A DNA stretch of 64,000 bases from an uncultured Spirochaetaceae bacterium (GTDB lineage: Bacteria; Spirochaetota; Spirochaetia; Sphaerochaetales; Sphaerochaetaceae). Each line of letters opens with the position of its first letter. The first letter of the stretch is position 1. The position numbers and the translations under genes are program-made. Below, in pieces: positions 1 to 64,000 of the stretch. The DNA is taken from NCBI GenBank assembly GCA_944392965.1, contig CALXYM010000001.1:310001-374000 (forward strand). The letters run 5' to 3'. The notes beneath the pieces were generated by a model. The model saw only the letters and a list, made by a program, of their open reading frames with translations. It had not been told where the DNA came from and did not search any database.

Positions 1-389
1 TATCTTTTGACGAACTTTTAAGTACTTCAGATATTGTTTCTCTCCATGTCCCTAATAATGCTTCAACAAAAGGCATGATTGGAAAAGATGCTATTATGAA
101 GATGAAGAAGAATGCGATATTCATTAACTGTGCACGTGGCCCGATTGTAGATAATGAAGAACTCGCTAAAGCTTTAAATGAGGATAGAATTGCAGGAGCA
201 GCTATTGATGTATTTGATATGGAACCACCTCTTCCTGAGAATTATCCTCTTTTGCATGCAAAAAATACTCTTTTGACCCCTCATGTTGCGTTCCTCACAA
301 AGGAAGCCATGGTAAGAAGAGCAAAAATAGAATTTGACAATGTAATTTCCTTTATCGAAGGAAATCCTAAGAATGTTTGTGTTTTGTAA
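1..389 (+). CDS. D-isomer-specific 2-hydroxyacid dehydrogenase, C-terminal part
   Basis: The frame is open from base 3 at the window edge to a TAA at 387-389, so only about the last 128 residues are present. They match the C-terminal half of NAD-dependent D-2-hydroxyacid dehydrogenases (phosphoglycerate/lactate/glyoxylate type), which interconvert a 2-hydroxyacid and a 2-oxoacid in the cytoplasm. Visible landmarks are VSLHVPNN, then NCARGPIVD with the substrate-binding Arg, then AIDVFDMEPP with the Glu, and LLTPHVAF with the catalytic His, in the right order and spacing. An internal ATG at 75 is not the start. Exact substrate cannot be told from this fragment. Base composition is AT-rich compared with genes from 785 on, and a larA remnant follows, so lactate or a related 2-hydroxyacid is a reasonable guess. 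Confidence 0.9.
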   Translation, partial: SFDELLSTSDIVSLHVPNNASTKGMIGKDAIMKMKKNAIFINCARGPIVDNEELAKALNEDRIAGAAIDVFDMEPPLPENYPLLHAKNTLLTPHVAFLTKEAMVRRAKIEFDNVISFIEGNPKNVCVL

Positions 390-405
390 CCTCTAATGCC
401 ATATA

Positions 406-437
406 CCAGCTATCTCTCTATAGATTGGGATAGCTGG
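406..437 (+). terminator. inverted repeat, possible terminator
   Basis: CCAGCTATC at 406-414 is exactly complementary to GATAGCTGG at 429-437, with a 14-base loop, 17 bases after the dehydrogenase stop. There is no clear T-run after it, so it may only be a weak or processing hairpin. Confidence 0.4.
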
Positions 438-458
438 CATATTATTGAGAATTATTCA

Positions 459-633
459 ATGGATATAGTACTTCCTTTTGGAAAAGATAAGCTTATATGT
501 AATATACCTGAGGACAGGGTAGACCAGATACTTAATAATGATGCTTATCTTCCTGTTGAAGATGAAGAACCCTAAGGTAAAAGTTGTTTTTAATGCGAAT
601 AGTGGATATTCTCAGGATGAATCTTTTGCGTAA
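459..633 (+). pseudogene. decayed larA-type (DUF2088) gene start
   Basis: An ATG at 459 opens a 38-codon frame ending in TAA at 575. Its residues, including LPFGKDKL and NIPEDRV, fit the very N-terminus of nickel-pincer lactate racemase LarA and its relatives, which begin with a short LPYGK...IPE..V strand pattern. Full-length LarA is about 420 residues, so this is a stub. In the +1 frame from 571, PKVKVVFN continues to a stop at 631-633 and resembles the next LarA strand, which suggests an internal deletion plus frameshift. The stub sits behind a 2-hydroxyacid dehydrogenase, a sensible partner for a 2-hydroxyacid racemase. Bases 634-711 hold no other coding signal that I can see. Confidence 0.55.
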
Positions 634-711
634 AGGGTGAATAGCAATAATCCCTGATAGTGTTTCAACTATCCTTGTCATTATGTGATCTAAGGTTGAT
701 TGTGAATTTTG

Positions 712-740
712 TTGACAGATTGATAAGGCTGACATAATAT
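712..740 (+). promoter_or_regulatory. predicted promoter of the NADAR/ABC operon
   Basis: TTGACA at 712-717 is followed after 17 bases by TAATAT at 735-740, close to the sigma-70 consensus. A GGAGG ribosome site at 776-780 precedes the ATG at 785. No other comparably strong promoter was noticed before 7979, and the genes from 785 to 7979 are tightly spaced. Confidence 0.55.
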
Positions 741-784
741 AATACATATTTGTTATATCCTCATGTTATAATAATGGAGGTTCT

Positions 785-1222
785 ATGCAGGAAATCAGAT
801 TCTACCATGAATATGATGATTACGGTTATTTCTCCAACTACTGGGTTGCTCCGATAACTGTGGAGGAGAAGGTCTGGCCTTCTTCCGAGCATTATTACCA
901 GTCATGCAAGTCTCTTGATCCCGATTTCAGGGAGCGGATACGTACTGCGGCAACTCCCGATGACGCAAAAAACCTTGGTAACAGTGAGGAGTGCGTTTAC
1001 CGTACTGACTGGGATACCTATAAGGATACTGCTATGAGGATTGCGATAAAAGCGAAATTCTCCCAGCATGAGGATTTGAAAGCTCTTCTTCTTGCAAGTG
1101 ATGACGCTGTTCTCATAGAGGCTTCGGACCGTGATTATTACTGGGGTTGCGGAGCAGATGGATCAGGTAAGAGCATGCTTGGAAAGCTCTTGATGGAACT
1201 GCGTTCAGAATTCCGCGATTAA
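785..1222 (+). CDS. NADAR family protein (YbiA-like N-glycosidase)
   Basis: 145 residues, the usual length of single-domain NADAR (DUF1768) proteins. Characterised members cleave N-glycosidic bonds: YbiA acts on reactive riboflavin-pathway intermediates and others remove ADP-ribose from guanine bases. Family landmarks are YGYFSNYW near the N-terminus, WPSSEHYYQSCK around residue 40 with the active-site Glu-His, IKAKFSQHEDL in the middle, and YYWGCGADGSGKSMLGKLLMELR at the C-terminus (shown here in the family's usual D..WG.G..G...LG..LM..R pattern). It is the first gene of a seven-gene operon and is separated from the next by 18 bases that include an AGGAGGGG ribosome site. Substrate in this operon is unknown. 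Confidence 0.85.
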   Translation: MQEIRFYHEYDDYGYFSNYWVAPITVEEKVWPSSEHYYQSCKSLDPDFRERIRTAATPDDAKNLGNSEECVYRTDWDTYKDTAMRIAIKAKFSQHEDLKALLLASDDAVLIEASDRDYYWGCGADGSGKSMLGKLLMELRSEFRD

Positions 1223-1240
1223 CCAGAAGCAGGAGGGGAT

Positions 1241-2884
1241 ATGAAGATAGGCAATAAAGCCATAGACAGGTTCATAAAACTTGCTTATATGACACTTAGA
1301 AGTACAGTTAAGTTTCCTCTATCCCGTCTGGAACAATCATATAAGGCCATGAGGCCGTTCATGCATGCCAAAGCAGAATCGGCTGAATTTGATAGCGATG
1401 CATTCCTGTATGCCTCTGCCCGTCTGCCCTCATGCATATTTAAAGCCCAACATGTGATTTTGGGGCAGAGTATCACGTATTTTGAGGAAGTCGGAATCTC
1501 CGTCTCAAAATGGGAGGAGGTATATGCGAAAGCAAGACGCAGACGATATCTTTATGATGGGAAGGATACGGTTGCAGCGTTCATCTCAAGCAAATCCGAT
1601 ATCGATGATGTCATCCCCACGCTGCTCTGTTTTCAGATAGAGTGGAATAAGCTTGCAAAGAACATACGGCTTTTATCTGCAGAGGGATTATCTTCAGATT
1701 ATGAAGGGCTTCTTGTAAAGGCCACAGGTACAAATTCTTCCTATGTCAATTCAGTCTTCTCCGATTTGGAAGGTACGGTTAAATCCTTATATTCCTTTGA
1801 TTGTAATTTCAGCATTCAGAACTTTGAGGCAAGCTATTCCAGATACATGAAGGAGACCTCTTCCTGGTGGGATCAGATTTGTTCTGCATTTCCTGATATA
1901 GAGGGAAGAGAGGTCTATTTCGTCTCCTCCAATACCCACAGTCTCATAAATATAATCTCGGGATTCGCAGAGAGAACTGAGGCAGAAATCCTTAAAACAG
2001 CGTCGAGTATAGATGATCTTGAGGAACTTGTAAGAACGTATGAATGCTCATCTTCCTCCCTTTATAAGAGCAATCTGCTCTATTATCTTTTGATGAAGTG
2101 CGAGTCTTGCGATGGTGGTGTGTTGAGGAAGAAGAGGATAGCGTGGGAAGAGAGTCTGGGAATAAAGCGTATAAGGAGTTCCCGCTTTCTTGATGTCCCC
2201 ACCCAGATTATAGATTTTGGTACGGTCGCCAAGACGAGGATGTCCGATAGGATCGGTGACTCAAACGCCATTATCCTGAATATAGATTATCCACTCGGAA
2301 GGACCGCGTATTTCGTTCTCAGTAAGGTGAGCGAGCATATTGATAAACTTCGTGGGGTCTATGTGATAGGCAAGGCGGCTTCCGTTTTCGCAGAAAGGGG
2401 AGATGTCCTCATTCCATCTTCCGTCGTAGATCTTCATAACGGTAACAATTATTATTTTTCAAATGCGATAGGTGCATCCGATTTGGAGAAATATATAAGT
2501 CAGGGGTCTCACAGTATCTATGATAAGCAGAGGGCGGTAACGGTACTTGGAACGTTTCTGCAGAACAGGAAGTTGCTTAACGATATACTTGCCGCAGGAA
2601 TCACCGACATAGAGATGGAGTTCGGCCCGTATCTCGCGGCATTCTATGAGATCGTATATCCCAAGAGGTATCCGGAGGAGGAGATAATAACGATTCCTTC
2701 TGATTCCATTGATCTTGGAATCGCACATTACGTCTCCGATAATCCGTTCTCCACTTCTCCTGGCTTAAGTCATGCGCTGGCCTTAGACGGAGTGGAGGCG
2801 ACATATGCCGTATCATATGCCGTACTGGATAAGATTTTGAGTGATATCAGCAAAAGAAGGAGGGGATTAGATGATACATGCTAA
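1241..2884 (+). CDS. conserved protein with nucleoside-phosphorylase-like C-terminal half
   Basis: 547 residues, no signal peptide or membrane segment. I do not recognise a named family with certainty; it may correspond to the DUF6909 family, from memory only. The first 300 residues look helical and contain ARLPSCIFKAQ. The C-terminal part (about residues 345-500) reads like the purine nucleoside phosphorylase/uridine phosphorylase fold: a strand with DYPLGRTAYFVL, then GVYVIGKA, GDVLIPSSVVD, and the diagnostic-looking IEMEFGPYLAAFYE, which resembles the Glu-Met-Glu ribose-binding motif of those phosphorylases. The gene lies between a NADAR protein and a sugar-type permease gene that it overlaps by 14 bases. 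A role in cleaving an imported nucleoside or modified ribosyl compound is inference. Confidence 0.6.
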   Translation: MKIGNKAIDRFIKLAYMTLRSTVKFPLSRLEQSYKAMRPFMHAKAESAEFDSDAFLYASARLPSCIFKAQHVILGQSITYFEEVGISVSKWEEVYAKARRRRYLYDGKDTVAAFISSKSDIDDVIPTLLCFQIEWNKLAKNIRLLSAEGLSSDYEGLLVKATGTNSSYVNSVFSDLEGTVKSLYSFDCNFSIQNFEASYSRYMKETSSWWDQICSAFPDIEGREVYFVSSNTHSLINIISGFAERTEAEILKTASSIDDLEELVRTYECSSSSLYKSNLLYYLLMKCESCDGGVLRKKRIAWEESLGIKRIRSSRFLDVPTQIIDFGTVAKTRMSDRIGDSNAIILNIDYPLGRTAYFVLSKVSEHIDKLRGVYVIGKAASVFAERGDVLIPSSVVDLHNGNNYYFSNAIGASDLEKYISQGSHSIYDKQRAVTVLGTFLQNRKLLNDILAAGITDIEMEFGPYLAAFYEIVYPKRYPEEEIITIPSDSIDLGIAHYVSDNPFSTSPGLSHALALDGVEATYAVSYAVLDKILSDISKRRRGLDDTC

Positions 2885-3776
2885 AAGTGGTATGAAATAC
2901 AGGCGTCGGGAAGTCTTGACCGCAGTGCTTTTCCTGCTTCCCGCGCTCTCTCTGTTCCTTGTTTTTAAGTATTATCCCCTGATAGACAATTTCAGGATAA
3001 GTCTTACAAACTGGAACTTCTTCAGTGAGCATAAGACATTCGTGGGGCTGCAGAATTTCATCAACATATTCTCTTCCGATACCTTCTGGAAGATACTGAA
3101 GAACACGTTCTTTTACACCATATGTTCCACCTTCATATCCGTCGTCATCGGTTTCTTTCTTGCAATCTCTCTTTTCAGAATGAAAGGAAGATTGCCGAGG
3201 ATATTGAAAACCCTTCTTTTCGTACCTAATGTAACTACAGCAAGTGCAATGGCTATTTTATGGATGTGGATATTCGATCCCGATTTCGGGCTTTCTGGCC
3301 AGATCTTTTCCGCATTGGGAAAGGCTAGCCCGAGATGGCTTTTAGATTCGGATCTTGCTATGTGGGTCATCATATCGCTTTCCGTGTGGAGGAGCATGGG
3401 ATATGTCATGCTCATTTATATGAGCGGACTCTCGGGAATAAATGATGAGATATATGAGGCTGCAAGGATTGATGGTGCCTCTAGTACACAGCAGGTATTC
3501 CGTATAACACTGCCTCTGCTGAAGCCCACAAGCTATTTCCTTATTCTGACGATGTTCATCCAGGCCATGCAGGTATTCGATATCGTCTCTGTAATGACAG
3601 GCGGAGGCCCTTACGATTCTACGAACGTATTGAATCTTTATATCTACCAGATGGCGTTCGGCCGTTCTAGGGCAGGGTATGCCGCGGCTCTTTCCGTGAT
3701 ACTCTTTTTAATTCTTCTGCTCTGTACGGTAATACAGCAGATATTAAGTCGGAAGAAGGAGGAATCATATGCTTAA
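2871..3776 (+). CDS. sugar-type ABC transporter permease (MalF/UgpA class)
   Basis: 301 residues with six predicted membrane helices, the first near residues 17-35. The cytoplasmic coupling motif typical of this class is seen as EAARIDGASSTQQVFRITLP around residue 200 (EAA loop). Together with the next gene it would form the inner-membrane channel of a carbohydrate-uptake CUT1-type importer; no ATPase gene is in the operon, so a shared MsmK/UgpC-like ATPase elsewhere is likely. An AAGGAGGGG ribosome site at about 2857-2865 supports the ATG at 2871, which overlaps the upstream gene by 14 bases, indicating translational coupling. Confidence 0.93.
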   Translation: MIHAKSGMKYRRREVLTAVLFLLPALSLFLVFKYYPLIDNFRISLTNWNFFSEHKTFVGLQNFINIFSSDTFWKILKNTFFYTICSTFISVVIGFFLAISLFRMKGRLPRILKTLLFVPNVTTASAMAILWMWIFDPDFGLSGQIFSALGKASPRWLLDSDLAMWVIISLSVWRSMGYVMLIYMSGLSGINDEIYEAARIDGASSTQQVFRITLPLLKPTSYFLILTMFIQAMQVFDIVSVMTGGGPYDSTNVLNLYIYQMAFGRSRAGYAAALSVILFLILLLCTVIQQILSRKKEESYA

Positions 3777-4608
3777 TCATGGAAAATTCAGTGTCGAGAA
3801 CATTATTAAGATTCTCTTTCTTCTCATTACCGCTATCGTGGTCATCATTCCATTTCTCTGGATGATAATGACGAGCCTTCAGCCGTCATCGGCAGCTGTT
3901 CTTCAGCGTCCAATCAAATTCCCTATTCCTCCTGCGTTCAGCAATTATTTGAAGATTTGGAGCGTGGAACCTTTCGGAATCTATGGGATAAACAGTATTT
4001 TTGTTTCCTTGACTACGGCGTTTCTCCAGGTTGTCGTGGCTATCCTTGCCGCTTATGCTTTTGCTGTTCTCCGGTTTCCATTTAAAAGGGTGGTATTCCT
4101 TTTCGTCCTTGCTGTGCTCATGATGCCTTCCCAGGTCGCGATAATCCCCCTTTACTCGATAATGACGAAGCTTGGATGGCTTGATACGTACGCGGGGCTC
4201 ATCATACCGTTTGCAGCTGATGCATATGGTATCTTCCTCATAAGGCAGAGTTTCCTATCCGTTCCTCGTGATTTCGTAGAGGCTGCCCAGATAGAAGGGA
4301 TGGGACATGGGAAGATAGCATTCAGGATTATGCCCCATCTTATAAAACCGTCTCTTATCGCATATATAATCATGGCGATTAAATGGCGATGGAATGACTA
4401 TTTCTGGGTTCTGGTAATGACTAGTAGTATAAATAAGAGGACGCTGCCTGTCGGTGTCGTAATGATGAAGGAGGTTAGCGATGGAGGAACACAATGGCAC
4501 CTTCTCATGGCTGCCACGCTGGTAGTCCTTCTTCCGATGCTCATTCTTTTCCTTTGTCTGCAGAAATACTTTACCAACGATTACATGTCGGGAGCTATTA
4601 AAGGGTAA
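3769..4608 (+). CDS. sugar-type ABC transporter permease (MalG/UgpE class)
   Basis: 279 residues, six predicted membrane helices, start overlapping the previous permease by 8 bases with AGGAGG just upstream. The EAA loop is EAAQIEGMGHGKIAFRIMPH near residue 170, where the usual Asp of EAA..DG is a Glu (IEG). The C-terminus ends in MSGAIKG, as is common in this family. It pairs with the preceding permease to form the membrane channel of the importer whose binding protein follows at 4641. Confidence 0.93.
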   Translation: MLNHGKFSVENIIKILFLLITAIVVIIPFLWMIMTSLQPSSAAVLQRPIKFPIPPAFSNYLKIWSVEPFGIYGINSIFVSLTTAFLQVVVAILAAYAFAVLRFPFKRVVFLFVLAVLMMPSQVAIIPLYSIMTKLGWLDTYAGLIIPFAADAYGIFLIRQSFLSVPRDFVEAAQIEGMGHGKIAFRIMPHLIKPSLIAYIIMAIKWRWNDYFWVLVMTSSINKRTLPVGVVMMKEVSDGGTQWHLLMAATLVVLLPMLILFLCLQKYFTNDYMSGAIKG

Positions 4609-4640
4609 TTCATGTGGTGAGGCCACATTTAGGAGGAATT

Positions 4641-5930
4641 ATGAAAAAACTTATCGTAGCACTGCTTATCGTATCATCTGTCTTTTCCCTGTGGGCGGGC
4701 GGAAGCACAGAGAGTGTGGAGACGAGTACTGGGCCGGTTACTATCGAACTCTGGAGCTCTTTGAGTGGAACGAAGGCAAGTGTTTTTGATTCCCAGGTCG
4801 AAAGATTCAACTCATCTCAGGATGAGGTCATCGTCAATGTAATCCATCAGGGTGGCTACAACATTCTCAGACAGAAAGTTGCCGCAGCTGCTAATGCGAA
4901 GAACATGCCCGATATGCTTATCTGTGACTATATCGATGTCGCATACTATGCACAGCTTGGCCTTTTAAGAAGTCTTGAAGGGCTTTTCAGCGAGGAGCTG
5001 ATCTCAGATTATTATGAGTCGATGCTTGTTGATCTCAGATATGATGGAGAACTCTATGCCATTCCATATAACAGGAGTACGCAGGGGTTCTATGTCAATA
5101 ACGATGTCCTTAAAGAAGCTGGGATCGATAGGGTTGCATCCACATGGAATGAATTTTTAGAGGATGCGGAGAAGTTTAAGGAGCTTGGCAGTGATTATTA
5201 CTACGGTTATGCTTTTTTCAATCAGTTCCTTTTCGATGCTATTGCATATACATGGGGAGCAGAGATCAGCACGCCGGACGGGATTGTAAAACTCAACAGT
5301 CCTGAGATTGTTGAGATGATGACATATTTCCAGAAGATGCATAATGACGGGCTTCTTCTCATGCCACCTGCTCTGGTCGGAGGTTTTGAGGAACTTAACG
5401 GCGCATTCCTCTCTGGTAATGTCGCAACCGTGTTCCAGACCTCATCCTTCGCACCGACTGCAGAGCAGATACTCGATTGTGACTGGTCCTTTGAGTTCAT
5501 CCCCGCGGGTAATGGTGGCAATGCCATAACGATAGGAGGAGGAAACTTCGCGATCTGTTCCGGTACCAGTGATGCGGAAGTCGCTGCGGCTGTGAAGTTC
5601 CTTGAGTTTATGTCCTCTTCTGACATCGTGACCGAGTTCTTCATGGAGACTGGTAATCTTCCTATAAGGAAGAGTATCATGGAGCGGGATGATGTCAAAG
5701 CATATCTTGCGGAGAATCCCTCATACCAGACGATGCTTGATCAGCTCGAGTATGGAAAGCCCGCTCCAAGCATCACGAAGAACATCCGTGACGTGTTTAA
5801 CAGGGTGAACGATATGATGAGCCGCATAATTCTTAATGGAGAGGATCCAAAGACCGTTCTAGATGAGTATACTGCCGAGTTCCAGGCAGAGATCGATGAA
5901 CAGAAGAGCTTCGGCGAGTTCATCTATTAA
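4641..5930 (+). CDS. sugar-type ABC transporter solute-binding protein
   Basis: 429 residues from the ATG at 4641, chosen because AGGAGG lies at 4631-4636 and a classical signal peptide follows at once (MKKLIVALLIVSSVFSLWA); the frame is open further upstream from 4614 but without a ribosome site. The signal ends in AGGSTES without a lipobox Cys, the style I associate with spirochaete binding proteins. The mature part fits SBP family 1 (MalE/UgpB-like), with VTIELWSSLSG at the N-terminus and AIPYNRSTQGFYVNNDVLKE in the ligand-cleft region. It would deliver ligand to the permeases encoded just upstream. The ligand is not evident; neighbouring enzymes point to a ribosyl compound rather than a plain sugar. 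Confidence 0.9.
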   Translation: MKKLIVALLIVSSVFSLWAGGSTESVETSTGPVTIELWSSLSGTKASVFDSQVERFNSSQDEVIVNVIHQGGYNILRQKVAAAANAKNMPDMLICDYIDVAYYAQLGLLRSLEGLFSEELISDYYESMLVDLRYDGELYAIPYNRSTQGFYVNNDVLKEAGIDRVASTWNEFLEDAEKFKELGSDYYYGYAFFNQFLFDAIAYTWGAEISTPDGIVKLNSPEIVEMMTYFQKMHNDGLLLMPPALVGGFEELNGAFLSGNVATVFQTSSFAPTAEQILDCDWSFEFIPAGNGGNAITIGGGNFAICSGTSDAEVAAAVKFLEFMSSSDIVTEFFMETGNLPIRKSIMERDDVKAYLAENPSYQTMLDQLEYGKPAPSITKNIRDVFNRVNDMMSRIILNGEDPKTVLDEYTAEFQAEIDEQKSFGEFIY

Positions 5931-5943
5931 TTAGGAGATAGAT

Positions 5944-7413
5944 ATGGAGATATGTCGCAGGAAGTGCAGGTTGCTTTACTCAGGAGAGGATGACTTTCAG
6001 AGCAGGAGATATTTCATGTTCTCCTTTACCGTTCCCTCTTCCTGTGACATCCTTTGCCTCTCCATTTCACGTTTTACACATAGTGATGCGCAGATTCCCG
6101 TCGCTCTTTTCGACAGTGACGGGGACATGCGCATTTTCCGTGCTTCAGAAGGGGCGAAGGGATATTACACTGACAATTATAAGATTTCTGGGAAAAGCGC
6201 TTCTTCCGGGGCCGTGCCCGGTCCTATAAAAGAGGGCGAATGGAAACTCGTTCTTTATAAGAGGCGCTTTTGTGAGGATATCGAGATGGAGATTGTCGTG
6301 GAGGTTTCCGGAATCGCTTCTGATAGTAATGAGGGAAATGGTCTTTCTTTTCCTGACCGGGTGATAAATGCCTCTGAAGGGTGGTACAGGGGAGAACTTC
6401 ATGTACACTCTTCTGAGAGCACGGGAAGACGGTCTGTTGAGGATGTTCTTGCTGCTGCGGAAGAGGCAGGGCTGGACTTTCTCGCGATAACGGATCACTT
6501 CACATCAAGCCATTGGAGGCTTATTGAGAAATTCTACAGAGAACATAAGGTACTTTGTCTGAGATCCATGGAGGTGTCCGGGGATAGGGGGCATGCGAAT
6601 GTTCATGGCCTTGCAGACTGGATCAATCCCCTAGTCGATGATAATGAGCGTCTTTTCCGCTTTCTTGGATTGAAGGATCAGCCGAGCATGGAAGTAATTG
6701 CAGATTCCGTTCACTCAATGGGAGGTATCTTTGGGATCAACCATCCTCTTAGTGGTATGGTCGGCTGGCAGTATGGGGATTTCCCGATTGAGAAAGCCGA
6801 TATGATAGATATCTGGGCTTCTCCTGATGGCGTTACCACACTCTCTTATCCGACTCTTTATGATTCCTATCTGGTACAGGGATATAGGCTCACAGCGGTC
6901 GGCTCCTCGGACAGTCATGATCCCCGTCAGGAGAAAGGTCCATGGCGGTTCGGACAGCTTTATACGTACGTCTATGCCGATACCCTCTCATCAAAAGGGA
7001 TAATCGATGGTATAAGAAGGGGGCGTGTATTCATCGCCTTTGGTACATCCCGGATGGACATGACGCTTTCCTATAAGTTGCGATACTATCATATGGGGGA
7101 CATTGTTCCTTATGAGGGGGGTGATGTTGAACTGAGTATTGAAATAGGTTCAAATCCGTCAGGGAATCTGTTTATAATGATTTCCGGGCAGCTGCACTCG
7201 GTACATTACCTTAATGCCTCTAATGAAATGAGAACATATACGTTCCGGATTCCTGAAAAGGATATTCATATGTTGAGATCGTACTCTGCGTTCATTCGTG
7301 TTGAATTCTTTGAGGATGTCGTGAAGGCAAAGTTCTGGGGCATGGCTCACAGGGATGAGAAAAGCATGAGGTTTCTTTCTAATCCGATATGGCTTAATAA
7401 GGAGATGAGATAA
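5944..7413 (+). CDS. PHP-domain metallohydrolase (CehA/McbA-like)
   Basis: 489 residues without a signal peptide. An N-terminal beta-rich part of about 145 residues precedes a PHP domain with its metal ligands in order: GELHVHSSES (residues about 150-160), FLAITDHFTSSH, GINHPLSG and GSSDSHDP. PHP enzymes of the CehA/McbA type hydrolyse phosphoester, carbamate or amide bonds with a divalent metal centre in the cytoplasm. A C-terminal beta region of about 130 residues follows. A TTAGGAG site precedes the ATG by 6 bases, and the stop overlaps the next start by one base (TAATG). The substrate is presumably derived from the compound imported by the upstream transporter. Confidence 0.8.
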   Translation: MEICRRKCRLLYSGEDDFQSRRYFMFSFTVPSSCDILCLSISRFTHSDAQIPVALFDSDGDMRIFRASEGAKGYYTDNYKISGKSASSGAVPGPIKEGEWKLVLYKRRFCEDIEMEIVVEVSGIASDSNEGNGLSFPDRVINASEGWYRGELHVHSSESTGRRSVEDVLAAAEEAGLDFLAITDHFTSSHWRLIEKFYREHKVLCLRSMEVSGDRGHANVHGLADWINPLVDDNERLFRFLGLKDQPSMEVIADSVHSMGGIFGINHPLSGMVGWQYGDFPIEKADMIDIWASPDGVTTLSYPTLYDSYLVQGYRLTAVGSSDSHDPRQEKGPWRFGQLYTYVYADTLSSKGIIDGIRRGRVFIAFGTSRMDMTLSYKLRYYHMGDIVPYEGGDVELSIEIGSNPSGNLFIMISGQLHSVHYLNASNEMRTYTFRIPEKDIHMLRSYSAFIRVEFFEDVVKAKFWGMAHRDEKSMRFLSNPIWLNKEMR

Positions 7414-7979
7414 TGGATATAAAACATGTCGCAGTGTTCTGTGGCTCAAACATGGGAAATGATCCCGTATTTAAGACTGAGATAATCTCTCTTGCCGATG
7501 CCCTTTTGAAAAAGGGGTGGGGACTGGTTTACGGCGGAGGACACAGGGGCCTGATGGGGGAGATATCGGCATACATGCTTCAAAATGGTGCACACACGGT
7601 AGGAGTCTCCCCCAAGAGGTTCTACAAGGAGGGAGATGAGAAGATGTCTTCCGAGTTCCATCTTGTTGATACGATGCACGAGAGGAAGGCGAAGATGTAC
7701 AGCTTTTCGGACGCGTTCATAATATTCCCTGGTGGAATCGGTACCCTTGATGAGTATGCGGAGATATCCACCTGGCACCAGATCGGCTTTTCCGGTAAAC
7801 CCGTGGCCGTTTTAAACGTGAACGGTTTCTTTGATGGTCTCAAGACACAGATTGACCACATGGTTGAATGTGGATTCATAAAAGAGGAGACGAAGAAGGA
7901 CTATTTCTTCTCAGAGAGCATTGATGCGATAACCAGCTACCTTTCTGAGTACGAATATATTAAAGGGAAGTGGGAGTGA
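7413..7979 (+). CDS. LOG family nucleotide 5'-monophosphate phosphoribohydrolase
   Basis: 188 residues, the normal size for the LOG (TIGR00730, lysine-decarboxylase-like) family. These enzymes release a free base and ribose 5-phosphate from nucleoside 5'-monophosphates. The two signature motifs are present: GGGHRGLMG (phosphate binding) and FPGGIGTLDEYAE (the PGGxGTxxE catalytic motif). Start and stop codons of this gene and the PHP gene overlap by one base, so they are coupled. Its last 20 bases overlap the end of the convergent GntR gene. It is the third operon member, with NADAR and the phosphorylase-like protein, that belongs to or resembles enzymes acting on N-ribosyl bonds. Confidence 0.88.
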   Translation: MDIKHVAVFCGSNMGNDPVFKTEIISLADALLKKGWGLVYGGGHRGLMGEISAYMLQNGAHTVGVSPKRFYKEGDEKMSSEFHLVDTMHERKAKMYSFSDAFIIFPGGIGTLDEYAEISTWHQIGFSGKPVAVLNVNGFFDGLKTQIDHMVECGFIKEETKKDYFFSESIDAITSYLSEYEYIKGKWE

Positions 7980-8688
7980 TATTCCCTCCTTCCGATACTG
8001 TGAACTTATAATATGCTGGATTGAAGATGGACCTGTCATACTGTATGGGCCTTCCATCTTCAAGGTATGCCGTACTCTCTAAAAGTATTCCTGCTGAGAC
8101 CTCTTTTATTTTTAACAGTTTTGTCACTTCTTTCTCTGGTATCAGAGCTGAGATTGAGAATATGTTCTTGCCTATGTTCTTCTCATATATTCTTGTATAG
8201 AGGGAGAAGAATGACTCTTTTTCCAGATCATAGCTGTGCATCAATTCACTGGTTTCCAGACGGACATAGGTATCCATTACGGCAATAGGTATACCCCTTA
8301 TGATTCTTACCCGCCTGAAATGCCATACGTCTTTTTCCACATCTTTTAAAAGAAGCTCTTTTCTTATTACGGAATCTGCTTCTATCTGTTCATCAAGGCT
8401 TAATCTAGATGTCACTTCAATCCCGTTCTGTTTAAGGTGCTGGGAGAATCCGAGCGCCGAATTGCCAGAACGGAACTGCATCGGCTTGGAGGCGAATGTC
8501 CCTTTGCCATGTACACGGACCACATAACCTGCGTCCGAAAGTTCTTCCAGCGCCCGTCGTATCGTTATCCTGCTGACATCATATATTGAACAGAGCTCAA
8601 GCTCCGACGGAAGAAGGAAACCTTCTGCCCATATCCCGTTCGTTATCCTGTTCTTTATGTCCTCTATAACTTTCTGATACTTTGTCAC
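7960..8688 (-). CDS. GntR family regulator with UTRA domain
   Basis: 242 residues. The N-terminal winged helix is typical (LPSELELCSIYDVSRITIRRAL, then GKGTFAS at the wing), followed by a UTRA effector-binding domain (HFRRVRIIRGIPIAVMDTYV). HutC-subfamily regulators of this type bind a small ligand, often a phosphorylated sugar or histidine-like compound, and repress transport operons. The gene is convergent with, and overlaps by 20 bases, the LOG gene, so it most likely controls the 785-7979 operon. I found no confident operator near the 712-740 promoter. Confidence 0.88.
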   Translation of the reverse strand: MTKYQKVIEDIKNRITNGIWAEGFLLPSELELCSIYDVSRITIRRALEELSDAGYVVRVHGKGTFASKPMQFRSGNSALGFSQHLKQNGIEVTSRLSLDEQIEADSVIRKELLLKDVEKDVWHFRRVRIIRGIPIAVMDTYVRLETSELMHSYDLEKESFFSLYTRIYEKNIGKNIFSISALIPEKEVTKLLKIKEVSAGILLESTAYLEDGRPIQYDRSIFNPAYYKFTVSEGGNITPTSL

Positions 8689-9067
8689 TCTGATATTTTA
8701 TCATACGGAAAATGTATTTTCCATTATCGGTTTGTTTATAGCAACGATTTTTCTGAGATGAAAAAGGTGTATCCCATCCTAAGATGGGAGAGGAATGTTG
8801 TATATCCACTTAAAGATAATATGTGTGCTTCTCTTGATTTCAATTGTTGGAGATAAACTGGGATAGTTTTCCTTTGATGAAGGGTATGGCCATGGCATTC
8901 GTATATCCTCTTTTCTCCTGCATTTCACGGGGAAACACATGTTCATTACCTGTTTCAGGTCTATTATTATTTTTATTTAAGATAAATGCTTGATATTGTA
9001 TAATAATTAGGGTACAAGTGAAGAGGCAATTTTATTTGTAGTTATCATTGTTTTTTAGGAGGGTTTA
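8689..9067. other. gene-free stretch with a hairpin and promoter
   Basis: No coding frame is convincing here. TCCCATC at 8772-8778 pairs exactly with GATGGGA at 8783-8789 over a 4-base loop, upstream of the GntR gene on its own strand. TATAAT at 8999-9004 is the probable -10 box for the amino-acid importer; its -35 box is poor. TAGGAGG at about 9057-9063 is the ribosome site for the ATG at 9068. Confidence 0.5.
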
Positions 9068-10177
9068 ATGATAGAGATTAAGCACCTTAAAAAAGAATTT
9101 GATGATGATACGGTCCCGCTGAAAGACATAAGTATCACGATAAACGATGGTGATGTGATATCCATTATCGGACCGTCTGGAACTGGAAAATCAACCCTGC
9201 TTAGATGTATCAACATGCTTACCGAACCCACGGAGGGAAGTATTATCGTGGACGGGCAGGATATTACACAAAAAGGCTGTAATCTCAATGAGATAAGAAA
9301 GAAGATGGGAATGGTGTTCCAGTCTTTCAATCTTTTCGGCCATCTGACGATAATCGAGAACATCATGAATCCCCAGATCACCTTACTTGGAAGGAGCAGA
9401 CAGGAAGCGTATGATAAGGCAATGTACCTGTTGCAACAGGTCGGTCTAGCCTCAAAGGTGTTCGCATATCCAGATGAGCTTTCTGGGGGACAGCAGCAGA
9501 GAATAGCGATTGCCCGTACCCTTGCGATGGATCCGGATATCATACTGTTCGATGAGCCTACGAGTGCTCTTGATCCCTCGATGATCGGGGAGGTGCAGTC
9601 TGTAATAAAGATGCTTGCAAAAAGTGGAAGGACGATGATGATTGTCACTCACGAGATGGATTTTGCAAGGAAGATCTCCAACCGCATCATTTTCATGTAT
9701 GATGGCTACATTTATGAGGAGGGAACGCCGAAGCAGATTTTCGAGCATCCTCAGAAGGAGATTACCAAACGTTTTATCCAGCGGCTTTCTTCTCTTACAT
9801 ATAAGATCACATCTGCTGATTTTGACATTGAGGCGATGAATGAGGAGCTCCTTGCGTATGGAGAGAAGCTGCTTATTGAAGCGGAGCGTCTCAGTAAGCT
9901 TGCCCTTGCCTTTGAAGAGATATGTATGAACAACCTCATTCCTTCCTCTGATAATCCGGATATCCTCATGAAAGTGGAGTATTCAGAGAAGCTCGATATC
10001 CTCACTATGCTTATCTGCTATAAGGGAGAGAGGTTTGATGTGAATACATCAGGAAGCAAGCTCTTTTTAGATCTTCTTGCAGAGCCGACTACGGAAGTCC
10101 GTCAGGATGACATCGCGGATGACCCGATGGGCTATGAGCATATGATTTCAATGCGTTTCAGATGGGTGGAGGAGTAA
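9068..10177 (+). CDS. amino-acid-type ABC ATPase with extra C-terminal domain
   Basis: 369 residues, about 125 longer than ordinary GlnQ/HisP ATPases. The first 240 residues are a standard polar amino-acid ATPase: Walker A GPSGTGKST (residues about 37-45), Q-loop MVFQSFNLFGHLT, signature LSGGQQQR, Walker B IILFDEPTSALD and switch His in IVTHEMDFAR. The C-terminal part contains AFEEICMNNLIPSSDN, an N-box-like EE..NN pattern, then a strand pair ending in CYKGERFDVN. By eye this resembles the HATPase fold of RsbW-like anti-sigma proteins in degenerate form; the resemblance is weak. It powers the fused binding-protein/permease encoded next. Confidence 0.9.
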   Translation: MIEIKHLKKEFDDDTVPLKDISITINDGDVISIIGPSGTGKSTLLRCINMLTEPTEGSIIVDGQDITQKGCNLNEIRKKMGMVFQSFNLFGHLTIIENIMNPQITLLGRSRQEAYDKAMYLLQQVGLASKVFAYPDELSGGQQQRIAIARTLAMDPDIILFDEPTSALDPSMIGEVQSVIKMLAKSGRTMMIVTHEMDFARKISNRIIFMYDGYIYEEGTPKQIFEHPQKEITKRFIQRLSSLTYKITSADFDIEAMNEELLAYGEKLLIEAERLSKLALAFEEICMNNLIPSSDNPDILMKVEYSEKLDILTMLICYKGERFDVNTSGSKLFLDLLAEPTTEVRQDDIADDPMGYEHMISMRFRWVEE

Positions 10178-10179
10178 TG

Positions 10180-11685
10180 ATGAAAAAGCTGACGGTATTC
10201 TTATTTTCTCTTTTATTTATCTCCCTCTCCATTTTTGCAGATGTTAAATATGAGACGATAGAGGATTTAAACGGGAAGAACATCGGTGTCCAGACTGCCG
10301 TTTTGTATGAGGAGCTGATTCAGGACAGGGTCCCTGATAGCACCATCCAGTACTATACGATGCCTAATGATATGATTCTTGCCCTCACTTCGGGAAAAGT
10401 GGATGCATATCTTATCGAAGAGGTGAGCTACGGCGTTCAGAAGAAGAATCATCCTGAACTTGAGGTTCTGGAAGAACCTGCGGGGTACATAAATGCAACC
10501 TGTATCATCGGTAACAATGAAAGGCAGGACAGACTTCTTAGCGAATTGAACGCATTTATCGCAGAAAGTCATGAGAATGGTCTTCTCGATGAGCTCTATG
10601 ACTATTGGATCACGGATTTCGATCCTGTGAATGACACATGTGACATCACTGGATTCACAGGAGAAAACGGGACAATAGCTGTTGCTGTTGAAGGTGGATA
10701 TGAGCCGTTCTCTTTCATCAGTAACGGAAACATCTCCGGATTCGATGTTGATTTCATCTGCCGTTTCGCACGTGCATACGGTTATACCCCGGAGTTCTAT
10801 GAGGTCCCATTTGAGGCTATCGCTCCCGGTGTTGAGAGCGGTAAATATGATATCGGTATGAATATCGTCGTAAGTGAGGAGCGTAATGAGACTGGAACGC
10901 TTTCCGACGTGTATTACTCGACTCCAATACGGCTTGTCATCTTAGGTGAGGATGAGTCGGGACTCACTTTCTTTGAGCAGCTCGGACAGAGCTTTGAGAA
11001 GACTTTCTTAAGGGAATCCAGATGGAAGCTCTTTGTCCAGGGGGCGGGTGTGACGGTTCTCATCACGATTACCTCCATCCTCGTAGGTACGGCCCTCGGC
11101 TTTGTTGTCTATATGCTCTGCAGAAAGGGCAATAAGGTGATGAATGGTGCAACGAACTTCTTCCTCTGGCTTATTCATGGAATGCCGACAGTACTTCTGT
11201 TGATGATCCTTTATTATATCATATTCGGATCCTCATCCCTCAGTGGCACATGGGTCTCGGTTGTCGGTTTCTCTCTCATGTTCGCCTGTTCAATGATTGA
11301 TATGCTCCGTGTGGGGTGTAATGCGATCGGAAAGGGTCAGAGGGAGGCATCCCGAGCTCTGGGGTATTCAGATGGACAGAGCTTTTTCCGCATAATCCTG
11401 CCTCAGGCTGCGCAGCATTTCCTCCCCATATACCGCAATGAGGTCGTAACCTTGATCAAGGAGACGTCAGTCGTTGGTTATATTGCTGTCCTTGACCTTA
11501 CTAAGATAAGTGATCTTGTAAGAAGCAGAACGTATGAGGCGTTCTTCCCTCTGATCGTGACTGCGATAATGTATTTCGTGATCTCCGCGATTCTTACTAG
11601 GCTTGTAACCCTAGTTGAACATGCGATTGATCCTAAGAGAAGAAAGAAGGATAAGATTCTTAAAGGTATAAAGGAAGTAGAGTAA
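10180..11685 (+). CDS. fused amino-acid ABC binding protein and permease
   Basis: 501 residues from the ATG at 10180, chosen for its position 5 bases after GGAGGAG; an ATG at 10177 overlaps the stop of the ATPase gene. A signal peptide (MKKLTVFLFSLLFISLSIFA) is followed by about 260 extracytoplasmic residues of SBP family 3, then a permease with helices from about residue 285 and the coupling segment QREASRALGYSDGQSFFRIILP near residue 400. The SBP lobes appear in swapped order: DLNGKNIGVQTA and LTSGKVDAYLIEE, normally lobe 2, precede YEPFSFISNGNISGFDVDF, normally lobe 1. With the upstream ATPase this is a complete two-gene importer for a polar amino acid. Confidence 0.88.
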   Translation: MKKLTVFLFSLLFISLSIFADVKYETIEDLNGKNIGVQTAVLYEELIQDRVPDSTIQYYTMPNDMILALTSGKVDAYLIEEVSYGVQKKNHPELEVLEEPAGYINATCIIGNNERQDRLLSELNAFIAESHENGLLDELYDYWITDFDPVNDTCDITGFTGENGTIAVAVEGGYEPFSFISNGNISGFDVDFICRFARAYGYTPEFYEVPFEAIAPGVESGKYDIGMNIVVSEERNETGTLSDVYYSTPIRLVILGEDESGLTFFEQLGQSFEKTFLRESRWKLFVQGAGVTVLITITSILVGTALGFVVYMLCRKGNKVMNGATNFFLWLIHGMPTVLLLMILYYIIFGSSSLSGTWVSVVGFSLMFACSMIDMLRVGCNAIGKGQREASRALGYSDGQSFFRIILPQAAQHFLPIYRNEVVTLIKETSVVGYIAVLDLTKISDLVRSRTYEAFFPLIVTAIMYFVISAILTRLVTLVEHAIDPKRRKKDKILKGIKEVE

Positions 11686-11694
11686 GCTCTAAGG

Positions 11695-11727
11695 GGGGTG
11701 CCGCAAATAGCGGTAACCCCTTTATCT
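11695..11727 (+). terminator. terminator between convergent genes
   Basis: GGGGT at 11695-11699 pairs with ACCCC at 11716-11720 and CCGC at 11701-11704 pairs with GCGG at 11710-11713, followed by a T-rich tract. It sits between the fused importer gene and the convergent LysR gene and could serve both strands. Confidence 0.7.
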
Positions 11728-11743
11728 TTTTCATTTGACAGTT

Positions 11744-12646
11744 TTAACTGCTATATTTCCCAAGTGTTTCCCTGTAGGTCGCGGTAATTGCCTGCAGAAC
11801 ATCCTTGCGGGAAAAATCTTTGTTATATACAAGTCTCGTCTCCCGTACCATGCTGAGGTTTTCAATCGGTAGTGCGATAAGATTTCCTTTCTTAATTTCT
11901 TTTAAGCATGCGCTCCTGGGAAGAACGGAAAGCCCTAGATTCTTTTTTACAAGGTCTTTTATCGTTGCGATGTTATCTACTTCAATTATGATATTGTAGT
12001 TGTCTGGAGTGTCATTCAGATTTCTAAGCTCTTGATCGAACTGAACTCTGGTCGCTGATGTGGGAAGACGAAGAATTAAAGGTTCTTTTTTCAACTCATC
12101 CAGAGTAATCATGGCGTTATTTGCAAAGGGATGTTCACTCGACATGACACAGACGAGGAAATCGGTATTCAATACCAGGGAACTGAAAGGATCGGGGCAT
12201 CCATTACTTTCCACAATCGCAAGATCTAATTCATAGTCACCAAGTCTAGCATAAAGATTTTTTATGGTATCAGTAATAATCATAATACTTAGTCCATCTG
12301 CATTGCTGCTACATCTTGCAAGAACTTCAGTTGTGAGATTACTTTCTGCAGTATGGGTGATACCAATAGACAGTTTTGTAGGCTGTTGTTCTATATCCGA
12401 AATTTCTTTTATAAGCTTGTTATATAGCACTCCCATCCTTTTGGCGCATTTTACCGCCGCTTCTCCCTCAGGAGTCAGCTCAAGTCCATTCTTTTTCCTG
12501 ATAAACAAAAATACACCGAGTTCTTCTTCCAGCTGGCTTATATGGTGGCTTACAGCCGGTTGGGTAAGACACAGGATTTCTGCGGCTTTCGTAAAATTTC
12601 TAGTCTCTGCGACGGTGATAAGTGTCTGTGTTTTTGTACTAAGCAT
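11744..12646 (-). CDS. LysR family transcriptional regulator
   Basis: 300 residues. The N-terminal winged helix-turn-helix is clear (FTKAAEILCLTQPAVSHHISQLEEELGV), followed by the linker helix with LTPEGEAAV and a periplasmic-binding-protein-like effector domain (residues about 90-295). LysR proteins usually activate a divergent target gene on binding a small inducer. The divergent gene here encodes a CPA2 antiporter at 12758, and a perfect 11-base-arm dyad lies between them at 12685-12713. The inducer is unknown; ion or pH-linked control would fit the target. Confidence 0.9.
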   Translation of the reverse strand: MLSTKTQTLITVAETRNFTKAAEILCLTQPAVSHHISQLEEELGVFLFIRKKNGLELTPEGEAAVKCAKRMGVLYNKLIKEISDIEQQPTKLSIGITHTAESNLTTEVLARCSSNADGLSIMIITDTIKNLYARLGDYELDLAIVESNGCPDPFSSLVLNTDFLVCVMSSEHPFANNAMITLDELKKEPLILRLPTSATRVQFDQELRNLNDTPDNYNIIIEVDNIATIKDLVKKNLGLSVLPRSACLKEIKKGNLIALPIENLSMVRETRLVYNKDFSRKDVLQAITATYRETLGKYSS

Positions 12647-12684
12647 AACAATAATTCTTCATAAAATTTTTTTATAGATTTAGA

Positions 12685-12713
12685 AAAATAAATAATTTTA
12701 CTTTATTTATTTT
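12685..12713. promoter_or_regulatory. inverted repeat between LysR gene and antiporter gene
   Basis: AAAATAAATAA at 12685-12695 is exactly complementary to TTATTTATTTT at 12703-12713 around a 7-base centre. It lies in the 111-base divergent intergenic space and is a likely LysR-binding site, although the arms are pure A/T. Confidence 0.45.
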
Positions 12714-12757
12714 CGAGTATACCATGAATCCAATATTTTTCAAGGAGGTATTTCTAG

Positions 12758-14194
12758 GTGACACAGCTCATAAGAAATGCGATGCTTTCCAATTCAATTG
12801 CATCTGTAATCATATCAATAGCCTTAATGCTTTTCTTGGGCTTTTCGATGACACGTGTTACAAAGTGCCTCAAGCTTCCTAACGTAACTGCCTATATCAT
12901 AACAGGTATTTTAATTGGTCCTTACTGTTTGAATCTTATTCCTGAGACTTTTGTTGAAGGGACGGATTTCCTGTCTGATATCGCATTGGCCTTCATAGCA
13001 TTCAGCACAGGAGAATTTTTCCGTATTACAACGCTTAAGCAGAACGGAATGAAAATCGTAATTCTTACGATATTGGAAGCCTGTATGGCATCAGTTGTCG
13101 TATTTATAGTCACTTATTTTCTCCTTGGTGTAAATATTGCATTCTCCATCGTCCTTTCTGCCTTGGCATCGGCAACCGCACCAGCTTCTACGATGATGAC
13201 GATAAGGCAGACGGGATCTCATGGGGAGTTTGTCGACACTCTCTTACAGGTCGTTGCTCTCGATGATGCTGTTGGCCTCGTGCTTTACAGCGTTGCGATA
13301 TCCCTTGCCGTAGCGCTTAACCAGGGCACACGAGTTGATGCTCTGAGCATATTACAGCCTATTGCCGTAAACTGTGGAGTATTCGTTCTTGGCAGCGTAT
13401 TCGGCTTACTTCTAAAGCTTCTTCTTTTGAAGAAACATTCAGATGATAATCGTCTTATCATATCCGTTTCCATGATCTTTGCATTCTGCGGAGTATGCTC
13501 GGTCCTTGGTGTCTCCCCGCTGTTAGGCTGCATGGCGATGGGTACTGTCTATATAAATGTGACGGAAGATAATAAGCTTTTCATGCAGCTTAATTACTTC
13601 ACGCCTCCAATATTACAGCTTTTTTTCATAAGATCCGGTCTTGCTTTCAAACTTGATATGTTAACTGGTGGTGCCGTGAGTCTCGGAAGCGTCTCTCTTC
13701 TTGTAATCGGGGTGTTCTATTTCATCTCGAGAATTGTTGGAAAATACGCAGGCGCGACTCTTGGAGCGATTATAACGGGAAGGCCAAAGGAAGTGAGGAA
13801 CTACCTTGGACTTGCACTGATTCCTCAGGCCGGAGTCGCAATAGGTCTTGCTGCCCTTGGCGCAAGAACACTTGGAGGTGGGGCAGGTGCGGCTCTTGAG
13901 ACCGTTATTCTCGCATCCAGCGTACTCTATGAGCTCTTAGGACCAGGATGCGCAAAACTCTCACTATATCTTTCACACTCATATTCAACGAAGCTTGAAG
14001 AGATGGTTCCAGAAGAAAAACTGCCAGTAAAAAAAGCAAGTGCGGTTGAACTCCTAATTGAACGCATAGAGGCTATTCAGAAAGATATTGCAGGTAAAAA
14101 TGAAATATCTCCAGAGGAAGAGGCTTTCCAGGAGGCATCTGAAGAGTACTATGCGGCAACACTTGCAGTAAGAGGAAGGAGGAATGGACTATGA
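12758..14194 (+). CDS. CPA2 family cation:proton antiporter
   Basis: 478 residues from a GTG start with AAGGAGG at about 12741-12747. Twelve or so membrane helices fill residues 15-420, with features of the Na+/H+ exchanger (KefB/NapA) family: CLKLPNVTAYIITGILIGP at the first repeat, the TAPASTMMTIRQ unwound helix and LDDAVGLVLYSVAIS carrying the paired Asp that binds the cation. The C-terminal 70 residues are hydrophilic and charged. It would exchange Na+ or K+ for H+ across the inner membrane. The next gene overlaps by 4 bases (ATGA), so the MgtC-like protein is co-translated. Confidence 0.9.
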   Translation: MTQLIRNAMLSNSIASVIISIALMLFLGFSMTRVTKCLKLPNVTAYIITGILIGPYCLNLIPETFVEGTDFLSDIALAFIAFSTGEFFRITTLKQNGMKIVILTILEACMASVVVFIVTYFLLGVNIAFSIVLSALASATAPASTMMTIRQTGSHGEFVDTLLQVVALDDAVGLVLYSVAISLAVALNQGTRVDALSILQPIAVNCGVFVLGSVFGLLLKLLLLKKHSDDNRLIISVSMIFAFCGVCSVLGVSPLLGCMAMGTVYINVTEDNKLFMQLNYFTPPILQLFFIRSGLAFKLDMLTGGAVSLGSVSLLVIGVFYFISRIVGKYAGATLGAIITGRPKEVRNYLGLALIPQAGVAIGLAALGARTLGGGAGAALETVILASSVLYELLGPGCAKLSLYLSHSYSTKLEEMVPEEKLPVKKASAVELLIERIEAIQKDIAGKNEISPEEEAFQEASEEYYAATLAVRGRRNGL

Positions 14195-14889
14195 GTGACC
14201 TGAGTCAGTACATGTTTGAAATAAACACATATTCCATTGTTTTCAGGATCGTTCTATCTGTAATCCTGGCATCCATAGCAGGATATGAAAGATCTCTTAA
14301 AAGACATACTGCGGGAATGAGAACTTTCATTGCCGTTTCAATTGCATCCACGACAGGGGCGATAATCGACTGTTATTTAAGAAAAATTGGTAATCCCTCT
14401 TCCTGGATTATCCCTGCAATAATTATAAGTGTTGCTGTAATATCCTGTCCATCGATATTCTATAGCTCGAAAGGAAGGATCATGGGGCTGACAACTTCTG
14501 CCGGACTCTGGACTTGCAGTATCATTGGAATTGCAATCGGTATGGGGCTGTATGTACTCTCAATCGTCTCTTTTCTGGCTTTGATCTGTACTCTCTCCAT
14601 AGTTTCGACCTTAGAGCTTTACCTGAGAGACAGATCGAACCATCTTGAAGTTCAGCTTGAGCTTAAAAATAAAAATGATCTCGAGAATTTCTCTACGACG
14701 ATCAGACGTCTTGGTATGAGAATTGATGATATAGAGCTCAATCCTGCATATTTGAATTCAGGACTCAGCGTGTATACCGTTGCCTTTACTATTAGCAGCA
14801 ATGAACTCAAGAAATATAAGAAACACAGTGAGATCATTGAGGCTTTGAAGTCTCTTGATTACATATCGCATATTGAAGAGATTGAGTAA
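14191..14889 (+). CDS. MgtC/SapB family membrane protein
   Basis: 232 residues. The N-terminal 130 residues hold four membrane helices with the MgtC signature, including GYERSLKRHTAGMRTFIAVS (conserved GxERxxxxxxAGxRT) and a helix-breaking Pro/Gly pattern. The C-terminal 90 residues form an ACT-like cytoplasmic domain. MgtC proteins affect Mg2+ or acid adaptation and the membrane ATPase; the exact function of this subfamily is not known. Coupling with the upstream antiporter suggests a joint ion-homeostasis role. Confidence 0.88.
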   Translation: MSDLSQYMFEINTYSIVFRIVLSVILASIAGYERSLKRHTAGMRTFIAVSIASTTGAIIDCYLRKIGNPSSWIIPAIIISVAVISCPSIFYSSKGRIMGLTTSAGLWTCSIIGIAIGMGLYVLSIVSFLALICTLSIVSTLELYLRDRSNHLEVQLELKNKNDLENFSTTIRRLGMRIDDIELNPAYLNSGLSVYTVAFTISSNELKKYKKHSEIIEALKSLDYISHIEEIE

Positions 14890-14957
14890 CCGGTTCAAGA
14901 TGGGATAGGCTTACCGGATCTGCCCTTTCCTAAGGGAAAGATAAAAAGAAATATTCA

Positions 14958-14994
14958 TTGGTTTTCTCTGCTTCACTGTGATATCCTATCTACA
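14958..14994 (+). promoter_or_regulatory. promoter abutting the epimerase start codon
   Basis: TTGGTT at 14958-14963, an 18-base spacer and an extended -10 box (TGA then TATCCT at 14982-14987) lie directly before the ATG at 14994. Transcription would begin at about the start codon itself, and no Shine-Dalgarno sequence is visible, so the mRNA may be leaderless. Confidence 0.4.
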
Positions 14995-16172
14995 TGGAAA
15001 GTTTGAAGCAGTTACGTGATAGATATTATAAGGAACTGACAGGTAACATACTCCCGTTCTGGCTACAGTATGGCCTTGACAGGGAAAACGGTGGTATCAG
15101 GACAGGGGTGGATAGGGATGGATCCCTTTTAGAAAGTGATAAATCCGTCTGGTTTCAGGGACGTGCTCTATGGGTTTTCTCAACGGCATACAATCAGATA
15201 GATAAGAGAAGAGAGTATTTAGAAGCGGCGGACCTGATTGTGAAATTCATCGATGCGCATTGCTTTGACACAGATGGACGGATGTTCTTCAGAGTGACGG
15301 CAGACGGTCGTCCCGTCATAAAGAGGATAAGGTATTTCTTCAGTGAGACGTTTGCCATAATCGGCTATGCCGCATATGCCATTGCATCAGGAAAGGATGA
15401 GTATAAGGCAAAGGCTTTAGAGCTCTATGAACGGGCGAAAGCCGTAAGGGACACGCCGGGAATCCTTACCCCGAAGTTCGATTCCTCAGTCCGACCGATG
15501 AGAGGACACGCTGACTCGATGATCATGATCAATGTGCTTTCCGAACTCAGAAAGGCTATTCCTGAAAAGGCTGATTATCTTACAAAGGAGATTGACAGGG
15601 AGATTGGAACATGTATGAGGTATTTCATACGCCCTGAAATGAAGACCGTGCTGGAGACCGTCGGCCCGGATGGGGAATTCCTTTCAGATCATTTTGAAGG
15701 CAGGATAGTAAATCCAGGTCATGCAATCGAAGGATCGTGGTTCATAATGGAGGAAGGGGCAGAGAGAGGACGCAAGGATTATGTCGAGACGGGGCTCAAT
15801 GTCCTTGACTGGATGTGGAATGCAGGATGGGATGAAGAGTATGGTGGAGGAATAATCCAGTATCGTGATGTCCTTGGCAAGAGTTTGAGTGAGTATCATC
15901 AGGATATGAAATTCTGGTGGCCCCAGTGTGAGGCCATGATTGCATCGATGATGGCTTATAAACTGACAGGGAATGCATCTTACCTTGAACGCTTCAATAC
16001 CGTAGATGAATATGTATCAAAACATTTCATCGATACCGAATTTGGAGAGTGGTATGGCTATCTTCATAGGGATGGAAGCCTTGCAACACCTTTGAAAGGT
16101 AATCTTTATAAAGGTCCTTTCCATATTCCAAGAATGTATATGAAGGTCATCGAGATCATCGACAGCATCTGA
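14994..16172 (+). CDS. N-acylglucosamine 2-epimerase (AGE/RnBP) family
   Basis: 392 residues, normal for this cytoplasmic (alpha/alpha)6-barrel family, which interconverts N-acetylglucosamine and N-acetylmannosamine or epimerises/isomerises related hexoses and cellobiose. Landmarks are NGGIRTGVDRDGSLLESDKS, the VWFQGRALWVFSTAY helix, the active-site stretch NPGHAIEGSWFIME around residue 240 and MKFWWPQCEAMIA near residue 305. It is transcribed alone: a strong terminator follows at 16181. The adjacent sugar importer operon is a plausible functional partner, perhaps through sialic-acid or manno-oligosaccharide breakdown, but this cannot be decided from sequence. Confidence 0.88.
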   Translation: MESLKQLRDRYYKELTGNILPFWLQYGLDRENGGIRTGVDRDGSLLESDKSVWFQGRALWVFSTAYNQIDKRREYLEAADLIVKFIDAHCFDTDGRMFFRVTADGRPVIKRIRYFFSETFAIIGYAAYAIASGKDEYKAKALELYERAKAVRDTPGILTPKFDSSVRPMRGHADSMIMINVLSELRKAIPEKADYLTKEIDREIGTCMRYFIRPEMKTVLETVGPDGEFLSDHFEGRIVNPGHAIEGSWFIMEEGAERGRKDYVETGLNVLDWMWNAGWDEEYGGGIIQYRDVLGKSLSEYHQDMKFWWPQCEAMIASMMAYKLTGNASYLERFNTVDEYVSKHFIDTEFGEWYGYLHRDGSLATPLKGNLYKGPFHIPRMYMKVIEIIDSI

Positions 16173-16180
16173 TTTTAACG

Positions 16181-16206
16181 GCGTCCGTTTTTTGGACGCT
16201 TTTTAT
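16181..16206 (+). terminator. intrinsic terminator after the epimerase gene
   Basis: GCGTCC at 16181-16186 pairs with GGACGC at 16194-16199 and is followed directly by a T-rich run from 16200. Confidence 0.85.
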
Positions 16207-16229
16207 TTTTTATTGGTAAGATAATTTTC

Positions 16230-16276
16230 TTGACCGTTTGGAAATCCGTGTTACAATATGATTAATCAATTAATCA
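16230..16276 (+). promoter_or_regulatory. promoter and LacI-type operator of the sugar operon
   Basis: TTGACC at 16230-16235 and TACAAT at 16252-16257 are 16 bases apart. TGATTAAT at 16259-16266 pairs with ATTAATCA at 16269-16276 across two central bases, just at the expected transcription start. The position suits repression by the LacI protein encoded at the end of the operon (20678). AGGAGG follows for the ATG at 16291. Confidence 0.6.
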
Positions 16277-16290
16277 AAAAAGGAGGAATT

Positions 16291-17577
16291 ATGAAATCAT
16301 CTCTCAAAAGAGTGTTTTGCGCTCTTCTTGTGATTTTTGTTGCCGTACTTCCTGTGATGGCACAGGGTTCTGGTGAGAGCCAGCAGCAGACCTCCGGTCC
16401 GATCGATATCAAGATCGCGACCTGGACCAGCAATCAGGATCAGCTTGACTTACTTGGCAGTTTCGTTGATGAGTTTGCCGCAAAGGAGGGAGTGGAGATC
16501 AATGCCACCTTCGAATCCATCACGTTCGATGAGTACAATACGCTCCTTTCCTTGGAGCTTCAGGGCTCGGAAGCCCCGGATGTATTCTGGGTTTTAGAGA
16601 CGTCCGCACCTGCCTTCATCGAATCGGGACTCCTTGCACCACTTGATGAGGAGCTTGCAGAGTACAATCCTGATGACTTCTCTCCAAAGGCGATGGAACT
16701 TTGGCAGAAGGATGGAGTCACATATGCTGTTCCATTCTCAACAAGTCCTTTCTTCGTAATTTATAATGCAGACCTTTTCGCACAGGCCGGAATTCCTACT
16801 CCTGCAGATCTCGTTGCGGAAGGAAACTGGAACTGGGATACGTTCCGTCAGTCAAGCAAGGCGATAAAGGATGCTACTGGTGTATGGGGATTCCAGACAG
16901 TAGACGGTGGTGGATATGACGCAAGGATTCTTCATAATCTTTGTCCGATCATCCGTTCCTATGGCGGAGATGCATGGACGAATGATGGACAGATCCTGAT
17001 AAACAGCTCTGAGTCTGTAGAGGCTGTCCAGCTCTTCCATGACATGGTTTATGTCGATGGTTCCGTGGTTCCTCCTGGAGATCAGAGCAATTTCTTCGCT
17101 GGTGCTGCAGGTATGACTGTCGCTCAGGTTTCAAGGGTCTCCAATCTCGCTGAGGCTGATTTTGCCTGGGGTGTAGCTCCAATGCCGGCAGGACCTATGG
17201 GGGATGTCCCTGTCATCGGACAGGCAGGAATCGGAGCATACAGCCGTGGAAAGAATGTTGATATCGCAAAGAAACTTGTCGCTTATATGACGAATGAAGA
17301 GTGCGTTGCCCGTATGGCTGGAATCTGGCCACCAGCAAGGTACAGTGTTCTTGAATCCGACGACTTCCTCTCTTCTCAGCCTCTTCTTACTGCGGAACAG
17401 ATGGATATGGCCGTCGGCTCATCCATCGAGACGGGAAGGGTACTTCCATCTCATGTCATGTATCCTCAGATCGAGGTTGAATCAAGAATCGTATGGGATA
17501 GGCTTTGGAATGCTGATGCCGATGTCAAGGCTGTTCTTGATGCGGTAGCTCAGGTTTATGCCAACTATATTAACTGA
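16291..17577 (+). CDS. sugar ABC transporter solute-binding protein
   Basis: 428 residues from the ATG at 16291, which follows AGGAGG and begins a signal peptide ending PVMAQGSGES; the frame upstream to 16258 overlaps the operator and is unlikely to be translated. It is an SBP family 1 protein with IKIATWTSNQDQLDLLGSF at the mature N-terminus and TYAVPFSTSPFFVIYNADLF in the cleft. Aromatic residues are frequent, as in oligosaccharide binders. It is the first gene of the operon 16291-21670 and passes ligand to the permeases at 17596 and 18485. Confidence 0.92.
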   Translation: MKSSLKRVFCALLVIFVAVLPVMAQGSGESQQQTSGPIDIKIATWTSNQDQLDLLGSFVDEFAAKEGVEINATFESITFDEYNTLLSLELQGSEAPDVFWVLETSAPAFIESGLLAPLDEELAEYNPDDFSPKAMELWQKDGVTYAVPFSTSPFFVIYNADLFAQAGIPTPADLVAEGNWNWDTFRQSSKAIKDATGVWGFQTVDGGGYDARILHNLCPIIRSYGGDAWTNDGQILINSSESVEAVQLFHDMVYVDGSVVPPGDQSNFFAGAAGMTVAQVSRVSNLAEADFAWGVAPMPAGPMGDVPVIGQAGIGAYSRGKNVDIAKKLVAYMTNEECVARMAGIWPPARYSVLESDDFLSSQPLLTAEQMDMAVGSSIETGRVLPSHVMYPQIEVESRIVWDRLWNADADVKAVLDAVAQVYANYIN

Positions 17578-17595
17578 TTGATGTAAGGAGGAACC

Positions 17596-18495
17596 ATGCC
17601 AAGAAAATATTCTAAACTTGAAAGAGGAGAGGCCTTGACGGGATATCTTTTCATCCTGCCTCAGATGATCGGTTTTTTGATCTTGGTCCTGGTTCCTCTT
17701 ATCATGATCTTCGTCTATTCCTTTGAATCAAGAAACCTGCTTTTTGGGAATATGGGATTCAGTGGACTAGATAACTACCAGAAACTGGTAAGTGATGATT
17801 TGTTTTTCACGACGCTTAAGAACACCATTGTTTTTTCCTTGGGCGTCGTTCCGTTAAACCTTGTCCTATCATTGGCCCTTGCACTTTATCTGGGGGCGAA
17901 TGCTTCAGGGACGAAAATCGTAAGAAGTGTGATCTTCTTACCCGTAATCACATCTGGAGTTGCCTGGGCGATCGTATTCAAATACCTTTTCCAGGGGGGT
18001 ACTGCAGGCCCGATAAACTACATGCTCTCTTTTTTCGGGATAGAAGGTCCGAACTGGTTGCATGAAAAGGGCTGGGCAATGCTTTCCGTGATCCTTACCA
18101 GGGTCTTGAAGAATCTGGGAATGAACGTGCTTATATTCATGGGAGCGGTCATGAATCTTCCTCAGGACGTCCTTGAAGCAGGACGCATAGATGGCGCCAA
18201 TAAGCCATTGTTATTCTTCAAGATAAAACTTCCTCTCCTGATGCCGTCAATCCTCATGGTGATGATCGTTACGGTCATAGGTTCTATGAGGGTGTTTGAT
18301 ACTATTAAGCTCATGACTGATGGTGGTCCGGAAGGATCGACGATGGTTCTCGTCTATTACATCTACCATCAGGCGTTCAAGACATTCAATATCGGATACG
18401 CAGCTACGATATCCGTCGTGCTTTTCATAATTGTTCTTATCCTGACGATTATCCAGTGGTCACTTAGAAGGAGGGCTTCTTTCTATGAAGACTAA
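17596..18495 (+). CDS. sugar ABC transporter permease (MalF class)
   Basis: 299 residues, six predicted membrane helices beginning at about residue 17. The coupling loop is EAGRIDGANKPLLFFKIKLP near residue 196. TAAGGAGGAACC sits directly before the ATG. It lies 18 bases after the binding-protein gene and overlaps the next permease by 11 bases. Together they form the membrane channel of a CUT1-type importer without a dedicated ATPase. Confidence 0.93.
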   Translation: MPRKYSKLERGEALTGYLFILPQMIGFLILVLVPLIMIFVYSFESRNLLFGNMGFSGLDNYQKLVSDDLFFTTLKNTIVFSLGVVPLNLVLSLALALYLGANASGTKIVRSVIFLPVITSGVAWAIVFKYLFQGGTAGPINYMLSFFGIEGPNWLHEKGWAMLSVILTRVLKNLGMNVLIFMGAVMNLPQDVLEAGRIDGANKPLLFFKIKLPLLMPSILMVMIVTVIGSMRVFDTIKLMTDGGPEGSTMVLVYYIYHQAFKTFNIGYAATISVVLFIIVLILTIIQWSLRRRASFYED

Positions 18496-19318
18496 TAAAT
18501 TGATATATAACATTGTCTATTATATCGTTATCGCACTCATAGTGGTCGTATTCGTATATCCCTTTTGGTGGATGGCGACTAATTCCCTGAATAATATCAA
18601 TGAGATATTCGGGAGGCCCACACTTCTTCCTAAGTCGTGGATGTGGAGCAACTACGTTGAGATATTCCAAGTGCAGCCGTTTGCCAGACAGTATATGAAT
18701 ACCATTGCTGTTGCACTTCTCGGTACGCTTGGTAATGTCCTTATCGCGTCTTTAAGCGGATATGCTTTTGCCCGGTTGCGTTTCCCCGGAAGGTCTGCTC
18801 TTTTCATCCTGCTCTTGACGGCTCTGATGATGCCTATCGAGGTCACCATTGTCCCGATGTATTTCATGATGAACGATATAGGAGCAAATGATACACTCGT
18901 ACCTTTGATACTCATACCGATTTTCTGTTCTCAGGGGGCATTCTCTGCATTCATGCTCCGTCAGCATTTCATAACCGTTCCTAAGGAGCTGGAGGAGGCT
19001 GCACGCCTTGATGGCCTGAGGCCGACAGGGATCTTTTTCAGGATAATGCTTCCGATATCCGTTCCTGTCCTGAGTTCTGCCGCGATACTGGCGTTCCTTT
19101 CCGTGTGGAACATGTATCTGGAGCCACTCATTTTCGTCTCGAGCGTGGAGAAGTATACCTTGCCTCTGGCTCTTTCGAATTTCAATGATACTTATGGCTT
19201 GCCACAGTGGAATCTGCAAATGGCAGCCACGACGCTTTCTGTTATTCCTGTCATGGTTTTCTATCTGATTTTCCAGAATAAGATATCTAATGCGATGGTT
19301 ACCTCAGGAATGAAATAG
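18485..19318 (+). CDS. sugar ABC transporter permease (MalG class)
   Basis: 277 residues with six predicted membrane helices and the coupling loop EAARLDGLRPTGIFFRIMLP near residue 170. The start overlaps the previous gene, with GGAGGG about 10 bases upstream. The C-terminus (ISNAMVTSGMK) is of the usual MalG type. It pairs with the 17596 product. Confidence 0.93.
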   Translation: MKTNKLIYNIVYYIVIALIVVVFVYPFWWMATNSLNNINEIFGRPTLLPKSWMWSNYVEIFQVQPFARQYMNTIAVALLGTLGNVLIASLSGYAFARLRFPGRSALFILLLTALMMPIEVTIVPMYFMMNDIGANDTLVPLILIPIFCSQGAFSAFMLRQHFITVPKELEEAARLDGLRPTGIFFRIMLPISVPVLSSAAILAFLSVWNMYLEPLIFVSSVEKYTLPLALSNFNDTYGLPQWNLQMAATTLSVIPVMVFYLIFQNKISNAMVTSGMK

Positions 19319-19329
19319 GAGATAGGTGG

Positions 19330-20685
19330 ATGAAAGATAATCTTAATTATGAAGTTGTGATAGTAGGAGGAGGGGTTGCCGGTACGATGGCCGCTGTCGC
19401 TGCTGCCCGACATGGTGCAAGGACGTTGCTTGTTGAAGAGACGGGACAGCTTGGAGGCAGTCTTACCACATGTGGTACGGGACCGATGATGACGTTCCAT
19501 GCGGGAGATATGCAGGTCATAAAGGGTTTGGGTGAGGAGCTTGTCTCACGATTGAAGGATAAAGGTCTCTCTCCCGGGCATACCGTGGATAGTACCGGTT
19601 ATACTTATACCGTGACTCCTTTCGATACTGAAGGGATGAAGAGGGAACTCGAGCTCATGCTTCTTGAGAGTGGTGCGGAGGTTCTTTATCATGCTAAGAT
19701 CGTATCCTGTGATGTCTCCTCCTCAAACGCAGAAGCTATAACCGTCGCCTCAATGGGGTATCTTATCAATATAAGTGCGAAGGTATTCATTGATGCCACA
19801 GGAGATGCCATCCTTTTAAAACTCGCAGGCGTTCCTGTTGTCTCAGGAAGAACTGGGGATGGGGTGAATCAGCCTATGACGATGAATTTCAAACTCTCTG
19901 GTGTTGATATTCCTGTGATAAGAGAACTGATGGAAAAAGATGTCCAGCTTTTCCCGTTCCTTGCTCCACATGAGAAAGGGCTTGAGAAAAAGGCCGTCAG
20001 GCTCTCATTCTCCGGATTCCAGGATATAATGAAGGCTGCAATCGCCTCGGGGGAACTTGATATAGACAGGGACATCGTACTCTGCTTTGAGACAAACAAC
20101 CTTAATGAGGTGATTGTAAACATGACGAGGATTCATGGCCTGGATCCACTTGATCCTTTTGATATCTCGGCGGCTGAAACTGAGGGAAGAAGACAGGTCT
20201 GGGAGATGTATGAGTTCCTCAAAAAACGTATTCCAGGATTCTCCAATGCCGTATTGTTGACATCCGGGCCGAGGGTAGGGGTTCGCAGTTCTGGCCGTAT
20301 GGCTGGGGTGTATTCGATAACGGCTGAGGATATCCTCTCTGAAAAGAAAGCCGATGATGGAATCGCTTGTTGTGGCTATCCCATTGATATCCATTCCGAT
20401 GGTGCGGAAACAAAGAGCACCTTCCTCCGTTGGGGTGGTTATTATTCAATTCCGTATCGATGCTTGATTAACAGTAAAGTTCTTAATATCATGGCTGCAG
20501 GACGGGATATCTCTTCTACGTTCGAAGCGCATGCTTCTCTTCGTCTCAGTCCATGCTGTATGGCTACAGGTCAGGCTGCAGGAACGGCAGCTGCAAATGC
20601 TGTGGAAAAGGGAGTACTACCGACGGATGTGGATGTCCTTGAATTAAGAGAGAGCTTGAGAAAGGATGGTGCTGTAATTGACTAA
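19330..20685 (+). CDS. FAD-dependent oxidoreductase (FAD_oxidored type)
   Basis: 451 residues. A dinucleotide-binding motif VIVGGGVAGTMAAVAAARHGA opens the protein (given here as the GxGxxG pattern around residues 11-30), followed by LLVEETGQLGGSLTTCGTG, typical of the family that includes proteins misnamed as FAD-dependent dehydrogenases in sugar operons. FIDATGDAILLKLAGV marks the second FAD contact. C-terminal SSTFEAHASLRLSPCCMATGQAAG closes the fold. The likely role is oxidation of an imported sugar or cyclitol in the cytoplasm. It is 11 bases after the permease gene with its own AGGAG site and overlaps the LacI gene by 8 bases. Confidence 0.85.
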   Translation: MKDNLNYEVVIVGGGVAGTMAAVAAARHGARTLLVEETGQLGGSLTTCGTGPMMTFHAGDMQVIKGLGEELVSRLKDKGLSPGHTVDSTGYTYTVTPFDTEGMKRELELMLLESGAEVLYHAKIVSCDVSSSNAEAITVASMGYLINISAKVFIDATGDAILLKLAGVPVVSGRTGDGVNQPMTMNFKLSGVDIPVIRELMEKDVQLFPFLAPHEKGLEKKAVRLSFSGFQDIMKAAIASGELDIDRDIVLCFETNNLNEVIVNMTRIHGLDPLDPFDISAAETEGRRQVWEMYEFLKKRIPGFSNAVLLTSGPRVGVRSSGRMAGVYSITAEDILSEKKADDGIACCGYPIDIHSDGAETKSTFLRWGGYYSIPYRCLINSKVLNIMAAGRDISSTFEAHASLRLSPCCMATGQAAGTAAANAVEKGVLPTDVDVLELRESLRKDGAVID

Positions 20686-21670
20686 GAGGGTGACTCTTTC
20701 TGATGTCGCGAAAAAAGCAGGGGTTTCTAGGGCTGCCGCCTCTGCTGTCCTGAGTGGGAAAATCGGAAAGAGCATCAGAGTAAGCGAGGAGAAGAGGGCC
20801 GAGATTCTAAGCATAGCGAAGTTGCTCGGCTACGTGCCTAATACGGCGGCCCAGTATCTTAAATCAGGGGATAACAATCATATTATCGCGGTTTTCACGT
20901 ATGAGAACGCATTCCCTTTCGATCCCAATAGTGAGTATTATCCGTTCTTTGCTGGAATCCAGGCTGAAGCCGAGATGGAGGGATATGATATCCTGATCTT
21001 AAATAACTGGGCAAAGGATAAGGCGAGAAGTTCAAGGATATTGCTTGCTTCAGGTGCGATAATGATTGGAGTGACGAGGGATGATGAGCATATCACATCA
21101 CTTGTGAGACAGAAATTCCCTCTTGTCTTCGTAGGACGGCGACATATAAGTAGTGGTATTCCTGTCCGCTATGTCACTTTCTCCTATGAGCCTTCTGTCC
21201 AGAGGATCGTCGATCTTGTTGATGGATGTTCTGCCGGACCGATAGTATATATCACATCCACTCTTTCTAATGCGGAACCCAGTGAGGATAAAGCCCTGTT
21301 CCTGCACAATTATTGCAAGGAGAGGAATATCCCTATTGAGGATGTCATCATTTCAGACTCCATTACAAGCGAGGCCAGAGAGAAAGTCTTAGCCAGCCGG
21401 AGTGTGATCTTCGATAGGCTTTTCATTGCAGATCTGTTTGCTCCTGTATTTAAAGAAAACAATCTTATAATAGGAGAGGACGTCTTTGGGGCCATATTAG
21501 AGGATGACTGGACTGGCGGCCATGAAATATGGACCCGGTGGGAAAACAGGAGAAGGGAGCTTGGTGCTCTTGCCGTAGAGTATCTTGCATCTCTTCATGA
21601 GGGGACGGGGCTGGATGACAGTTTCATTGACATCCCTGTTATCGAAAGTACCAGTACCAAGATAAGGTAG
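20678..21670 (+). CDS. LacI family transcriptional regulator
   Basis: 330 residues from a TTG start at 20678 that overlaps the upstream gene by 8 bases; the only close alternative is a GTG at 20690, which would cut the first residues of the conserved VTLSDVAKKAGVSRAAASAVLSG helix-turn-helix start. A sugar-binding domain of periplasmic type follows (residues about 60-330). It ends the operon it presumably regulates by binding the dyad at 16259-16276. The effector would be the imported sugar or its product. Confidence 0.85.
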   Translation: MTKRVTLSDVAKKAGVSRAAASAVLSGKIGKSIRVSEEKRAEILSIAKLLGYVPNTAAQYLKSGDNNHIIAVFTYENAFPFDPNSEYYPFFAGIQAEAEMEGYDILILNNWAKDKARSSRILLASGAIMIGVTRDDEHITSLVRQKFPLVFVGRRHISSGIPVRYVTFSYEPSVQRIVDLVDGCSAGPIVYITSTLSNAEPSEDKALFLHNYCKERNIPIEDVIISDSITSEAREKVLASRSVIFDRLFIADLFAPVFKENNLIIGEDVFGAILEDDWTGGHEIWTRWENRRRELGALAVEYLASLHEGTGLDDSFIDIPVIESTSTKIR

Positions 21671-21734
21671 GCTCTGGTAATTGTCACTATAAACATATAC
21701 GATAGGATGTAGTTCTAAATTTCGGAGGCAATAG

Positions 21735-22721
21735 ATGGTGAAAGAAGAGAATAAAAGACCTGAATCCATGGCAAGAATTGAGACTGAAGCCCAGGCGTTG
21801 GCTTTCATTGAAGAAGAAATTAAGAAGATCCGGCAGCAGGTGGGCTCAGGACGTGTCCTTCTTGCACTCTCCGGAGGTGTTGATTCCTCCGTCGTCGCAG
21901 CTCTTCTGATAAAGGCGATTGGCAAAAATCTCGTATGCGTACATGTAAATCATGGCCTTTTAAGAAAGGGAGAGCCCGAGCAGGTTATCAAAGTATTCAA
22001 GGATGAGATGGATGCGAACCTCATCTATGTCGATGCCGTAGACCGCTTTTTGGATAAACTTGCTGGAGTGAAGGAACCGGAGACGAAGAGGAAGATAATC
22101 GGCAGTGAGTTCATCCGTGTATTTGAAGAAGAGGCAAGGAAACTTGACGGCATAGAATTCCTTGCACAGGGGACGATCTATCCGGATATCCTTGAAAGCG
22201 GAACCGTGAAAGCCCATCACAATGTCGGTGGCCTTCCCGAGGATTTGAAATTTGAACTTGTAGAGCCGCTGAAGTTCTTGTACAAGGATGAGGTAAGGGT
22301 AGTAGGAAAGGCACTTGGCCTTCCAGACGGCATGGTATATCGACAGCCGTTCCCCGGTCCTGGTCTTGGTGTACGCTGTTTGGGTGCAATCACGAGGGAC
22401 CGCCTGGAGTGCGTAAGGGAATCAGATGCCATATTACGGGAGGAATTTGCCAAGAATGGTCTTGAAGGTAAGGTATGGCAGTATTTCACAGTTGTTCCTG
22501 ATTTTAAATCCGTTGGGGTGAGAAACGGGGTAAGAAGTTTTGAGTATCCTGTAATAATAAGAGCAGTGAACACAAAAGACGCAATGAGTGCAACAGTCGA
22601 GGATATCCCATTTGTCCTTCTTCAGCACATAACAGAGCGCATTACCAATGAGGTAAAGGGGGTGAACAGGGTCCTCTATGATCTTACTCCAAAGCCTGTT
22701 GGAACGATAGAGTGGGAATAA
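21735..22721 (+). CDS. guaA: GMP synthase ATP-pyrophosphatase subunit, no glutaminase domain
   Basis: 328 residues. It contains the PP-loop SGGVDSS (residues 46-52), the conserved [46 protein letters not shown] and [13 protein letters not shown] segments of GMP synthase, and the C-terminal dimerisation domain ending in [11 protein letters not shown]. The reaction is XMP plus ATP plus ammonia to GMP. Bacterial GuaA normally has a 200-residue class I glutamine amidotransferase domain in front; here the protein starts only 45 residues before the P-loop. A GGAGG site supports the ATG at 21735. Either a separate amidotransferase subunit is encoded elsewhere, as in archaea, or free ammonia is used. 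Confidence 0.92.
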
Positions 22722-22828
22722 ATTAGATTGTTATTAACTCCTTACTTAGTAGGGAGTTAATTTTTAATATTACCCAGATTGGATATCAAAAATTCCTGAA
22801 ACGTCTGAGACATGTGAGATATATAGCG
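22700..22828 (+). repeat. guaA-end repeat, copy A (guaA 3' end, terminator, spacer)
   Basis: The last codons of guaA (GGAACGATAGAGTGGGAATA, 22701-22720), a terminator and then AAAAATTCCTGAAACGTCTG with ATATATAGCG make up a unit whose parts recur at 24476-24597 and 25921-26027. This looks like the original of a duplicated insertion site. Confidence 0.7.
22733..22766 (+). terminator. guaA terminator
   Basis: ATTAACTCC at 22733-22741 pairs exactly with GGAGTTAAT at 22753-22761, followed by a run of T. It starts 12 bases after the guaA stop. Confidence 0.85.
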
Positions 22829-22920
22829 GTTATTTGCTGCTTGGTGACACCATAAATCATGATATTATCTCCTGGATTCGTATCATCGATGAATGGGGAT
22901 CTGATATCTGGACTATACTC

Positions 22921-23007
22921 TAAATTCTTAAAAACGTGATAGTTTGACACTTTGAAAATTCTAAAAACGTGATAAAATGATTAGTGTAAATTCTTAAAAA
23001 CGTGAGA
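22921..23007 (+). repeat. three phased direct repeats upstream of a DUF4143 ATPase gene
   Basis: AAATTCTTAAAAACGTGA occurs three times (22922-, 22956- with one T missing, and 22988-). The CG dinucleotides are at 22935, 22968 and 23001, exactly 33 bases apart. The last copy ends 9 bases before the ATG at 23016. They are probably binding sites for a regulator of the ATPase gene, possibly its own product. Confidence 0.75.
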
Positions 23008-23015
23008 CAGGTATC

Positions 23016-24368
23016 ATGAGAAGAAAGATTACAGAAGAATTACTTAAGTGGAAACAAGAAGATCAGGGGTGTACGGCCCTTCTTGTGGAAGGAGCCCGCC
23101 GCGTAGGTAAGAGCTATATCGTGGAAGAGTTTGGTAAAGAGTACTACAAAAGCTGCATACTCATCGATTTCATGGCGGCAGGCCCCCAGATTAGGCAGCT
23201 TTTTGAAGATTATCTTGACGACCTTGATTCCTTTTTCTCACGTCTTTCCCTCATCTTCCGTACTGAGTTGATTGAACGTGATACGCTCATCATTTTCGAT
23301 GAGGTCCAGATGTATCCAAGGGCAAGAGCTGCAATAAAATACCTGGTTAAGGACGGTCGTTATGATTACATTGAAACAGGTTCGCTGCTCTCAATCAGAA
23401 AAAACATCCAAGGTATTGTAATCCCTTCCGAAGAAAAGCACATAAGGCTTAATCCTATGGACTTTGAGGAGTATCTCTGGGCCCGCAACGATAATGTTAC
23501 GATGAACATCATCCGGTCATGTTTTGAAAAAAGAAAACCTCTCGGGCAGATCGCACACAGGGAGATAATGAAAAGATTCAGGGAATACCTTCTTATAGGA
23601 GGGATGCCTCAGGTAGTCGAGACTTTCAACAGAACCAATGATTTTCTCAAGGCAGAAGAAACCAAGAGAATGATCATCGATCTTTATCGCGATGATATCG
23701 CTAAATATGCAGAAGGGTATCAGGAGAAGGTTATGGCAATCTTTGATGAGATTCCTTTTTCACTTTCAAGGCATGAAATCTCTTTCAAGCTTTCCTCTAT
23801 CAGTGATAAGGCTCGTATGAGGGAATATGAGAAGGCGTTTTTCTGGCTGAATGATTCCAGAATCTGTAATATGTGTTATCTCAGTACGGATCCGAATATA
23901 GGCTTGAATATGAATGCTGAACGTTTAAGGTTCAAGCCCTATGTGGCTGATACCGGCCTGCTGGTGAGCATGATATTCGATGAAAACGGACTGGCTGACC
24001 GACAGATTTATGAAAAGATACTATCGGATAAACTTGAAGTGAATCTGGGCATTGTCATTGAGAATGTCGTAGCGCAGATGCTGACTGCGTCAGGACGCAG
24101 ACTGTTCTATTATTCCTCATATGATACTGCAGACAAAGAAAACCGTATGGAGATAGATTTCCTTATAAGAAAAAGGAATGTAACCAGCCGTCATAATATC
24201 GTCCCTGTTGAGGTCAAATCAACAACGCATTACAAAACTATATCGCTGAAGAAGTTTACCAGAAAGTTTCAGAGCTATTCTGCAGAGCCGATTATCATAC
24301 ATGCTGGAGACTACATGGTCAGAGACGGGATTGAATGTTTCCCTGTCTATATGACACAGCTTGTATGA
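23016..24368 (+). CDS. AAA ATPase with DUF4143 domain
   Basis: 450 residues. An N-terminal AAA_14 domain has Walker A EGARRVGKS (residues about 26-34) and Walker B LIIFDEVQMYP around residue 96, both intact. A linker helix region precedes the DUF4143 part, which ends in a nuclease-like core with DFLIRKRN and VPVEVKS (residues about 385-412), reminiscent of the PD-(D/E)XK motif. The family is common in gut bacteria and archaea; its role is unknown, with defence or mobile-element functions suspected. It is closely similar to the 55827-57185 product. The gene stands alone between two guaA-end repeats, and its promoter region carries three phased repeats. Confidence 0.88.
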   Translation: MRRKITEELLKWKQEDQGCTALLVEGARRVGKSYIVEEFGKEYYKSCILIDFMAAGPQIRQLFEDYLDDLDSFFSRLSLIFRTELIERDTLIIFDEVQMYPRARAAIKYLVKDGRYDYIETGSLLSIRKNIQGIVIPSEEKHIRLNPMDFEEYLWARNDNVTMNIIRSCFEKRKPLGQIAHREIMKRFREYLLIGGMPQVVETFNRTNDFLKAEETKRMIIDLYRDDIAKYAEGYQEKVMAIFDEIPFSLSRHEISFKLSSISDKARMREYEKAFFWLNDSRICNMCYLSTDPNIGLNMNAERLRFKPYVADTGLLVSMIFDENGLADRQIYEKILSDKLEVNLGIVIENVVAQMLTASGRRLFYYSSYDTADKENRMEIDFLIRKRNVTSRHNIVPVEVKSTTHYKTISLKKFTRKFQSYSAEPIIIHAGDYMVRDGIECFPVYMTQLV

Positions 24369-25177
24369 TCTATTCTTCCTCTTTCCCATGGTGCAAGAAG
24401 GACCTGGGAAATGCTATGGCTGACGTCTCCCAGAGTCTTGCCTATGGGGATCAAATGTATTAATGCTATGACTCAGTTTTTGCCACAAAAATTCCTGAGA
24501 CGTATGAAACGAGAGATTAGAGAGATATATAGCGTCATTTTGATACGAGGTAACCAATATATAGTATTTGAGACAATGGAACAATAGAGTGGGAATAGCA
24601 TTAACCTGATATGATATCTTTGTGATATATAGGATTGAAATTTGATTTGACCCTGGGTTTACCCAAATTGTGCAACTAAAAATGTCTGGAAATAATATGG
24701 TATGAAAATAGTTGCACATTTTGGGTTGTTTTCTGATTTTGTACTATGATCTGCTCGCCTGTAAGGTAACGTATTTAGAACATACCAGTCCCAAAGAAAG
24801 TAACACAAAACAAGGTGTTGCACCCTGTGATAGTAGTAACAGAGATGGCAATATGTGTTACAAAACATGTAAGAGCAGAAGATAAGATGAGTTGTATCGT
24901 ATAGATCCAGATAGTGATGTTTTCTAAGAACAAGACAGTTGGGAAGTGTGGCTTTTGCTGTGGTGCGATACTGGCTGAATACGAAGGACCTGATCTTCTC
25001 AGAGTATTATTCTCTTATGAGGGGGCTTGAGGACGGTACGGTCAGGCTGTGCTTCGGAGTAGGCAGTGAGGGGTCGTGAGATCATTTCGACGGAAGCGAT
25101 GCAGGAAGGATTGCGGAGGAATTTGCTTAGGACTTTAATACAACTGAATATCTGGGTATAGATGAGCTCCTATTCAG
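24369..25177. other. accessory gap with decayed frames
   Basis: This stretch of about 800 bases contains the second guaA-end repeat (24476-24597) and, at 24948-25182, a frame beginning VAFAVVRYWLNTKDLIF that is broken by TGA at 25077 and TAG at 25128. I do not recognise its family. No intact gene is supported between 24369 and the toxin gene. Confidence 0.5.
24476..24597 (+). repeat. guaA-end repeat, copy B
   Basis: AAAAATTCCTGAGACGTATG followed by GAGATATATAGCG matches copy A, and GGAACAATAGAGTGGGAATA at 24578-24597 matches the guaA terminus with one mismatch, still reading G-T-I-E-W-E-stop. The order of the two parts is reversed relative to copy A, as expected if a unit was repeated in tandem. 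Confidence 0.65.
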
Positions 25178-25182
25178 TTGAT
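24948..25182 (+). pseudogene. decayed reading frame of unknown family
   Basis: One frame reads through 78 codons with stops only at 25077 (TGA) and 25128 (TAG), giving segments such as LMRGLEDGTVRLCFGVGSE and ITD-like RIAEEFA. It ends in TGA at 25180-25182, inside the toxin promoter. No family is recognised; it looks like the 3' part of a lost gene. Confidence 0.35.
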
Positions 25183-25206
25183 TTATACGATAATATCGTA
25201 TATAAT
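25178..25206 (+). promoter_or_regulatory. toxin-antitoxin promoter with operator in its spacer
   Basis: TTGATT at 25178-25183 and TATAAT at 25201-25206 are 17 bases apart. TATACGATA (25184-25192) and TATCGTATA (25194-25202) form a perfect dyad that fills the spacer, the classic layout for autorepression by an antitoxin. Confidence 0.75.
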
Positions 25207-25212
25207 AATAAA

Positions 25213-25542
25213 ATGAAAAGAGAATTCATATATACAGAGCCTTTTCGGGAATGCTGGAAAGCAATGGGATTGAGTGATGATGAGCAGCATTACCTTGAAA
25301 ACATCTTGCTTGAGAATCCACGGAAAGGTGTTGTGATAGAAGGTTTAGGAGGAGTAAGGAAACTACGGATAAAGCTTGAAGGTCGAGGAAAGAGCGGCGG
25401 TGGCAGAGTGATTTATCTTGATGTTCTTGAGAAAGAAAAGCTGTATCTTCTGTTTGCTTATCCAAAGAATGTACAGGAGGATTTAACTCCTGAGCAGTGT
25501 AAGCTGCTTCGGCGAATGGTTGAGGCCATAATGGAGGAATAG
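25213..25542 (+). CDS. RelE/HigB-like toxin
   Basis: 109 residues from the ATG at 25213; the frame is open from 25162 but that part overlaps the promoter. The protein fits the RelE/ParE-fold toxins of HigB type, which usually cleave mRNA at the ribosome: an N-terminal helix pair, then GLGGVRKLRIKLEGRGKSGG (a basic strand-loop) and KLYLLFAYPKN, the typical YxxDE-replaced core strand. It precedes the antitoxin gene by 2 bases, the toxin-first order of higBA systems. The promoter dyad supports an autoregulated pair. Confidence 0.85.
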   Translation: MKREFIYTEPFRECWKAMGLSDDEQHYLENILLENPRKGVVIEGLGGVRKLRIKLEGRGKSGGGRVIYLDVLEKEKLYLLFAYPKNVQEDLTPEQCKLLRRMVEAIMEE

Positions 25543-25544
25543 AT

Positions 25545-25919
25545 ATGAGTGATCATGTTTTCAAATCAAAATATAGCATGGAAGAGATAGAAAAAAATTT
25601 CAAAGATGTCGATTTTTTCAGCAGCATGAAGGAAGGTCTTGAAGAAGTTCTTGCATATGAGAAGGGAAAAGCAAGTTCTGAAACGATCGCCAGAAAGAGA
25701 AGTCTTCCAGATGTGAATGTGAAAGTTGAACGTGAATCTCTTGGTATGACGCAAAAGGCTTTTGCAAATGTGCTCGGAGTATCTAAAAGAACTGTAGAAG
25801 CCTGGGAAACAGGCCGGAATACACCTTCCCCTACAGCTAAGAATCTGATTTATCTCATATCGCAGAAACCCGATCTTGTAATTATGTTGCAGGAAGCACG
25901 GTGTGAATACTCCCCCTGA
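25545..25919 (+). CDS. XRE/HigA-like antitoxin
   Basis: 124 residues. The C-terminal half is a helix-turn-helix of the XRE type: ERESLGMTQKAFANVLGVSKRTVEAWETGRNTPSPTA gives all conserved positions (Gln-Lys-x-Phe-Ala, then Val-Ser-x-x-Thr-Val-x-x-Trp-Glu-x-Gly). The acidic N-terminal part probably wraps the toxin. It should neutralise the product of 25213 and repress the shared promoter at 25178-25206. Confidence 0.88.
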   Translation: MSDHVFKSKYSMEEIEKNFKDVDFFSSMKEGLEEVLAYEKGKASSETIARKRSLPDVNVKVERESLGMTQKAFANVLGVSKRTVEAWETGRNTPSPTAKNLIYLISQKPDLVIMLQEARCEYSP

Positions 25920-25920
25920 C

Positions 25921-26027
25921 CCAGATTTGCCCCCAGAAAATCCTGAAGGTATGAGACGATGAAATAATAGAGTGGAAATAGGTTTAATACAAATTAACTT
26001 CTTTGAATACAAGGAGTTAATTTTTTT
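25921..26027 (+). repeat. guaA-end repeat, copy C, with terminator
   Basis: CCAGATT then AAAATCCTGAAGGTATGAGACG resemble the spacer part of copies A and B (shown here in two pieces), followed by AATAATAGAGTGGAAATAG, a diverged guaA terminus (I-I-E-W-K-stop). ATTAACTTCTT at 25993-26003 pairs with AAGGAGTTAAT at 26011-26021 and a run of seven T follows, giving a working terminator for the toxin-antitoxin operon. Confidence 0.6.
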
Positions 26028-26151
26028 AATTAGCCAGATTTTCCCCATGAAGGTCCCGCCTGTTGTCTCGGCAATGCCATTTGGACTACCGCATTCTTTT
26101 GGAAGGATAGCATTGAAGAATCTTTTGTTCTATGTCATGATTTACTCAACG

Positions 26152-26184
26152 TATTGAGATAATTATCTCAATATCCTGAGATAA
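26152..26184. promoter_or_regulatory. perfect palindrome plus half-site before an ATPase gene
   Basis: TATTGAGATAA at 26152-26162 is exactly mirrored by TTATCTCAATA at 26163-26173, with no spacer. A third related half-site CTGAGATAA lies at 26176-26184, 15 bases before the ATG at 26200. This looks like an autoregulatory operator. Confidence 0.6.
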
Positions 26185-26199
26185 ATACAAGGAGAATAT

Positions 26200-27399
26200 A
26201 TGGAGAGAAGCAGGTACACGGAGATTCTCAGAAGTCGGCTCAGAGAGAAGAGGAGATTCATACAGGTTATTGCCGGTCCGAGACAGGTTGGAAAAAGCAC
26301 GATTATCGCCGACGTCCTATCGACAGTGGCTATTCCATATGTCTCTGAAAGTGCCGATGACATCACTGTTTCGGGAGATTCATGGTTGAAGGGCATATGG
26401 GACAGGGCAAGAATCCTTGCAAAGCAGCACGGTAAAGCGTTGGTCGTGATCGATAAGATACAGAAGATCTCTAACTGGAGCGAAGCCGTGAAAAAGTTAT
26501 GGGATGAAGACAAGAATACAGGAGCGAATGTGAAGGCAGTCCTGTCAGGCTCATCCCGGCTCCTTTTGATGAAGGGGCTCTCCGAATCTCTTCAGGGACG
26601 GTTTGAACTGATTCCTGTTCCCCATTGGTCTTATGGAGAGATGAAGGAGGTGTTTGGTTTCTCACTTGATGAATTCATATACTTCGGATCATATCCAGGA
26701 CCTGCCGACCTCATAGGAGACGTGCAGCGCTGGAAGGCATATATACGTGATTCAATCATGGAGCCGAGTCTGACAAAGGATATCCTCATGCTCACGCCCA
26801 TCCAGAAACCGGCACTGCTGAGACAGCTTATGGAGCTCGGTTCATACTATTCTGGGCAAATCATGCCATTTGAACACATGCTGGGACAGCTGTCTGATGC
26901 AGGGAACACGACAACGCTGGCATATTACCTCGAACTGCTCCGGCAGAGTGGTCTCCTTGCAGGACTACAGAAATATTCGGGTAGCGAGGTCCGCAAGCGT
27001 GCCTCCAGTCCGAAACTACAGGTCTTTAACAATGCATTGCTTTCATCGAGGCACCCGATGGATTTCGCTAAGGCTAAGGATGATGACACGTTCTGGGGCC
27101 GCCTTGTGGAATCTGCTGTAGGAATGCATCTCCTCAATTCGGTGGCGGGGGAGGATGTCAATCTTGGCTACTGGAGGGAGAAGCAGAATGAGGTGGATTT
27201 CGTCTTGTACAATGAATATTCTACAGTCGCATTTGAGGTGAAAAGCGGAGGTCGGACATATGGGAGGGGCATGGATGCTTTTCTGAAGAGATACCCGGGG
27301 AGCAAGGTGTTTTCCGTATCAGCAAAGGCTGATGCTGGTTCGATGACAATCCCTCTGGAGGAGTTCCTGCTCAGGAATCCTCTGAGCTATCTCAGATGA
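26200..27399 (+). CDS. AAA ATPase with DUF4143 domain, altered Walker B
   Basis: 399 residues. Walker A is intact (AGPRQVGKST, residues 25-34). The Walker B position reads VVIDKIQKI (residues 82-90): the usual Asp-Glu is Asp-Lys because codon 86 at 26455-26457 is AAG. The C-terminal DUF4143 part carries EVDFVLYNEYSTVAFEVKSG (residues about 330-349), a complete PD-(D/E)XK-like E...D...ExK core. It belongs to a different branch from the 23016 and 55827 ATPases (different motifs around the P-loop). Either the family tolerates the change or this copy has lost ATP hydrolysis. ACAAGGAG precedes the ATG. Confidence 0.85.
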   Translation: MERSRYTEILRSRLREKRRFIQVIAGPRQVGKSTIIADVLSTVAIPYVSESADDITVSGDSWLKGIWDRARILAKQHGKALVVIDKIQKISNWSEAVKKLWDEDKNTGANVKAVLSGSSRLLLMKGLSESLQGRFELIPVPHWSYGEMKEVFGFSLDEFIYFGSYPGPADLIGDVQRWKAYIRDSIMEPSLTKDILMLTPIQKPALLRQLMELGSYYSGQIMPFEHMLGQLSDAGNTTTLAYYLELLRQSGLLAGLQKYSGSEVRKRASSPKLQVFNNALLSSRHPMDFAKAKDDDTFWGRLVESAVGMHLLNSVAGEDVNLGYWREKQNEVDFVLYNEYSTVAFEVKSGGRTYGRGMDAFLKRYPGSKVFSVSAKADAGSMTIPLEEFLLRNPLSYLR

Positions 27400-27852
27400 G
27401 AACAACTGCCCAAAATGAGGAAAAATATTCATTTCCTGAAGATAGACATTGGAAGAGTATCCCTCTTGATAAAACACGCATGGTTATGTAATTGAGAGTG
27501 CAGTCTCATTGTTCAATGGAGGAATTAACATAGATCTGGACGATCTCTATTAACAAAGCCTTCCTTATGAAAAAGGCATAATTCATGAAGAAATCCATGA
27601 CTTGATTGATTTAAGAAACCGGTGCAAAAGGGCGATGGTTCTCTTATGACTGATGAGTTCATTTAATGAGATGAATTAACTAAGCGTAAATGGTGTGGAC
27701 TAACATGAAAAGAAAGCCTTATCAAGAAGACTTGAATTATCTTTGTGGATATCCACAATTTTACTTCAAAGATCAAACAATTGAAAAGATAAAAAAGCAA
27801 ATTGGAGACAACCCTTAAATATGGGAGCAATAAGTTCTTATAAGAAGGAAGA
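27400..27852. other. gap with decayed coding frames
   Basis: No intact gene is supported. A frame at 27560-27649 reads LPYEKGIIHEEIHDLIDL and continues to a TGA at 27647; just upstream in another frame is NGGININIDLDDLY-like sequence (27517-27552), so these seem to be pieces of one lost gene that I cannot name. An ATG at 27705 opens a 37-codon frame to 27818 without recognisable features. Confidence 0.4.
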
Positions 27853-28026
27853 ATGATAAACGGCAATGCAATGTCTACCATAGACAAGGCATCGAGGCAG
27901 GGGAACAGATACATCTGCAGACATTGTGGCAATGAGATGCATGCAGATGTGAATGCCTCCATCAACATCCTCAGCAACTACTTGGTAGTCTATTTTACCG
28001 TGATGAAAAAGCTCCAAGCATCATGA
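27853..28026 (+). pseudogene. TnpB (IS200/IS605 family) C-terminal remnant
   Basis: The 57-residue frame contains RYICRHCGNEMHADVNASIN followed by ILSNY. This is the second half of the TnpB zinc ribbon (the CxxC before the HADxNAAxNI motif) and the final RuvC-like Asp. The rest of TnpB, normally about 350 residues more, is missing, as are TnpA and clear IS ends. It overlaps the end of the opposite-strand DUF4405-like remnant by 32 bases. Confidence 0.75.
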
Positions 28027-28399
28027 AAAGACACATGATGAGCATGTATTCTATGACTAAAACAGAAAGGGGAGTGGAGAAGTCAAAGAAAACAAACTCA
28101 TCGATAAAGAGGAGGTAGTAGGGGATTCTTTCCTTGATGAAAGAGTATAATCCTCCTGCTATCATAATCAGTATGGTAACCTTTCCTGTAAGATTCCTCC
28201 CTACTTTTCTTACAAGTGGTGCCATATTAAGGCCGGCATGCATCGATATCGCGATGAATCCCCAGTAGGAGGAAAGCATATGTATGGTTCTTGCCGCTCC
28301 CATAGGAATGATGGGGAGGGACAATGAGTGCCTTGCCATGGAAAGGGCGACACTTGCCTCCTCAATTGCTGTCACAAGGGATGGGGCGATGGAATCCAT
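27995..28399 (-). pseudogene. truncated DUF4405-like membrane protein
   Basis: 134 residues with three or four membrane helices. ARTIHMLSSYWGFIAISMHAG carries a His in two helices at the spacing of the cytochrome b561-like DUF4405 family, and YYLLFIDEFVFFDFSTPLSV matches its later loop and helix. The normal N-terminal helices (about 80 residues) are absent, and the upstream sequence on this strand has stops within 15 codons. The gene is therefore probably a remnant, cut at its 5' end, with the TnpB tail at its 3' end. Confidence 0.55.
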
Positions 28400-28446
28400 T
28401 CCTTTTTACCCAGACGTGGATAACTATTTCATTGTATAACGGATTT

Positions 28447-28479
28447 GGGATGGCACCGGCTCATGATGCCATCCCTTTT
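28447..28479 (+). terminator. strong hairpin beside mtnA
   Basis: GGGATGGCA at 28447-28455 pairs exactly with TGCCATCCC at 28467-28475 over an 11-base loop. A short T-run follows on the + strand only. It lies downstream of mtnA on the minus strand and probably shields it from the accessory patch. Confidence 0.55.
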
Positions 28480-28561
28480 ATATTAATGCGGTTTTCACAG
28501 AAAATTCTTTATAAGTATCATGCTTTCCGGATAAGAAAACTAAGAGTAGATTGTTCCCTTT

Positions 28562-29587
28562 TCAGAGTTCTTCTCCGTTTTTAATCCTTTCAATGTTCAT
28601 GCTGAAGGGAGGATATACTATTCCCTTGTCTGTGATGATCGCAGTCACATTCTGATGCGGGGTCACGTCAAATGCCGGATTGAACACCTCCATCTCTTCA
28701 GGTGCGACAAGTACGCCCCCCGGTCTTTTCACTTCATCCGCATCCCTCTCTTCAATGGGGATGTCCTTTCCTTCCTTCATGTTGAAGTCAATGGTCGTGA
28801 TGGGGGCGACGGTATAGAACGGGACTCCATATTCCTTGCAGAGCACTGAAAGGGTGAACGTACCAAGTTTGTTGGCTACATCGCCATCGGTCGTGATCCT
28901 GTCAGCACCGACCATCACAAGGTCGACCTTCCCGTCCCTTATAAGAGTAGCTGCCGCGCTGTCTGGAATAAGCTTTGACGGGATGTGTGCCCTGCAGAGC
29001 TCCCATGCCGTCAGACGTGCACCCTGAAAGCGGGGTCTGGTCTCATCCGCATAAACGAAAATACCCTTATTGTCATAGAATGCCTGTTTTATCACGCCAA
29101 GGGCTGTTCCCCAGCCGCATGTGGCGAGCGCGCCGGTATTGCAATGGGTGAGGATCCTCGCTCCTTGTGGAATCACCTTTGCTCCGATTTTAGCCATCTT
29201 GTGGTTCATGGCAATATCCTCTTCTACGATGCTGTCCGCTTCTTTTCGTGCTGCCACCAGATCCATGCCGCTTTTTTTTACGGCCTCGACCATCCTGTCC
29301 ACAGCCCACATAAGATTGACTGCGGTAGGGCGGGAGGAACGGATGCGTTCTGCCTTTTGTATGAATGCATCCCAGCTGCCTTTTGCCTCTTTAAGGGCAA
29401 AATAGATCCCGTACCCGGCAGCCCCTCCGATTGCAGGAGCTCCCCTTACGACCATATCCTTGATCGCAAAGGCTACATCCTCACTTGTCCTGTAAGTAAG
29501 GTATTCAAGCTTGCCAGGCAAAACCCTCTGATCAATCAGCACAAGGCTTTCATCCTTAAATTCTATTGCTTTGAAATCTTCTTGCAT
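28562..29587 (-). CDS. mtnA: S-methyl-5-thioribose-1-phosphate isomerase
   Basis: 341 residues, normal for MtnA, which converts methylthioribose 1-phosphate to methylthioribulose 1-phosphate in methionine salvage. Motifs: VVRGAPAIGGAAGYG near residue 47, ILTHCNTGALATCGWG with the catalytic Cys near residue 145, and VGADRITTDGDVANKLGT with the catalytic Asp near residue 230. AAGGAG precedes the ATG, which lies 2 bases after the stop of mtaD. Downstream steps (MtnB, MtnC and so on) are not in this window, so the ribulose phosphate may leave by another route. Confidence 0.94.
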   Translation of the reverse strand: MQEDFKAIEFKDESLVLIDQRVLPGKLEYLTYRTSEDVAFAIKDMVVRGAPAIGGAAGYGIYFALKEAKGSWDAFIQKAERIRSSRPTAVNLMWAVDRMVEAVKKSGMDLVAARKEADSIVEEDIAMNHKMAKIGAKVIPQGARILTHCNTGALATCGWGTALGVIKQAFYDNKGIFVYADETRPRFQGARLTAWELCRAHIPSKLIPDSAAATLIRDGKVDLVMVGADRITTDGDVANKLGTFTLSVLCKEYGVPFYTVAPITTIDFNMKEGKDIPIEERDADEVKRPGGVLVAPEEMEVFNPAFDVTPHQNVTAIITDKGIVYPPFSMNIERIKNGEEL

Positions 29588-29589
29588 CT

Positions 29590-30873
29590 CTATCTCCTTA
29601 AAATATCATTCCATTGCATGGTCACGTTTTTCATTATCTCATCTTCATCAAGGGTCGTAAGCGTCCCCTTCTCCAGGAGCATTTCCCCGGAAGAGAACAC
29701 ATATTCTATGTTCCTAGCATCGGAAGAGAATACGATTGCAGAATACGGATCATTCACTGGACATGTGTTGACCTTCTTCATATTCATTACCAGTAGATCG
29801 GCTTCCTTGCCCTCTTCCAGAGTTCCAATTCTTGTATCCAGGCCGAGAGCTTTTGCTCCGTCTGCTGTGGCCATTCTTATCACGTCGTAGCATGATAGGG
29901 CAGAGGGCTTTCCTGTGGATACAGAGCTCAGCATTGATGCCAATCTCATTTCGTTAATCATGTTGAGATTGTTGTTTGAGCTTGCTCCATCCGTGCCTAG
30001 TGCGATATTCATGCCATTCGTCCTGTATTTCGCAATAGGGGCGATGCCGCTTGCAAGCTTTGCATTCGATGATGGGTTGTGAACGATTGAGACATCCTTT
30101 TTTCTCAGTATCTCAAGCTCCGCATCATCAAAGAACACTCCATGGGCAAGGTATGTTTTCACCCTGTCAAAAATACCTAGGCGGTTGAGGTAGCTAACCG
30201 GGTGTTCACCTTTTGTTCTGATGCAGTCATCTACTTCTTTCTGCGTCTCACTCAGGTGTGTATTGAGCAGAGCACCGTTCTCAGCAGCCCATTCAGCTGC
30301 AATGACATAGGCATCGTCCGAACAGGTGTAAATGGCATGCGGTGCAGCATCTATTCTTATGTTTTCATAACCATCTGCGGCATCTTTTATGCGGGTCGCA
30401 TCCTCTTTGAAATTTTTTTCTGCCACCTTTCCATCACCTATTATGGCTACTCCCAGTATCCCCCGTATGCCGCTTTCCCTGCAGGCTTTAGCCGTTTCCC
30501 AGGCATGGTAATACATGTCAGCAAAAGTCGTACATCCGTTTCTTATTAGTTCCGCTATGCCGAGCTTACTGGCCCAGTAGATGTCCCTGTCGTTAAGCTT
30601 TGCCTCTATCGGCCATATTTCAGAGAGCCAGTCCTGTAGGTTTTCCCGATCATCCTTGAAGTTCCTCATCAGCTCCATCGCAAGGTGCGTATGAGCATTC
30701 ACAAAAGATGGCAGTATGAAACTGCCGTCCGCATCTATGATCTTGTCGAATTTTCCTTCGACAGAGTCTTTTATCTGGGAAATTTTATTGTTTTCAATCA
30801 GAATATCTGCCTTTCTGATGTCGTTTTTCCCTGTCATAGGGATTACTAGTCCGTTTCTTATCAAGGTTTTCAT
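29590..30873 (-). CDS. mtaD: 5-methylthioadenosine/S-adenosylhomocysteine deaminase
   Basis: 427 residues of the amidohydrolase superfamily. Zinc and substrate ligands are in place: VNAHTHLAMELMRNF (HxH), LNTHLSETQKEV, YLAHGVFF and GTDGASSNNNLNMI with the metal-binding Asp. The long THLAMELMRN...LQDWL pattern is typical of the MtaD/SsnA group, which deaminates 5'-methylthioadenosine to 5'-methylthioinosine. It is the first gene of a two-gene operon with mtnA and is divergent from a BMP-type importer at 30991. Other purine or pterin deaminase activities cannot be excluded. Confidence 0.85.
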   Translation of the reverse strand: MKTLIRNGLVIPMTGKNDIRKADILIENNKISQIKDSVEGKFDKIIDADGSFILPSFVNAHTHLAMELMRNFKDDRENLQDWLSEIWPIEAKLNDRDIYWASKLGIAELIRNGCTTFADMYYHAWETAKACRESGIRGILGVAIIGDGKVAEKNFKEDATRIKDAADGYENIRIDAAPHAIYTCSDDAYVIAAEWAAENGALLNTHLSETQKEVDDCIRTKGEHPVSYLNRLGIFDRVKTYLAHGVFFDDAELEILRKKDVSIVHNPSSNAKLASGIAPIAKYRTNGMNIALGTDGASSNNNLNMINEMRLASMLSSVSTGKPSALSCYDVIRMATADGAKALGLDTRIGTLEEGKEADLLVMNMKKVNTCPVNDPYSAIVFSSDARNIEYVFSSGEMLLEKGTLTTLDEDEIMKNVTMQWNDILRR

Positions 30874-30943
30874 ATGAGGGATTATATATCTAAAGTTTCT
30901 AAAAGTTTATAGATTTTATGAAAAGTGGTATTAATAAAACCTG

Positions 30944-30990
30944 TTGAGTGTTAAAATTCGTTCATCATAATATTTCATTGAGGAGAGGAA
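30944..30990 (+). promoter_or_regulatory. promoter of the BMP importer operon
   Basis: TTGAGT at 30944-30949 and CATAAT at 30966-30971 are 16 bases apart, with GAGGAG just before the ATG at 30991. The divergent mtaD start is 118 bases away, so control could be shared. Confidence 0.45.
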
Positions 30991-32112
30991 ATGAAAAAGG
31001 TATACGCTCTTGTATTGGTCTTTTTGTGTATCGTTTCTCTAGCCTTTGCCGGTGGTGCTCAGGAAAGCACTGATGCTGCCGATGCGCTCAGGATTGCAAT
31101 CGTTTCAAGTCCTTCTGGCGTCGATGATGGTTCTTTTAATGAGAACAACTATAATGGTATTTTGGCATTCATCGAGAATCATCCGGCTTCAACAGTCACA
31201 CCTGTAAGAGAGCCGACAGGGGATACCACGGCTGCTGTAAAGGCTGCTGCGGATATCGTTGCGGATTATGATGTCGAGGTTTGTACAGGATTCCAGTTCG
31301 CAGGGATTGGAGATCTTGCAAGCGAGAATCCTGAGACGAAGTTCATTCTTGTAGATTCCTATCCGACGGATTCCACAGGAGCGACTGTCGAGCTTGACAA
31401 CGTATATGCCATGCAGTTTGCTGAGCAGGAATCCGGTTTCTTCGCTGGAATTGCAGCTGCCATGGAGACAGAGAGTGGCAAGGTCGCTGTCGTGAATGGT
31501 ATTGCATTCCCTTCGAATGTCAATTATCAGTACGGTTTCGAGTGTGGTGTCAAATATGTGAATGAGAAGTTTGGAAAGAGCGTCGAATGCGTTGAACTTC
31601 CTTCCCGTGCCGGTACCGATGTGACTGGTGTCAATGTAGGTGGAAACTATGTTGGTTCATTTGCCGATCCTTCAACGGGAAGAATTGTAGGACAGCAGCT
31701 TATCGAGGCAGGTTGTGACATCCTCTTTGTTGCGGCAGGAGATAGTGGTAATGGTGTATTCACTGCGGCAAAAGAAAGCGGTGGAAAGTGCATGGTCATC
31801 GGATGTGATGTCGACCAGTGGGCGGATGGTGAGAACGGAGATACCAATATCATCCTTACTTCCGTGCTTAAGAACATGGCCATCAATGTGGAAAGGACTC
31901 TTGAGTCCGTTGTCGATGGAACCTTCCAGGGAGGGAATGTCCTTCTTAAAGCCGATACGGATTCCACCGGTTTCGTGAAGACGGAAGGCCATCATCAGAT
32001 GAGCGATGAGACCATCACTGTCCTTGATGAGGCATACGAACTGGTAAAGGATGGAACGGTTGTTCCTGCTTCAAATTTTGGCGGATTCACACCTGACGAA
32101 TTCACAGTCTAA
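30991..32112 (+). CDS. BMP family (nucleoside) ABC binding protein
   Basis: 373 residues with a signal peptide ending AFAGGAQES, no lipobox Cys. The mature protein fits the basic membrane protein/PnrA family, which in spirochaetes binds purine nucleosides: RIAIVSSPSGVDDGSFNENNYNG at the start (the DxSFN loop contacts the base), FQFAGIGDLASENPETKFILVD, and FVAAGDSGNGVFTAAKE in the ribose pocket. A terminator-like hairpin separates it from the ATPase gene, so this protein is probably made in excess. It lies next to mtaD-mtnA, so methylthioadenosine or related nucleosides are possible ligands. Confidence 0.9.
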   Translation: MKKVYALVLVFLCIVSLAFAGGAQESTDAADALRIAIVSSPSGVDDGSFNENNYNGILAFIENHPASTVTPVREPTGDTTAAVKAAADIVADYDVEVCTGFQFAGIGDLASENPETKFILVDSYPTDSTGATVELDNVYAMQFAEQESGFFAGIAAAMETESGKVAVVNGIAFPSNVNYQYGFECGVKYVNEKFGKSVECVELPSRAGTDVTGVNVGGNYVGSFADPSTGRIVGQQLIEAGCDILFVAAGDSGNGVFTAAKESGGKCMVIGCDVDQWADGENGDTNIILTSVLKNMAINVERTLESVVDGTFQGGNVLLKADTDSTGFVKTEGHHQMSDETITVLDEAYELVKDGTVVPASNFGGFTPDEFTV

Positions 32113-32128
32113 ATTATAATCATATCAT

Positions 32129-32154
32129 GGGGCACCTTTTGGGGTGCCCTGTTT
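32129..32154 (+). terminator. attenuating hairpin between binding protein and ATPase
   Basis: GGGCACC at 32130-32136 pairs with GGTGCCC at 32143-32149, followed by TGTTTT. It probably limits transcription into the downstream importer genes. Confidence 0.75.
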
Positions 32155-32166
32155 TGAAGGAGTCAC

Positions 32167-33702
32167 ATGGCTGACGATATCGTTGTTCTAGATCACATTA
32201 CGAAGCGTTTTCCCCGTATTGTAGCTAATGATGACATCTCACTTTCCATAAAAAAAGGGGAGATATACGCGCTTTTAGGTGAAAATGGTGCAGGAAAGTC
32301 AACTCTTATGAGTGTCCTGTTCGGATTGTATGAACCGGATGAGGGGCGGATCATCATAAGGGGAAAAGAAGTTCAGATTCATTCTCCGAGGGAGGCGAGT
32401 GCACTCAATATCGGGATGGTGCACCAGCATTTCAAGCTTGTTTCTGACCAGAGCGTCACGGAGAATATCATATTGGGGATAGAGCCGACCGTTAAGAGGC
32501 TTGGCATCTTGTCCAGACTTGACATGAAAGGTGCAAGGGAGAGGATACGGAAACTCTCATCCGATTATGGCCTTGATGTTGATCCCGATGCGAAAATAGA
32601 GGATCTTCCGGTATCGGCAAGACAACGTGTGGAGATTTTAAAGATGCTCTACAGGGATGCCGAGATATTGATCTTTGATGAACCGACCGCTGTATTGACA
32701 CCGCAGGAGATCGATTCCCTTCTTCATGTCATCAAGGCGCTGAGAGACGGCGGCAAGACAATCATATTGATTACACATAAGCTCGATGAGATAAAGAAGG
32801 TCGCGGACAGATGTGCCATTCTCTGCAGAGGAAAACTTGTCGGCATATATGATGTTAACTCAATCTCTACACAGGAAATGGCTTCCCTGATGGTTGGGTA
32901 TGAGTATACGGATGAGGTGAACAAGAAAAACTATTCAGGAGGCGATACGATCCTGCAGGTGGAGAATGTCACTCTTTATAATCAGGATAAGGTTAAAGTC
33001 GTCGATGATGTCTCCTTTTGCGTACATAAGGGAGAGATCGTGTCGATTGCCGGTGTCGCAGGAAACGGGCAGGTGGAAGTTGCCGATGTCGTTGCTGGAA
33101 TGCTGATACCTTCAGCTGGCCGTATCGTCTACAAGGGTATGGATATCACAGGAAAGAGCATCCGTGAGAGGACCGAGGAGGGAATCGCTTATATCCCGGA
33201 GGATCGGCAGGATGTCGGACTTCTACTCGACTGCGACCTCGCTGTGAATCTGGCGCTTAAGAGTTATTATCATGAGCCGTATTGCAGCAGGGGTATTCTA
33301 AAACCTGTTGAGTTCAGAAAGAACGGAGAGATGCTCATAGATCAGTATGACATACGTTCAAGCGAGGGTTGTTCCACCATTGTAAGGAGCATGTCAGGAG
33401 GAAATCAGCAGAAGGCAATTATTGCTCGTGAGATATCCCTTGATGCCGACCTATATATATTCGTTCAACCGACAAGAGGACTTGATGTCGGTGCGATAAA
33501 GAATATACAGGAGAGGATACTTGCTCTGAGTGAGGAAGGGAAGGCAGTATTGCTCATCTCCCTTGAACTGGAGGAGATAATGAATCTCTCAGATACTGTC
33601 ATCGTTATGTACAATGGCCGTATTCAGACGGTCAGAAAGAGAAGTGAGGTGACTGCCAATGAGATCGGTTACTACATGATGGGGGCTAAACATGAAGCAT
33701 GA
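32167..33702 (+). CDS. nucleoside-type ABC ATPase (double domain)
   Basis: 511 residues with two fused ABC domains, as in RbsA/NupO/YufO. Domain 1 has Walker A GENGAGKST, the signature VSARQRVEILKML (a typical degenerate form for this class) and Walker B IFDEPTAVLT. Domain 2 has the usual weak P-loop GVAGNGQVE, signature SGGNQQKAIIAREI and Walker B-like IFVQPTRGLD, where the catalytic Glu is absent, as is typical of this class. It energises the permeases at 33692 and 34834. AAGGAG precedes the ATG, and its end overlaps the permease gene by 11 bases. Confidence 0.93.
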   Translation: MADDIVVLDHITKRFPRIVANDDISLSIKKGEIYALLGENGAGKSTLMSVLFGLYEPDEGRIIIRGKEVQIHSPREASALNIGMVHQHFKLVSDQSVTENIILGIEPTVKRLGILSRLDMKGARERIRKLSSDYGLDVDPDAKIEDLPVSARQRVEILKMLYRDAEILIFDEPTAVLTPQEIDSLLHVIKALRDGGKTIILITHKLDEIKKVADRCAILCRGKLVGIYDVNSISTQEMASLMVGYEYTDEVNKKNYSGGDTILQVENVTLYNQDKVKVVDDVSFCVHKGEIVSIAGVAGNGQVEVADVVAGMLIPSAGRIVYKGMDITGKSIRERTEEGIAYIPEDRQDVGLLLDCDLAVNLALKSYYHEPYCSRGILKPVEFRKNGEMLIDQYDIRSSEGCSTIVRSMSGGNQQKAIIAREISLDADLYIFVQPTRGLDVGAIKNIQERILALSEEGKAVLLISLELEEIMNLSDTVIVMYNGRIQTVRKRSEVTANEIGYYMMGAKHEA

Positions 33703-34837
33703 AGGCTATAAGAAGGCTGTCGTGAGAATGCTTGGGCCTGGTAGGACGCAATACCTGCGAGTCTCTCTGTTCTGTATCGTCATAAGCTTGATAGCAGGAT
33801 CCGTACTCCTTGCCCTGCTTGGGAAAAATCCTCTGGAGGGATATGTTAGCATACTCCAGGGAGCGGGATTCCTCCCCAAGGCGAGATATGCCGGGCACAG
33901 GAGCATGTTTACTGATTTCATGAGCCTTGTGAACTATACGACGCCGATGATATTCGCATCCCTGTCATTCGCAGTCGCGATGCGTTGCGGCATCTTCAAC
34001 ATCAATATATCGGGAATGATGCTGTTCTCTGGTTTTATCGCTTCAATCACCGTAGGGTATTCATCCATACCTGCACCCTTTGCTCAGATTTTGGTGGTTC
34101 TGATTGGAGTCATCTCCGGAGCCCTCTCCGGAGCATTGGTCGGATGGCTCAAGCACAGATTCAATGCGAATGAGGTCGTAATCTCCATCATGTTCAACTA
34201 TATAGTCAGTTATGTGATCTCATTCTTCATCCAGACGATGTTTGTAGATCCTACGACAAGACAGTCCGTCAGAGTAGGGGATAATGCTATGCTCACTGGC
34301 GTTGATACTATGGTCGGAGATCTGAGAATGGACATATCATACGTTTTCCCTCTGGCTGTCCTTGCTGTGGTCCTGATCGGTTTCATGTTCTCAAAGACAA
34401 GAATAGGTTTCGAATTGAAGGCTGTTGGAATGAACCATAACGCAAGTCGTTATGCGGGAATCAGAATCGGGCGTTCAGTAATCTTTTCGATGGCTCTCTC
34501 AGGCATCCTGGCAGGACTTGCCGGGGTGAGCTATTATATGGGGACATTCGGTTCCATCCAGCCGAGAGTGATTCCTACATTGGGATTCGATTCGATAGCC
34601 GTGGCTCTTCTGGGAAACAACAGTCCCATAGGATGCCTTCTCGCATCGTTTCTCGTGATGACGATAAGCAATGGAACGACCTACATGTCCTCCCGTCTTG
34701 GTGTGCTCAGGGAAATAGCATCCCTGATCACGGGAATTCTTCTTCTCTTCTCTGCATGTGGTGGTGCCTTCAAGGCCCTTGCGGACAGATATAAGGAGGA
34801 ATTGAAGAGTGAGAATAAAAAAGGAGGCAGCAGATGA
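33692..34837 (+). CDS. nucleoside-type ABC permease 1
   Basis: 381 residues, about nine to ten membrane helices of the BPD_transp_2 family (RbsC/NupP type). SFAVAMRCGIFNINISGMMLFSG near residue 95 is the conserved loop-helix with G-x-x-N-I-x-x-x-G. FNANEVVISIMFNYI is the family's second signature. The gene overlaps its neighbours on both sides (11 bases before, 4 bases after), showing tight translational coupling. Confidence 0.92.
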   Translation: MKHEGYKKAVVRMLGPGRTQYLRVSLFCIVISLIAGSVLLALLGKNPLEGYVSILQGAGFLPKARYAGHRSMFTDFMSLVNYTTPMIFASLSFAVAMRCGIFNINISGMMLFSGFIASITVGYSSIPAPFAQILVVLIGVISGALSGALVGWLKHRFNANEVVISIMFNYIVSYVISFFIQTMFVDPTTRQSVRVGDNAMLTGVDTMVGDLRMDISYVFPLAVLAVVLIGFMFSKTRIGFELKAVGMNHNASRYAGIRIGRSVIFSMALSGILAGLAGVSYYMGTFGSIQPRVIPTLGFDSIAVALLGNNSPIGCLLASFLVMTISNGTTYMSSRLGVLREIASLITGILLLFSACGGAFKALADRYKEELKSENKKGGSR

Positions 34838-35793
34838 ACAGCATAATCATTGACGGTCTTTCTTTTGCCCTGCCTCTGTTCATAATTGCAATCGGTGGCA
34901 TATATTCTGAACGGAGCGGTATAACGAACCTCGCACTTGAAGGGCTTCTTGGATTTGGAGCATTCACGGGAGGACTGACAGCTGCCATAATATATGAATA
35001 CAGTTCGATCGGTGGTACTGCCAGCATGTATATTGCACTCATTGCTGCATTGTTCGGCGGTATGGTATATGCGATGCTCCATGCCCTGCTTTGTATCAGG
35101 TTCAAGGCGAATCAGGTAATCAGCGGAGTTGTTATAAACATATTGGCGACGGCACTCACAGCATTCCTCACAAACCAGATAAATGCGTCTCTTTTCGGAA
35201 GAGCTTCAAATAGGTTCGTACTTGAGGTGAGTCCCCGTTTTTCTATCCCGCTTATTTCTGAGATTCCTTTTATAGGGGCGTTCTTCACATCGATATATCC
35301 ATTTGAGATCATCATCCTCATCGTTGCCGCAATCATGTGGTATGTCCTTGAAAAGACCCCCTACGGCTTACGGCTGAGGGCTGCGGGAGACAATCCGCAG
35401 GCTGTCGATGCTGCAGGTGCGAATGTCTCGGCGATAAGGTTTTCTGCAGTGATGGTCTCCGGTGCGCTGTCAGGTCTTGGTGGAATGTGCTTTGCATATT
35501 CGATATCATCCAATGTATCACCCAGCATCTTCTCCGGATATGGATATCTTTCCATTGCCGCATTCATTTTCGGTAACTGGAAGATCGGCCCAACATTCTG
35601 GGCATGCATACTGTTCGGTTTTGCAAGAAGTGCAGGATATTCCCTTGTCAATGTCCTGGCTCTTCCAAGTGCATATTCCGATCTCGTTCTGACCCTGCCT
35701 TATATTATCACGGTCATACTCCTAATCTTCGTATCAAGAGCCAACAGGGCTCCGAAGAGTCTGGGAGAGGTCTATGATAAAGGAAAAAGATAA
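34834..35793 (+). CDS. nucleoside-type ABC permease 2
   Basis: 319 residues, again BPD_transp_2. YSERSGITNLALEGLLGFGA (residues about 25-44) and FKANQVISGVVINILATALT are the diagnostic segments for the second permease of BMP-type importers. ATGA overlap with the first permease. The C-terminal end overlaps, by 20 bases, the open frame of the following secreted-protein gene, but the probable start of that gene is downstream. Confidence 0.92.
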   Translation: MNSIIIDGLSFALPLFIIAIGGIYSERSGITNLALEGLLGFGAFTGGLTAAIIYEYSSIGGTASMYIALIAALFGGMVYAMLHALLCIRFKANQVISGVVINILATALTAFLTNQINASLFGRASNRFVLEVSPRFSIPLISEIPFIGAFFTSIYPFEIIILIVAAIMWYVLEKTPYGLRLRAAGDNPQAVDAAGANVSAIRFSAVMVSGALSGLGGMCFAYSISSNVSPSIFSGYGYLSIAAFIFGNWKIGPTFWACILFGFARSAGYSLVNVLALPSAYSDLVLTLPYIITVILLIFVSRANRAPKSLGEVYDKGKR

Positions 35794-35809
35794 ATCAAAG
35801 GAGCTTTTT

Positions 35810-37060
35810 ATGAAAGTAAGGAAAACTGTCATGTTCGCTTTGTGTATCGTGATGAGTCTTTCTCTGTTTGCCGCTGAAGTACCAGAGGGCACATTTGCTC
35901 TTGATACCTACGAGAAGAACAGCGAATATCTTTCCCAGTATTTTGGGATTGAGTACTCAGGTGATACAGTATCTCTTGCAGATTTTGCAGCTGGTCTGTC
36001 CATCGTGACAGGAGGGGAAGTCGCAGAACCTGCTACTGTCGAGGATATCATACATCTTACAGTTGCTGCATCTGGCTTTGATGAACTTGCCAAGACTTAT
36101 TCTGCTGAGAAGGCCGCTGCAAGGCTTGCAAAATACGGAGTTGAAGGAGCTTCTGAACCTCAGTATGCTGCCACAGCCCTCGATTCGGGAGTCCTTTCTG
36201 TAGAGCAGGTCAACGGTCTTATCGGTGCTGATTCCCTGAGTGCGGAAGATGCAGCTTCCCTTCTCATGGCTGTTGCCAACGCTACAGGTAAGGGAAGGAA
36301 TTATATCGGATTCGCAGGCGAGGCTGACATCCAGGCAAGAATTGAGAACGTGTTCAAGAATGTCGGGCTTTATTCCAATGATGAGCTTGACTCGATTGGA
36401 GCTCTGCTTGTTGAAACCGGTGCATCCACGGGCTTCAACCTTAAGAGAGAGAGTGATAATGCACGTTTCCTCGATTCCCTTACCCTCAGATATGGTCATG
36501 ATACGAAAGATCATGTAAAGCAGCTTGTTGCTCTTCTTGTAAGTGAGGATATCAATGCTCTTATCCAGATTGAACCAAAAACGTCAATCTATGAGTATCT
36601 TCTTGACTGGGGTCCTGTGCCTGAGCCTACTCCGACATACCGTGTTGAGCAGTATTCAGAAGATCTTTATCTTGTACATGCTACGGAATTCGATCTTGAG
36701 ATTGAGTTCGATACGATTGAGGATCTTCAGAGATTTGATTCCATCGTGAACCAGTACTCGAAGAAGAATGATGCGAACCAGGCTGAAGGAAGTGGCGTAA
36801 ACCTCATCCTTGGAGCATGGTGGCAGCCACTTTACAGTGCAAGGTTCAATCCAGATGAGAGTGCCTACACTGCAATCGTAGACAATGTCCTGTATTCTGC
36901 GGACGGAGCCTATTCGATTCATCCGTTTACGACGGTAGAGAATTCCGATGCCCTTATCGCAACGGAGGAGGAGCTTTCGGATGATGGCTACGCTGTAGCT
37001 GATTACAGATATGTTAACAATGCGTTCTACCGCTATCTTACAGGAACTGATTACCAGTAA
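35810..37060 (+). CDS. secreted protein of unknown function in a BMP importer operon
   Basis: 416 residues from the ATG at 35810, chosen for AAAGGAG at 35799-35805 and an immediate signal peptide (MKVRKTVMFALCIVMSLSLFAAE, given here as its positions 1-23). I do not recognise the family. The mature protein is acidic, helical in residues 25-270, and more beta-like and aromatic at the C-terminus (NLILGAWWQPLYSARFNPDE). No Cys-based lipobox, no metal or catalytic motif and no repeats were found. It is the last gene of the importer operon before a strong terminator, so it may be an accessory ligand-binding or surface protein. Confidence 0.7.
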   Translation: MKVRKTVMFALCIVMSLSLFAAEVPEGTFALDTYEKNSEYLSQYFGIEYSGDTVSLADFAAGLSIVTGGEVAEPATVEDIIHLTVAASGFDELAKTYSAEKAAARLAKYGVEGASEPQYAATALDSGVLSVEQVNGLIGADSLSAEDAASLLMAVANATGKGRNYIGFAGEADIQARIENVFKNVGLYSNDELDSIGALLVETGASTGFNLKRESDNARFLDSLTLRYGHDTKDHVKQLVALLVSEDINALIQIEPKTSIYEYLLDWGPVPEPTPTYRVEQYSEDLYLVHATEFDLEIEFDTIEDLQRFDSIVNQYSKKNDANQAEGSGVNLILGAWWQPLYSARFNPDESAYTAIVDNVLYSADGAYSIHPFTTVENSDALIATEEELSDDGYAVADYRYVNNAFYRYLTGTDYQ

Positions 37061-37082
37061 TGGTGAGTATTGTTTCCTACTG

Positions 37083-37110
37083 CCGTCACCTGTTTGGGTG
37101 ACGGTTTTTT
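37083..37110 (+). terminator. operon terminator
   Basis: CCGTCACC at 37083-37090 pairs with GGTGACGG at 37097-37104 and is followed by six T. It ends the 30991-37060 operon and marks the left edge of the AT-rich cluster. Confidence 0.9.
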
Positions 37111-37142
37111 ATTTTCCTCTAAGCAATAATTAGGTTTTGTAA

Positions 37143-37219
37143 TTGACTATCCTTGCAACATGATATATTTTTACAAACTTGAAGTTTTAATGTATCATAT
37201 TAATCATATATAGATACAT
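37143..37219 (+). promoter_or_regulatory. promoter region and inverted repeat of the AT-rich cluster
   Basis: TTGACT at 37143-37148 with TATATT at 37164-37169 is a possible promoter. ATGTATC at 37190-37196 pairs exactly with GATACAT at 37213-37219 over 16 bases and is a candidate operator for the GntR protein encoded next. Confidence 0.4.
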
Positions 37220-37287
37220 CCGATTGGTTTACAAATTTATTGTATTCTGTGCCATTACTTTATTGTGGTGGGGGAGAGGGGTTATAA

Positions 37288-38046
37288 GTGTTTGATAATT
37301 ATCCCAATGAAATTCTTTCAATGCTGGTTAACAGCGTACCTAAATATGTAAAAGTTGAGAATGACCTCATGAACCGCATTAAGTCTGGAGAACTCGTAAT
37401 AGGAGCTAAAGTTCCTACCGAGATGGAACTTTGTGAAGCTTATTCGTGTAGCAGGCAAACAATACGTAAAGCTTTAGATGATCTATATAGGGATGGATAT
37501 ATTTATAGAGTTCAAGGATTGGGAACATTTGTAAAAGACCGACAGCCTCAAAAACAGGACTTTCATGATATTGTTAGTTGTTCTTCATTAATTAAATCAC
37601 AAAATAAGCTACCTTCAAAAAAAATTCTTTTTTCAGGTGCGGATGATTGTCCTGATAATGTTGCAAAAAAATTTAACATCGAGAATGGCTCTAGAGTATT
37701 TAAGTATGTGAGAATTTACTATGCTGATGGCATTCCTGTAATTTATTGCTGTTCGTATTTCAATTTAATTGAGGTCCCAGGATTGGAGGCAATCGATTTT
37801 TCTAATAGATCGATAGTTGAGGTATTAAAAAGTCAATATGGGATAGAAATGCGGTGTACTGAAAGGGAATTGAAAGCAGTTGCAGCCGATAATAAAATGG
37901 CTGAGTATTTGGATGTTCCTGAAAATTTTCCTCTTCTTAGAGTTTCTGATTTGAAGGCAGTTTTTAAGGGATCTGAAAAGATACCAATAGAGTATTATAT
38001 ATTTGATTATGCTACAGATCGTATTAAATATTTTCCGGATCTATGA
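37288..38046 (+). CDS. GntR family regulator with UTRA domain
   Basis: 252 residues from a GTG start with GGGAGAGGGG upstream. The winged helix reads VPTEMELCEAYSCSRQTIRKAL and ends in GLGTFVKDR; the UTRA effector domain follows (VFKYVRIYYADGIPVIYCCS). The first 15 residues before YVKVENDLMN are unusual and an ATG at 37321 is an alternative start. It is the first gene of the AT-rich catabolic cluster and presumably controls it in response to an imported or phosphorylated intermediate. Confidence 0.87.
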   Translation: MFDNYPNEILSMLVNSVPKYVKVENDLMNRIKSGELVIGAKVPTEMELCEAYSCSRQTIRKALDDLYRDGYIYRVQGLGTFVKDRQPQKQDFHDIVSCSSLIKSQNKLPSKKILFSGADDCPDNVAKKFNIENGSRVFKYVRIYYADGIPVIYCCSYFNLIEVPGLEAIDFSNRSIVEVLKSQYGIEMRCTERELKAVAADNKMAEYLDVPENFPLLRVSDLKAVFKGSEKIPIEYYIFDYATDRIKYFPDL

Positions 38047-38161
38047 AATTATTCTGTGTTATTGATTCCGTCAAATAATTTTCTTGCGTGATGTATGAAT
38101 CAGTATTATTATGTTGTTAGGTTGTAATGACAATATAATGATATGGAGTACGAATACGAGT

Positions 38162-38899
38162 ATGTTCCACCTGATTTACTACATTAATATGGGCGAGCCA
38201 AGCATAGAGTTTTCATTGGAAATGGCAAAAAAATATCTTGAACATGGAGCCAAGGCTCTTCAATTTGATTTGCCTTCTCGGAATCCATACAGGGAAACTC
38301 CCTTCATCAAAGATCATATGGCAAAGGCTTGGAGTCGATACAATGGGGATTATGATATCTTTCTTGATGCAATTTCATGTTTTAGAAAAGATCATCCTGA
38401 TTTTGAGTTGCAGATGGTCTCATACGAAGATGTCTTACTGTCTATTGGGACAATCAAGTATATAAACTTTTGCAAAAAAAACAATATAAAGACAGTAAGA
38501 ATTGCTGGCGATGGAATTATTGAGCAAGCCAGAATGGATTTCAATGCTTCTGGAATAGATACCCTCGCTTTTATTGATTTCAATATGCCTCAAAAAGAAA
38601 TTGACATCGCAGTTGAAACAGGTAGATCTGTGATGCTGCGAAATATAAGAAATGGAATGACTCCTCGTGATGGAATGATTTCATGGGAAGAAAGGATAAG
38701 TTTTTTACGTGATTCTGGAATAACGGCTCCTATTTATGCGACAGCAGGACTTAAGAATGGAAAAGATATTTTAGAAGCCAAAAATGCTGGTGCAGATGGT
38801 GCTTTTATTGGAAGTTGTCTCATGAATTTATGGGGTAATGATGCGAAGGTGTTTATATTACTTGATGAACTTGAAAAGTCAAGTAAATTAGGAGGTTAA
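38162..38899 (+). CDS. TrpA-like TIM-barrel protein 1
   Basis: 245 residues from the ATG at 38162, the start that aligns with its paralogue; the frame is open from 38111 but no ribosome site supports that start. The fold is that of tryptophan synthase alpha chain: INMGEPSIEFSLEMAKKYLE, then LQFDLPSRNPYRETPFI, and near the end YATAGLKNGKDILEAKNAGADGAFIGS (phosphate-binding loop with G...GADG..IGS). At the two TrpA catalytic positions (Glu49 and Asp60 of E. coli) this protein has Gln34 and Glu45. A retro-aldol or related function on a phosphorylated intermediate is inferred, not shown. It lies 2 bases from its paralogue's ATG. Confidence 0.75.
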   Translation: MFHLIYYINMGEPSIEFSLEMAKKYLEHGAKALQFDLPSRNPYRETPFIKDHMAKAWSRYNGDYDIFLDAISCFRKDHPDFELQMVSYEDVLLSIGTIKYINFCKKNNIKTVRIAGDGIIEQARMDFNASGIDTLAFIDFNMPQKEIDIAVETGRSVMLRNIRNGMTPRDGMISWEERISFLRDSGITAPIYATAGLKNGKDILEAKNAGADGAFIGSCLMNLWGNDAKVFILLDELEKSSKLGG

Positions 38900-38900
38900 A

Positions 38901-39632
38901 ATGGGTATAAAAACAATTTGCTATTTATCTTTTGGATATCCCTCAATTACTAAGAGCATAGAATACGCAGGTAAATATATTGAGGGAGGGTGTGATGCCA
39001 TAGAGGTAAGCATCCCGCCTAAAAATCCATATCGGGACAGTAAGTTTCTTCAGGACTTGTATGCTGTGGCTCTGTCGCAATGCGATAATTATGACAGATA
39101 TTTAGATGGCATAGCAGAAATGGTGCGGCAATATCCGTCAACTGAATTCTTTTTTGTACTTTACCATGAAGTAATTATGGCTATAGGTGCCGAAAAGCTA
39201 GGGCAGTTTTGTAATGAACATCGGATTGTAAATGTAATATCTGGGGATTTACATGATGAGAAAGCAATAAAAACATTACGTAAATATGGTGTGAAACTTG
39301 CTCGTTCCGTTAACTACAAGATGGATGAAGATGATATTCAGCGGTGCATAGAGACAGATGGATTTACATATATGCAGGCGTTCCCAAGTGAGGGACAGTA
39401 CGTAAAACCTGGTTTTGAGGATTTGTCTACATGCATTAAATATCTAAGGGAACGTAAGGTTTCTGAACCTGTTTATTGTGGTGCGGGTATAAAATCTCCT
39501 GAAGATGCGAAAAAAGTGAAAGAAGCAGGAGGAAATGGTTTTTTTGTCGGTAGTTCAATAATCAAGTTATATGATGAACCGGAAAAACTTGTCGAACTAA
39601 TAAAAGAGTACAAAGAATCTGCAGAAGATTAG
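38901..39632 (+). CDS. TrpA-like TIM-barrel protein 2
   Basis: 243 residues, paralogue of the preceding protein. LSFGYPSITKSIEYAGKYIE, IEVSIPPKNPYRDSKFL and YCGAGIKSPEDAKKVKEAGG followed by FFVGSSII are the TrpA landmarks. Glu35 and Asp46 occupy the places of the TrpA catalytic Glu49 and Asp60, at the same 11-residue spacing, so this copy could keep aldolase-type chemistry. No TrpB is nearby and no tryptophan genes are present, so it is not part of tryptophan synthesis. AGGAGG lies just before the start. The pair may form a heteromer with one active and one divergent subunit. Confidence 0.78.
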   Translation: MGIKTICYLSFGYPSITKSIEYAGKYIEGGCDAIEVSIPPKNPYRDSKFLQDLYAVALSQCDNYDRYLDGIAEMVRQYPSTEFFFVLYHEVIMAIGAEKLGQFCNEHRIVNVISGDLHDEKAIKTLRKYGVKLARSVNYKMDEDDIQRCIETDGFTYMQAFPSEGQYVKPGFEDLSTCIKYLRERKVSEPVYCGAGIKSPEDAKKVKEAGGNGFFVGSSIIKLYDEPEKLVELIKEYKESAED

Positions 39633-39643
39633 GAGGTAATTAG

Positions 39644-40819
39644 ATGAAAGACTTTTGGTATTATGTACCAACGAGGATTAATTTTGGCCCCTCATGTTTT
39701 CAGTATCTTATTGATACGGTAAAGCAATGGGGTACTAAGCCACTTATTGTTTATGGAGGAGGCTCTATCAAGAAAAATGGGGCGTATGATGCGGTTGTTT
39801 CAAGATTGATTGAAGCAAAAATTCCGTTTGAAGAAATGGGTGGTGTCCAGCCGAATCCTCGTCTTGAATCGGTGTTAGAGGGAAATAAAATAGTAAAAGA
39901 GAAAAAATGCGATATTCTCCTTCCTATAGGAGGGGCAAGTTCTATTGATTGTGCAAAGTCAATTGCTGCTACAGCATATTATGATGGGGATCCTTGGGAT
40001 ATGATTACCAAGAAAGTTCCTGTTGGAAAGGTTTTACCAATCATTGCGGTTCCTACACTTGCAGCTGCTGGATCCGAAATGTCAACAAGTTCTGTTATTA
40101 CAAAAATGGATACAAACGAGAAAGCGGGATATTCAAGTCCCGATATGCGTCCAAGAGCAGCTTTCCTTAATCCTGAATTCACGTTTACTCAGCCAAAGGG
40201 GCAGACAGCAGCTGGTGTGGCTGATGCTATTAGCCATGTAATGGAGTCTTATTTTTCAAATGTTCCCAGTGCTTATCTTCAGGCGAAGTTTGGAGAGGCA
40301 TTATTCAATACTCTTTTCCATTATGGAAAAATTGTATATGACGATCCGACGAATTATGAAGGGCGAGCTAATATCATGTGGGCTTGCTGCTGGGCAATTA
40401 ATGGGCTTGTCGTGAAAGGTAATCCCGTAGGGTGGTCAATGCATAAATTGGAACATGAGTTGTCTGCTTTCTATGATGTCACCCATGGGGTAGGTCTGGC
40501 AATTATAATGCCAGCATGGCTTACATATTGTCTTACTGAGGATAATGCGTATAGGTATCTCGGATATTTAAAAGCGGCATTTGAAATTGATCCGGTTGGC
40601 ATGGATAAGATGGAAGCTGCTCATCTTGCAATAGAAAAGACAAAGGACTATTTTGCTTCCCTTGGCTTACCTGCAAGACTTAGGGATATTGGGATTGAGA
40701 AAGACATGCTTCCTGTTATGGCCCATAATGCATCTATTGTGGGAAAAGATTATTTTAAAAATGCATTTAGGGTTCTAGATGAGAATTCTGCATTGGAGAT
40801 TTATAAATTGGCTTACTAA
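39644..40819 (+). CDS. iron-containing alcohol dehydrogenase
   Basis: 391 residues, BDH/YqhD branch of group III alcohol dehydrogenases. The NAD(P)-binding motif is LPIGGASSIDCAKS near residue 95 and PTLAAAGSEMSTSSVIT lines the nucleotide pocket. Iron ligands are Asp and His in GVADAISHVMESYF (around residue 193) and two His in MHKLEHELSAFYDVTHGVGLAI (around residues 265-280). It would oxidise or reduce an alcohol/aldehyde intermediate, for instance the aldehyde released by an aldolase-type cleavage. AGGAGG precedes the ATG, and the stop overlaps an ATG that is not the start of the next gene. Confidence 0.9.
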   Translation: MKDFWYYVPTRINFGPSCFQYLIDTVKQWGTKPLIVYGGGSIKKNGAYDAVVSRLIEAKIPFEEMGGVQPNPRLESVLEGNKIVKEKKCDILLPIGGASSIDCAKSIAATAYYDGDPWDMITKKVPVGKVLPIIAVPTLAAAGSEMSTSSVITKMDTNEKAGYSSPDMRPRAAFLNPEFTFTQPKGQTAAGVADAISHVMESYFSNVPSAYLQAKFGEALFNTLFHYGKIVYDDPTNYEGRANIMWACCWAINGLVVKGNPVGWSMHKLEHELSAFYDVTHGVGLAIIMPAWLTYCLTEDNAYRYLGYLKAAFEIDPVGMDKMEAAHLAIEKTKDYFASLGLPARLRDIGIEKDMLPVMAHNASIVGKDYFKNAFRVLDENSALEIYKLAY

Positions 40820-40848
40820 TGATTATTCAAAAACAAAAGGAGAGAAAA

Positions 40849-42021
40849 ATGAGAAAAATAACTACATTGGTACTTGTTTTGTTACTTTCTTGTTCGTTAT
40901 TTGCTGGAGGATCAAGCGAACAAGCTGTATCATCTAACGGACCTGTAAAGAAAGTTGCCCTTGTTATGCAACAAGGTGGGTTAGGTGATTTAGGATTCAA
41001 TGATACTGCTTATGCTGGCCTCGTAGAGTGTGCCGATAAGTATGGTTTGGAAGTTAATGCTGTCGAATGTACTGATACGACTCAGGGAGAAACGTTAATT
41101 CGTGAACTTTGTGAAGCAGGATACGGGTTAATTATAAATCTTGAAGCTGGTATTTCGGGTAATATGTATAATGTTGCCGTTGACTACCCTGAAGTCTATT
41201 TTGTTGCTGTAGGTAGACAATTAATGTTCAATCCAGTAGATGGAATTACAGAGCGGCCTAAAAATGTTATTGAGTCTTATATATCCCTTAATGAACATTC
41301 ATTCTTAGCTGGTGTTATCGCTGGATACCTCTCTGAAAAAGGACATTCGATAATTGATGGTGTAGGAAAATATGGAGAAGGTCATATTGGAATATTGTTT
41401 GGAGCTGAGAGCGTAGGATTTTATCAGTATGGTGATGGCTTCATTCAAGGTGCTCGTTTCTATAATCCTGATGCGACTGTATTTGTTGATTATACTGTAG
41501 GTTTCTCTGATACGGCAAATGCTCAGAACATAGCAGAGAATATGATAAATAATATGCATTGTGATGTTATATGGACATGTTGTGGAACCGCTGGTTTAGG
41601 AGGTTTACAGGCTTGCCAACTTAATAATGCATATGGAATTGGAGTTGATTCCAATCAGGATAGTGTATACCCTGGATACATTGTGACTTCTGCAATTAGA
41701 GATAACTCATCATTGATAGAATTCTATGTCCAGAAGTATCTTGAAGGAACGATAGAACAGACCGAACCAGATGTATTTAATCTCTCAAATGGTGGTGTTG
41801 GTATTACTGATATGAGCGTGATTGAGCAATATGTCACAAACAAGGAGAATTTTGAAGAACTCAAATCCATTATTCAGGAATGTAAGGATTGGATAGCCGA
41901 TGGTACCATTGAGGTTTTTGATGCAAGGCTTGCTAGTGTGGAAGCAAATGGACAGCGTCTTGATGATTGGATTGAGACTTCTGGAAAATTCGTGACATAT
42001 GAAGAACTGAAAAATAAATAA
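40849..42021 (+). CDS. BMP family ABC binding protein
   Basis: 390 residues from the ATG at 40849 with AAGGAGAG upstream. The signal peptide ends LLLSCSLFAGGSSEQ; a Cys in LLSC could be a weak lipobox, otherwise cleavage is at AGG. The mature part is a BMP/PnrA-type binding protein: VALVMQQGGLGDLGFNDTAY with the DxGFND ligand loop, LIINLEAGISG, YFVAVGRQL and DVIWTCCGTAGLGG. It should bind a nucleoside-like ligand for the importer encoded at 42096-45704. A hairpin with T-run separates it from the ATPase gene, as in the 30991 operon. Confidence 0.88.
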   Translation: MRKITTLVLVLLLSCSLFAGGSSEQAVSSNGPVKKVALVMQQGGLGDLGFNDTAYAGLVECADKYGLEVNAVECTDTTQGETLIRELCEAGYGLIINLEAGISGNMYNVAVDYPEVYFVAVGRQLMFNPVDGITERPKNVIESYISLNEHSFLAGVIAGYLSEKGHSIIDGVGKYGEGHIGILFGAESVGFYQYGDGFIQGARFYNPDATVFVDYTVGFSDTANAQNIAENMINNMHCDVIWTCCGTAGLGGLQACQLNNAYGIGVDSNQDSVYPGYIVTSAIRDNSSLIEFYVQKYLEGTIEQTEPDVFNLSNGGVGITDMSVIEQYVTNKENFEELKSIIQECKDWIADGTIEVFDARLASVEANGQRLDDWIETSGKFVTYEELKNK

Positions 42022-42047
42022 GTACTAGCTTAAACTGTTGGTGGGAT

Positions 42048-42079
42048 CTGCAGGGGTTTCCCTGCAGTATCTCTTTTTT
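42048..42079 (+). terminator. attenuating hairpin between binding protein and ATPase
   Basis: CTGCAGGG at 42048-42055 pairs exactly with CCCTGCAG at 42060-42067 over four bases and is followed by a T-rich tract to 42079. Confidence 0.8.
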
Positions 42080-42095
42080 GCGGAGGGACCGGGGT

Positions 42096-43673
42096 ATGGG
42101 ATCCATACTAATTCAGACAAAAGAAATTACTAAAAAATTCGGTGATTTCATTGCAAATGATAAGATAAATATTGCCGTCGAAGAAGGGGAAATCAGAGCT
42201 ATTATCGGCGAAAATGGGGCAGGCAAGTCTACTTTAATGAATATGCTGTATGGTATTTTAAAACCAACGAGCGGAGAGATTATATATAAAGGTAAACCTG
42301 TTTCCTTTGAGTCTCCGCGGGATGCGATAGAACTTGGTATTGGAATGGTACATCAGCATTTTAAATTATCGCCATCCTTATCAATATATGAGAATATTGT
42401 CCTGGGCTCAGAAACCATAAAAAAAATAAAATTTGGAAAGAAAAGTTTTGGAGGGGTTCTAATTGATCGAAAAAAGGAAATGGCAGAGATTCAAGACTTG
42501 GTAGACAAATTCAATTTTAATCTTGATATCACTGCGAAGGTTCGTGATATTTCTATTGGAGCAAAGCAAAGGGTGGAGATACTTAAGATGCTTTACCGTA
42601 ATGTAAATTTGCTCATACTTGATGAACCCACAGCTGTTTTAATACCTAGTGAAGTAGATGATTTAATCCAAAGAATGCAAGATTTAAAGAAAGCTGGAAA
42701 AACCATCATAATTATCACGCATAAGCTCAATGAAGTAAAAATGTGTGCGGATAATATTACTGTAATAAGAGGTGGAAAAGTAATTGGTACAGTACATAAT
42801 GATGATAACACCACGGATTCTGATTTAGCTGAGATGATGGTAGGCCGTCCAGTTCTACTACGCGTAAAAAAAAGTGGGAAGATGCCTGGCGAAAAAATAG
42901 TATACAGTGTATCTGGTCTTAGTGCGAATGATTTTGAAGGGAAAAAGATACTTAATAATATTTCTTTTAACATACATGAAAATGAGATTATTGGAATTGC
43001 TGGGGTTGAAGGTAATGGCCAAACTGATTTGATGTTAGCCCTTTCTGGGCTGCTTGATATTTCAGAAGGCAAAGTAACTTTGAATGATGAAGATATTACA
43101 GGGCTTTGGCCTGATGAATTGCGTCGATATAAAATTGGAATTGTTCCGGAAGATAGATATAAACAGGGGCTATGCTTAGGACTTCCTGTTTCTTGGAATT
43201 TAATCGCAGGAATACATGGAAGTTCGCCATTTTGTGTGCATGGAATAATGCAGAAGGCATCCATGCAGGAAAATAAGCAAAAGCTTGTAAAGGATTTTGA
43301 TATACGTCTTGGTTCTGACGATCCTGCTGTAGGGTCTCTTTCCGGAGGAAACGCTCAAAAAGTTATTATTGCTAGAGAGTTTAGTAAACATCCTCAATTA
43401 CTATTAGTTAGTCAACCTACAAGAGGTGTTGATATTGGTGCGATTGAGTTTATTCATAATGAAATACTTAGAATGAGAGATAAGGGTGCAGCCGTTTTAA
43501 TTTTCTCATCAGAACTTTCAGAAGTTGTAGGTTTATCTGATCGTGTCTATGTCATGTACAAGGGAGAGTTTGTCGGAGTTTTCAATTCAAGTGAAGTTAG
43601 TTTCAATGAATTGGGACTTTATATGTCTGGTGTTAAACGAATGACAAGGGAGGAAATTTTTACAAATGGCTAA
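42096..43673 (+). CDS. nucleoside-type ABC ATPase (double domain)
   Basis: 525 residues from the ATG at 42096, which lies 8 bases after GGAGGG; a TTG at 42078 in the same frame would bury that ribosome site. Domain 1: Walker A GENGAGKST, signature-like IGAKQRVEILKML, Walker B LILDEPTAVL. Domain 2: GVEGNGQTD, SLSGGNAQKVIIAREFS and VSQPTRGVD. Same architecture as the 32167 product but in clearly more AT-rich DNA. It energises the permeases at 43666 and 44775. Confidence 0.93.
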   Translation: MGSILIQTKEITKKFGDFIANDKINIAVEEGEIRAIIGENGAGKSTLMNMLYGILKPTSGEIIYKGKPVSFESPRDAIELGIGMVHQHFKLSPSLSIYENIVLGSETIKKIKFGKKSFGGVLIDRKKEMAEIQDLVDKFNFNLDITAKVRDISIGAKQRVEILKMLYRNVNLLILDEPTAVLIPSEVDDLIQRMQDLKKAGKTIIIITHKLNEVKMCADNITVIRGGKVIGTVHNDDNTTDSDLAEMMVGRPVLLRVKKSGKMPGEKIVYSVSGLSANDFEGKKILNNISFNIHENEIIGIAGVEGNGQTDLMLALSGLLDISEGKVTLNDEDITGLWPDELRRYKIGIVPEDRYKQGLCLGLPVSWNLIAGIHGSSPFCVHGIMQKASMQENKQKLVKDFDIRLGSDDPAVGSLSGGNAQKVIIAREFSKHPQLLLVSQPTRGVDIGAIEFIHNEILRMRDKGAAVLIFSSELSEVVGLSDRVYVMYKGEFVGVFNSSEVSFNELGLYMSGVKRMTREEIFTNG

Positions 43674-44772
43674 AGATAAAACTAATCTCAATGGTATAAA
43701 GAGATTTATTTCTTTTGGTAATATAATTATACCTCTTTTATTGGCTTTCATTATAGGAAGTATTTTCTCGATTCTCTCAAGATGTAATCCTTTTACTTTA
43801 TATGGATATATCATAAAAAGGGCTTTTTTCTCTGTTGGAGGAATACTTAATACATTGGGGTATGCAACACCAATAATCATGACAGGTATTGCAACTGCAT
43901 TTTCCATCAAGGCTGGAATATTCAACATGGGAATAGAAGGACAGGTTTTTGTCGGAGCGTTTGCATCAGCTCTTGCCGGTTATATGATTAAGGGATTACC
44001 AGCTTTCATTCATATTCCATTATGCCTTTTAATTGGAGCTGTTTGTGGTGCTTTATATGCTTTAGTCCCCGGTTTACTTAAGGCCAAATTAAGAATTAAT
44101 GAGGTTGTTACCACTGTAATGATGAATAGCATAGCAACTCAAGTGACGGGATTCCTTACTCAAAGTTATTTAGGTACTGGAGATGCTTATGCGCATACGG
44201 AATTTATATTGGAATCGGCGAGACTAACAAAGATTATTTCAAAATACAGATGTACAACCGCTATTTTTATTGCTCTTGTAATTTGGCTTATTATTTATTT
44301 TGTCCTGAAAAAAACTAAATTTGGATATGAGATTGAATGCATCGGAAGACAATGGGAGTTTTCCGACTCTGTCGGGATGCGTGTAAGCCGAAAGGTTATC
44401 ATTATATTTGTTTTAGGTGGCCTAATCGCTGGAATTGCGGGAGCAACTGAGATTATGGGGGTAAACTATAACTTCGTCAACACTTTCTCGGCTAATCCTG
44501 GCATCGGATGGGATGGTTTCTACGCCTGTATCCTATCTGCGAGTAATCCTGTAGGAATTCTTATTTATTCAATTGTCTTTGGTGCTTTGAGGTATGGTGC
44601 ACTAGCAGCTCAAACTTGGCTTGGTGTCCCGCTTGATTTGATAAACGTGATAAAAAGTACGCTTGTCCTTTTTAGCGCGATTAAGCTCTGTTCTGTATAT
44701 AGTGAGCAGATAAAGAGTTTTTTCAGCCGAAAAAAGGCAACAAAAGTAGCAAAGCAGCTGCAGGAGGAATAA
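43666..44772 (+). CDS. nucleoside-type ABC permease 1
   Basis: 368 residues, BPD_transp_2 family, about nine membrane helices. FSIKAGIFNMGIEGQVFVGA (residues about 79-98) and LRINEVVTTVMMNSIATQVTG are the family signatures. It overlaps the ATPase gene by 8 bases. A basic C-terminal tail (SRKKATKVAKQLQEE) faces the cytoplasm. Confidence 0.92.
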   Translation: MAKDKTNLNGIKRFISFGNIIIPLLLAFIIGSIFSILSRCNPFTLYGYIIKRAFFSVGGILNTLGYATPIIMTGIATAFSIKAGIFNMGIEGQVFVGAFASALAGYMIKGLPAFIHIPLCLLIGAVCGALYALVPGLLKAKLRINEVVTTVMMNSIATQVTGFLTQSYLGTGDAYAHTEFILESARLTKIISKYRCTTAIFIALVIWLIIYFVLKKTKFGYEIECIGRQWEFSDSVGMRVSRKVIIIFVLGGLIAGIAGATEIMGVNYNFVNTFSANPGIGWDGFYACILSASNPVGILIYSIVFGALRYGALAAQTWLGVPLDLINVIKSTLVLFSAIKLCSVYSEQIKSFFSRKKATKVAKQLQEE

Positions 44773-44774
44773 TA

Positions 44775-45704
44775 ATGGATCTATTTCTTTCTTTACTTAA
44801 TATGACCGTTGAAGCTTCAGTTCCTTACCTTCTGATAACAATAGGAGGCGTTTTCGTTGCTAGGGCTGGGGTTTTCAATATATCAATGGAAGGTTGTACT
44901 GAATTCGCGGCATTTGCGGGCATTCTCTTTACTTTTGTAACAGGAAAAATATGGGTAGGTGTGATATCTTCAATATTGCTTGCCCTGTTCATTAATTTTG
45001 TTTTTTATATTTTTACGGTCAAGCTAAATGGAAATTTAAGTGTTGTTGGCACGGGAATAAATCTTATGGCTGCCTGTGTACCTGCAAGTTTACTTTCAGC
45101 TTTATTCTTTACTCGTAGTAATTTGATAGCCACAAGCATTATTAATCCTGCAAACATGATGTATGATGTCCCTATTTTACGTAGCATTCCAGTTTTAAAT
45201 GATATCTTCAATAGGCAGACATTGATAACTTATATTACTCCATTTATTGTATTTGGACTTATTGTAGTAATGTATAAGACAAAGTTTGGCATTTATGTTC
45301 GCGTAACGGGTGAAAATCCTAGTGCAGCACAGGCTGTTGGAATAAAAACAAATAGAATAAAAATGTATTGTCTCTTGATTTCCGCTTTTACTTGTGCGCT
45401 TGCTGGACTTAATCTATCTGTGGAAAAACTTGGAATGTATACAATTAACATGTCCGCTAATAGAGGTTTTATTTGTCTCAGTGCAATAAATTGTGGACGT
45501 AAAGAACCAGGAAAAGCATGTATTTACGCATTAATATTTGGATTTGTGAGAGCTTTACAGACCATAATTAATAATTTTGTTCCCGTTGCTATTTCATCAT
45601 TACTGGGGATTATGCCATATGTTGCGATTATTGTCGTTTTGCTTATTGTTGAAATCCCAAATGCAAGGAAAAACCATCTTAGATGTTTTAGAGATCTCGC
45701 TTAG
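44775..45704 (+). CDS. nucleoside-type ABC permease 2
   Basis: 309 residues, BPD_transp_2 family. VARAGVFNISMEGCTEFAAF and LNGNLSVVGTGINLMAACVP are the diagnostic segments; note Cys in the EGC position where Leu is common. GCAGGAGG precedes the ATG, 2 bases after the stop of permease 1. It completes a four-component importer (binding protein, double ATPase, two permeases). Confidence 0.92.
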   Translation: MDLFLSLLNMTVEASVPYLLITIGGVFVARAGVFNISMEGCTEFAAFAGILFTFVTGKIWVGVISSILLALFINFVFYIFTVKLNGNLSVVGTGINLMAACVPASLLSALFFTRSNLIATSIINPANMMYDVPILRSIPVLNDIFNRQTLITYITPFIVFGLIVVMYKTKFGIYVRVTGENPSAAQAVGIKTNRIKMYCLLISAFTCALAGLNLSVEKLGMYTINMSANRGFICLSAINCGRKEPGKACIYALIFGFVRALQTIINNFVPVAISSLLGIMPYVAIIVVLLIVEIPNARKNHLRCFRDLA

Positions 45705-45733
45705 TTTGTCCATATTGTGAGAAGGAGGAAAAA

Positions 45734-46321
45734 ATGGCAAAAACAGCTGTTCTTGTAATAGATATGCAGAAAGATTTTACTACGCCGGATGGAAAATTTT
45801 ATTATCCTGAAACGACTGGTGTAATGCTTAAGACATTCTTTAATAAACTTGAAGAGATGAGGAGTCTTGGAGCTCTTATCGTTTATGTATATACAGTCCA
45901 TCCTGAGAATGAAAAGGAAGTTAATCCTGAATTGACACGGATGTTTCATAATGGGAAAAAAGCTTCTCTAGTTGCAGGAAGTAAAGGTAGTGAGCTTGAT
46001 GACAGGATTAAGGTTCTTGATGGAGATATCCTTTTTAGGAAGTATGTGCCAAGCGCTTTTTTCAAAACCGATCTTGATAGAGTTCTTAGAAGTAATGGTA
46101 TTGAAAATGTTCTTGTCTGTGGTGTTAAGACAAATGTTTGCTGTCGAGCAACAGCAACCGATGCGTATAGTTATAAATTTAGAACATATATGATTTCCGA
46201 TATGGTTGGGACAAACACGAAAGAAATAAATGATTTCCATTTGGCAGAAATGACAAAATACTTTGCCAAAGCTATTTCATCTGAAGAAGTTATCGAACGG
46301 CTTAAAAAGGGGGAGTTTTAA
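45734..46321 (+). CDS. isochorismatase-fold hydrolase
   Basis: 195 residues, cysteine-hydrolase family. The catalytic triad is visible as Asp in VLVIDMQKDF (residue 10), Lys in the FRKYVPSAFFKTDL region and Cys in VKTNVCCRATATDAYS. Members hydrolyse C-N bonds in amides and ureido compounds (nicotinamide, N-carbamoyl, ureidoacrylate types). The DWH metal motif of nicotinamidases is missing (VYTVHPENE instead), which argues against that function. AAGGAGG precedes the start; the stop overlaps the kinase ATG by one base. It may open a ring or remove ammonia from the imported compound. Confidence 0.88.
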   Translation: MAKTAVLVIDMQKDFTTPDGKFYYPETTGVMLKTFFNKLEEMRSLGALIVYVYTVHPENEKEVNPELTRMFHNGKKASLVAGSKGSELDDRIKVLDGDILFRKYVPSAFFKTDLDRVLRSNGIENVLVCGVKTNVCCRATATDAYSYKFRTYMISDMVGTNTKEINDFHLAEMTKYFAKAISSEEVIERLKKGEF

Positions 46322-47289
46322 TGAATAGATATAACTATACTGTCATAGGGACAGCCGCGACAGTATCTATTTTAAAAGTGGATAATATGCCGGAAACAGG
46401 CAAATCAACTCCTGTATATGAAGGATCAATTTGTGAATATGAAAATGGAGGAATGGGACTTAATATTTGTGCGGCTCTTGGAACTTTAGGACTTTCTATT
46501 TATCCAGTCCTTACATATGCAGATATTCGGCAAAAAGAATTTCTGCATAATTATATTAAAGAATTCGGGATGCCTGTTGATGGTATAATGGATCCTCCTC
46601 AAAATTCATATGGCACCACAATAATGATTCAAGACTCATGCAAGAACCATATGACATTGATAACAGATTATAGCCATCGGTTAGCCTCTAGTTTATTTTT
46701 TGATATACAAGAGATAAAAGATTCTTTTTTATGTGACTCTGATTGTATAATTCTTACAGCTCCTCTTCCTCGGAATTCTGAGGTGATTATAAGGGCAATA
46801 ACAAGAAGTAAAAAAACTCTTGCCTTATCAATGCGAAAAGATAGTAATGCCTTCCCCCACAATATGCTGGAACAGGCACTCAAATATTCCACATTTATTT
46901 TTGGGAATGAAATTGAAATGGATTATATTGAGGAGGAATTTAATCTTAGTTCATTTTTAGACCTTTTTTCATCCCCATTTTTAGAATATATCATAGTTAC
47001 AAGAGGTGGTCGTGGAAATTCAGTTTTTTTTAGAAATGCTGATGGTAAAATCGATGAAATAAAAACTGTTGCGGTAGAGCCGGAAAAAGGTGGAATGTTC
47101 TCTGTAGGTGCTGGAGATGCTTTTGTTTCCGGGTTTATGTATGGATATGCAAAGAAGTACTCAATTCAAGATTGTGCTCTTCTTGGAAGCACTCTTTCAT
47201 CCTTTGTTTTAGAGGATGAAGGTAGTATTACAAACTTGCCGACAGAAGATGTTTTGCTTGATAGGTTTGCTAAGTGGAGGAATAAATGA
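46321..47289 (+). CDS. PfkB family carbohydrate/nucleoside kinase
   Basis: 322 residues. The N-terminal substrate region has the Gly-rich GGMGLNICAALGTLG, and the C-terminal ATP/active site reads FSVGAGDAFVSGFMYG with the catalytic Asp. This is the ribokinase fold that phosphorylates the 5' or 1-position OH of ribose, deoxyribose, nucleosides or pseudouridine. Several positions between (an insertion around residues 110-130) are not of the standard ribokinase type, so the substrate cannot be named. It is coupled to the hydrolase before it and to the BtpA-like gene after it (ATGA overlap). Confidence 0.88.
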   Translation: MNRYNYTVIGTAATVSILKVDNMPETGKSTPVYEGSICEYENGGMGLNICAALGTLGLSIYPVLTYADIRQKEFLHNYIKEFGMPVDGIMDPPQNSYGTTIMIQDSCKNHMTLITDYSHRLASSLFFDIQEIKDSFLCDSDCIILTAPLPRNSEVIIRAITRSKKTLALSMRKDSNAFPHNMLEQALKYSTFIFGNEIEMDYIEEEFNLSSFLDLFSSPFLEYIIVTRGGRGNSVFFRNADGKIDEIKTVAVEPEKGGMFSVGAGDAFVSGFMYGYAKKYSIQDCALLGSTLSSFVLEDEGSITNLPTEDVLLDRFAKWRNK

Positions 47290-48074
47290 GAAAGAATCTT
47301 AGTTTTTTTAAAGGAAATAAACTTATTGTCGGAATGGTTCATTGTTTGCCACTCCCAGGAACTCTTCGTTCGTCCAATACAATCAAAGATGTTATTGATC
47401 AAGCCATTTCTGATGCTGAAATAATTGAAAAAAGCGGTTTTGATGCTTTAATTGTGGAGAACGAGGATATGTGTGTTGCATCAACTCTCTCAAAAGTACA
47501 ATTTGCCGCCATGAGCATTGTTGTAAATGCGGTAAGACAGCATGTTAGTATTCCAATTGGCATATCCCTTGGTTGTCTAAATTATGAAGAAGCCTTATCC
47601 ATTGCTGCTGTTGTTGACGCTGATTTTATCCGGACTCCGGTTTTTGTAGATACTTTGCTGAACTACAACGGAATAATTTCTCCGTGTAGTACGTCAATAA
47701 TAAATTACCGTAATATGATTCAGGGCGAGAAAATAAAAATTTTTGCTGATATTCAAGTAAAACATTACCATATGCTTAAAGACATCGATATTTGCGAATC
47801 TGCTGTTTGGGCAGAAAAGCAAGGAGCTGACGCAATTATTGTAACTGGTGTTTCTACCGGGAGAGAAACCTCGAGTTCGGATTTAAAAAAGGTTAGAGAT
47901 GTTTGTAATGTCCCTATAGCCGCTGGTAGTGGTGTAACCGAAACAAATATAAAGGAAAAAATGATGTATGCGGATATTCTTATTGTGGGTACCGCAATAA
48001 AAATCGATGGTAAATTGGATAAGCCGGTTGATGTAAATAGAGCAAGAAAAATCATTCTTAAGGCAAGAGGGTAG
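47286..48074 (+). CDS. BtpA/SgcQ family TIM-barrel protein
   Basis: 262 residues. KLIVGMVHCLPLPGTLRSSN at the start, FDALIVENEDM, IPIGISLGCLNYEEAL and DADFIRTPVFVDT, then AGSGVTETNIKEKMMYADIL followed by IVGTAIK, match the BtpA/SgcQ family. Those proteins are found in photosystem biogenesis (BtpA) and in sugar operons (SgcQ) and their reaction is not established. The predicted fold is a phosphate-binding TIM barrel. It is the third TIM-barrel protein of the cluster after the TrpA-like pair. Confidence 0.85.
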   Translation: MRKNLSFFKGNKLIVGMVHCLPLPGTLRSSNTIKDVIDQAISDAEIIEKSGFDALIVENEDMCVASTLSKVQFAAMSIVVNAVRQHVSIPIGISLGCLNYEEALSIAAVVDADFIRTPVFVDTLLNYNGIISPCSTSIINYRNMIQGEKIKIFADIQVKHYHMLKDIDICESAVWAEKQGADAIIVTGVSTGRETSSSDLKKVRDVCNVPIAAGSGVTETNIKEKMMYADILIVGTAIKIDGKLDKPVDVNRARKIILKARG

Positions 48075-48101
48075 ATTTGAGTTTTATAAGAGGGAAAGTA
48101 A

Positions 48102-49250
48102 ATGAAGTATAATGAGTTAGGCAATACAGGTTTTAAGGTATCAGAAATTGGACTAGGAGGAGAATATTTAGAAGGTAAACCATCTAATCTTGTAAGTAGT
48201 GTCGTTGCTGCCGCAATGGAAGGGGGAGTAAATATTTTGGATTGTTTTATGTCCAATCCGGAAGTTAGAACAAACTTAGGAATGGCTCTCAAAGGCCGGA
48301 GAGATAAAATGTATATTCAGGGTCATTTGAGATCAATTTGGTATGATAATCAATATGCACGAACACTGGATATCAAAAAAGTACAGTTTTTCTTTGAGGA
48401 TTTATTGAAAAGGTTTCAGACCGATTATATTGATATTGGTATGATTCATATGATTGATAATGATCATGATTATGATAGTATTTTTTCTGGGCCAATAATC
48501 GAGTATGCTCAAGAATTAAAAGAAAAGGGCGTTATTAGGGCTATAGGCATAAGCTCTCATAATCCTGTACAGGCCTTAAAGGCTGCAAAAAGTGGTTTAA
48601 TTGATACAATACTTTTTAGTGTCAATCCTGCTTATGATTTACTAGATGAGGATGCGGAACGTCCCCGGACATTAGATAATGTCTTTTTCAATGGTAAAAC
48701 ATTTAATGGAATTAATCATGTAAGGAATGATCTGTATCATTATTGCGAATCCCATGGTATTGGAATGACCGTTATGAAAACATTTGCTGCAGGGGCACTT
48801 CTTGATGCGAGGACATCTCCTTTTTGTGTCGCGATGACACCCCACCAATGTATGAGTTATGCGCTTTCTCGTCCCTCGGTTGACAGTGTTATGATTGGCA
48901 TGCAGAGTATGACAGATGTCTATGATTGCCTGAGATATGAAACAATGAGTGATAAAGAAAAGGATTATTCTTTTATTTTTTCTGTTTCTCCTCAGTTCTC
49001 AATGAATGGAAAGTGCGTTTATTGTAATCATTGTCTTCCGTGTCCTAATCATATTGATATTGCCCAAATAGGAAAATATCTGGATATGGCATTGTTGGAA
49101 GGAAAAGCATCCCCGACTGTTAAGGCTCATTATGATTCATTAACCCATAAAGCTGATGAATGTATTGGTTGTTACTCCTGTGAAAGCAGATGTCCTTTCG
49201 GCGTACATATTGTAGAAAGAATGAAAATGGCAAAAAATATGTTCAACTAA
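48102..49250 (+). CDS. aldo/keto-reductase-like protein with two 4Fe-4S motifs
   Basis: 382 residues. An aldo/keto reductase barrel (residues 1-285, from YNELGNTGFKVSEIGLGGEY to the IGISSHNPVQALKAAKSG strand) is followed by a ferredoxin-like tail: CVYCNHCLPCP (Cys at every third position) and CIGCYSCESRCP. By eye, the AKR tetrad is not conserved: the Tyr of the usual D..xYG.SE is Asn (DCFMSNPEVR), and the Lys of the next strand is His (IQGH), while the His of IGMIHMIDND is kept. A redox or lyase role distinct from NADPH-dependent carbonyl reduction is possible. It ends the cluster; the spacing to the previous gene is 27 bases. Confidence 0.82.
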   Translation: MKYNELGNTGFKVSEIGLGGEYLEGKPSNLVSSVVAAAMEGGVNILDCFMSNPEVRTNLGMALKGRRDKMYIQGHLRSIWYDNQYARTLDIKKVQFFFEDLLKRFQTDYIDIGMIHMIDNDHDYDSIFSGPIIEYAQELKEKGVIRAIGISSHNPVQALKAAKSGLIDTILFSVNPAYDLLDEDAERPRTLDNVFFNGKTFNGINHVRNDLYHYCESHGIGMTVMKTFAAGALLDARTSPFCVAMTPHQCMSYALSRPSVDSVMIGMQSMTDVYDCLRYETMSDKEKDYSFIFSVSPQFSMNGKCVYCNHCLPCPNHIDIAQIGKYLDMALLEGKASPTVKAHYDSLTHKADECIGCYSCESRCPFGVHIVERMKMAKNMFN

Positions 49251-49329
49251 GACATATACATCTCTAATATTTTCTTCTATCTCTACATAGATATATGGAA
49301 TTGTCTGCTTTGATGGAATATATTTACAA

Positions 49330-49743
49330 ATGATGGAATATATAAAAAAAGAGGTACATCATCTTTACTATGACTGTAATGAGAACTGTGCACGTACTGT
49401 CCTGCTGTGTCTGTCTCATCTTTTTTCATTCCCTCTGGAAAAAGATGTTCTTTCGTGTGCGGTTGGAATGCATGGTGCGGGATATTATAGAGCACAGTGC
49501 GGTCTTGTAGAGGGGACTCTGATGTTCCTTGGTGTCTATGGTACGGCGATGGGCAAGACTAATGATGGGATTGTATCCTTGTGTTATGATTTTGCTTCGG
49601 CCTTTGAAAGAGAGTTTTCCTCTCTCAGATGCAGGGAACTAAGACCTGGAGGCTTCAAGAGTGATGACCCACCGCATCTGTGTGAGGATTTAAGCTGCAG
49701 GGCGATTGATTTCAGCTACCATTTTATCAAGGCAAGGTTTTGA
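49330..49743 (+). CDS. C-GCAxxG-C-C family putative redox protein
   Basis: 137 residues, Cys-rich. DCNENCARTVLLCLSHLF, LSCAVGMHGAGYYRAQCGLVEG and later SLCYDF, RCRELRP, LCEDLSC follow the Cys pattern of the C_GCAxxG_C_C (DVU_1555) family, though the central Gly-Cys-Gly motif is modified here. Members are thought to act in redox or metal handling. Codon use is like the flanking GC-richer genome rather than the AT-rich cluster. A ribosome site is not obvious. Confidence 0.75.
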   Translation: MMEYIKKEVHHLYYDCNENCARTVLLCLSHLFSFPLEKDVLSCAVGMHGAGYYRAQCGLVEGTLMFLGVYGTAMGKTNDGIVSLCYDFASAFEREFSSLRCRELRPGGFKSDDPPHLCEDLSCRAIDFSYHFIKARF

Positions 49744-50258
49744 AATAAATTGCTATAGAAGTGCTGTATAAGCCGTTCAATCCCCGTTTAATGGAGTATG
49801 AGGCTGTGTCCGTCACAAGGCAGGCATTCCTTGACGGAGTTGCGACAAGATCCCCTTAAGGGTTTTGATGCATACCGTCTGCTTCTGGAAAAGAGGATGC
49901 AGGAATACTGTTCTGATAAGTGAGATCACCTTCATTTGCACGATGCTATAAACAGAGATGAGCTTTTCGGGAGGGAGGCTTCAGTCTCTGGATTTCACAT
50001 ATCTTAAAGAAAAGAAGGGACTGTTTATTATATTTAAACATATTTTCTTATATCCTAAGTGGCTTTATCTCTCATAAAAAGGTATATCCATCGACCAGGC
50101 TTTTCTCTCTTGATGATTTATATCATATCCATTCTTAATCAAAGGAATGTGCTCTTTTTGAGTGACAATTCTAGATAGAATTACGATTATGTTGACGAAA
50201 CAAAGCCTGGCAGCGGAGGATTTCTAGAGGATGGCTCTACAAAGGCACTTTTGTCTCT
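49744..50258. other. gap with a decayed frame
   Basis: One frame runs 49825-50007 with a single internal TGA at 49921. It reads LRQDPLKGFDAYRLLLEKRM, then after the TGA INRDELFGREASVSGFH. The family is not recognised; it looks like the 3' part of a lost gene. No feature is seen in 50008-50258 apart from AT-rich spacer. Confidence 0.4.
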
Positions 50259-51632
50259 TTAAAAATACAGCATCTCTCCTGTGATAAACTCATCAGTATC
50301 CGGTAGAGTAAAGGCAAAACCTGATGAAGAGACAAAACCAATTGATGCCACATCAATGTATTTCGCATTTTCCATCTTTATTTTTTCTTCCTTATATAGA
50401 TTGAATGACATCGGACTTACTAAATACTTCACTTCATAAAGGCTGTAATTTCCATTTCTTTTGATAGCACAGTCAAATTCACCACTTTTTTTCGATATAG
50501 GGTCGTCATACCAATAACTACCGATTGTCTCAATCGTAATATCGCCAATGCGTTCGAAATATTCACGTACTAGGACTTCAAATCGCTTTGAAATCCAAGT
50601 ATTGATGGATGGGTTGATCAAGCGATCATAAAGAACATCAGGATTCAATCTTGTAGGAATTGTCCTCATCTGATAGATATATGTGAAATAGAAACGAAGG
50701 AGATTATCCTTAATTTCATAGAAGGTCTTGCGTTTGTCATCCCTTCTATTGATAGGAGTGACTTTTTCTATGATTCCCATATCGATAAGACGTTTCAGTA
50801 TCCTGTCTAAAGTCCCTGTGACATCTCCAGCCATAAGATCCTGAAGTTCCTTGTATCTGATCTTTGAATTACCGATTTTAGATAGTACTTCATAAGGCAT
50901 TCCCGTTTTGCCGACCTCCTGAAGTAGGACGTTCTCAACTGTGATCCTAATATTACTATATGGGGCTAATAGGAGATTTTTGATATTTTCTTCCAAACTC
51001 AGAGCCGCATCCACTCTGTCTAGTATGAATGGATAGCCACCAAAGACAGCATAAAATGCTATTTTATCCCTTATTGATAAATTAGGATAGAAAAGAGCGG
51101 AATCCAAATAATCAAATGTAGTAAGTTTGACGACTGTTTTCAATCTGCTGAATAAGGGATTTCCATATTCCAGAAGTTCTTGCATTACCGTAATATAGGA
51201 GCCGCAGAGTACAAGGGTGATATTTCCCTTAATAGAGTCTATGAATCTCTGCATGTACGAATCTATTACACCTTTTTCTTTGGTTTCTCTTAGATATTGG
51301 TATTCATCAAGCACTACAACGATAGGTTTGTTTATTCCTGAAGTTTCCATGATTGTTAAAAGTTCGAAGATGTCGCGTGAGTTTTTTGCGTAGCTAATGT
51401 TTGCTATGTTTGATACCGTTAATGCAAGCAACTCCATATTGTAGGCATAGCTACCTTTTACGCATTCATGCTTAACAAGGATAAAATCATCAGAGGAGAA
51501 GGCTTCGTCTATAAGAGTGGTCTTGCCAACCTGTCGCTGACCGTAGACCATGATGCCTTTAACTTTATCCCTAACACTTTTTCTTAGAATTTCTACTTCT
51601 TTTTGCCTGCCAATGAATTGTTTCATGTACAC
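50259..51632 (-). CDS. AAA ATPase with DUF234-type nuclease-like domain
   Basis: 457 residues. Walker A is YGQRQVGKTT (residues about 29-38) and Walker B VVVLDEYQYL near residue 107, both intact. A winged-helix section follows (SKIGNSKIRYKELQDLMAGD), and the C-terminal DUF234 part has SGEFDCAIKRNGNYSLYEVK, a PD-(D/E)XK-like D...ExK core. This is the archaeal-ATPase/DUF234 branch rather than the DUF4143 branch. No operator-like repeats were found upstream. Function unknown; such ATPases accumulate in accessory regions. Confidence 0.85.
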   Translation of the reverse strand: MYMKQFIGRQKEVEILRKSVRDKVKGIMVYGQRQVGKTTLIDEAFSSDDFILVKHECVKGSYAYNMELLALTVSNIANISYAKNSRDIFELLTIMETSGINKPIVVVLDEYQYLRETKEKGVIDSYMQRFIDSIKGNITLVLCGSYITVMQELLEYGNPLFSRLKTVVKLTTFDYLDSALFYPNLSIRDKIAFYAVFGGYPFILDRVDAALSLEENIKNLLLAPYSNIRITVENVLLQEVGKTGMPYEVLSKIGNSKIRYKELQDLMAGDVTGTLDRILKRLIDMGIIEKVTPINRRDDKRKTFYEIKDNLLRFYFTYIYQMRTIPTRLNPDVLYDRLINPSINTWISKRFEVLVREYFERIGDITIETIGSYWYDDPISKKSGEFDCAIKRNGNYSLYEVKYLVSPMSFNLYKEEKIKMENAKYIDVASIGFVSSSGFAFTLPDTDEFITGEMLYF

Positions 51633-51854
51633 ATTTTATCATGATGAGGTAAAAAAGCAATCACCTGAGATTGAATCACTTCTGATTGTTAATATTGAGC
51701 CTAGTTTTTCACTCCAAGAAGAATCATCAATATTTTTCTATTTCTGGATGCAATGTTTTAACAGATATTCTATCTCGGCCATACAGTAATTTCTCCTGCC
51801 CGTTGTCTTTCCCTCATATTCCCATAGGTCGGGATTGAAAGACACTATGAATGA

Positions 51855-52643
51855 TCATTGTCTGTCGACAAGGACCTGTATTTCATAGTACCAATTCAAT
51901 ATACCTGAGATGATGATAATCTGTACGGTGAAGCTGGGATCTGTACCATATTCTGTTTTCGCCATGCTTATCAGTTTATCCATCGTTTTTTCCCTGTCTT
52001 CTTCAGTACAGTTTGCACATAGATACTTTCCTTTTGGTAATACTTTTATCCCATCTATATCCACATGCCGAATGCAGAGCGCAAAGAGCCTCGTAATCTT
52101 GTCATCCGTATAAATGCCAGCCAGGTCTTCAAAATAAAACTTGTCTTTCAGCTGGGGCGTCACTTTCTCATAGAAATGTTCAAGATAGTTCCAGAGGTTG
52201 TCGAGTGTCGGTTTCTCCAGAGTGTCAGAGAGCAGGATCACCCGTTTTGGAAGGTTTTTAAGAAGAGTTCCTTGAACATTTTGCTGTAACTTAAGTTTCC
52301 TTTCATAGTCAGCTTTCGCAAGGTTTATCTTTTCCTTGCTGTATTGCAATGTGGCAATCTTCTCATCCGCTTTTTTCTCCGTCTGGGTCAAGAAGTCAAT
52401 TATTTTCTCTAAGTTGTCATAGGCCAGGACTTTTTTTATCTCTTTAAGGGATAGATCCATCATCTGCAAGGCTCGTACGGTATTCAGACGCACGATGTCC
52501 TGCTCTGTATAGTATCGGTAATTTGTCCACTCATCCTTCTTACTTGGTTTTACCAATCCGATACGATCATAATGTCGTAACGTCTCACTCGTGGTATGGA
52601 CGATTTTTGCAGCTTCTCCAACTGAAAAAATTTTTTTTGTCAT
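51855..52643 (-). CDS. MerR family regulator with GyrI-like domain
   Basis: 262 residues from the ATG at 52643; an upstream ATG in frame (52676) would overlap the divergent promoter. The MerR helix-turn-helix is FSVGEAAKIVHTTSETLRHYDRIGLV and is followed by the coiled-coil (residues 75-125) and a C-terminal effector domain that resembles GyrI-like multidrug-binding domains (KVLPKGKYLCANCTEED). It is divergent from the ABC cassette at 52735, whose promoter has the 19-base spacer and dyad typical of MerR control. Confidence 0.88.
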   Translation of the reverse strand: MTKKIFSVGEAAKIVHTTSETLRHYDRIGLVKPSKKDEWTNYRYYTEQDIVRLNTVRALQMMDLSLKEIKKVLAYDNLEKIIDFLTQTEKKADEKIATLQYSKEKINLAKADYERKLKLQQNVQGTLLKNLPKRVILLSDTLEKPTLDNLWNYLEHFYEKVTPQLKDKFYFEDLAGIYTDDKITRLFALCIRHVDIDGIKVLPKGKYLCANCTEEDREKTMDKLISMAKTEYGTDPSFTVQIIIISGILNWYYEIQVLVDRQ

Positions 52644-52656
52644 TTTTTCTTTCCTA

Positions 52657-52687
52657 TTGACATTTGTGTTACACAAAGGTTCATCCT
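52657..52687 (+). promoter_or_regulatory. MerR-type promoter with dyad in a 19-base spacer
   Basis: TTGACA at 52657-52662 is followed by a 19-base spacer and CATCCT at 52682-52687. TTTGTGT (52663-52669) and ACACAAA (52671-52677) form a 7-base-arm dyad inside the spacer. This elongated layout is the hallmark of MerR-activated promoters. Confidence 0.7.
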
Positions 52688-52734
52688 AGCACTGTAAATT
52701 GGAAAAAGCAATTATGTATGGGAGGAATATCCAT

Positions 52735-53583
52735 ATGATAGAACTTAAACAAGTGACGAAACGGTACGGGGATGCGACCGTACTGAAGAATTTAAACCTT
52801 TCAATCGACGAGGCTGGAATCTACTGTCTTCTTGGTCGGAACGGGGCTGGGAAGACGACCCTCCTTAAGTCGATTGCGGGGTACCAGAACATTACAAGCG
52901 GTACCATCAAGGTGGATGGTAAGGAGGTTTCAACAGCTTTGCTGGATACTGGAGTCAGTTACATAGAGAACTTTGCAAAGCATTTCAATCTTCCTGTTCG
53001 GAAACTTCTGCAGATAGCCTCAAAAGTAAATCCTGACTACGATTATGATTTCGCCTTGGAGATGATGGAACGATTTGAGCTGGATGGAAAGAAGAAATTC
53101 AATCATCTCAGTCTCGGTATGAAGACGATGATTTCAACGATTATTTGTCTTTCAAGTAATAAGAGCGTGATTCTCCTGGATGAGCCAGTTCTTGGCTTTG
53201 ATGCTCTAATGAGGGTGGAGTTTTATGACATGCTCTCAGAGAGCTTCAAGAGACATCCGAGGATCATCATCGTCTCAACGCATATCATTGAGGAGATTGC
53301 AAAGGCCATACAGAAACTGATAATCATCGATAAAGGTACCCTCTGCTTCTTTGATACCCTTCAAGCTGTGGAGGAGAAGGCATACAGCGTCAGTGGCCTT
53401 AAAAATGATGTTGAAATTGCAGTTCGGAATCTGAACGTCATCGGAGAGGATTGTGTAGGCGTCCTCATGACAGCTTACATCTTCGATAAGCCGCTGGCGG
53501 AGTCCTCATTAGAAATCCATCCGCTCTCTCTGCAGGATTTCTTTATTCAGCTGGTAGGTCATAAGGGAGGGGTAAGAAAATGA
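52735..53583 (+). CDS. ABC ATPase of an export-type cassette
   Basis: 282 residues from the ATG at 52735 with GGGAGGA upstream; the frame is open from a TTG at 52699. Walker A is GRNGAGKTT, the signature is LSLGMKTMIS (Ser-Gly-Gly replaced by Ser-Leu-Gly) and Walker B ILLDEPVLGFD, with THIIEEIAK at the switch. This is a drug/bacteriocin exporter-type ATPase (YtrB/CcmA-like). Its last codon overlaps the permease start by 4 bases (ATGA). MerR control suggests a response to an antimicrobial. Confidence 0.9.
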   Translation: MIELKQVTKRYGDATVLKNLNLSIDEAGIYCLLGRNGAGKTTLLKSIAGYQNITSGTIKVDGKEVSTALLDTGVSYIENFAKHFNLPVRKLLQIASKVNPDYDYDFALEMMERFELDGKKKFNHLSLGMKTMISTIICLSSNKSVILLDEPVLGFDALMRVEFYDMLSESFKRHPRIIIVSTHIIEEIAKAIQKLIIIDKGTLCFFDTLQAVEEKAYSVSGLKNDVEIAVRNLNVIGEDCVGVLMTAYIFDKPLAESSLEIHPLSLQDFFIQLVGHKGGVRK

Positions 53584-54232
53584 CATCTGTTTTTGCAATC
53601 GTGAAGCGTTTGATTTCCAGTAACAAGATAAGTTTTATTATTACGTTAGCCGTACCGTAGTTCTCCTAGCAACGTCTTCTGGTAATGTTGTTTTGAGCAA
53701 CGGGAACTATACCTGGCTGCTTGCCGTGTTAACTCCATTCTTCTTCGTGTTCTATGATTTCATGAAGCTGATGCATCTCGGAGCGAATAAGAAGGATTAT
53801 TATATCGCATGTCTAATCAGTTACATGGCACTTGCATTTGTAATCTCCCTTGTAAACACGGGAATACATCTGGTGATAGATCCCATATATTCTGCTGAGA
53901 CTGTCATCAACATGATGGATGTGTGCAGGTGGACTGAGAACGGGATTTTCGTTGCCGCTCTGCAGCAGATGTTCTTCCTGTTTCTTGTCATGATTTTCCT
54001 CCATGTCCTCTTATCGATGCAGGCATACTGGTATGGATGGCTGACTGATGTGATATTGATTGCAATCATCTGCATTTTCACCCCAATAACGCCTTTAAGA
54101 GCGGTCCTTTCCGTTTTTTTCAGCCTCATCATGATAAATGGCAATGCCCTGTTACATATTGCCATCTGTGTTCTCCTTTCTGCCGCATTGTCCCTTTTTG
54201 GACTGATGGTATTAAAGAGGAAGACGCTATAG
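53580..54232 (+). pseudogene. ABC-2-like membrane protein, frameshifted
   Basis: The ATG at 53580 overlaps the ATPase stop and opens a frame that ends at TAG 53658-53660 after 26 codons. The rest of the protein is in another frame from 53657 to 54232. CCGTA occurs twice in tandem at 53650-53659; removing one copy restores a single 215-residue protein with about six membrane helices (SFIITLAV then VVLLATSSGNVV). The shift could be a true recent mutation, a phase-variable change or an assembly error. As written, the exporter has no intact permease. Confidence 0.75.
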
Positions 54233-54242
54233 GGAGATCATT

Positions 54243-54671
54243 ATGATAAAGATAAAGGCGGTTGATACTGAGAATATACTTGACGTGTGCGGATTGACGG
54301 CAGGGCATGAGTTCTGTCCGACGCAGTCTCCGTGTTCTGTCTGTACCGCGCTCTCCATAGCCAGATCTAAATTTAACCCGGATATGTACGTCAATGCCAT
54401 CTATGAGGGTAATACGGTGATTGGTTACTTCATGTATGAGCGAAGAGAGGAGATGGCGGAGACGGCGACGATCTACAGCTTCATGCTTGGTGGAAAAACG
54501 AGGCATAAGGAACAGGAGGAAAAAGCGTTTGAGCATATCTTACGAGGGCTTAAATTCCAAGGTGTCAGGAAGGTCTTTCTTGCTCTGAGTGAGGCGGATG
54601 AGACAGCTAGGGACTTATATCGTGCTTTCGGTTTTCATATCTCCGAAGAGGGATATGTATTAACACTATAA
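54243..54671 (+). CDS. GNAT family N-acetyltransferase
   Basis: 142 residues. The acetyl-CoA-binding part is recognisable as IYSFMLGGKTRHKEQEEKAFEH, where the usual Q/RxxGxG/A pattern is degenerate, followed by VRKVFLALSEADETARDLYRAFGF, the typical C-terminal strand-helix with the conserved Tyr-x-x-x-Gly-Phe. Residues 1-40 include a run of three Cys (CPTQSPCSVC). It is 10 bases after the permease frame and so part of the same cassette. The acetyl acceptor is unknown; an antibiotic or peptide would suit the context. Confidence 0.8.
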   Translation: MIKIKAVDTENILDVCGLTAGHEFCPTQSPCSVCTALSIARSKFNPDMYVNAIYEGNTVIGYFMYERREEMAETATIYSFMLGGKTRHKEQEEKAFEHILRGLKFQGVRKVFLALSEADETARDLYRAFGFHISEEGYVLTL

Positions 54672-54698
54672 ATTAAATCTATTTAAGAGGAAGAGAAA

Positions 54699-55355
54699 AT
54701 GAAAAAGAGATTTTTACTTATAACATGTTTGATGTGCATCTGCTTTTTAGCAGGATGTGCCAACAACGATACGTTTACTCCGATGTCGTTTGTAGAGGAG
54801 GGCTCTAAGGTGGAGTCAATCAATATCGATGTCACGGACAGAAAGGTTGATGTATCCCTCTCATCTGACGATCAGGTGCATATCGATTACTTTGAAAGCG
54901 ATAAGGAGTTCTATGGCATTTCCCTCTCTGACGGGGTACTGACGATGAAGAGTGAAAGTAATAAGAACTGGATGGATTTCATCGGTATGAAACCATCAGC
55001 TGCATACAGGGTGATATCCATACAGGTACCTGAGGATCTTTTGAAGAATCTCTCGATAAAGAACTCGAATGAGAATGTAACGGTCAACGAATTATCCGTA
55101 ACAGGGAATATAATTATCGATTCTAACAACGGCAATATTGCATTCTCCAACTTAGAAGTAGGAGATTCTTTAACTCTCAAAGTTAAGAATGGAAATATCA
55201 ATGGATCTATATTAGGTACTTACATGGATTTTACCATTGCAAGTAACATCAAAAAAGGTAATTGCAATATAGATGATTTTTATCCAATGCCAAATGGTGA
55301 AAAAAAGCTGAATGTATCTGCAAATAATGGGAATGTGGAGATCGAATTCATCTAG
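54699..55355 (+). CDS. DUF4097-like lipoprotein
   Basis: 218 residues with a genuine lipobox (CICFLAGC; lipid Cys at residue 20), unlike the AGG-type signal peptides of the binding proteins. The mature protein is a repetitive beta-strand series (VESINIDVTDRKVDVSLSSD, VNELSVTGNIIIDSNNGNIA, VKNGNINGSI, VSANNGNVEIEFI), the beta-helix-like pattern of DUF4097 proteins. It is presumably anchored to a membrane and is the last gene of the MerR cassette. Function unknown. Confidence 0.82.
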   Translation: MKKRFLLITCLMCICFLAGCANNDTFTPMSFVEEGSKVESINIDVTDRKVDVSLSSDDQVHIDYFESDKEFYGISLSDGVLTMKSESNKNWMDFIGMKPSAAYRVISIQVPEDLLKNLSIKNSNENVTVNELSVTGNIIIDSNNGNIAFSNLEVGDSLTLKVKNGNINGSILGTYMDFTIASNIKKGNCNIDDFYPMPNGEKKLNVSANNGNVEIEFI

Positions 55356-55415
55356 TAATTATAGTTTCCCTGTGGTGGTAAATAATTGCCACCACATATT
55401 AGAGTGAAGATAAAT

Positions 55416-55444
55416 TTCTGCTAATTTATGTAAAATTAGCAGAA
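55416..55444. repeat. perfect 12-base-arm inverted repeat
   Basis: TTCTGCTAATTT at 55416-55427 pairs exactly with AAATTAGCAGAA at 55433-55444 over five bases. It lies between convergent genes without a T-run. It resembles an operator more than a terminator. Confidence 0.65.
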
Positions 55445-55463
55445 GTTAGTAAAAGATTTATTA

Positions 55464-55782
55464 TCAGAGATGTTTTGCTTTGAATCCTGATTTTCTCTCA
55501 TTGATTTTAAATTCTGTTAAGTATCCCAAATCTACAAGATGTCTTAAGTCCGTTCTTGCAGTCTGGGTACAGATACCATTCATGGATCGGTATTCTTCTA
55601 CGGTCAGATATGAGGTCTCGAGTGAGGAAAGCTGGGCAAGCAGGCGGGCTTGACGTTCATTTACTTCGCTCAACTCCAGCCCTTTTAAGGTCATCTTCTG
55701 TCAGTGGAGGGATAAGTGATGAGAGTTCCCCATCATTGATAAGGCCTTCTTTAAATGATTTCATAAATGCATTGACGTCCAT
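55464..55782 (-). pseudogene. winged-helix protein, frameshifted
   Basis: An ATG at 55782 opens a frame reading MDVNAFMKSFKEGLINDGEL to DDLK; the 76-residue frame that ends at 55464 continues the sense with GLELSEVNERQARLLAQL and a helix-turn-helix (MNGICTQTARTDLRHLVDLG). Joining them needs removal of one A from the AAAA run near 55690. Together they make a protein of about 105 residues that resembles the C-terminal winged helix of Fic-type or ATPase-associated proteins. Whether it is an old remnant or a recent single-base slip cannot be told. Confidence 0.55.
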
Positions 55783-55826
55783 ATTTAACTCCACCTCTGT
55801 AAAGGGTGAAAATTTTAACAAAGGTA

Positions 55827-57185
55827 TCAAATGAGGAATGCCATATAACAGGGGAGGAAGATTATACCATCCTCTTCTTTGTAGTTCTTAGGATGGATTA
55901 TATATGCCCCTCCAATACGTCTAGAGTATTTTTCTTTGAATCTTAATAGAGATTTTAAAGAATACTTTTCAGAGGATTTGACCTCAATCGGAAATATCTT
56001 ATTTTTTGTTTTCCCGCCTTTTGATATGATGAAATCGATCTCAATGTCATTGTGCTTTGACTGTTCGTCGTAATGCGTATAAAAGAACAGCCGGTGTCCA
56101 TTTGTTTTCAATGTTTGAGCAATGGCGTTTTCAAAAAACATCCCTTCGTTTATTGAAAGTTTTCCAAGAAATAATTCCCTATATAACTCTGCTGCAATCT
56201 CTTCATTTTCATCAAAGGTATGGCTTAAGAGAAGTCCCGTATCTCCCATATAGCATTTTACGTATGTTCTATCCTCATTCAGTGACAATCCTACTTCTGG
56301 ATCTGATGTGTTGAATGCGATATTGGTAATCATGGAATCTTCCAGCCAGAAAAAGGTCTCCTCATATTTTTCAAACGTAGATTGTTTCTCTATTTTACTA
56401 AAAACCACTCTTTTCTCGTGTCGGCTTAGTAAGGAGGGTATCTGGTCAAATATCGTAAGAACTTTAGCTTTATATTTCCCGTCGATTTTCATGATATCGG
56501 AACGGTAAAGTTTCAGTATTAGCTGTTTTTCAAAATCCGCATCTTTAAAATTCTTGATATCTTTACTTATGTATGCTTCAACGCTTTTAGGCATTCCTCC
56601 GACTATCATATATTCTCTAAAGAGACTAAGAGCCTTCCGATGTAAATCCGTCGTTAAAGGTTTATGTCCGTTAAAACATTCTTTTATGTATTCGATTAGT
56701 TTTTCTTCTCCTAAAGCCCAGCTGAATTCCTCAAAATCCATCGGATACATTTTTATGCTTTCTTCTTCTGATGGTATTAAAATATCTTTCACGTTTTCTT
56801 TTATGGAAATCAGGGAGCCAGTCTCGATGTAGTCAAAACGTCCATCTTTTACAAGAGTTTTTATTGCCTCTCTAGCTTTTGGGTAAAGCTGTACTTCATC
56901 GAAAATTATAAGACTTTCTCGTTCAAACAAATCAGTATCGTAGGCTATTGAGAGAATCTGAAAGAACGATCCTAAAGAAGAAAGATTATTTATGAAGGCC
57001 TCTTTCACCATATTGGGGCATTCTGCAAAATTTATCAGTATGAAGGATCTGTATTCTCTTCTTCCAAATTCCTCAACAATTGTCGATTTTCCGACTCTTC
57101 TTGCTCCCTCTATCAGTAAGGCGGTGCGTCCATTACGCTCTTTCCATGTCAATAGTTTACTATAAATCTTTCTTTCAAATAGCAT
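55827..57185 (-). CDS. AAA ATPase with DUF4143 domain
   Basis: 452 residues, clearly a paralogue of the 23016 product along its full length. Walker A EGARRVGKS and Walker B LIIFDEVQLYPKAREAIK are intact, and the C-terminal core reads IEIDFIISKGGKTKNKIFPI followed by EVKSSEKY. Three direct repeats with 34-base periodicity lie upstream (57211-57292), as with the paralogue although the repeat sequence is different. It lies downstream of the PLD-helicase gene on the same strand with 114 bases between them. Confidence 0.88.
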   Translation of the reverse strand: MLFERKIYSKLLTWKERNGRTALLIEGARRVGKSTIVEEFGRREYRSFILINFAECPNMVKEAFINNLSSLGSFFQILSIAYDTDLFERESLIIFDEVQLYPKAREAIKTLVKDGRFDYIETGSLISIKENVKDILIPSEEESIKMYPMDFEEFSWALGEEKLIEYIKECFNGHKPLTTDLHRKALSLFREYMIVGGMPKSVEAYISKDIKNFKDADFEKQLILKLYRSDIMKIDGKYKAKVLTIFDQIPSLLSRHEKRVVFSKIEKQSTFEKYEETFFWLEDSMITNIAFNTSDPEVGLSLNEDRTYVKCYMGDTGLLLSHTFDENEEIAAELYRELFLGKLSINEGMFFENAIAQTLKTNGHRLFFYTHYDEQSKHNDIEIDFIISKGGKTKNKIFPIEVKSSEKYSLKSLLRFKEKYSRRIGGAYIIHPKNYKEEDGIIFLPCYMAFLI

Positions 57186-57210
57186 GTCTCTATATTAAAA
57201 GAAAATATCA

Positions 57211-57292
57211 TAGTACGCAAGTAAAAATACCATATTTTTATCGATAATACGCAAGTATGAAAAATTGAAAAACATATATAATACGCAAGTAT
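57211..57292 (-). repeat. three phased direct repeats upstream of a DUF4143 ATPase gene
   Basis: ATAATACGCAAGTAT is found at 57244-57258 and 57278-57292 and in the variant form TAGTACGCAAGTA at 57211-57223. The CG pairs are at 57216, 57250 and 57284, exactly 34 bases apart. The nearest copy is 26 bases from the ATPase start at 57185. Confidence 0.78.
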
Positions 57293-57299
57293 AGAAGTG

Positions 57300-60161
57300 T
57301 TACGATGTAATATAATCGAATATATCTCGCCGTACCGGTGTTAAGATATGATAATGTATTTCAAATGCATCCTTGCCATTTATCTTTACTTCTCTTGCTT
57401 CTCCCACAGCTTCGATCTCCCCTAGAAAATAGAACTCTTTCCTGTCGTCTTTTGAGTTCTTTCTCAGAAAGAGGTATATCTTATTGTTCTTATCTTCTTC
57501 TGTTGTTTTATAAATATGCATATAATCTGAGGAGCCGATTCTCCTTGGCATCTTTGAATATGCTGTAATATTGGAATTGTCAGGAAATTTATTCGGGTAT
57601 TGTATCGCTTTTCCTGCTTTCTCATAATTTATGAATACGGGAAGAGTCTTGGTTTTCTTATCATAAAAATACCCTCCGATGCCGTTTGCATTCATATTCC
57701 TGTCCCAGAGAAGAATACGGCATACATCCTCATAGGTGTATTTCTCATATAGGACAAGCTGTGTATCATCATACCTGACGCTGTATTTCTCCCTGTTCCT
57801 TATAAGCCCATCACTTACTATATCATTCAGGATAGATCTGAAATCGGGATTAGAAAGCATCTTCTGCAATCTTTCAGAAGGAAAGAGAGCATTGTTTTTT
57901 ATTTTTATTAGCGGAGTGGAACCGTATTTGACTGTCTCCTGCTGCTTGAGAAAGGTCATATCCAGATTCGCCACCATGGAGGAAAAACCTCTTCGCTTTA
58001 CAAACTCTTCCAGATCAAGACTTCTTTCTAACGCACCTTTCAGAAACAACAGTTCATCATCTCTTTTTCCGTTGGAAAACTTCTCTGATACATATCTTAT
58101 CACCTTTTCTTCATCTTCCGTGAAGCTGATTTTATATTCACTGTCCACCTTTCTTACGAATGCATGATAGGACCCTTCCTTATCCACGAAGTTCTGAATG
58201 TCCATTGCCTTCGCCTCTCGGAAATCCGCTATTGTTGGAATCCTTCCAAGGCGATTCTTTAATTGGAAATATTCGTTTTTAAGAATCGTGTACTGCTTTA
58301 AATCACTTGAATCAATGTTCCTGTAGATAAGCTCCTTTGCAACCGGATCGAAATCTATCGTGGATGATCCTGGGATGATAGAGGAACCTTCTGTAATGTA
58401 TTTGCGAAGGTTGTCCCTGTCATATGTGTTATCTCCTGAGAGTGCGATTGGAATCAGGAAGGATTTTCTGTAGTTCCCGATGAAATCGATCACGACAAGA
58501 AACTCCTTCTCATCATCATTCTTCCTCAGTCCTCTTCCAAGTTGTTGGACGAAAATGATTGATGACTCTGTGGGGCGAAGCATTATGATCTGGTTAACCT
58601 TAGGTATGTCGATCCCCTCATTGAAAGTATCGACCGTGAGGATGAAATCCAATGTTCTTTCATCATCCTCATTCATTTCCAAACGTCTGACATATTCCTC
58701 CCTTCTCTCTATCTTCGTCTCTCCCGTGACGTATTCTGTCTGCCAGTTCCTCTTTCCGTTTTTCCTCCTTTTGTTAAGTTCTTCTGAGAGGGCTTTCGCT
58801 TCTTCGATGCGTGAGCAGAATATGAGACCCTTTACCCTCCGTCCACTAAAACCATAGTATTCTGATTTCGCTATTATATTTCTTACACGTTCTTCTGATG
58901 TCAAATCTGAAAAAGAGGCATCTTCCCCAAGTATCTTTCCATCCACTTTTATCTCAGATACTCCGAAATAATGGAAAGGGCAGAGTAGGTTGTTTTCAAG
59001 AGCATCCTTTAGCCTTATATCTATAGCGATGTTGTAGTCGAAGATCTCATAGATGTTCTCACTGTCCGGGCGGTCCGGTGTCGCGGACATTCCTAGCAGG
59101 AACCTGGGAGTAAAATAACTCATTATAGTCCTGTAGGAGGGAGCTGCTGCCTTATGTACCTCATCGATTATCACATAGTCGAAGAAATCTTGTTGGAATT
59201 TACTGTACACTTCAGGTTTTGATATCGTTTGTACCGTAGAGAATATGTACTTCTTGTCATAATCCTTTCTTCCACCTGTTAGGAATCCTATATCGTTCCG
59301 TATTCCTTTTCCCAGCACGTCAATAAAGCTTTCTGCCGCGTCATTAAGAATCTGTTCCCTGTGTACGATGAAAAGCATATGCTCAGGATTGAATGAGAGG
59401 ACATCAAATGCTGATAGATACGTTTTCCCCGTTCCCGTAGCGGCGATGAGCAGGGCTTTCCTCTTCCCTTCCTTTCTGAGTGTTCTCAATGCCAGGGATG
59501 CTTCCCTCTGCATCTTGTTCGGTTCTATCCGGAAAGACTCTCTACTGGTTTCCCTTTCTATTTTCCGTCGTATTTCTGCCTCTCTATTATATCTTTTCTC
59601 ATATTCTGTAATCCAGATTTCCCTTACCGGTCTTGCCTCTTTCCAGAGCGCTTCAAACAGTTTTCTGAAATCTTTTGTCACTTTGCCCCCTTTTAAAGAG
59701 GTTATTTCAAGATTCCATTCCTTGTTTGTCTTCAGAGCTCCTCCTGTCAGGTTAGAGCTTCCTATTATCACGGTATCTGTAATGCTGGAGGAGAACAGGT
59801 AACCTTTTACATGGAAAGCCTCCTCTGTGATTATCCTCACGTCGATAAAGCCATAGCTGAGAAGTTTTCTTATCGCCTTCGGTTCTGTGTAGGCGAGGTA
59901 GTCGGTAGTTATTATCCGGCCTTTGACATTCCTTTTCTCCATATCCTTGAATGTCTGAAGAAGCATTTCGATACCGCTTAATCGTATGAATGAGACCGCG
60001 AAAAGGAATTCATCAGCCATCTCAAGACCTCTTTTCAGATGGGAAAGAACATCTCTCTGGTATTCATTTGAGTTGTCTATAATCACGGGTCTTGAGTCCT
60101 GAGGGTAGGGTATAGCATTATTTATAAGTATATCTTCCATTCCGCTTTCGAGCTCATTCAT
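57300..60161 (-). CDS. PLD-nuclease/DEAD-box helicase/DUF3427 protein
   Basis: 953 residues. N-terminal phospholipase-D-like domain with HVKGYLFSSSITDTVIIGSSN (His and Lys near residue 117; only one HKD half is clear). A superfamily 2 helicase follows: Walker A ATGTGKT at 241-247, DEVHKA near 333, SATPDRPD near 359 and QLGRGLRK in motif VI. The C-terminal 300 residues match the DUF3427 region. Proteins with this layout are widespread in accessory islands and are thought to act in anti-phage defence or DNA repair. It may be co-transcribed with the DUF4143 ATPase, although the repeats between them imply separate control. Confidence 0.9.
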   Translation of the reverse strand: MNELESGMEDILINNAIPYPQDSRPVIIDNSNEYQRDVLSHLKRGLEMADEFLFAVSFIRLSGIEMLLQTFKDMEKRNVKGRIITTDYLAYTEPKAIRKLLSYGFIDVRIITEEAFHVKGYLFSSSITDTVIIGSSNLTGGALKTNKEWNLEITSLKGGKVTKDFRKLFEALWKEARPVREIWITEYEKRYNREAEIRRKIERETSRESFRIEPNKMQREASLALRTLRKEGKRKALLIAATGTGKTYLSAFDVLSFNPEHMLFIVHREQILNDAAESFIDVLGKGIRNDIGFLTGGRKDYDKKYIFSTVQTISKPEVYSKFQQDFFDYVIIDEVHKAAAPSYRTIMSYFTPRFLLGMSATPDRPDSENIYEIFDYNIAIDIRLKDALENNLLCPFHYFGVSEIKVDGKILGEDASFSDLTSEERVRNIIAKSEYYGFSGRRVKGLIFCSRIEEAKALSEELNKRRKNGKRNWQTEYVTGETKIERREEYVRRLEMNEDDERTLDFILTVDTFNEGIDIPKVNQIIMLRPTESSIIFVQQLGRGLRKNDDEKEFLVVIDFIGNYRKSFLIPIALSGDNTYDRDNLRKYITEGSSIIPGSSTIDFDPVAKELIYRNIDSSDLKQYTILKNEYFQLKNRLGRIPTIADFREAKAMDIQNFVDKEGSYHAFVRKVDSEYKISFTEDEEKVIRYVSEKFSNGKRDDELLFLKGALERSLDLEEFVKRRGFSSMVANLDMTFLKQQETVKYGSTPLIKIKNNALFPSERLQKMLSNPDFRSILNDIVSDGLIRNREKYSVRYDDTQLVLYEKYTYEDVCRILLWDRNMNANGIGGYFYDKKTKTLPVFINYEKAGKAIQYPNKFPDNSNITAYSKMPRRIGSSDYMHIYKTTEEDKNNKIYLFLRKNSKDDRKEFYFLGEIEAVGEAREVKINGKDAFEIHYHILTPVRRDIFDYITS

Positions 60162-60235
60162 ACGATAGAGGATAGCAATATCCGTTCAAATTTTCATCTT
60201 TGTAAAGAAAAGATTTTAAACTATTCAATTTCTTG

Positions 60236-60263
60236 TTGCATTATCTAAATATTATGCTAATAT
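60236..60263 (+). promoter_or_regulatory. promoter of the URO-D/binding-protein operon
   Basis: TTGCAT at 60236-60241 and an extended -10 (TGC then TAATAT at 60258-60263) are 16 bases apart, 27 bases before the ATG at 60291. Confidence 0.5.
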
Positions 60264-60290
60264 TCTATTAAGATATTAGGAAAGCAAACA

Positions 60291-61256
60291 ATGACGAAGA
60301 AGGAATTAGTACAAAAAACATTAGAAGGGGATATACAGGAAATTGTACCTGCATCGTTTTCGATACATTTTGGAAACGATTATAAATATGGAGATGAGGC
60401 GATAAGAAAGCATCTGGATTTCTTTAGTGCCACGGACATGGACATCATGAAAGTCATGAATGAGAATCTCGTACCCTCGAACCCTGGGGTCAGGACTTCC
60501 GATGACCTGTTGAGAATCGGACCATTTAAGAAGGATTCTCCTTTCATAGTCCATCAGACAGATTTGGTGAAGGCCATTGCCGACAAAGTTGGATCAGATG
60601 TGTATGTCGTATGTACTATACACGGTATAACGGCATCGCTGGTACATACGATGAGACCTCAGTATCAGGCGCTTGAGGAGATAAGAAGGGTTCAGGTGGG
60701 ACTTTTCAGAGAGAAGGCGGAGCCTTTCCTTGATGCGGAGAAAAGGATCACGGAAGGGCTCTGTTATCTGGTGGAGAGTGTCATCGATGCGGGGTGTGAC
60801 GGAATATATTTCGCATCCCTCGGAGGAGAGAGCGATGTCTATACCCGTGAGGAGTTTGAAATCGCAGAGGCGCCGTTTGACAAGCAGATAATGGAATGTG
60901 CCAAGAATGCCGGAGGCTCTGTCATCCTGCATATGTGCAAGAAGAAGCTCGATATCGAACGGTATCTCAGCTATGCCCCCTATGCGGATGCCGTTAACTG
61001 GGGCATATACGAGAACAACATCTCAATAGAGGAGGGGGAGCGTCTTTTCCCTGGAAAGACAATTCTTGGCGGGCTTGAGAACAGGAGCGGCATCATCGTG
61101 GATGGAACCCTGTCGGATATAAAAGATGAGGTCCACAGACTCAGAAGGGAGATGAAAGGCAAGAGCTTCATCCTTGGTGCTGACTGTACGATGGCAGGCG
61201 ATCTGCCTTTAGAGAGAATAAGAACTGCGGTGGATGCCGCACATGATAGCTTCTAA
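60291..61256 (+). CDS. uroporphyrinogen decarboxylase family protein
   Basis: 321 residues of the URO-D superfamily, a TIM barrel that includes heme-pathway decarboxylases and corrinoid-dependent methyltransferases. VPASFSIHFGND at the N-terminus, GCDGIYFASLGGESDVYTRE in the middle, VILHMCKKKLDIERYLSY and LGGLENRSGIIVDGTL near the end are typical of the non-heme members found beside transporters. His-x-Cys in HMCKK may bind a metal. No cobalamin-binding protein is adjacent, so the substrate is open. A large binding protein gene follows after 15 bases, so the two are probably one operon. Confidence 0.85.
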   Translation: MTKKELVQKTLEGDIQEIVPASFSIHFGNDYKYGDEAIRKHLDFFSATDMDIMKVMNENLVPSNPGVRTSDDLLRIGPFKKDSPFIVHQTDLVKAIADKVGSDVYVVCTIHGITASLVHTMRPQYQALEEIRRVQVGLFREKAEPFLDAEKRITEGLCYLVESVIDAGCDGIYFASLGGESDVYTREEFEIAEAPFDKQIMECAKNAGGSVILHMCKKKLDIERYLSYAPYADAVNWGIYENNISIEEGERLFPGKTILGGLENRSGIIVDGTLSDIKDEVHRLRREMKGKSFILGADCTMAGDLPLERIRTAVDAAHDSF

Positions 61257-61271
61257 TAGAAAGGAGGGAAC

Positions 61272-62849
61272 ATGAAAAAGATAATTTCCATCATGTTGAT
61301 CCTCATTCTCGCAATGGGAATGCTGATTGCAGGAGGCTCCAAGGAAAGTGAGAGCCTTGTTGATGAGAATGGATTGACTACTATTACGTTCTGGTACAAT
61401 CCAGCTATTGTTGAGGCCGGTCCACCACCAGAGGACTGGTTCGTATTTGATGTGATCAGGGAAGAGCTTGGTATCAATCTTGAGCTCACAATGCTGCCTG
61501 CCGATGCGAACGACAGGGATATGAGGATGCTTACGGCTGGGGCTGCGGACAATCTTCCTGACATGATGAGCCTTCGTCGTCCTGTAATGGTTGAACTGCA
61601 GAAGCAGGGGCTTATTGCAGAAGTCGATGATATGTTCGCTTTGATGCCGGACAGGACATCAAAGATGTACAGTGAGGATTCCATTAAATACGCGACCATT
61701 GATGGCCATGTATATGGTTTCGCCCCTTCCACGGGGGATATCAAGAAGAATGAGGGAATCCTTATCCGTAAAGACTGGCTCGATAAGCTCGGTCTTGAGA
61801 TTCCGCACACCCTCGATGAGTACATGAATGTCATGAGGGCATTCACATATGATGATCCCGATGGAAATGGAAAGGATGACACATACGGTTATGGTTGTTT
61901 CATCGAGATCACGAGCTATGAGGAAGGACTTGGAAGGAGACTTGACCCGTTCTTCGGAGCTTTCGGCTGTGCAGGAACATGGGATCTGTCAAAGGAGACT
62001 CCGGGACTCAACATTCATAAGCCAGAGTATTATGATGCCATGCAGTTCATAATCCAGATGTGCAAGGAAGGTGTCATAGATCCAAACTGGATCAGCCAGA
62101 AGAAGGATGATTTCAAAGCAGCTTGGAAGAGTGGCAGGTTCGGTATCATGCGTGAGCAGCACTCTTCTTATGCATCCGAATCGAATTACGCACCATTTGA
62201 CGCTAACTTCCCAGATGGCGAGTGGATTGTCATAGATCCTCCTGTAGGACCGGATGGAAAGTCCGCAGTAGGTGTTTATACGAATGTCAACGATGGTGTT
62301 ATCGCGGTCTCCCAGAGAGCGGCGGATGAGGGAAAGAAGCCGATTATCGCAAAGCTCCTTGAATGGATGGCCGGTCCAGGATACTACATGATCGGATGGG
62401 GAGAGGAGGGTGTCAACTTCATCCTCGACGAGAGAGGCGTTCCTGTCACCGATGGACTTCCAGATCCATCAAAGGGATTCACGAAGAGTGAGATACAGCC
62501 ACTTTTGCAGCTAAAAGGACTTGCCTTCTACTGGGGAGAAGCGGAGCTTGAATCACGCTATCCGACATATACTACGGCAGTCTCAGGAAAGGAGATGTCA
62601 GCTTTGAAGACCCTCAGGGAGATGCAGGCATGTCCTTGGATAAAGCAGGCCGGTGTTGATATCCTGCCTCTTCCTAACGGGGATCTGAAGCGCTATTACG
62701 AACAGTCCCTTGCGGAATTCGTATCTGGCAATAAGGAGCTGACTCCAGAGTCCTGGGCAGCCTTCATAGAACAGTTTGATAAACTCGGAGGAAAGGAATG
62801 GGAAGCCGAGGGTATCAAGGTCGCAGAGGAAAATAATCTTCTTTATTAA
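61272..62849 (+). CDS. large ABC solute-binding protein (LplA-like)
   Basis: 525 residues with a signal peptide ending MLIAGGSKES. The length and motifs (TITFWYNPAIVEAGPPPEDW, ADNLPDMMSLRR, ILIRKDWLDKLGLEIPHTLD and DPDGNGKDDTYGYG) fit the LplA/YtcQ group of SBP family 1, which bind oligosaccharides or glycosides in partnership with YtcP/LplB permeases. DPDGNGKDD is a calcium-binding-like loop. The permease genes are not in this window. GGAGGG precedes the ATG. Confidence 0.9.
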   Translation: MKKIISIMLILILAMGMLIAGGSKESESLVDENGLTTITFWYNPAIVEAGPPPEDWFVFDVIREELGINLELTMLPADANDRDMRMLTAGAADNLPDMMSLRRPVMVELQKQGLIAEVDDMFALMPDRTSKMYSEDSIKYATIDGHVYGFAPSTGDIKKNEGILIRKDWLDKLGLEIPHTLDEYMNVMRAFTYDDPDGNGKDDTYGYGCFIEITSYEEGLGRRLDPFFGAFGCAGTWDLSKETPGLNIHKPEYYDAMQFIIQMCKEGVIDPNWISQKKDDFKAAWKSGRFGIMREQHSSYASESNYAPFDANFPDGEWIVIDPPVGPDGKSAVGVYTNVNDGVIAVSQRAADEGKKPIIAKLLEWMAGPGYYMIGWGEEGVNFILDERGVPVTDGLPDPSKGFTKSEIQPLLQLKGLAFYWGEAELESRYPTYTTAVSGKEMSALKTLREMQACPWIKQAGVDILPLPNGDLKRYYEQSLAEFVSGNKELTPESWAAFIEQFDKLGGKEWEAEGIKVAEENNLLY

Positions 62850-62883
62850 GAGGATATAGGAGATCCCGTCCTTGGAGGATAAT

Positions 62884-64000
62884 ATGGATAATGCTTTTGA
62901 ATGGTGGAATGAACATCTTGATGAATACATCGAAACGCTTAGAAATTACGTTTCATTTAAAAGTATTGCCATACCGGGAAAGGACGGGCTTCCCTTCGGC
63001 AGGGACAATCTCGACATGCTTCATTTCATGAGAAATGAGATGGCCGGGCTTGGAATGAGTACGAGGCTCATAAACGATGTCTTTGCGGAAGGGAAGATCG
63101 CGGGAAGTGTTGGAAGGCAGAGTATCGCTGTTGCCTGTCATGGTGATGTCGTCCCTGCAGAGGGGGAATGGGAAAGAGATCCTTTTGAACTCTATCAGAA
63201 AGGAGATCATCTCGTCGGGCGTGGAAGTACTGATAATAAGGGAGCCGGAATAGCGGTTCTCTTCGCATTCCGGTATCTCCTGGAATCGGGATGGAAGCCT
63301 GAGAATGACTTCCTCCTTCGCATCGGATCTGCAGAGGAGATCGGCATGAGCGATGTGGAGATGGCTTTCAGCGGTGAGGAGATGCCGACTCTCACCTTAG
63401 TCCCTGACTCAGGTTTTCCCGTCGCCTATGGTGAGAAATCATCCATAAAAGCAGAGATCTCACTGCCTATTACATCAGATGCGATTCTTTCCATAGAAGG
63501 AGGGGGTAGCGCTTCCGTCATAGATCATGCTGTTGCCGTTTTAAAGGAAGGAGAGTCCGAGTCCTTTGGAAAAGGGCGTCACCCTGCGACCCCGGAGGGG
63601 GGAGAGGATGCTGTTCTTATCCTGATGAACAGGCTCAGGGACATGGGCATAGAGGATGATGCCGTGGACTCTTACATATCTCTGTTTCCGGATTTTTACG
63701 GAACAGGTCTTGGCATTGCTGCCTCTGATGAGGAGTCTGGAAGACTGACGGCCGTGGTCACGCATGTCCACACTGAAGGAAAATCCATCATCTGCACTTT
63801 GAGTATAAGGCTGCCTCTTTGCGTGGACATTGATGGTGTACTGTTAAAACTTGCAACTATCCCCAGGGTAAGAGTTCTCTCTTCAAACAGAGGTTACAGG
63901 GTTGAGCCGGATGCTCTTATAACGGGGCTTAATGATATCGCAAACCGTGTATATGGAACAGATAAACCACCTTATGTGATGGCGGGAGGAACGTACGCGA
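62884..64000 (+). CDS. M20 family peptidase (PepV-like), 5' part
   Basis: The frame begins at ATG 62884, after GGAGG at about 62874-62878, and is open to the window end, giving 372 residues. The M20 dinuclear zinc motifs are present: VACHGDVVPAEGEWERDPF, GRGSTDNKGAG and IGSAEEIGMSDV. The end of the window carries PPYVMAGGTYA, the motif near the C-terminus of Xaa-His-dipeptidase/PepV proteins. It probably hydrolyses dipeptides or N-acyl amino acids in the cytoplasm. It lies 34 bases after the binding-protein gene, probably in the same operon. Confidence 0.88.
   Translation, partial: MDNAFEWWNEHLDEYIETLRNYVSFKSIAIPGKDGLPFGRDNLDMLHFMRNEMAGLGMSTRLINDVFAEGKIAGSVGRQSIAVACHGDVVPAEGEWERDPFELYQKGDHLVGRGSTDNKGAGIAVLFAFRYLLESGWKPENDFLLRIGSAEEIGMSDVEMAFSGEEMPTLTLVPDSGFPVAYGEKSSIKAEISLPITSDAILSIEGGGSASVIDHAVAVLKEGESESFGKGRHPATPEGGEDAVLILMNRLRDMGIEDDAVDSYISLFPDFYGTGLGIAASDEESGRLTAVVTHVHTEGKSIICTLSIRLPLCVDIDGVLLKLATIPRVRVLSSNRGYRVEPDALITGLNDIANRVYGTDKPPYVMAGGTYA

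Follow-up and report, generated by a model that had tools for sequence, protein, structure and literature searches.

The question raised by this locus is whether three phased direct repeats, located immediately upstream of the gene for a candidate defence ATPase, form a DNA address private to the protein encoded by that gene, as had been suggested by analogy to addiction or incompatibility systems. The repeats were found in the window (the whole 64-kb stretch of DNA that was analyzed) at the following positions.

57278–57292, minus strand: distal repeat copy, exact ATAATACGCAAGTAT (gene strand ATACTTGCGTATTAT).
57244–57258, minus strand: middle repeat copy, exact ATAATACGCAAGTAT (gene strand ATACTTGCGTATTAT).
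57210–57224, minus strand: proximal repeat copy, ATAGTACGCAAGTAA, with 2 mismatches (gene strand TTACTTGCGTACTAT), 25 nt from the start codon.

The array consists of a 15-bp repeat in three copies at exact 34-bp spacing (34 and 34), positioned 25 to 107 bp 5' of the ATG of a gene with AAA_14 and DUF4143 domains. When read on the gene strand, the copies are WTACTTGCGTAYTAT, with two identical and the third carrying two changes. A triple repeat with a 34-base phase is thus real at this site, its predicted centres being displaced by one base. A search of the 64-kb window for the 15-mer with 0 to 2 mismatches returned these three positions only, and the 14-bp core TACTTGCGTAYTAT had three perfect matches in the 2.43-Mb genome, all at the focal array; matches with one mismatch numbered 4 genome-wide, comparable to the backward-pattern control (3). 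Near-exact repeats were confined to the upstream region of their own gene in each of three arrays examined (the focal array, that of the paralogue at 23016–24368, and C1:31210–31271). No Rfam match was detected across 54500–58500 at the gathering threshold. The stop codon of a type IV-like restriction helicase (57300–60161; PLDc, DUF3427) is 8 bp from the array, and the interval 50259–60161 is a defence neighbourhood that includes a PDC-S27-like ATPase (50259–51632), the PDC-S01 gene (55827–57185) and this helicase.

The protein encoded downstream of the array, P0001, is a full-length match to the PDC-S01 profile of PADLOC (E 4e-105), with AAA_14 and DUF4143 above cut-off in Pfam. PDC-S01 is reported to be the fourth most common (candidate) defence system in prokaryotes, an ATPase fused to PD-(D/E)XK that is classed as a candidate single-gene system pending validation (PMC12988326); a second source describes it as abundant in the rumen, there too as a candidate (PMC13356809). 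The gene and its domains were assigned as follows.

55827–57185, minus strand: PDC-S01 gene for P0001, 452 aa, AAA_14 plus DUF4143 (Pfam, PADLOC PDC-S01, AlphaFold).
56712–57185, minus strand: AAA+/STAND-like ATPase domain, residues 1–158, Walker A GARRVGKS (Pfam, conservation, structure comparison).
56337–56408, minus strand: winged-helix recognition region, residues 260–283 (helix 270–282), from the model; covaries with the 3' half of the repeat.
56043–56087, minus strand: PD-(D/E)XK hairpin, residues 367–381; covaries with the 5' half of the repeat.
55830–56150, minus strand: PD-(D/E)XK domain, residues 346–452, with E352, D384 and E401-x-K403 conserved.

In the AlphaFold2 model of P0001 (pLDDT 91.7, pTM 0.91), an AAA+ core (residues 1–158) is followed by helices (159–232), a winged helix with its recognition helix at 270–282, and a C-terminal domain from residue 346. 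For residues 1–323, structural similarity was found to archaeal AAA+ ATPases (2qen, Z 16.0, rmsd 4.3 over 266; 2fna, Z 14.8) as well as to STAND proteins, and the top Foldseek match was 2qby, an Orc1/Cdc6 structure on origin DNA; the order of AAA+ core and then winged helix in the model is that of the archaeal ATPase or Orc1/Cdc6 type. When folded alone, the C-terminal domain was similar to PD-(D/E)XK nucleases, with McrC as the best match (Z 8.8, rmsd 2.9 over 105) and many other restriction-type nucleases also aligned, and it carries both the core fold and the E/D/ExK residues. A Foldseek search with this domain returned nothing below E 0.001, a search of the PDB by sequence returned no chain, and NCBIfam gave no match.

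A second PDC-S01 gene and a third DUF4143 gene in the window were likewise preceded by repeats.

23016–24368, plus strand: paralogous PDC-S01 gene, 450 aa, 47% identical to P0001 (profile and sequence comparison).
22922–23005, plus strand: array belonging to the paralogue, with three AAATTCTTAAAAACGTGA-like copies at 22922, 22955 and 22988 (33/33 bp spacing).
26137–26187, plus strand: weaker repeat of 22-bp period (p 0.005), 5' of the third DUF4143 gene of the window (26200–27399).

The two PDC-S01 genes had been noted to share the copy number and to have a similar phase with a different sequence, and this was confirmed, with three copies at 33/33 compared to 34/34 and unrelated motifs. No further near-perfect copies of the paralogue's repeat were found in the genome, this repeat being almost confined to its own array. 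DUF4143 matches in this genome number 27, many of them with repeats of their own in the 260 bp upstream; 13 of the 23 testable genes scored for an array, at shifts of 22–23 or 32–33 with one exception. Five DUF4143 loci of the same genome (L010, which is C1:31210–31271, and L003, L011, L016 and L020) were observed to have array shifts of 22–23, 66 or 74 bp, near multiples of 11.

To score the occurrence of such arrays, the best shifted self-match within the upstream 150 bp was compared, gene by gene, with that of dinucleotide-shuffled sequences, with a cut-off of p ≤ 0.05. By this approach, an upstream array was detected in 101 of 110 homologues of the same bacterial family, compared to 1 of 32 other ORFs of the window (median self-match scores of 23 and 7, respectively), and chance is thus excluded. 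The best shift was 32, 33 or 34 in all but three of the homologues. Arrays, mostly of 33–34, were also found for 88 of 94 homologues from Bacteroidales, Clostridia, Actinobacteria, Fibrobacter, Kiritimatiellae, Lentisphaeria, a Methanomethylophilus archaeon and viral contigs; none was detected by this score in 9 of the 110 family homologues and 6 of the 94 from outside. Three near-perfect repeats (TGTGTTTAATATGGATAGAAATGGGAATTTAAGT) lie 5' of the homologue in Candidatus Methanomethylophilus sp. 1R26 (L224), and the arrangement therefore crosses domains. Many of the scored loci are from metagenome-assembled genomes, and all of the evidence is comparative. In 180 scored arrays the copy number was three (162 arrays) or four to five (18), never fewer than three, with the proximal copy ending a median of 32 nt and the array starting a median of 120 nt before the ATG. 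The period, noted as 34 at the focal array, is 32–34 rather than 34 as such, and 22–23 in some relatives; these periods are close to three and two helical turns, respectively, of about 11 bp, which would place the copies on one face of the helix. The scope was similarly narrowed from DUF4143 proteins at large: direct arrays mark the long (about 430–455 aa) PDC-S01 branch, whereas only 4 of 27 distant, shorter DUF4143 genes scored. In the related PDC-S27/DUF234 family, 7 of 23 genes scored, without the 33-bp mode.

Tandem repeats can arise by replication slippage, and the copies could in principle be functionless products of this process that were kept by common descent. This explanation carries negligible weight, as it is at odds with the conservation of the cores (0.6–0.77 per base between homologues, a value inflated by the choice of pairs with similar motifs) relative to the spacers (about 0.3, equal to background), with a period fixed at 32–34 among genes whose motifs are unrelated, and with the control ORFs, which are without such repeats.

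The pairing of DUF4143 proteins with their upstream repeats across genomes, which had been proposed as a check of the original prediction, revealed covariation. Among 112 proteins, motif similarity was found to rise with protein identity (Mantel r 0.265), and 0 of 2000 permutations reached this value (largest 0.093). Motifs were unrelated in pairs of less than 50% identity, similar in 39% of pairs at 55–60%, and similar in 80–90% of pairs above 70%. When other phyla were added (179 proteins), the correlation was 0.289 with permutations at most 0.088, and cross-phylum pairs followed the same curve of identity and motif as the remaining pairs. In 74 pairs within the same genome, motifs were mostly unrelated (9% similar); thus, it is the protein, rather than the host, that the motif tracks. 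Array sequences are unrelated between paralogues and conserved between orthologues even across phyla, so that the co-evolution proposed for self-specific repeats is statistically supported beyond the window.

The limits of the DNA that homologues share were also compared. For the focal gene and its 94% identical counterpart in another species (L036), the shared DNA is exactly 55827–57292, bounded by the stop codon and the outer edge of the distal repeat. Among 17 pairs of 81–96% identity, one limit of the shared DNA lay no more than 10 nt from the array edge in 12, and the other lay no more than 30 nt from the stop codon in every pair. Because the shared DNA is bounded in this manner, protein and array look like one inherited and transferred unit. 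Homologues of PDC-S01 were also found on viral contigs, plasmids and phage records, and upstream sequence was common to two Spirochaetales MAG loci (L148, L170) and loci of the window's family (L041, L063), which suggests that the host is probably a spirochaete. The same boundaries could be produced if the array were the end of a mobile cassette, bound by the AAA+/PD-(D/E)XK protein to mobilize itself like Tn7-type proteins. We regard this as quite improbable, since the array is one-sided (5' only), no repeat marks the other limit of the shared DNA, at the stop codon, neither a transposase nor terminal inverted repeats were found, and selection for a unit of protein plus operator predicts identical boundaries; the neighbour is also not syntenic in relatives.

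Several other elements were observed upstream of these and related genes. A Tn7-like transposon end, with arrays or inverted repeats at both ends and a DDE transposase, was considered as a class for the locus and rejected, the array being on the 5' side only. A recurring element, TGTCTACTTTTRTTGACAAGTACA, directly adjoins the 5' border of arrays whose motifs differ widely, at about −120 to −185 from the start codon (L054, L056, L061, L096, L112, L114, L143, L144, L240, L242, L245 and others); in some loci it is preceded by about 100 conserved bases, it looks like an insertion sequence end, and among 20 genomes of the genus it matched 6 times, in 4 cases beside such an array. At L243 (G069:C5), within about 100 bases after position 419, TTGCTTTTTCGTG occurs twice as an orphan array that no ATPase gene follows, either a decayed locus or a free-standing site. 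In the 100 bp upstream of PDC-S27/DUF234 genes (L258–L287), an apparently private inverted repeat was present just 5' of the start codon in 12 of 24, compared to 2 of 28 for PDC-S01 (for example, L269, TAGTCTAATTTAAATTAGACTA), the same idea as the arrays in palindromic form. Upstream of the distant, shorter DUF4143 genes (L289–L317, 100 bp), inverted repeats around a TTGAC-like −35 were found in 12 of 27 compared to 5 of 29 controls (for example, L296, CCGACTAATATGGAATTGTATTCCATATTAGTCGG).

The protein residues that vary with the repeat were located by corrected mutual information between motif positions and protein columns in 120 genes, genes of less than 40% identity being excluded. Motifs were set in one register (family consensus roughly AAAA-YYTG-W4-CGTG) and propagated along the similarity tree, a register that is uncertain for the most distant genes. 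The analysis was refined after a first look, in which partial correlations between sliding protein windows and the similarity of whole motifs had been weak and scattered; localized coupling appeared only once the motifs were aligned in register and split into halves. By this approach, the 5' half was found to couple best to residues 367–381, the nuclease-domain hairpin, and the 3' half to residues 260–284, the recognition helix and preceding turn (peaks of 1.25 and 1.18, respectively, compared to at most 0.88 for shuffled rows), with the ATPase domain at background level. Both windows recurred in two disjoint sets (the bacterial family alone and the other phyla alone). In 59 phylogenetically separate pairs with identity removed, which re-use genes of the mutual information analysis, residues 260–284 tracked the 3' half (r 0.30, p 0.02) but failed to track the 5' half (−0.23), and the converse held for residues 367–381 (r 0.30, p 0.017 for the 5' half; −0.23 for the 3' half); other windows (178–192, 338–352) were similarly strong in a scan of these pairs, which by itself does not single out the two regions. 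Kinship inflates mutual information, a concern that the localization, the disjoint-set replication and the independent pairs lessen but do not remove. At the level of a single residue, R272 went with GTG in the 3' half in 116 of 120 genes (66 with both, 50 with neither, 4 exceptions), a concordance that reflects about five changes on the tree and for which the independent pairs (3–5) gave an underpowered p of 0.25. Taken together, these couplings point to the winged-helix recognition region and the PD-(D/E)XK hairpin as the elements that read the array, and on the sequence comparisons as a whole the encoded protein very probably recognizes its own repeats rather than those of its paralogues.

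Direct-repeat operators of small defence-island repressors are known (RptR, PMC12255303), and the repeats might accordingly be bound by one or more separate transcription factors. This is a very unlikely explanation, as the motif tracks the ATPase and not the genome or phylum, the unrelated arrays of a single genome would each need a factor of their own that is always acquired together with the ATPase, and the covariation maps onto DNA-binding-like elements of the ATPase. A separate conserved regulator of protein and repeats, the alternative named in the original prediction, is argued against by the location of the covarying residues in the ATPase's own plausible DNA-reading elements.

The position of the array relative to the promoter bears on what such recognition would achieve. 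In 125 genes, −10-like hexamers began at offsets of 24 and 25 nt from the first base of the proximal core in 14% and 11%, respectively, compared to an average of 1.6%; given the usual 17-bp spacer, the −35 hexamer would fall within the proximal core, and the array thus overlies the −35 region. A candidate pair was identified at the focal gene.

57192–57220, minus strand: weak promoter-like pair found by eye, TTGCGT (57220–57215, inside the proximal repeat), 17 nt, TAATAT (57197–57192).

This pair matches 7 of 12 consensus bases, is 6 nt from the ATG and, if used, would give a leaderless or nearly leaderless mRNA; it is absent from the list of the promoter scanner, which has TTTTCA-16-TATTAT at 57271–57244 instead. 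From the location of the array at the gene's own promoter, its self-specific placement and its covariation with the protein, we infer that the three repeats probably serve as a self-specific, iterated autoregulatory operator bound by the encoded ATPase-nuclease, and repression of its own gene is the likely main role as judged from position; the array may instead serve in activation or have a function outside transcription.

Autoregulation is favoured over addiction or incompatibility because the array sits over the promoter. In the latter type of system the array would be an address of self or non-self, by which the ATPase-nuclease excludes incoming DNA with the same array (incompatibility, superinfection exclusion) or kills upon array loss (addiction). 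Private and co-evolving arrays, conserved nuclease residues, membership of a candidate defence family, homologues on mobile and viral records and the spread across phyla would all suit such an address. We nevertheless judge it improbable, since regulation alone explains why the array overlies the promoter and keeps a fixed phase relative to −10-like hexamers, and since the locus is a single-gene unit in which no toxin-antitoxin partner gene was seen.

If the array is an autoregulatory operator, the AAA+/winged-helix/PD-(D/E)XK protein would bind each copy just upstream of its own gene, with the recognition helix contacting the 3' half of the repeat and the PD-(D/E)XK hairpin the 5' half. Copies three helical turns apart would place protomers on one face of the DNA, where AAA+ oligomerization may allow side-by-side assembly, and the phased assembly would cover the −35 region, compete with RNA polymerase and repress the gene, with release of repression presumably during phage attack. 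Paralogues that share a cell, as do those of the 27 DUF4143 loci here, would each drift to a protein-operator pair of their own, which may then move between genomes and phyla as one unit. An extension of this scheme, which we offer as speculative, is that the protein is held as a repressed assembly on its array and that a disturbance, whether by phage or by incoming DNA that carries competing array copies, triggers the nuclease. It is equally tentative that the PD-(D/E)XK domain and winged helix would then act as a two-part, evolvable DNA reader, with the array as both operator and sensor or safety catch; if true, the protein-array pairs of the family would constitute a natural recognition code.

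As autoregulatory operators, the arrays would matter in several respects. PDC-S01 genes are among the most abundant candidate defence genes of prokaryotes, and a private, covarying DNA address provides a testable biochemical handle on them. Private addresses suggest how dozens of paralogues may coexist in one genome without cross-talk. Operators could be paired with ATPases from sequence alone, yielding many natural protein-site pairs for a recognition code.

In the searchable literature on PDC-S01 and DUF4143, which includes few subscription papers or preprints, upstream arrays or DNA recognition are not mentioned; the arrays are thus absent from the published descriptions found of a family of which P0001 is a full-length member. 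In Thermus thermophilus, one DUF4143 gene shows a 6.6-fold increase in cells that contain plasmid DNA and Argonaute (PMC4406477), a rise in keeping with conditional expression of this distant member; no direct repeats were seen by eye at Thermus TT_P0211 (DUF4143). RptR represses a phage-defence island through three direct repeats in the defence promoter but, unlike the protein proposed here, is a small regulatory protein in its own right whose TAGCTA site is conserved, neither the defence ATPase itself nor clade-specific (PMC12255303). McrB/McrC similarly combine an AAA+ ATPase with a PD-(D/E)XK nuclease; by contrast, they are encoded by two genes and target modified DNA. We know of no array for McrB/McrC. 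Archaeal Orc1/Cdc6 proteins, to which the top Foldseek match belongs, share the order of AAA+ and then winged helix and have binding sites beside their own gene, whereas the DUF4143 proteins add a PD-(D/E)XK domain and have sites private to each paralogue. Iteron-binding plasmid initiators (Rep) are winged-helix proteins that read phased direct repeats beside their own autoregulated rep gene in a pair-specific manner. The PDC-S01 genes differ in that they are chromosomal here and many per genome, with AAA+ plus nuclease in place of the two winged helices of Rep. The phased direct repeats beside the gene, with its own winged-helix product as the presumed reader, are nonetheless alike, a likeness of working rather than of membership.
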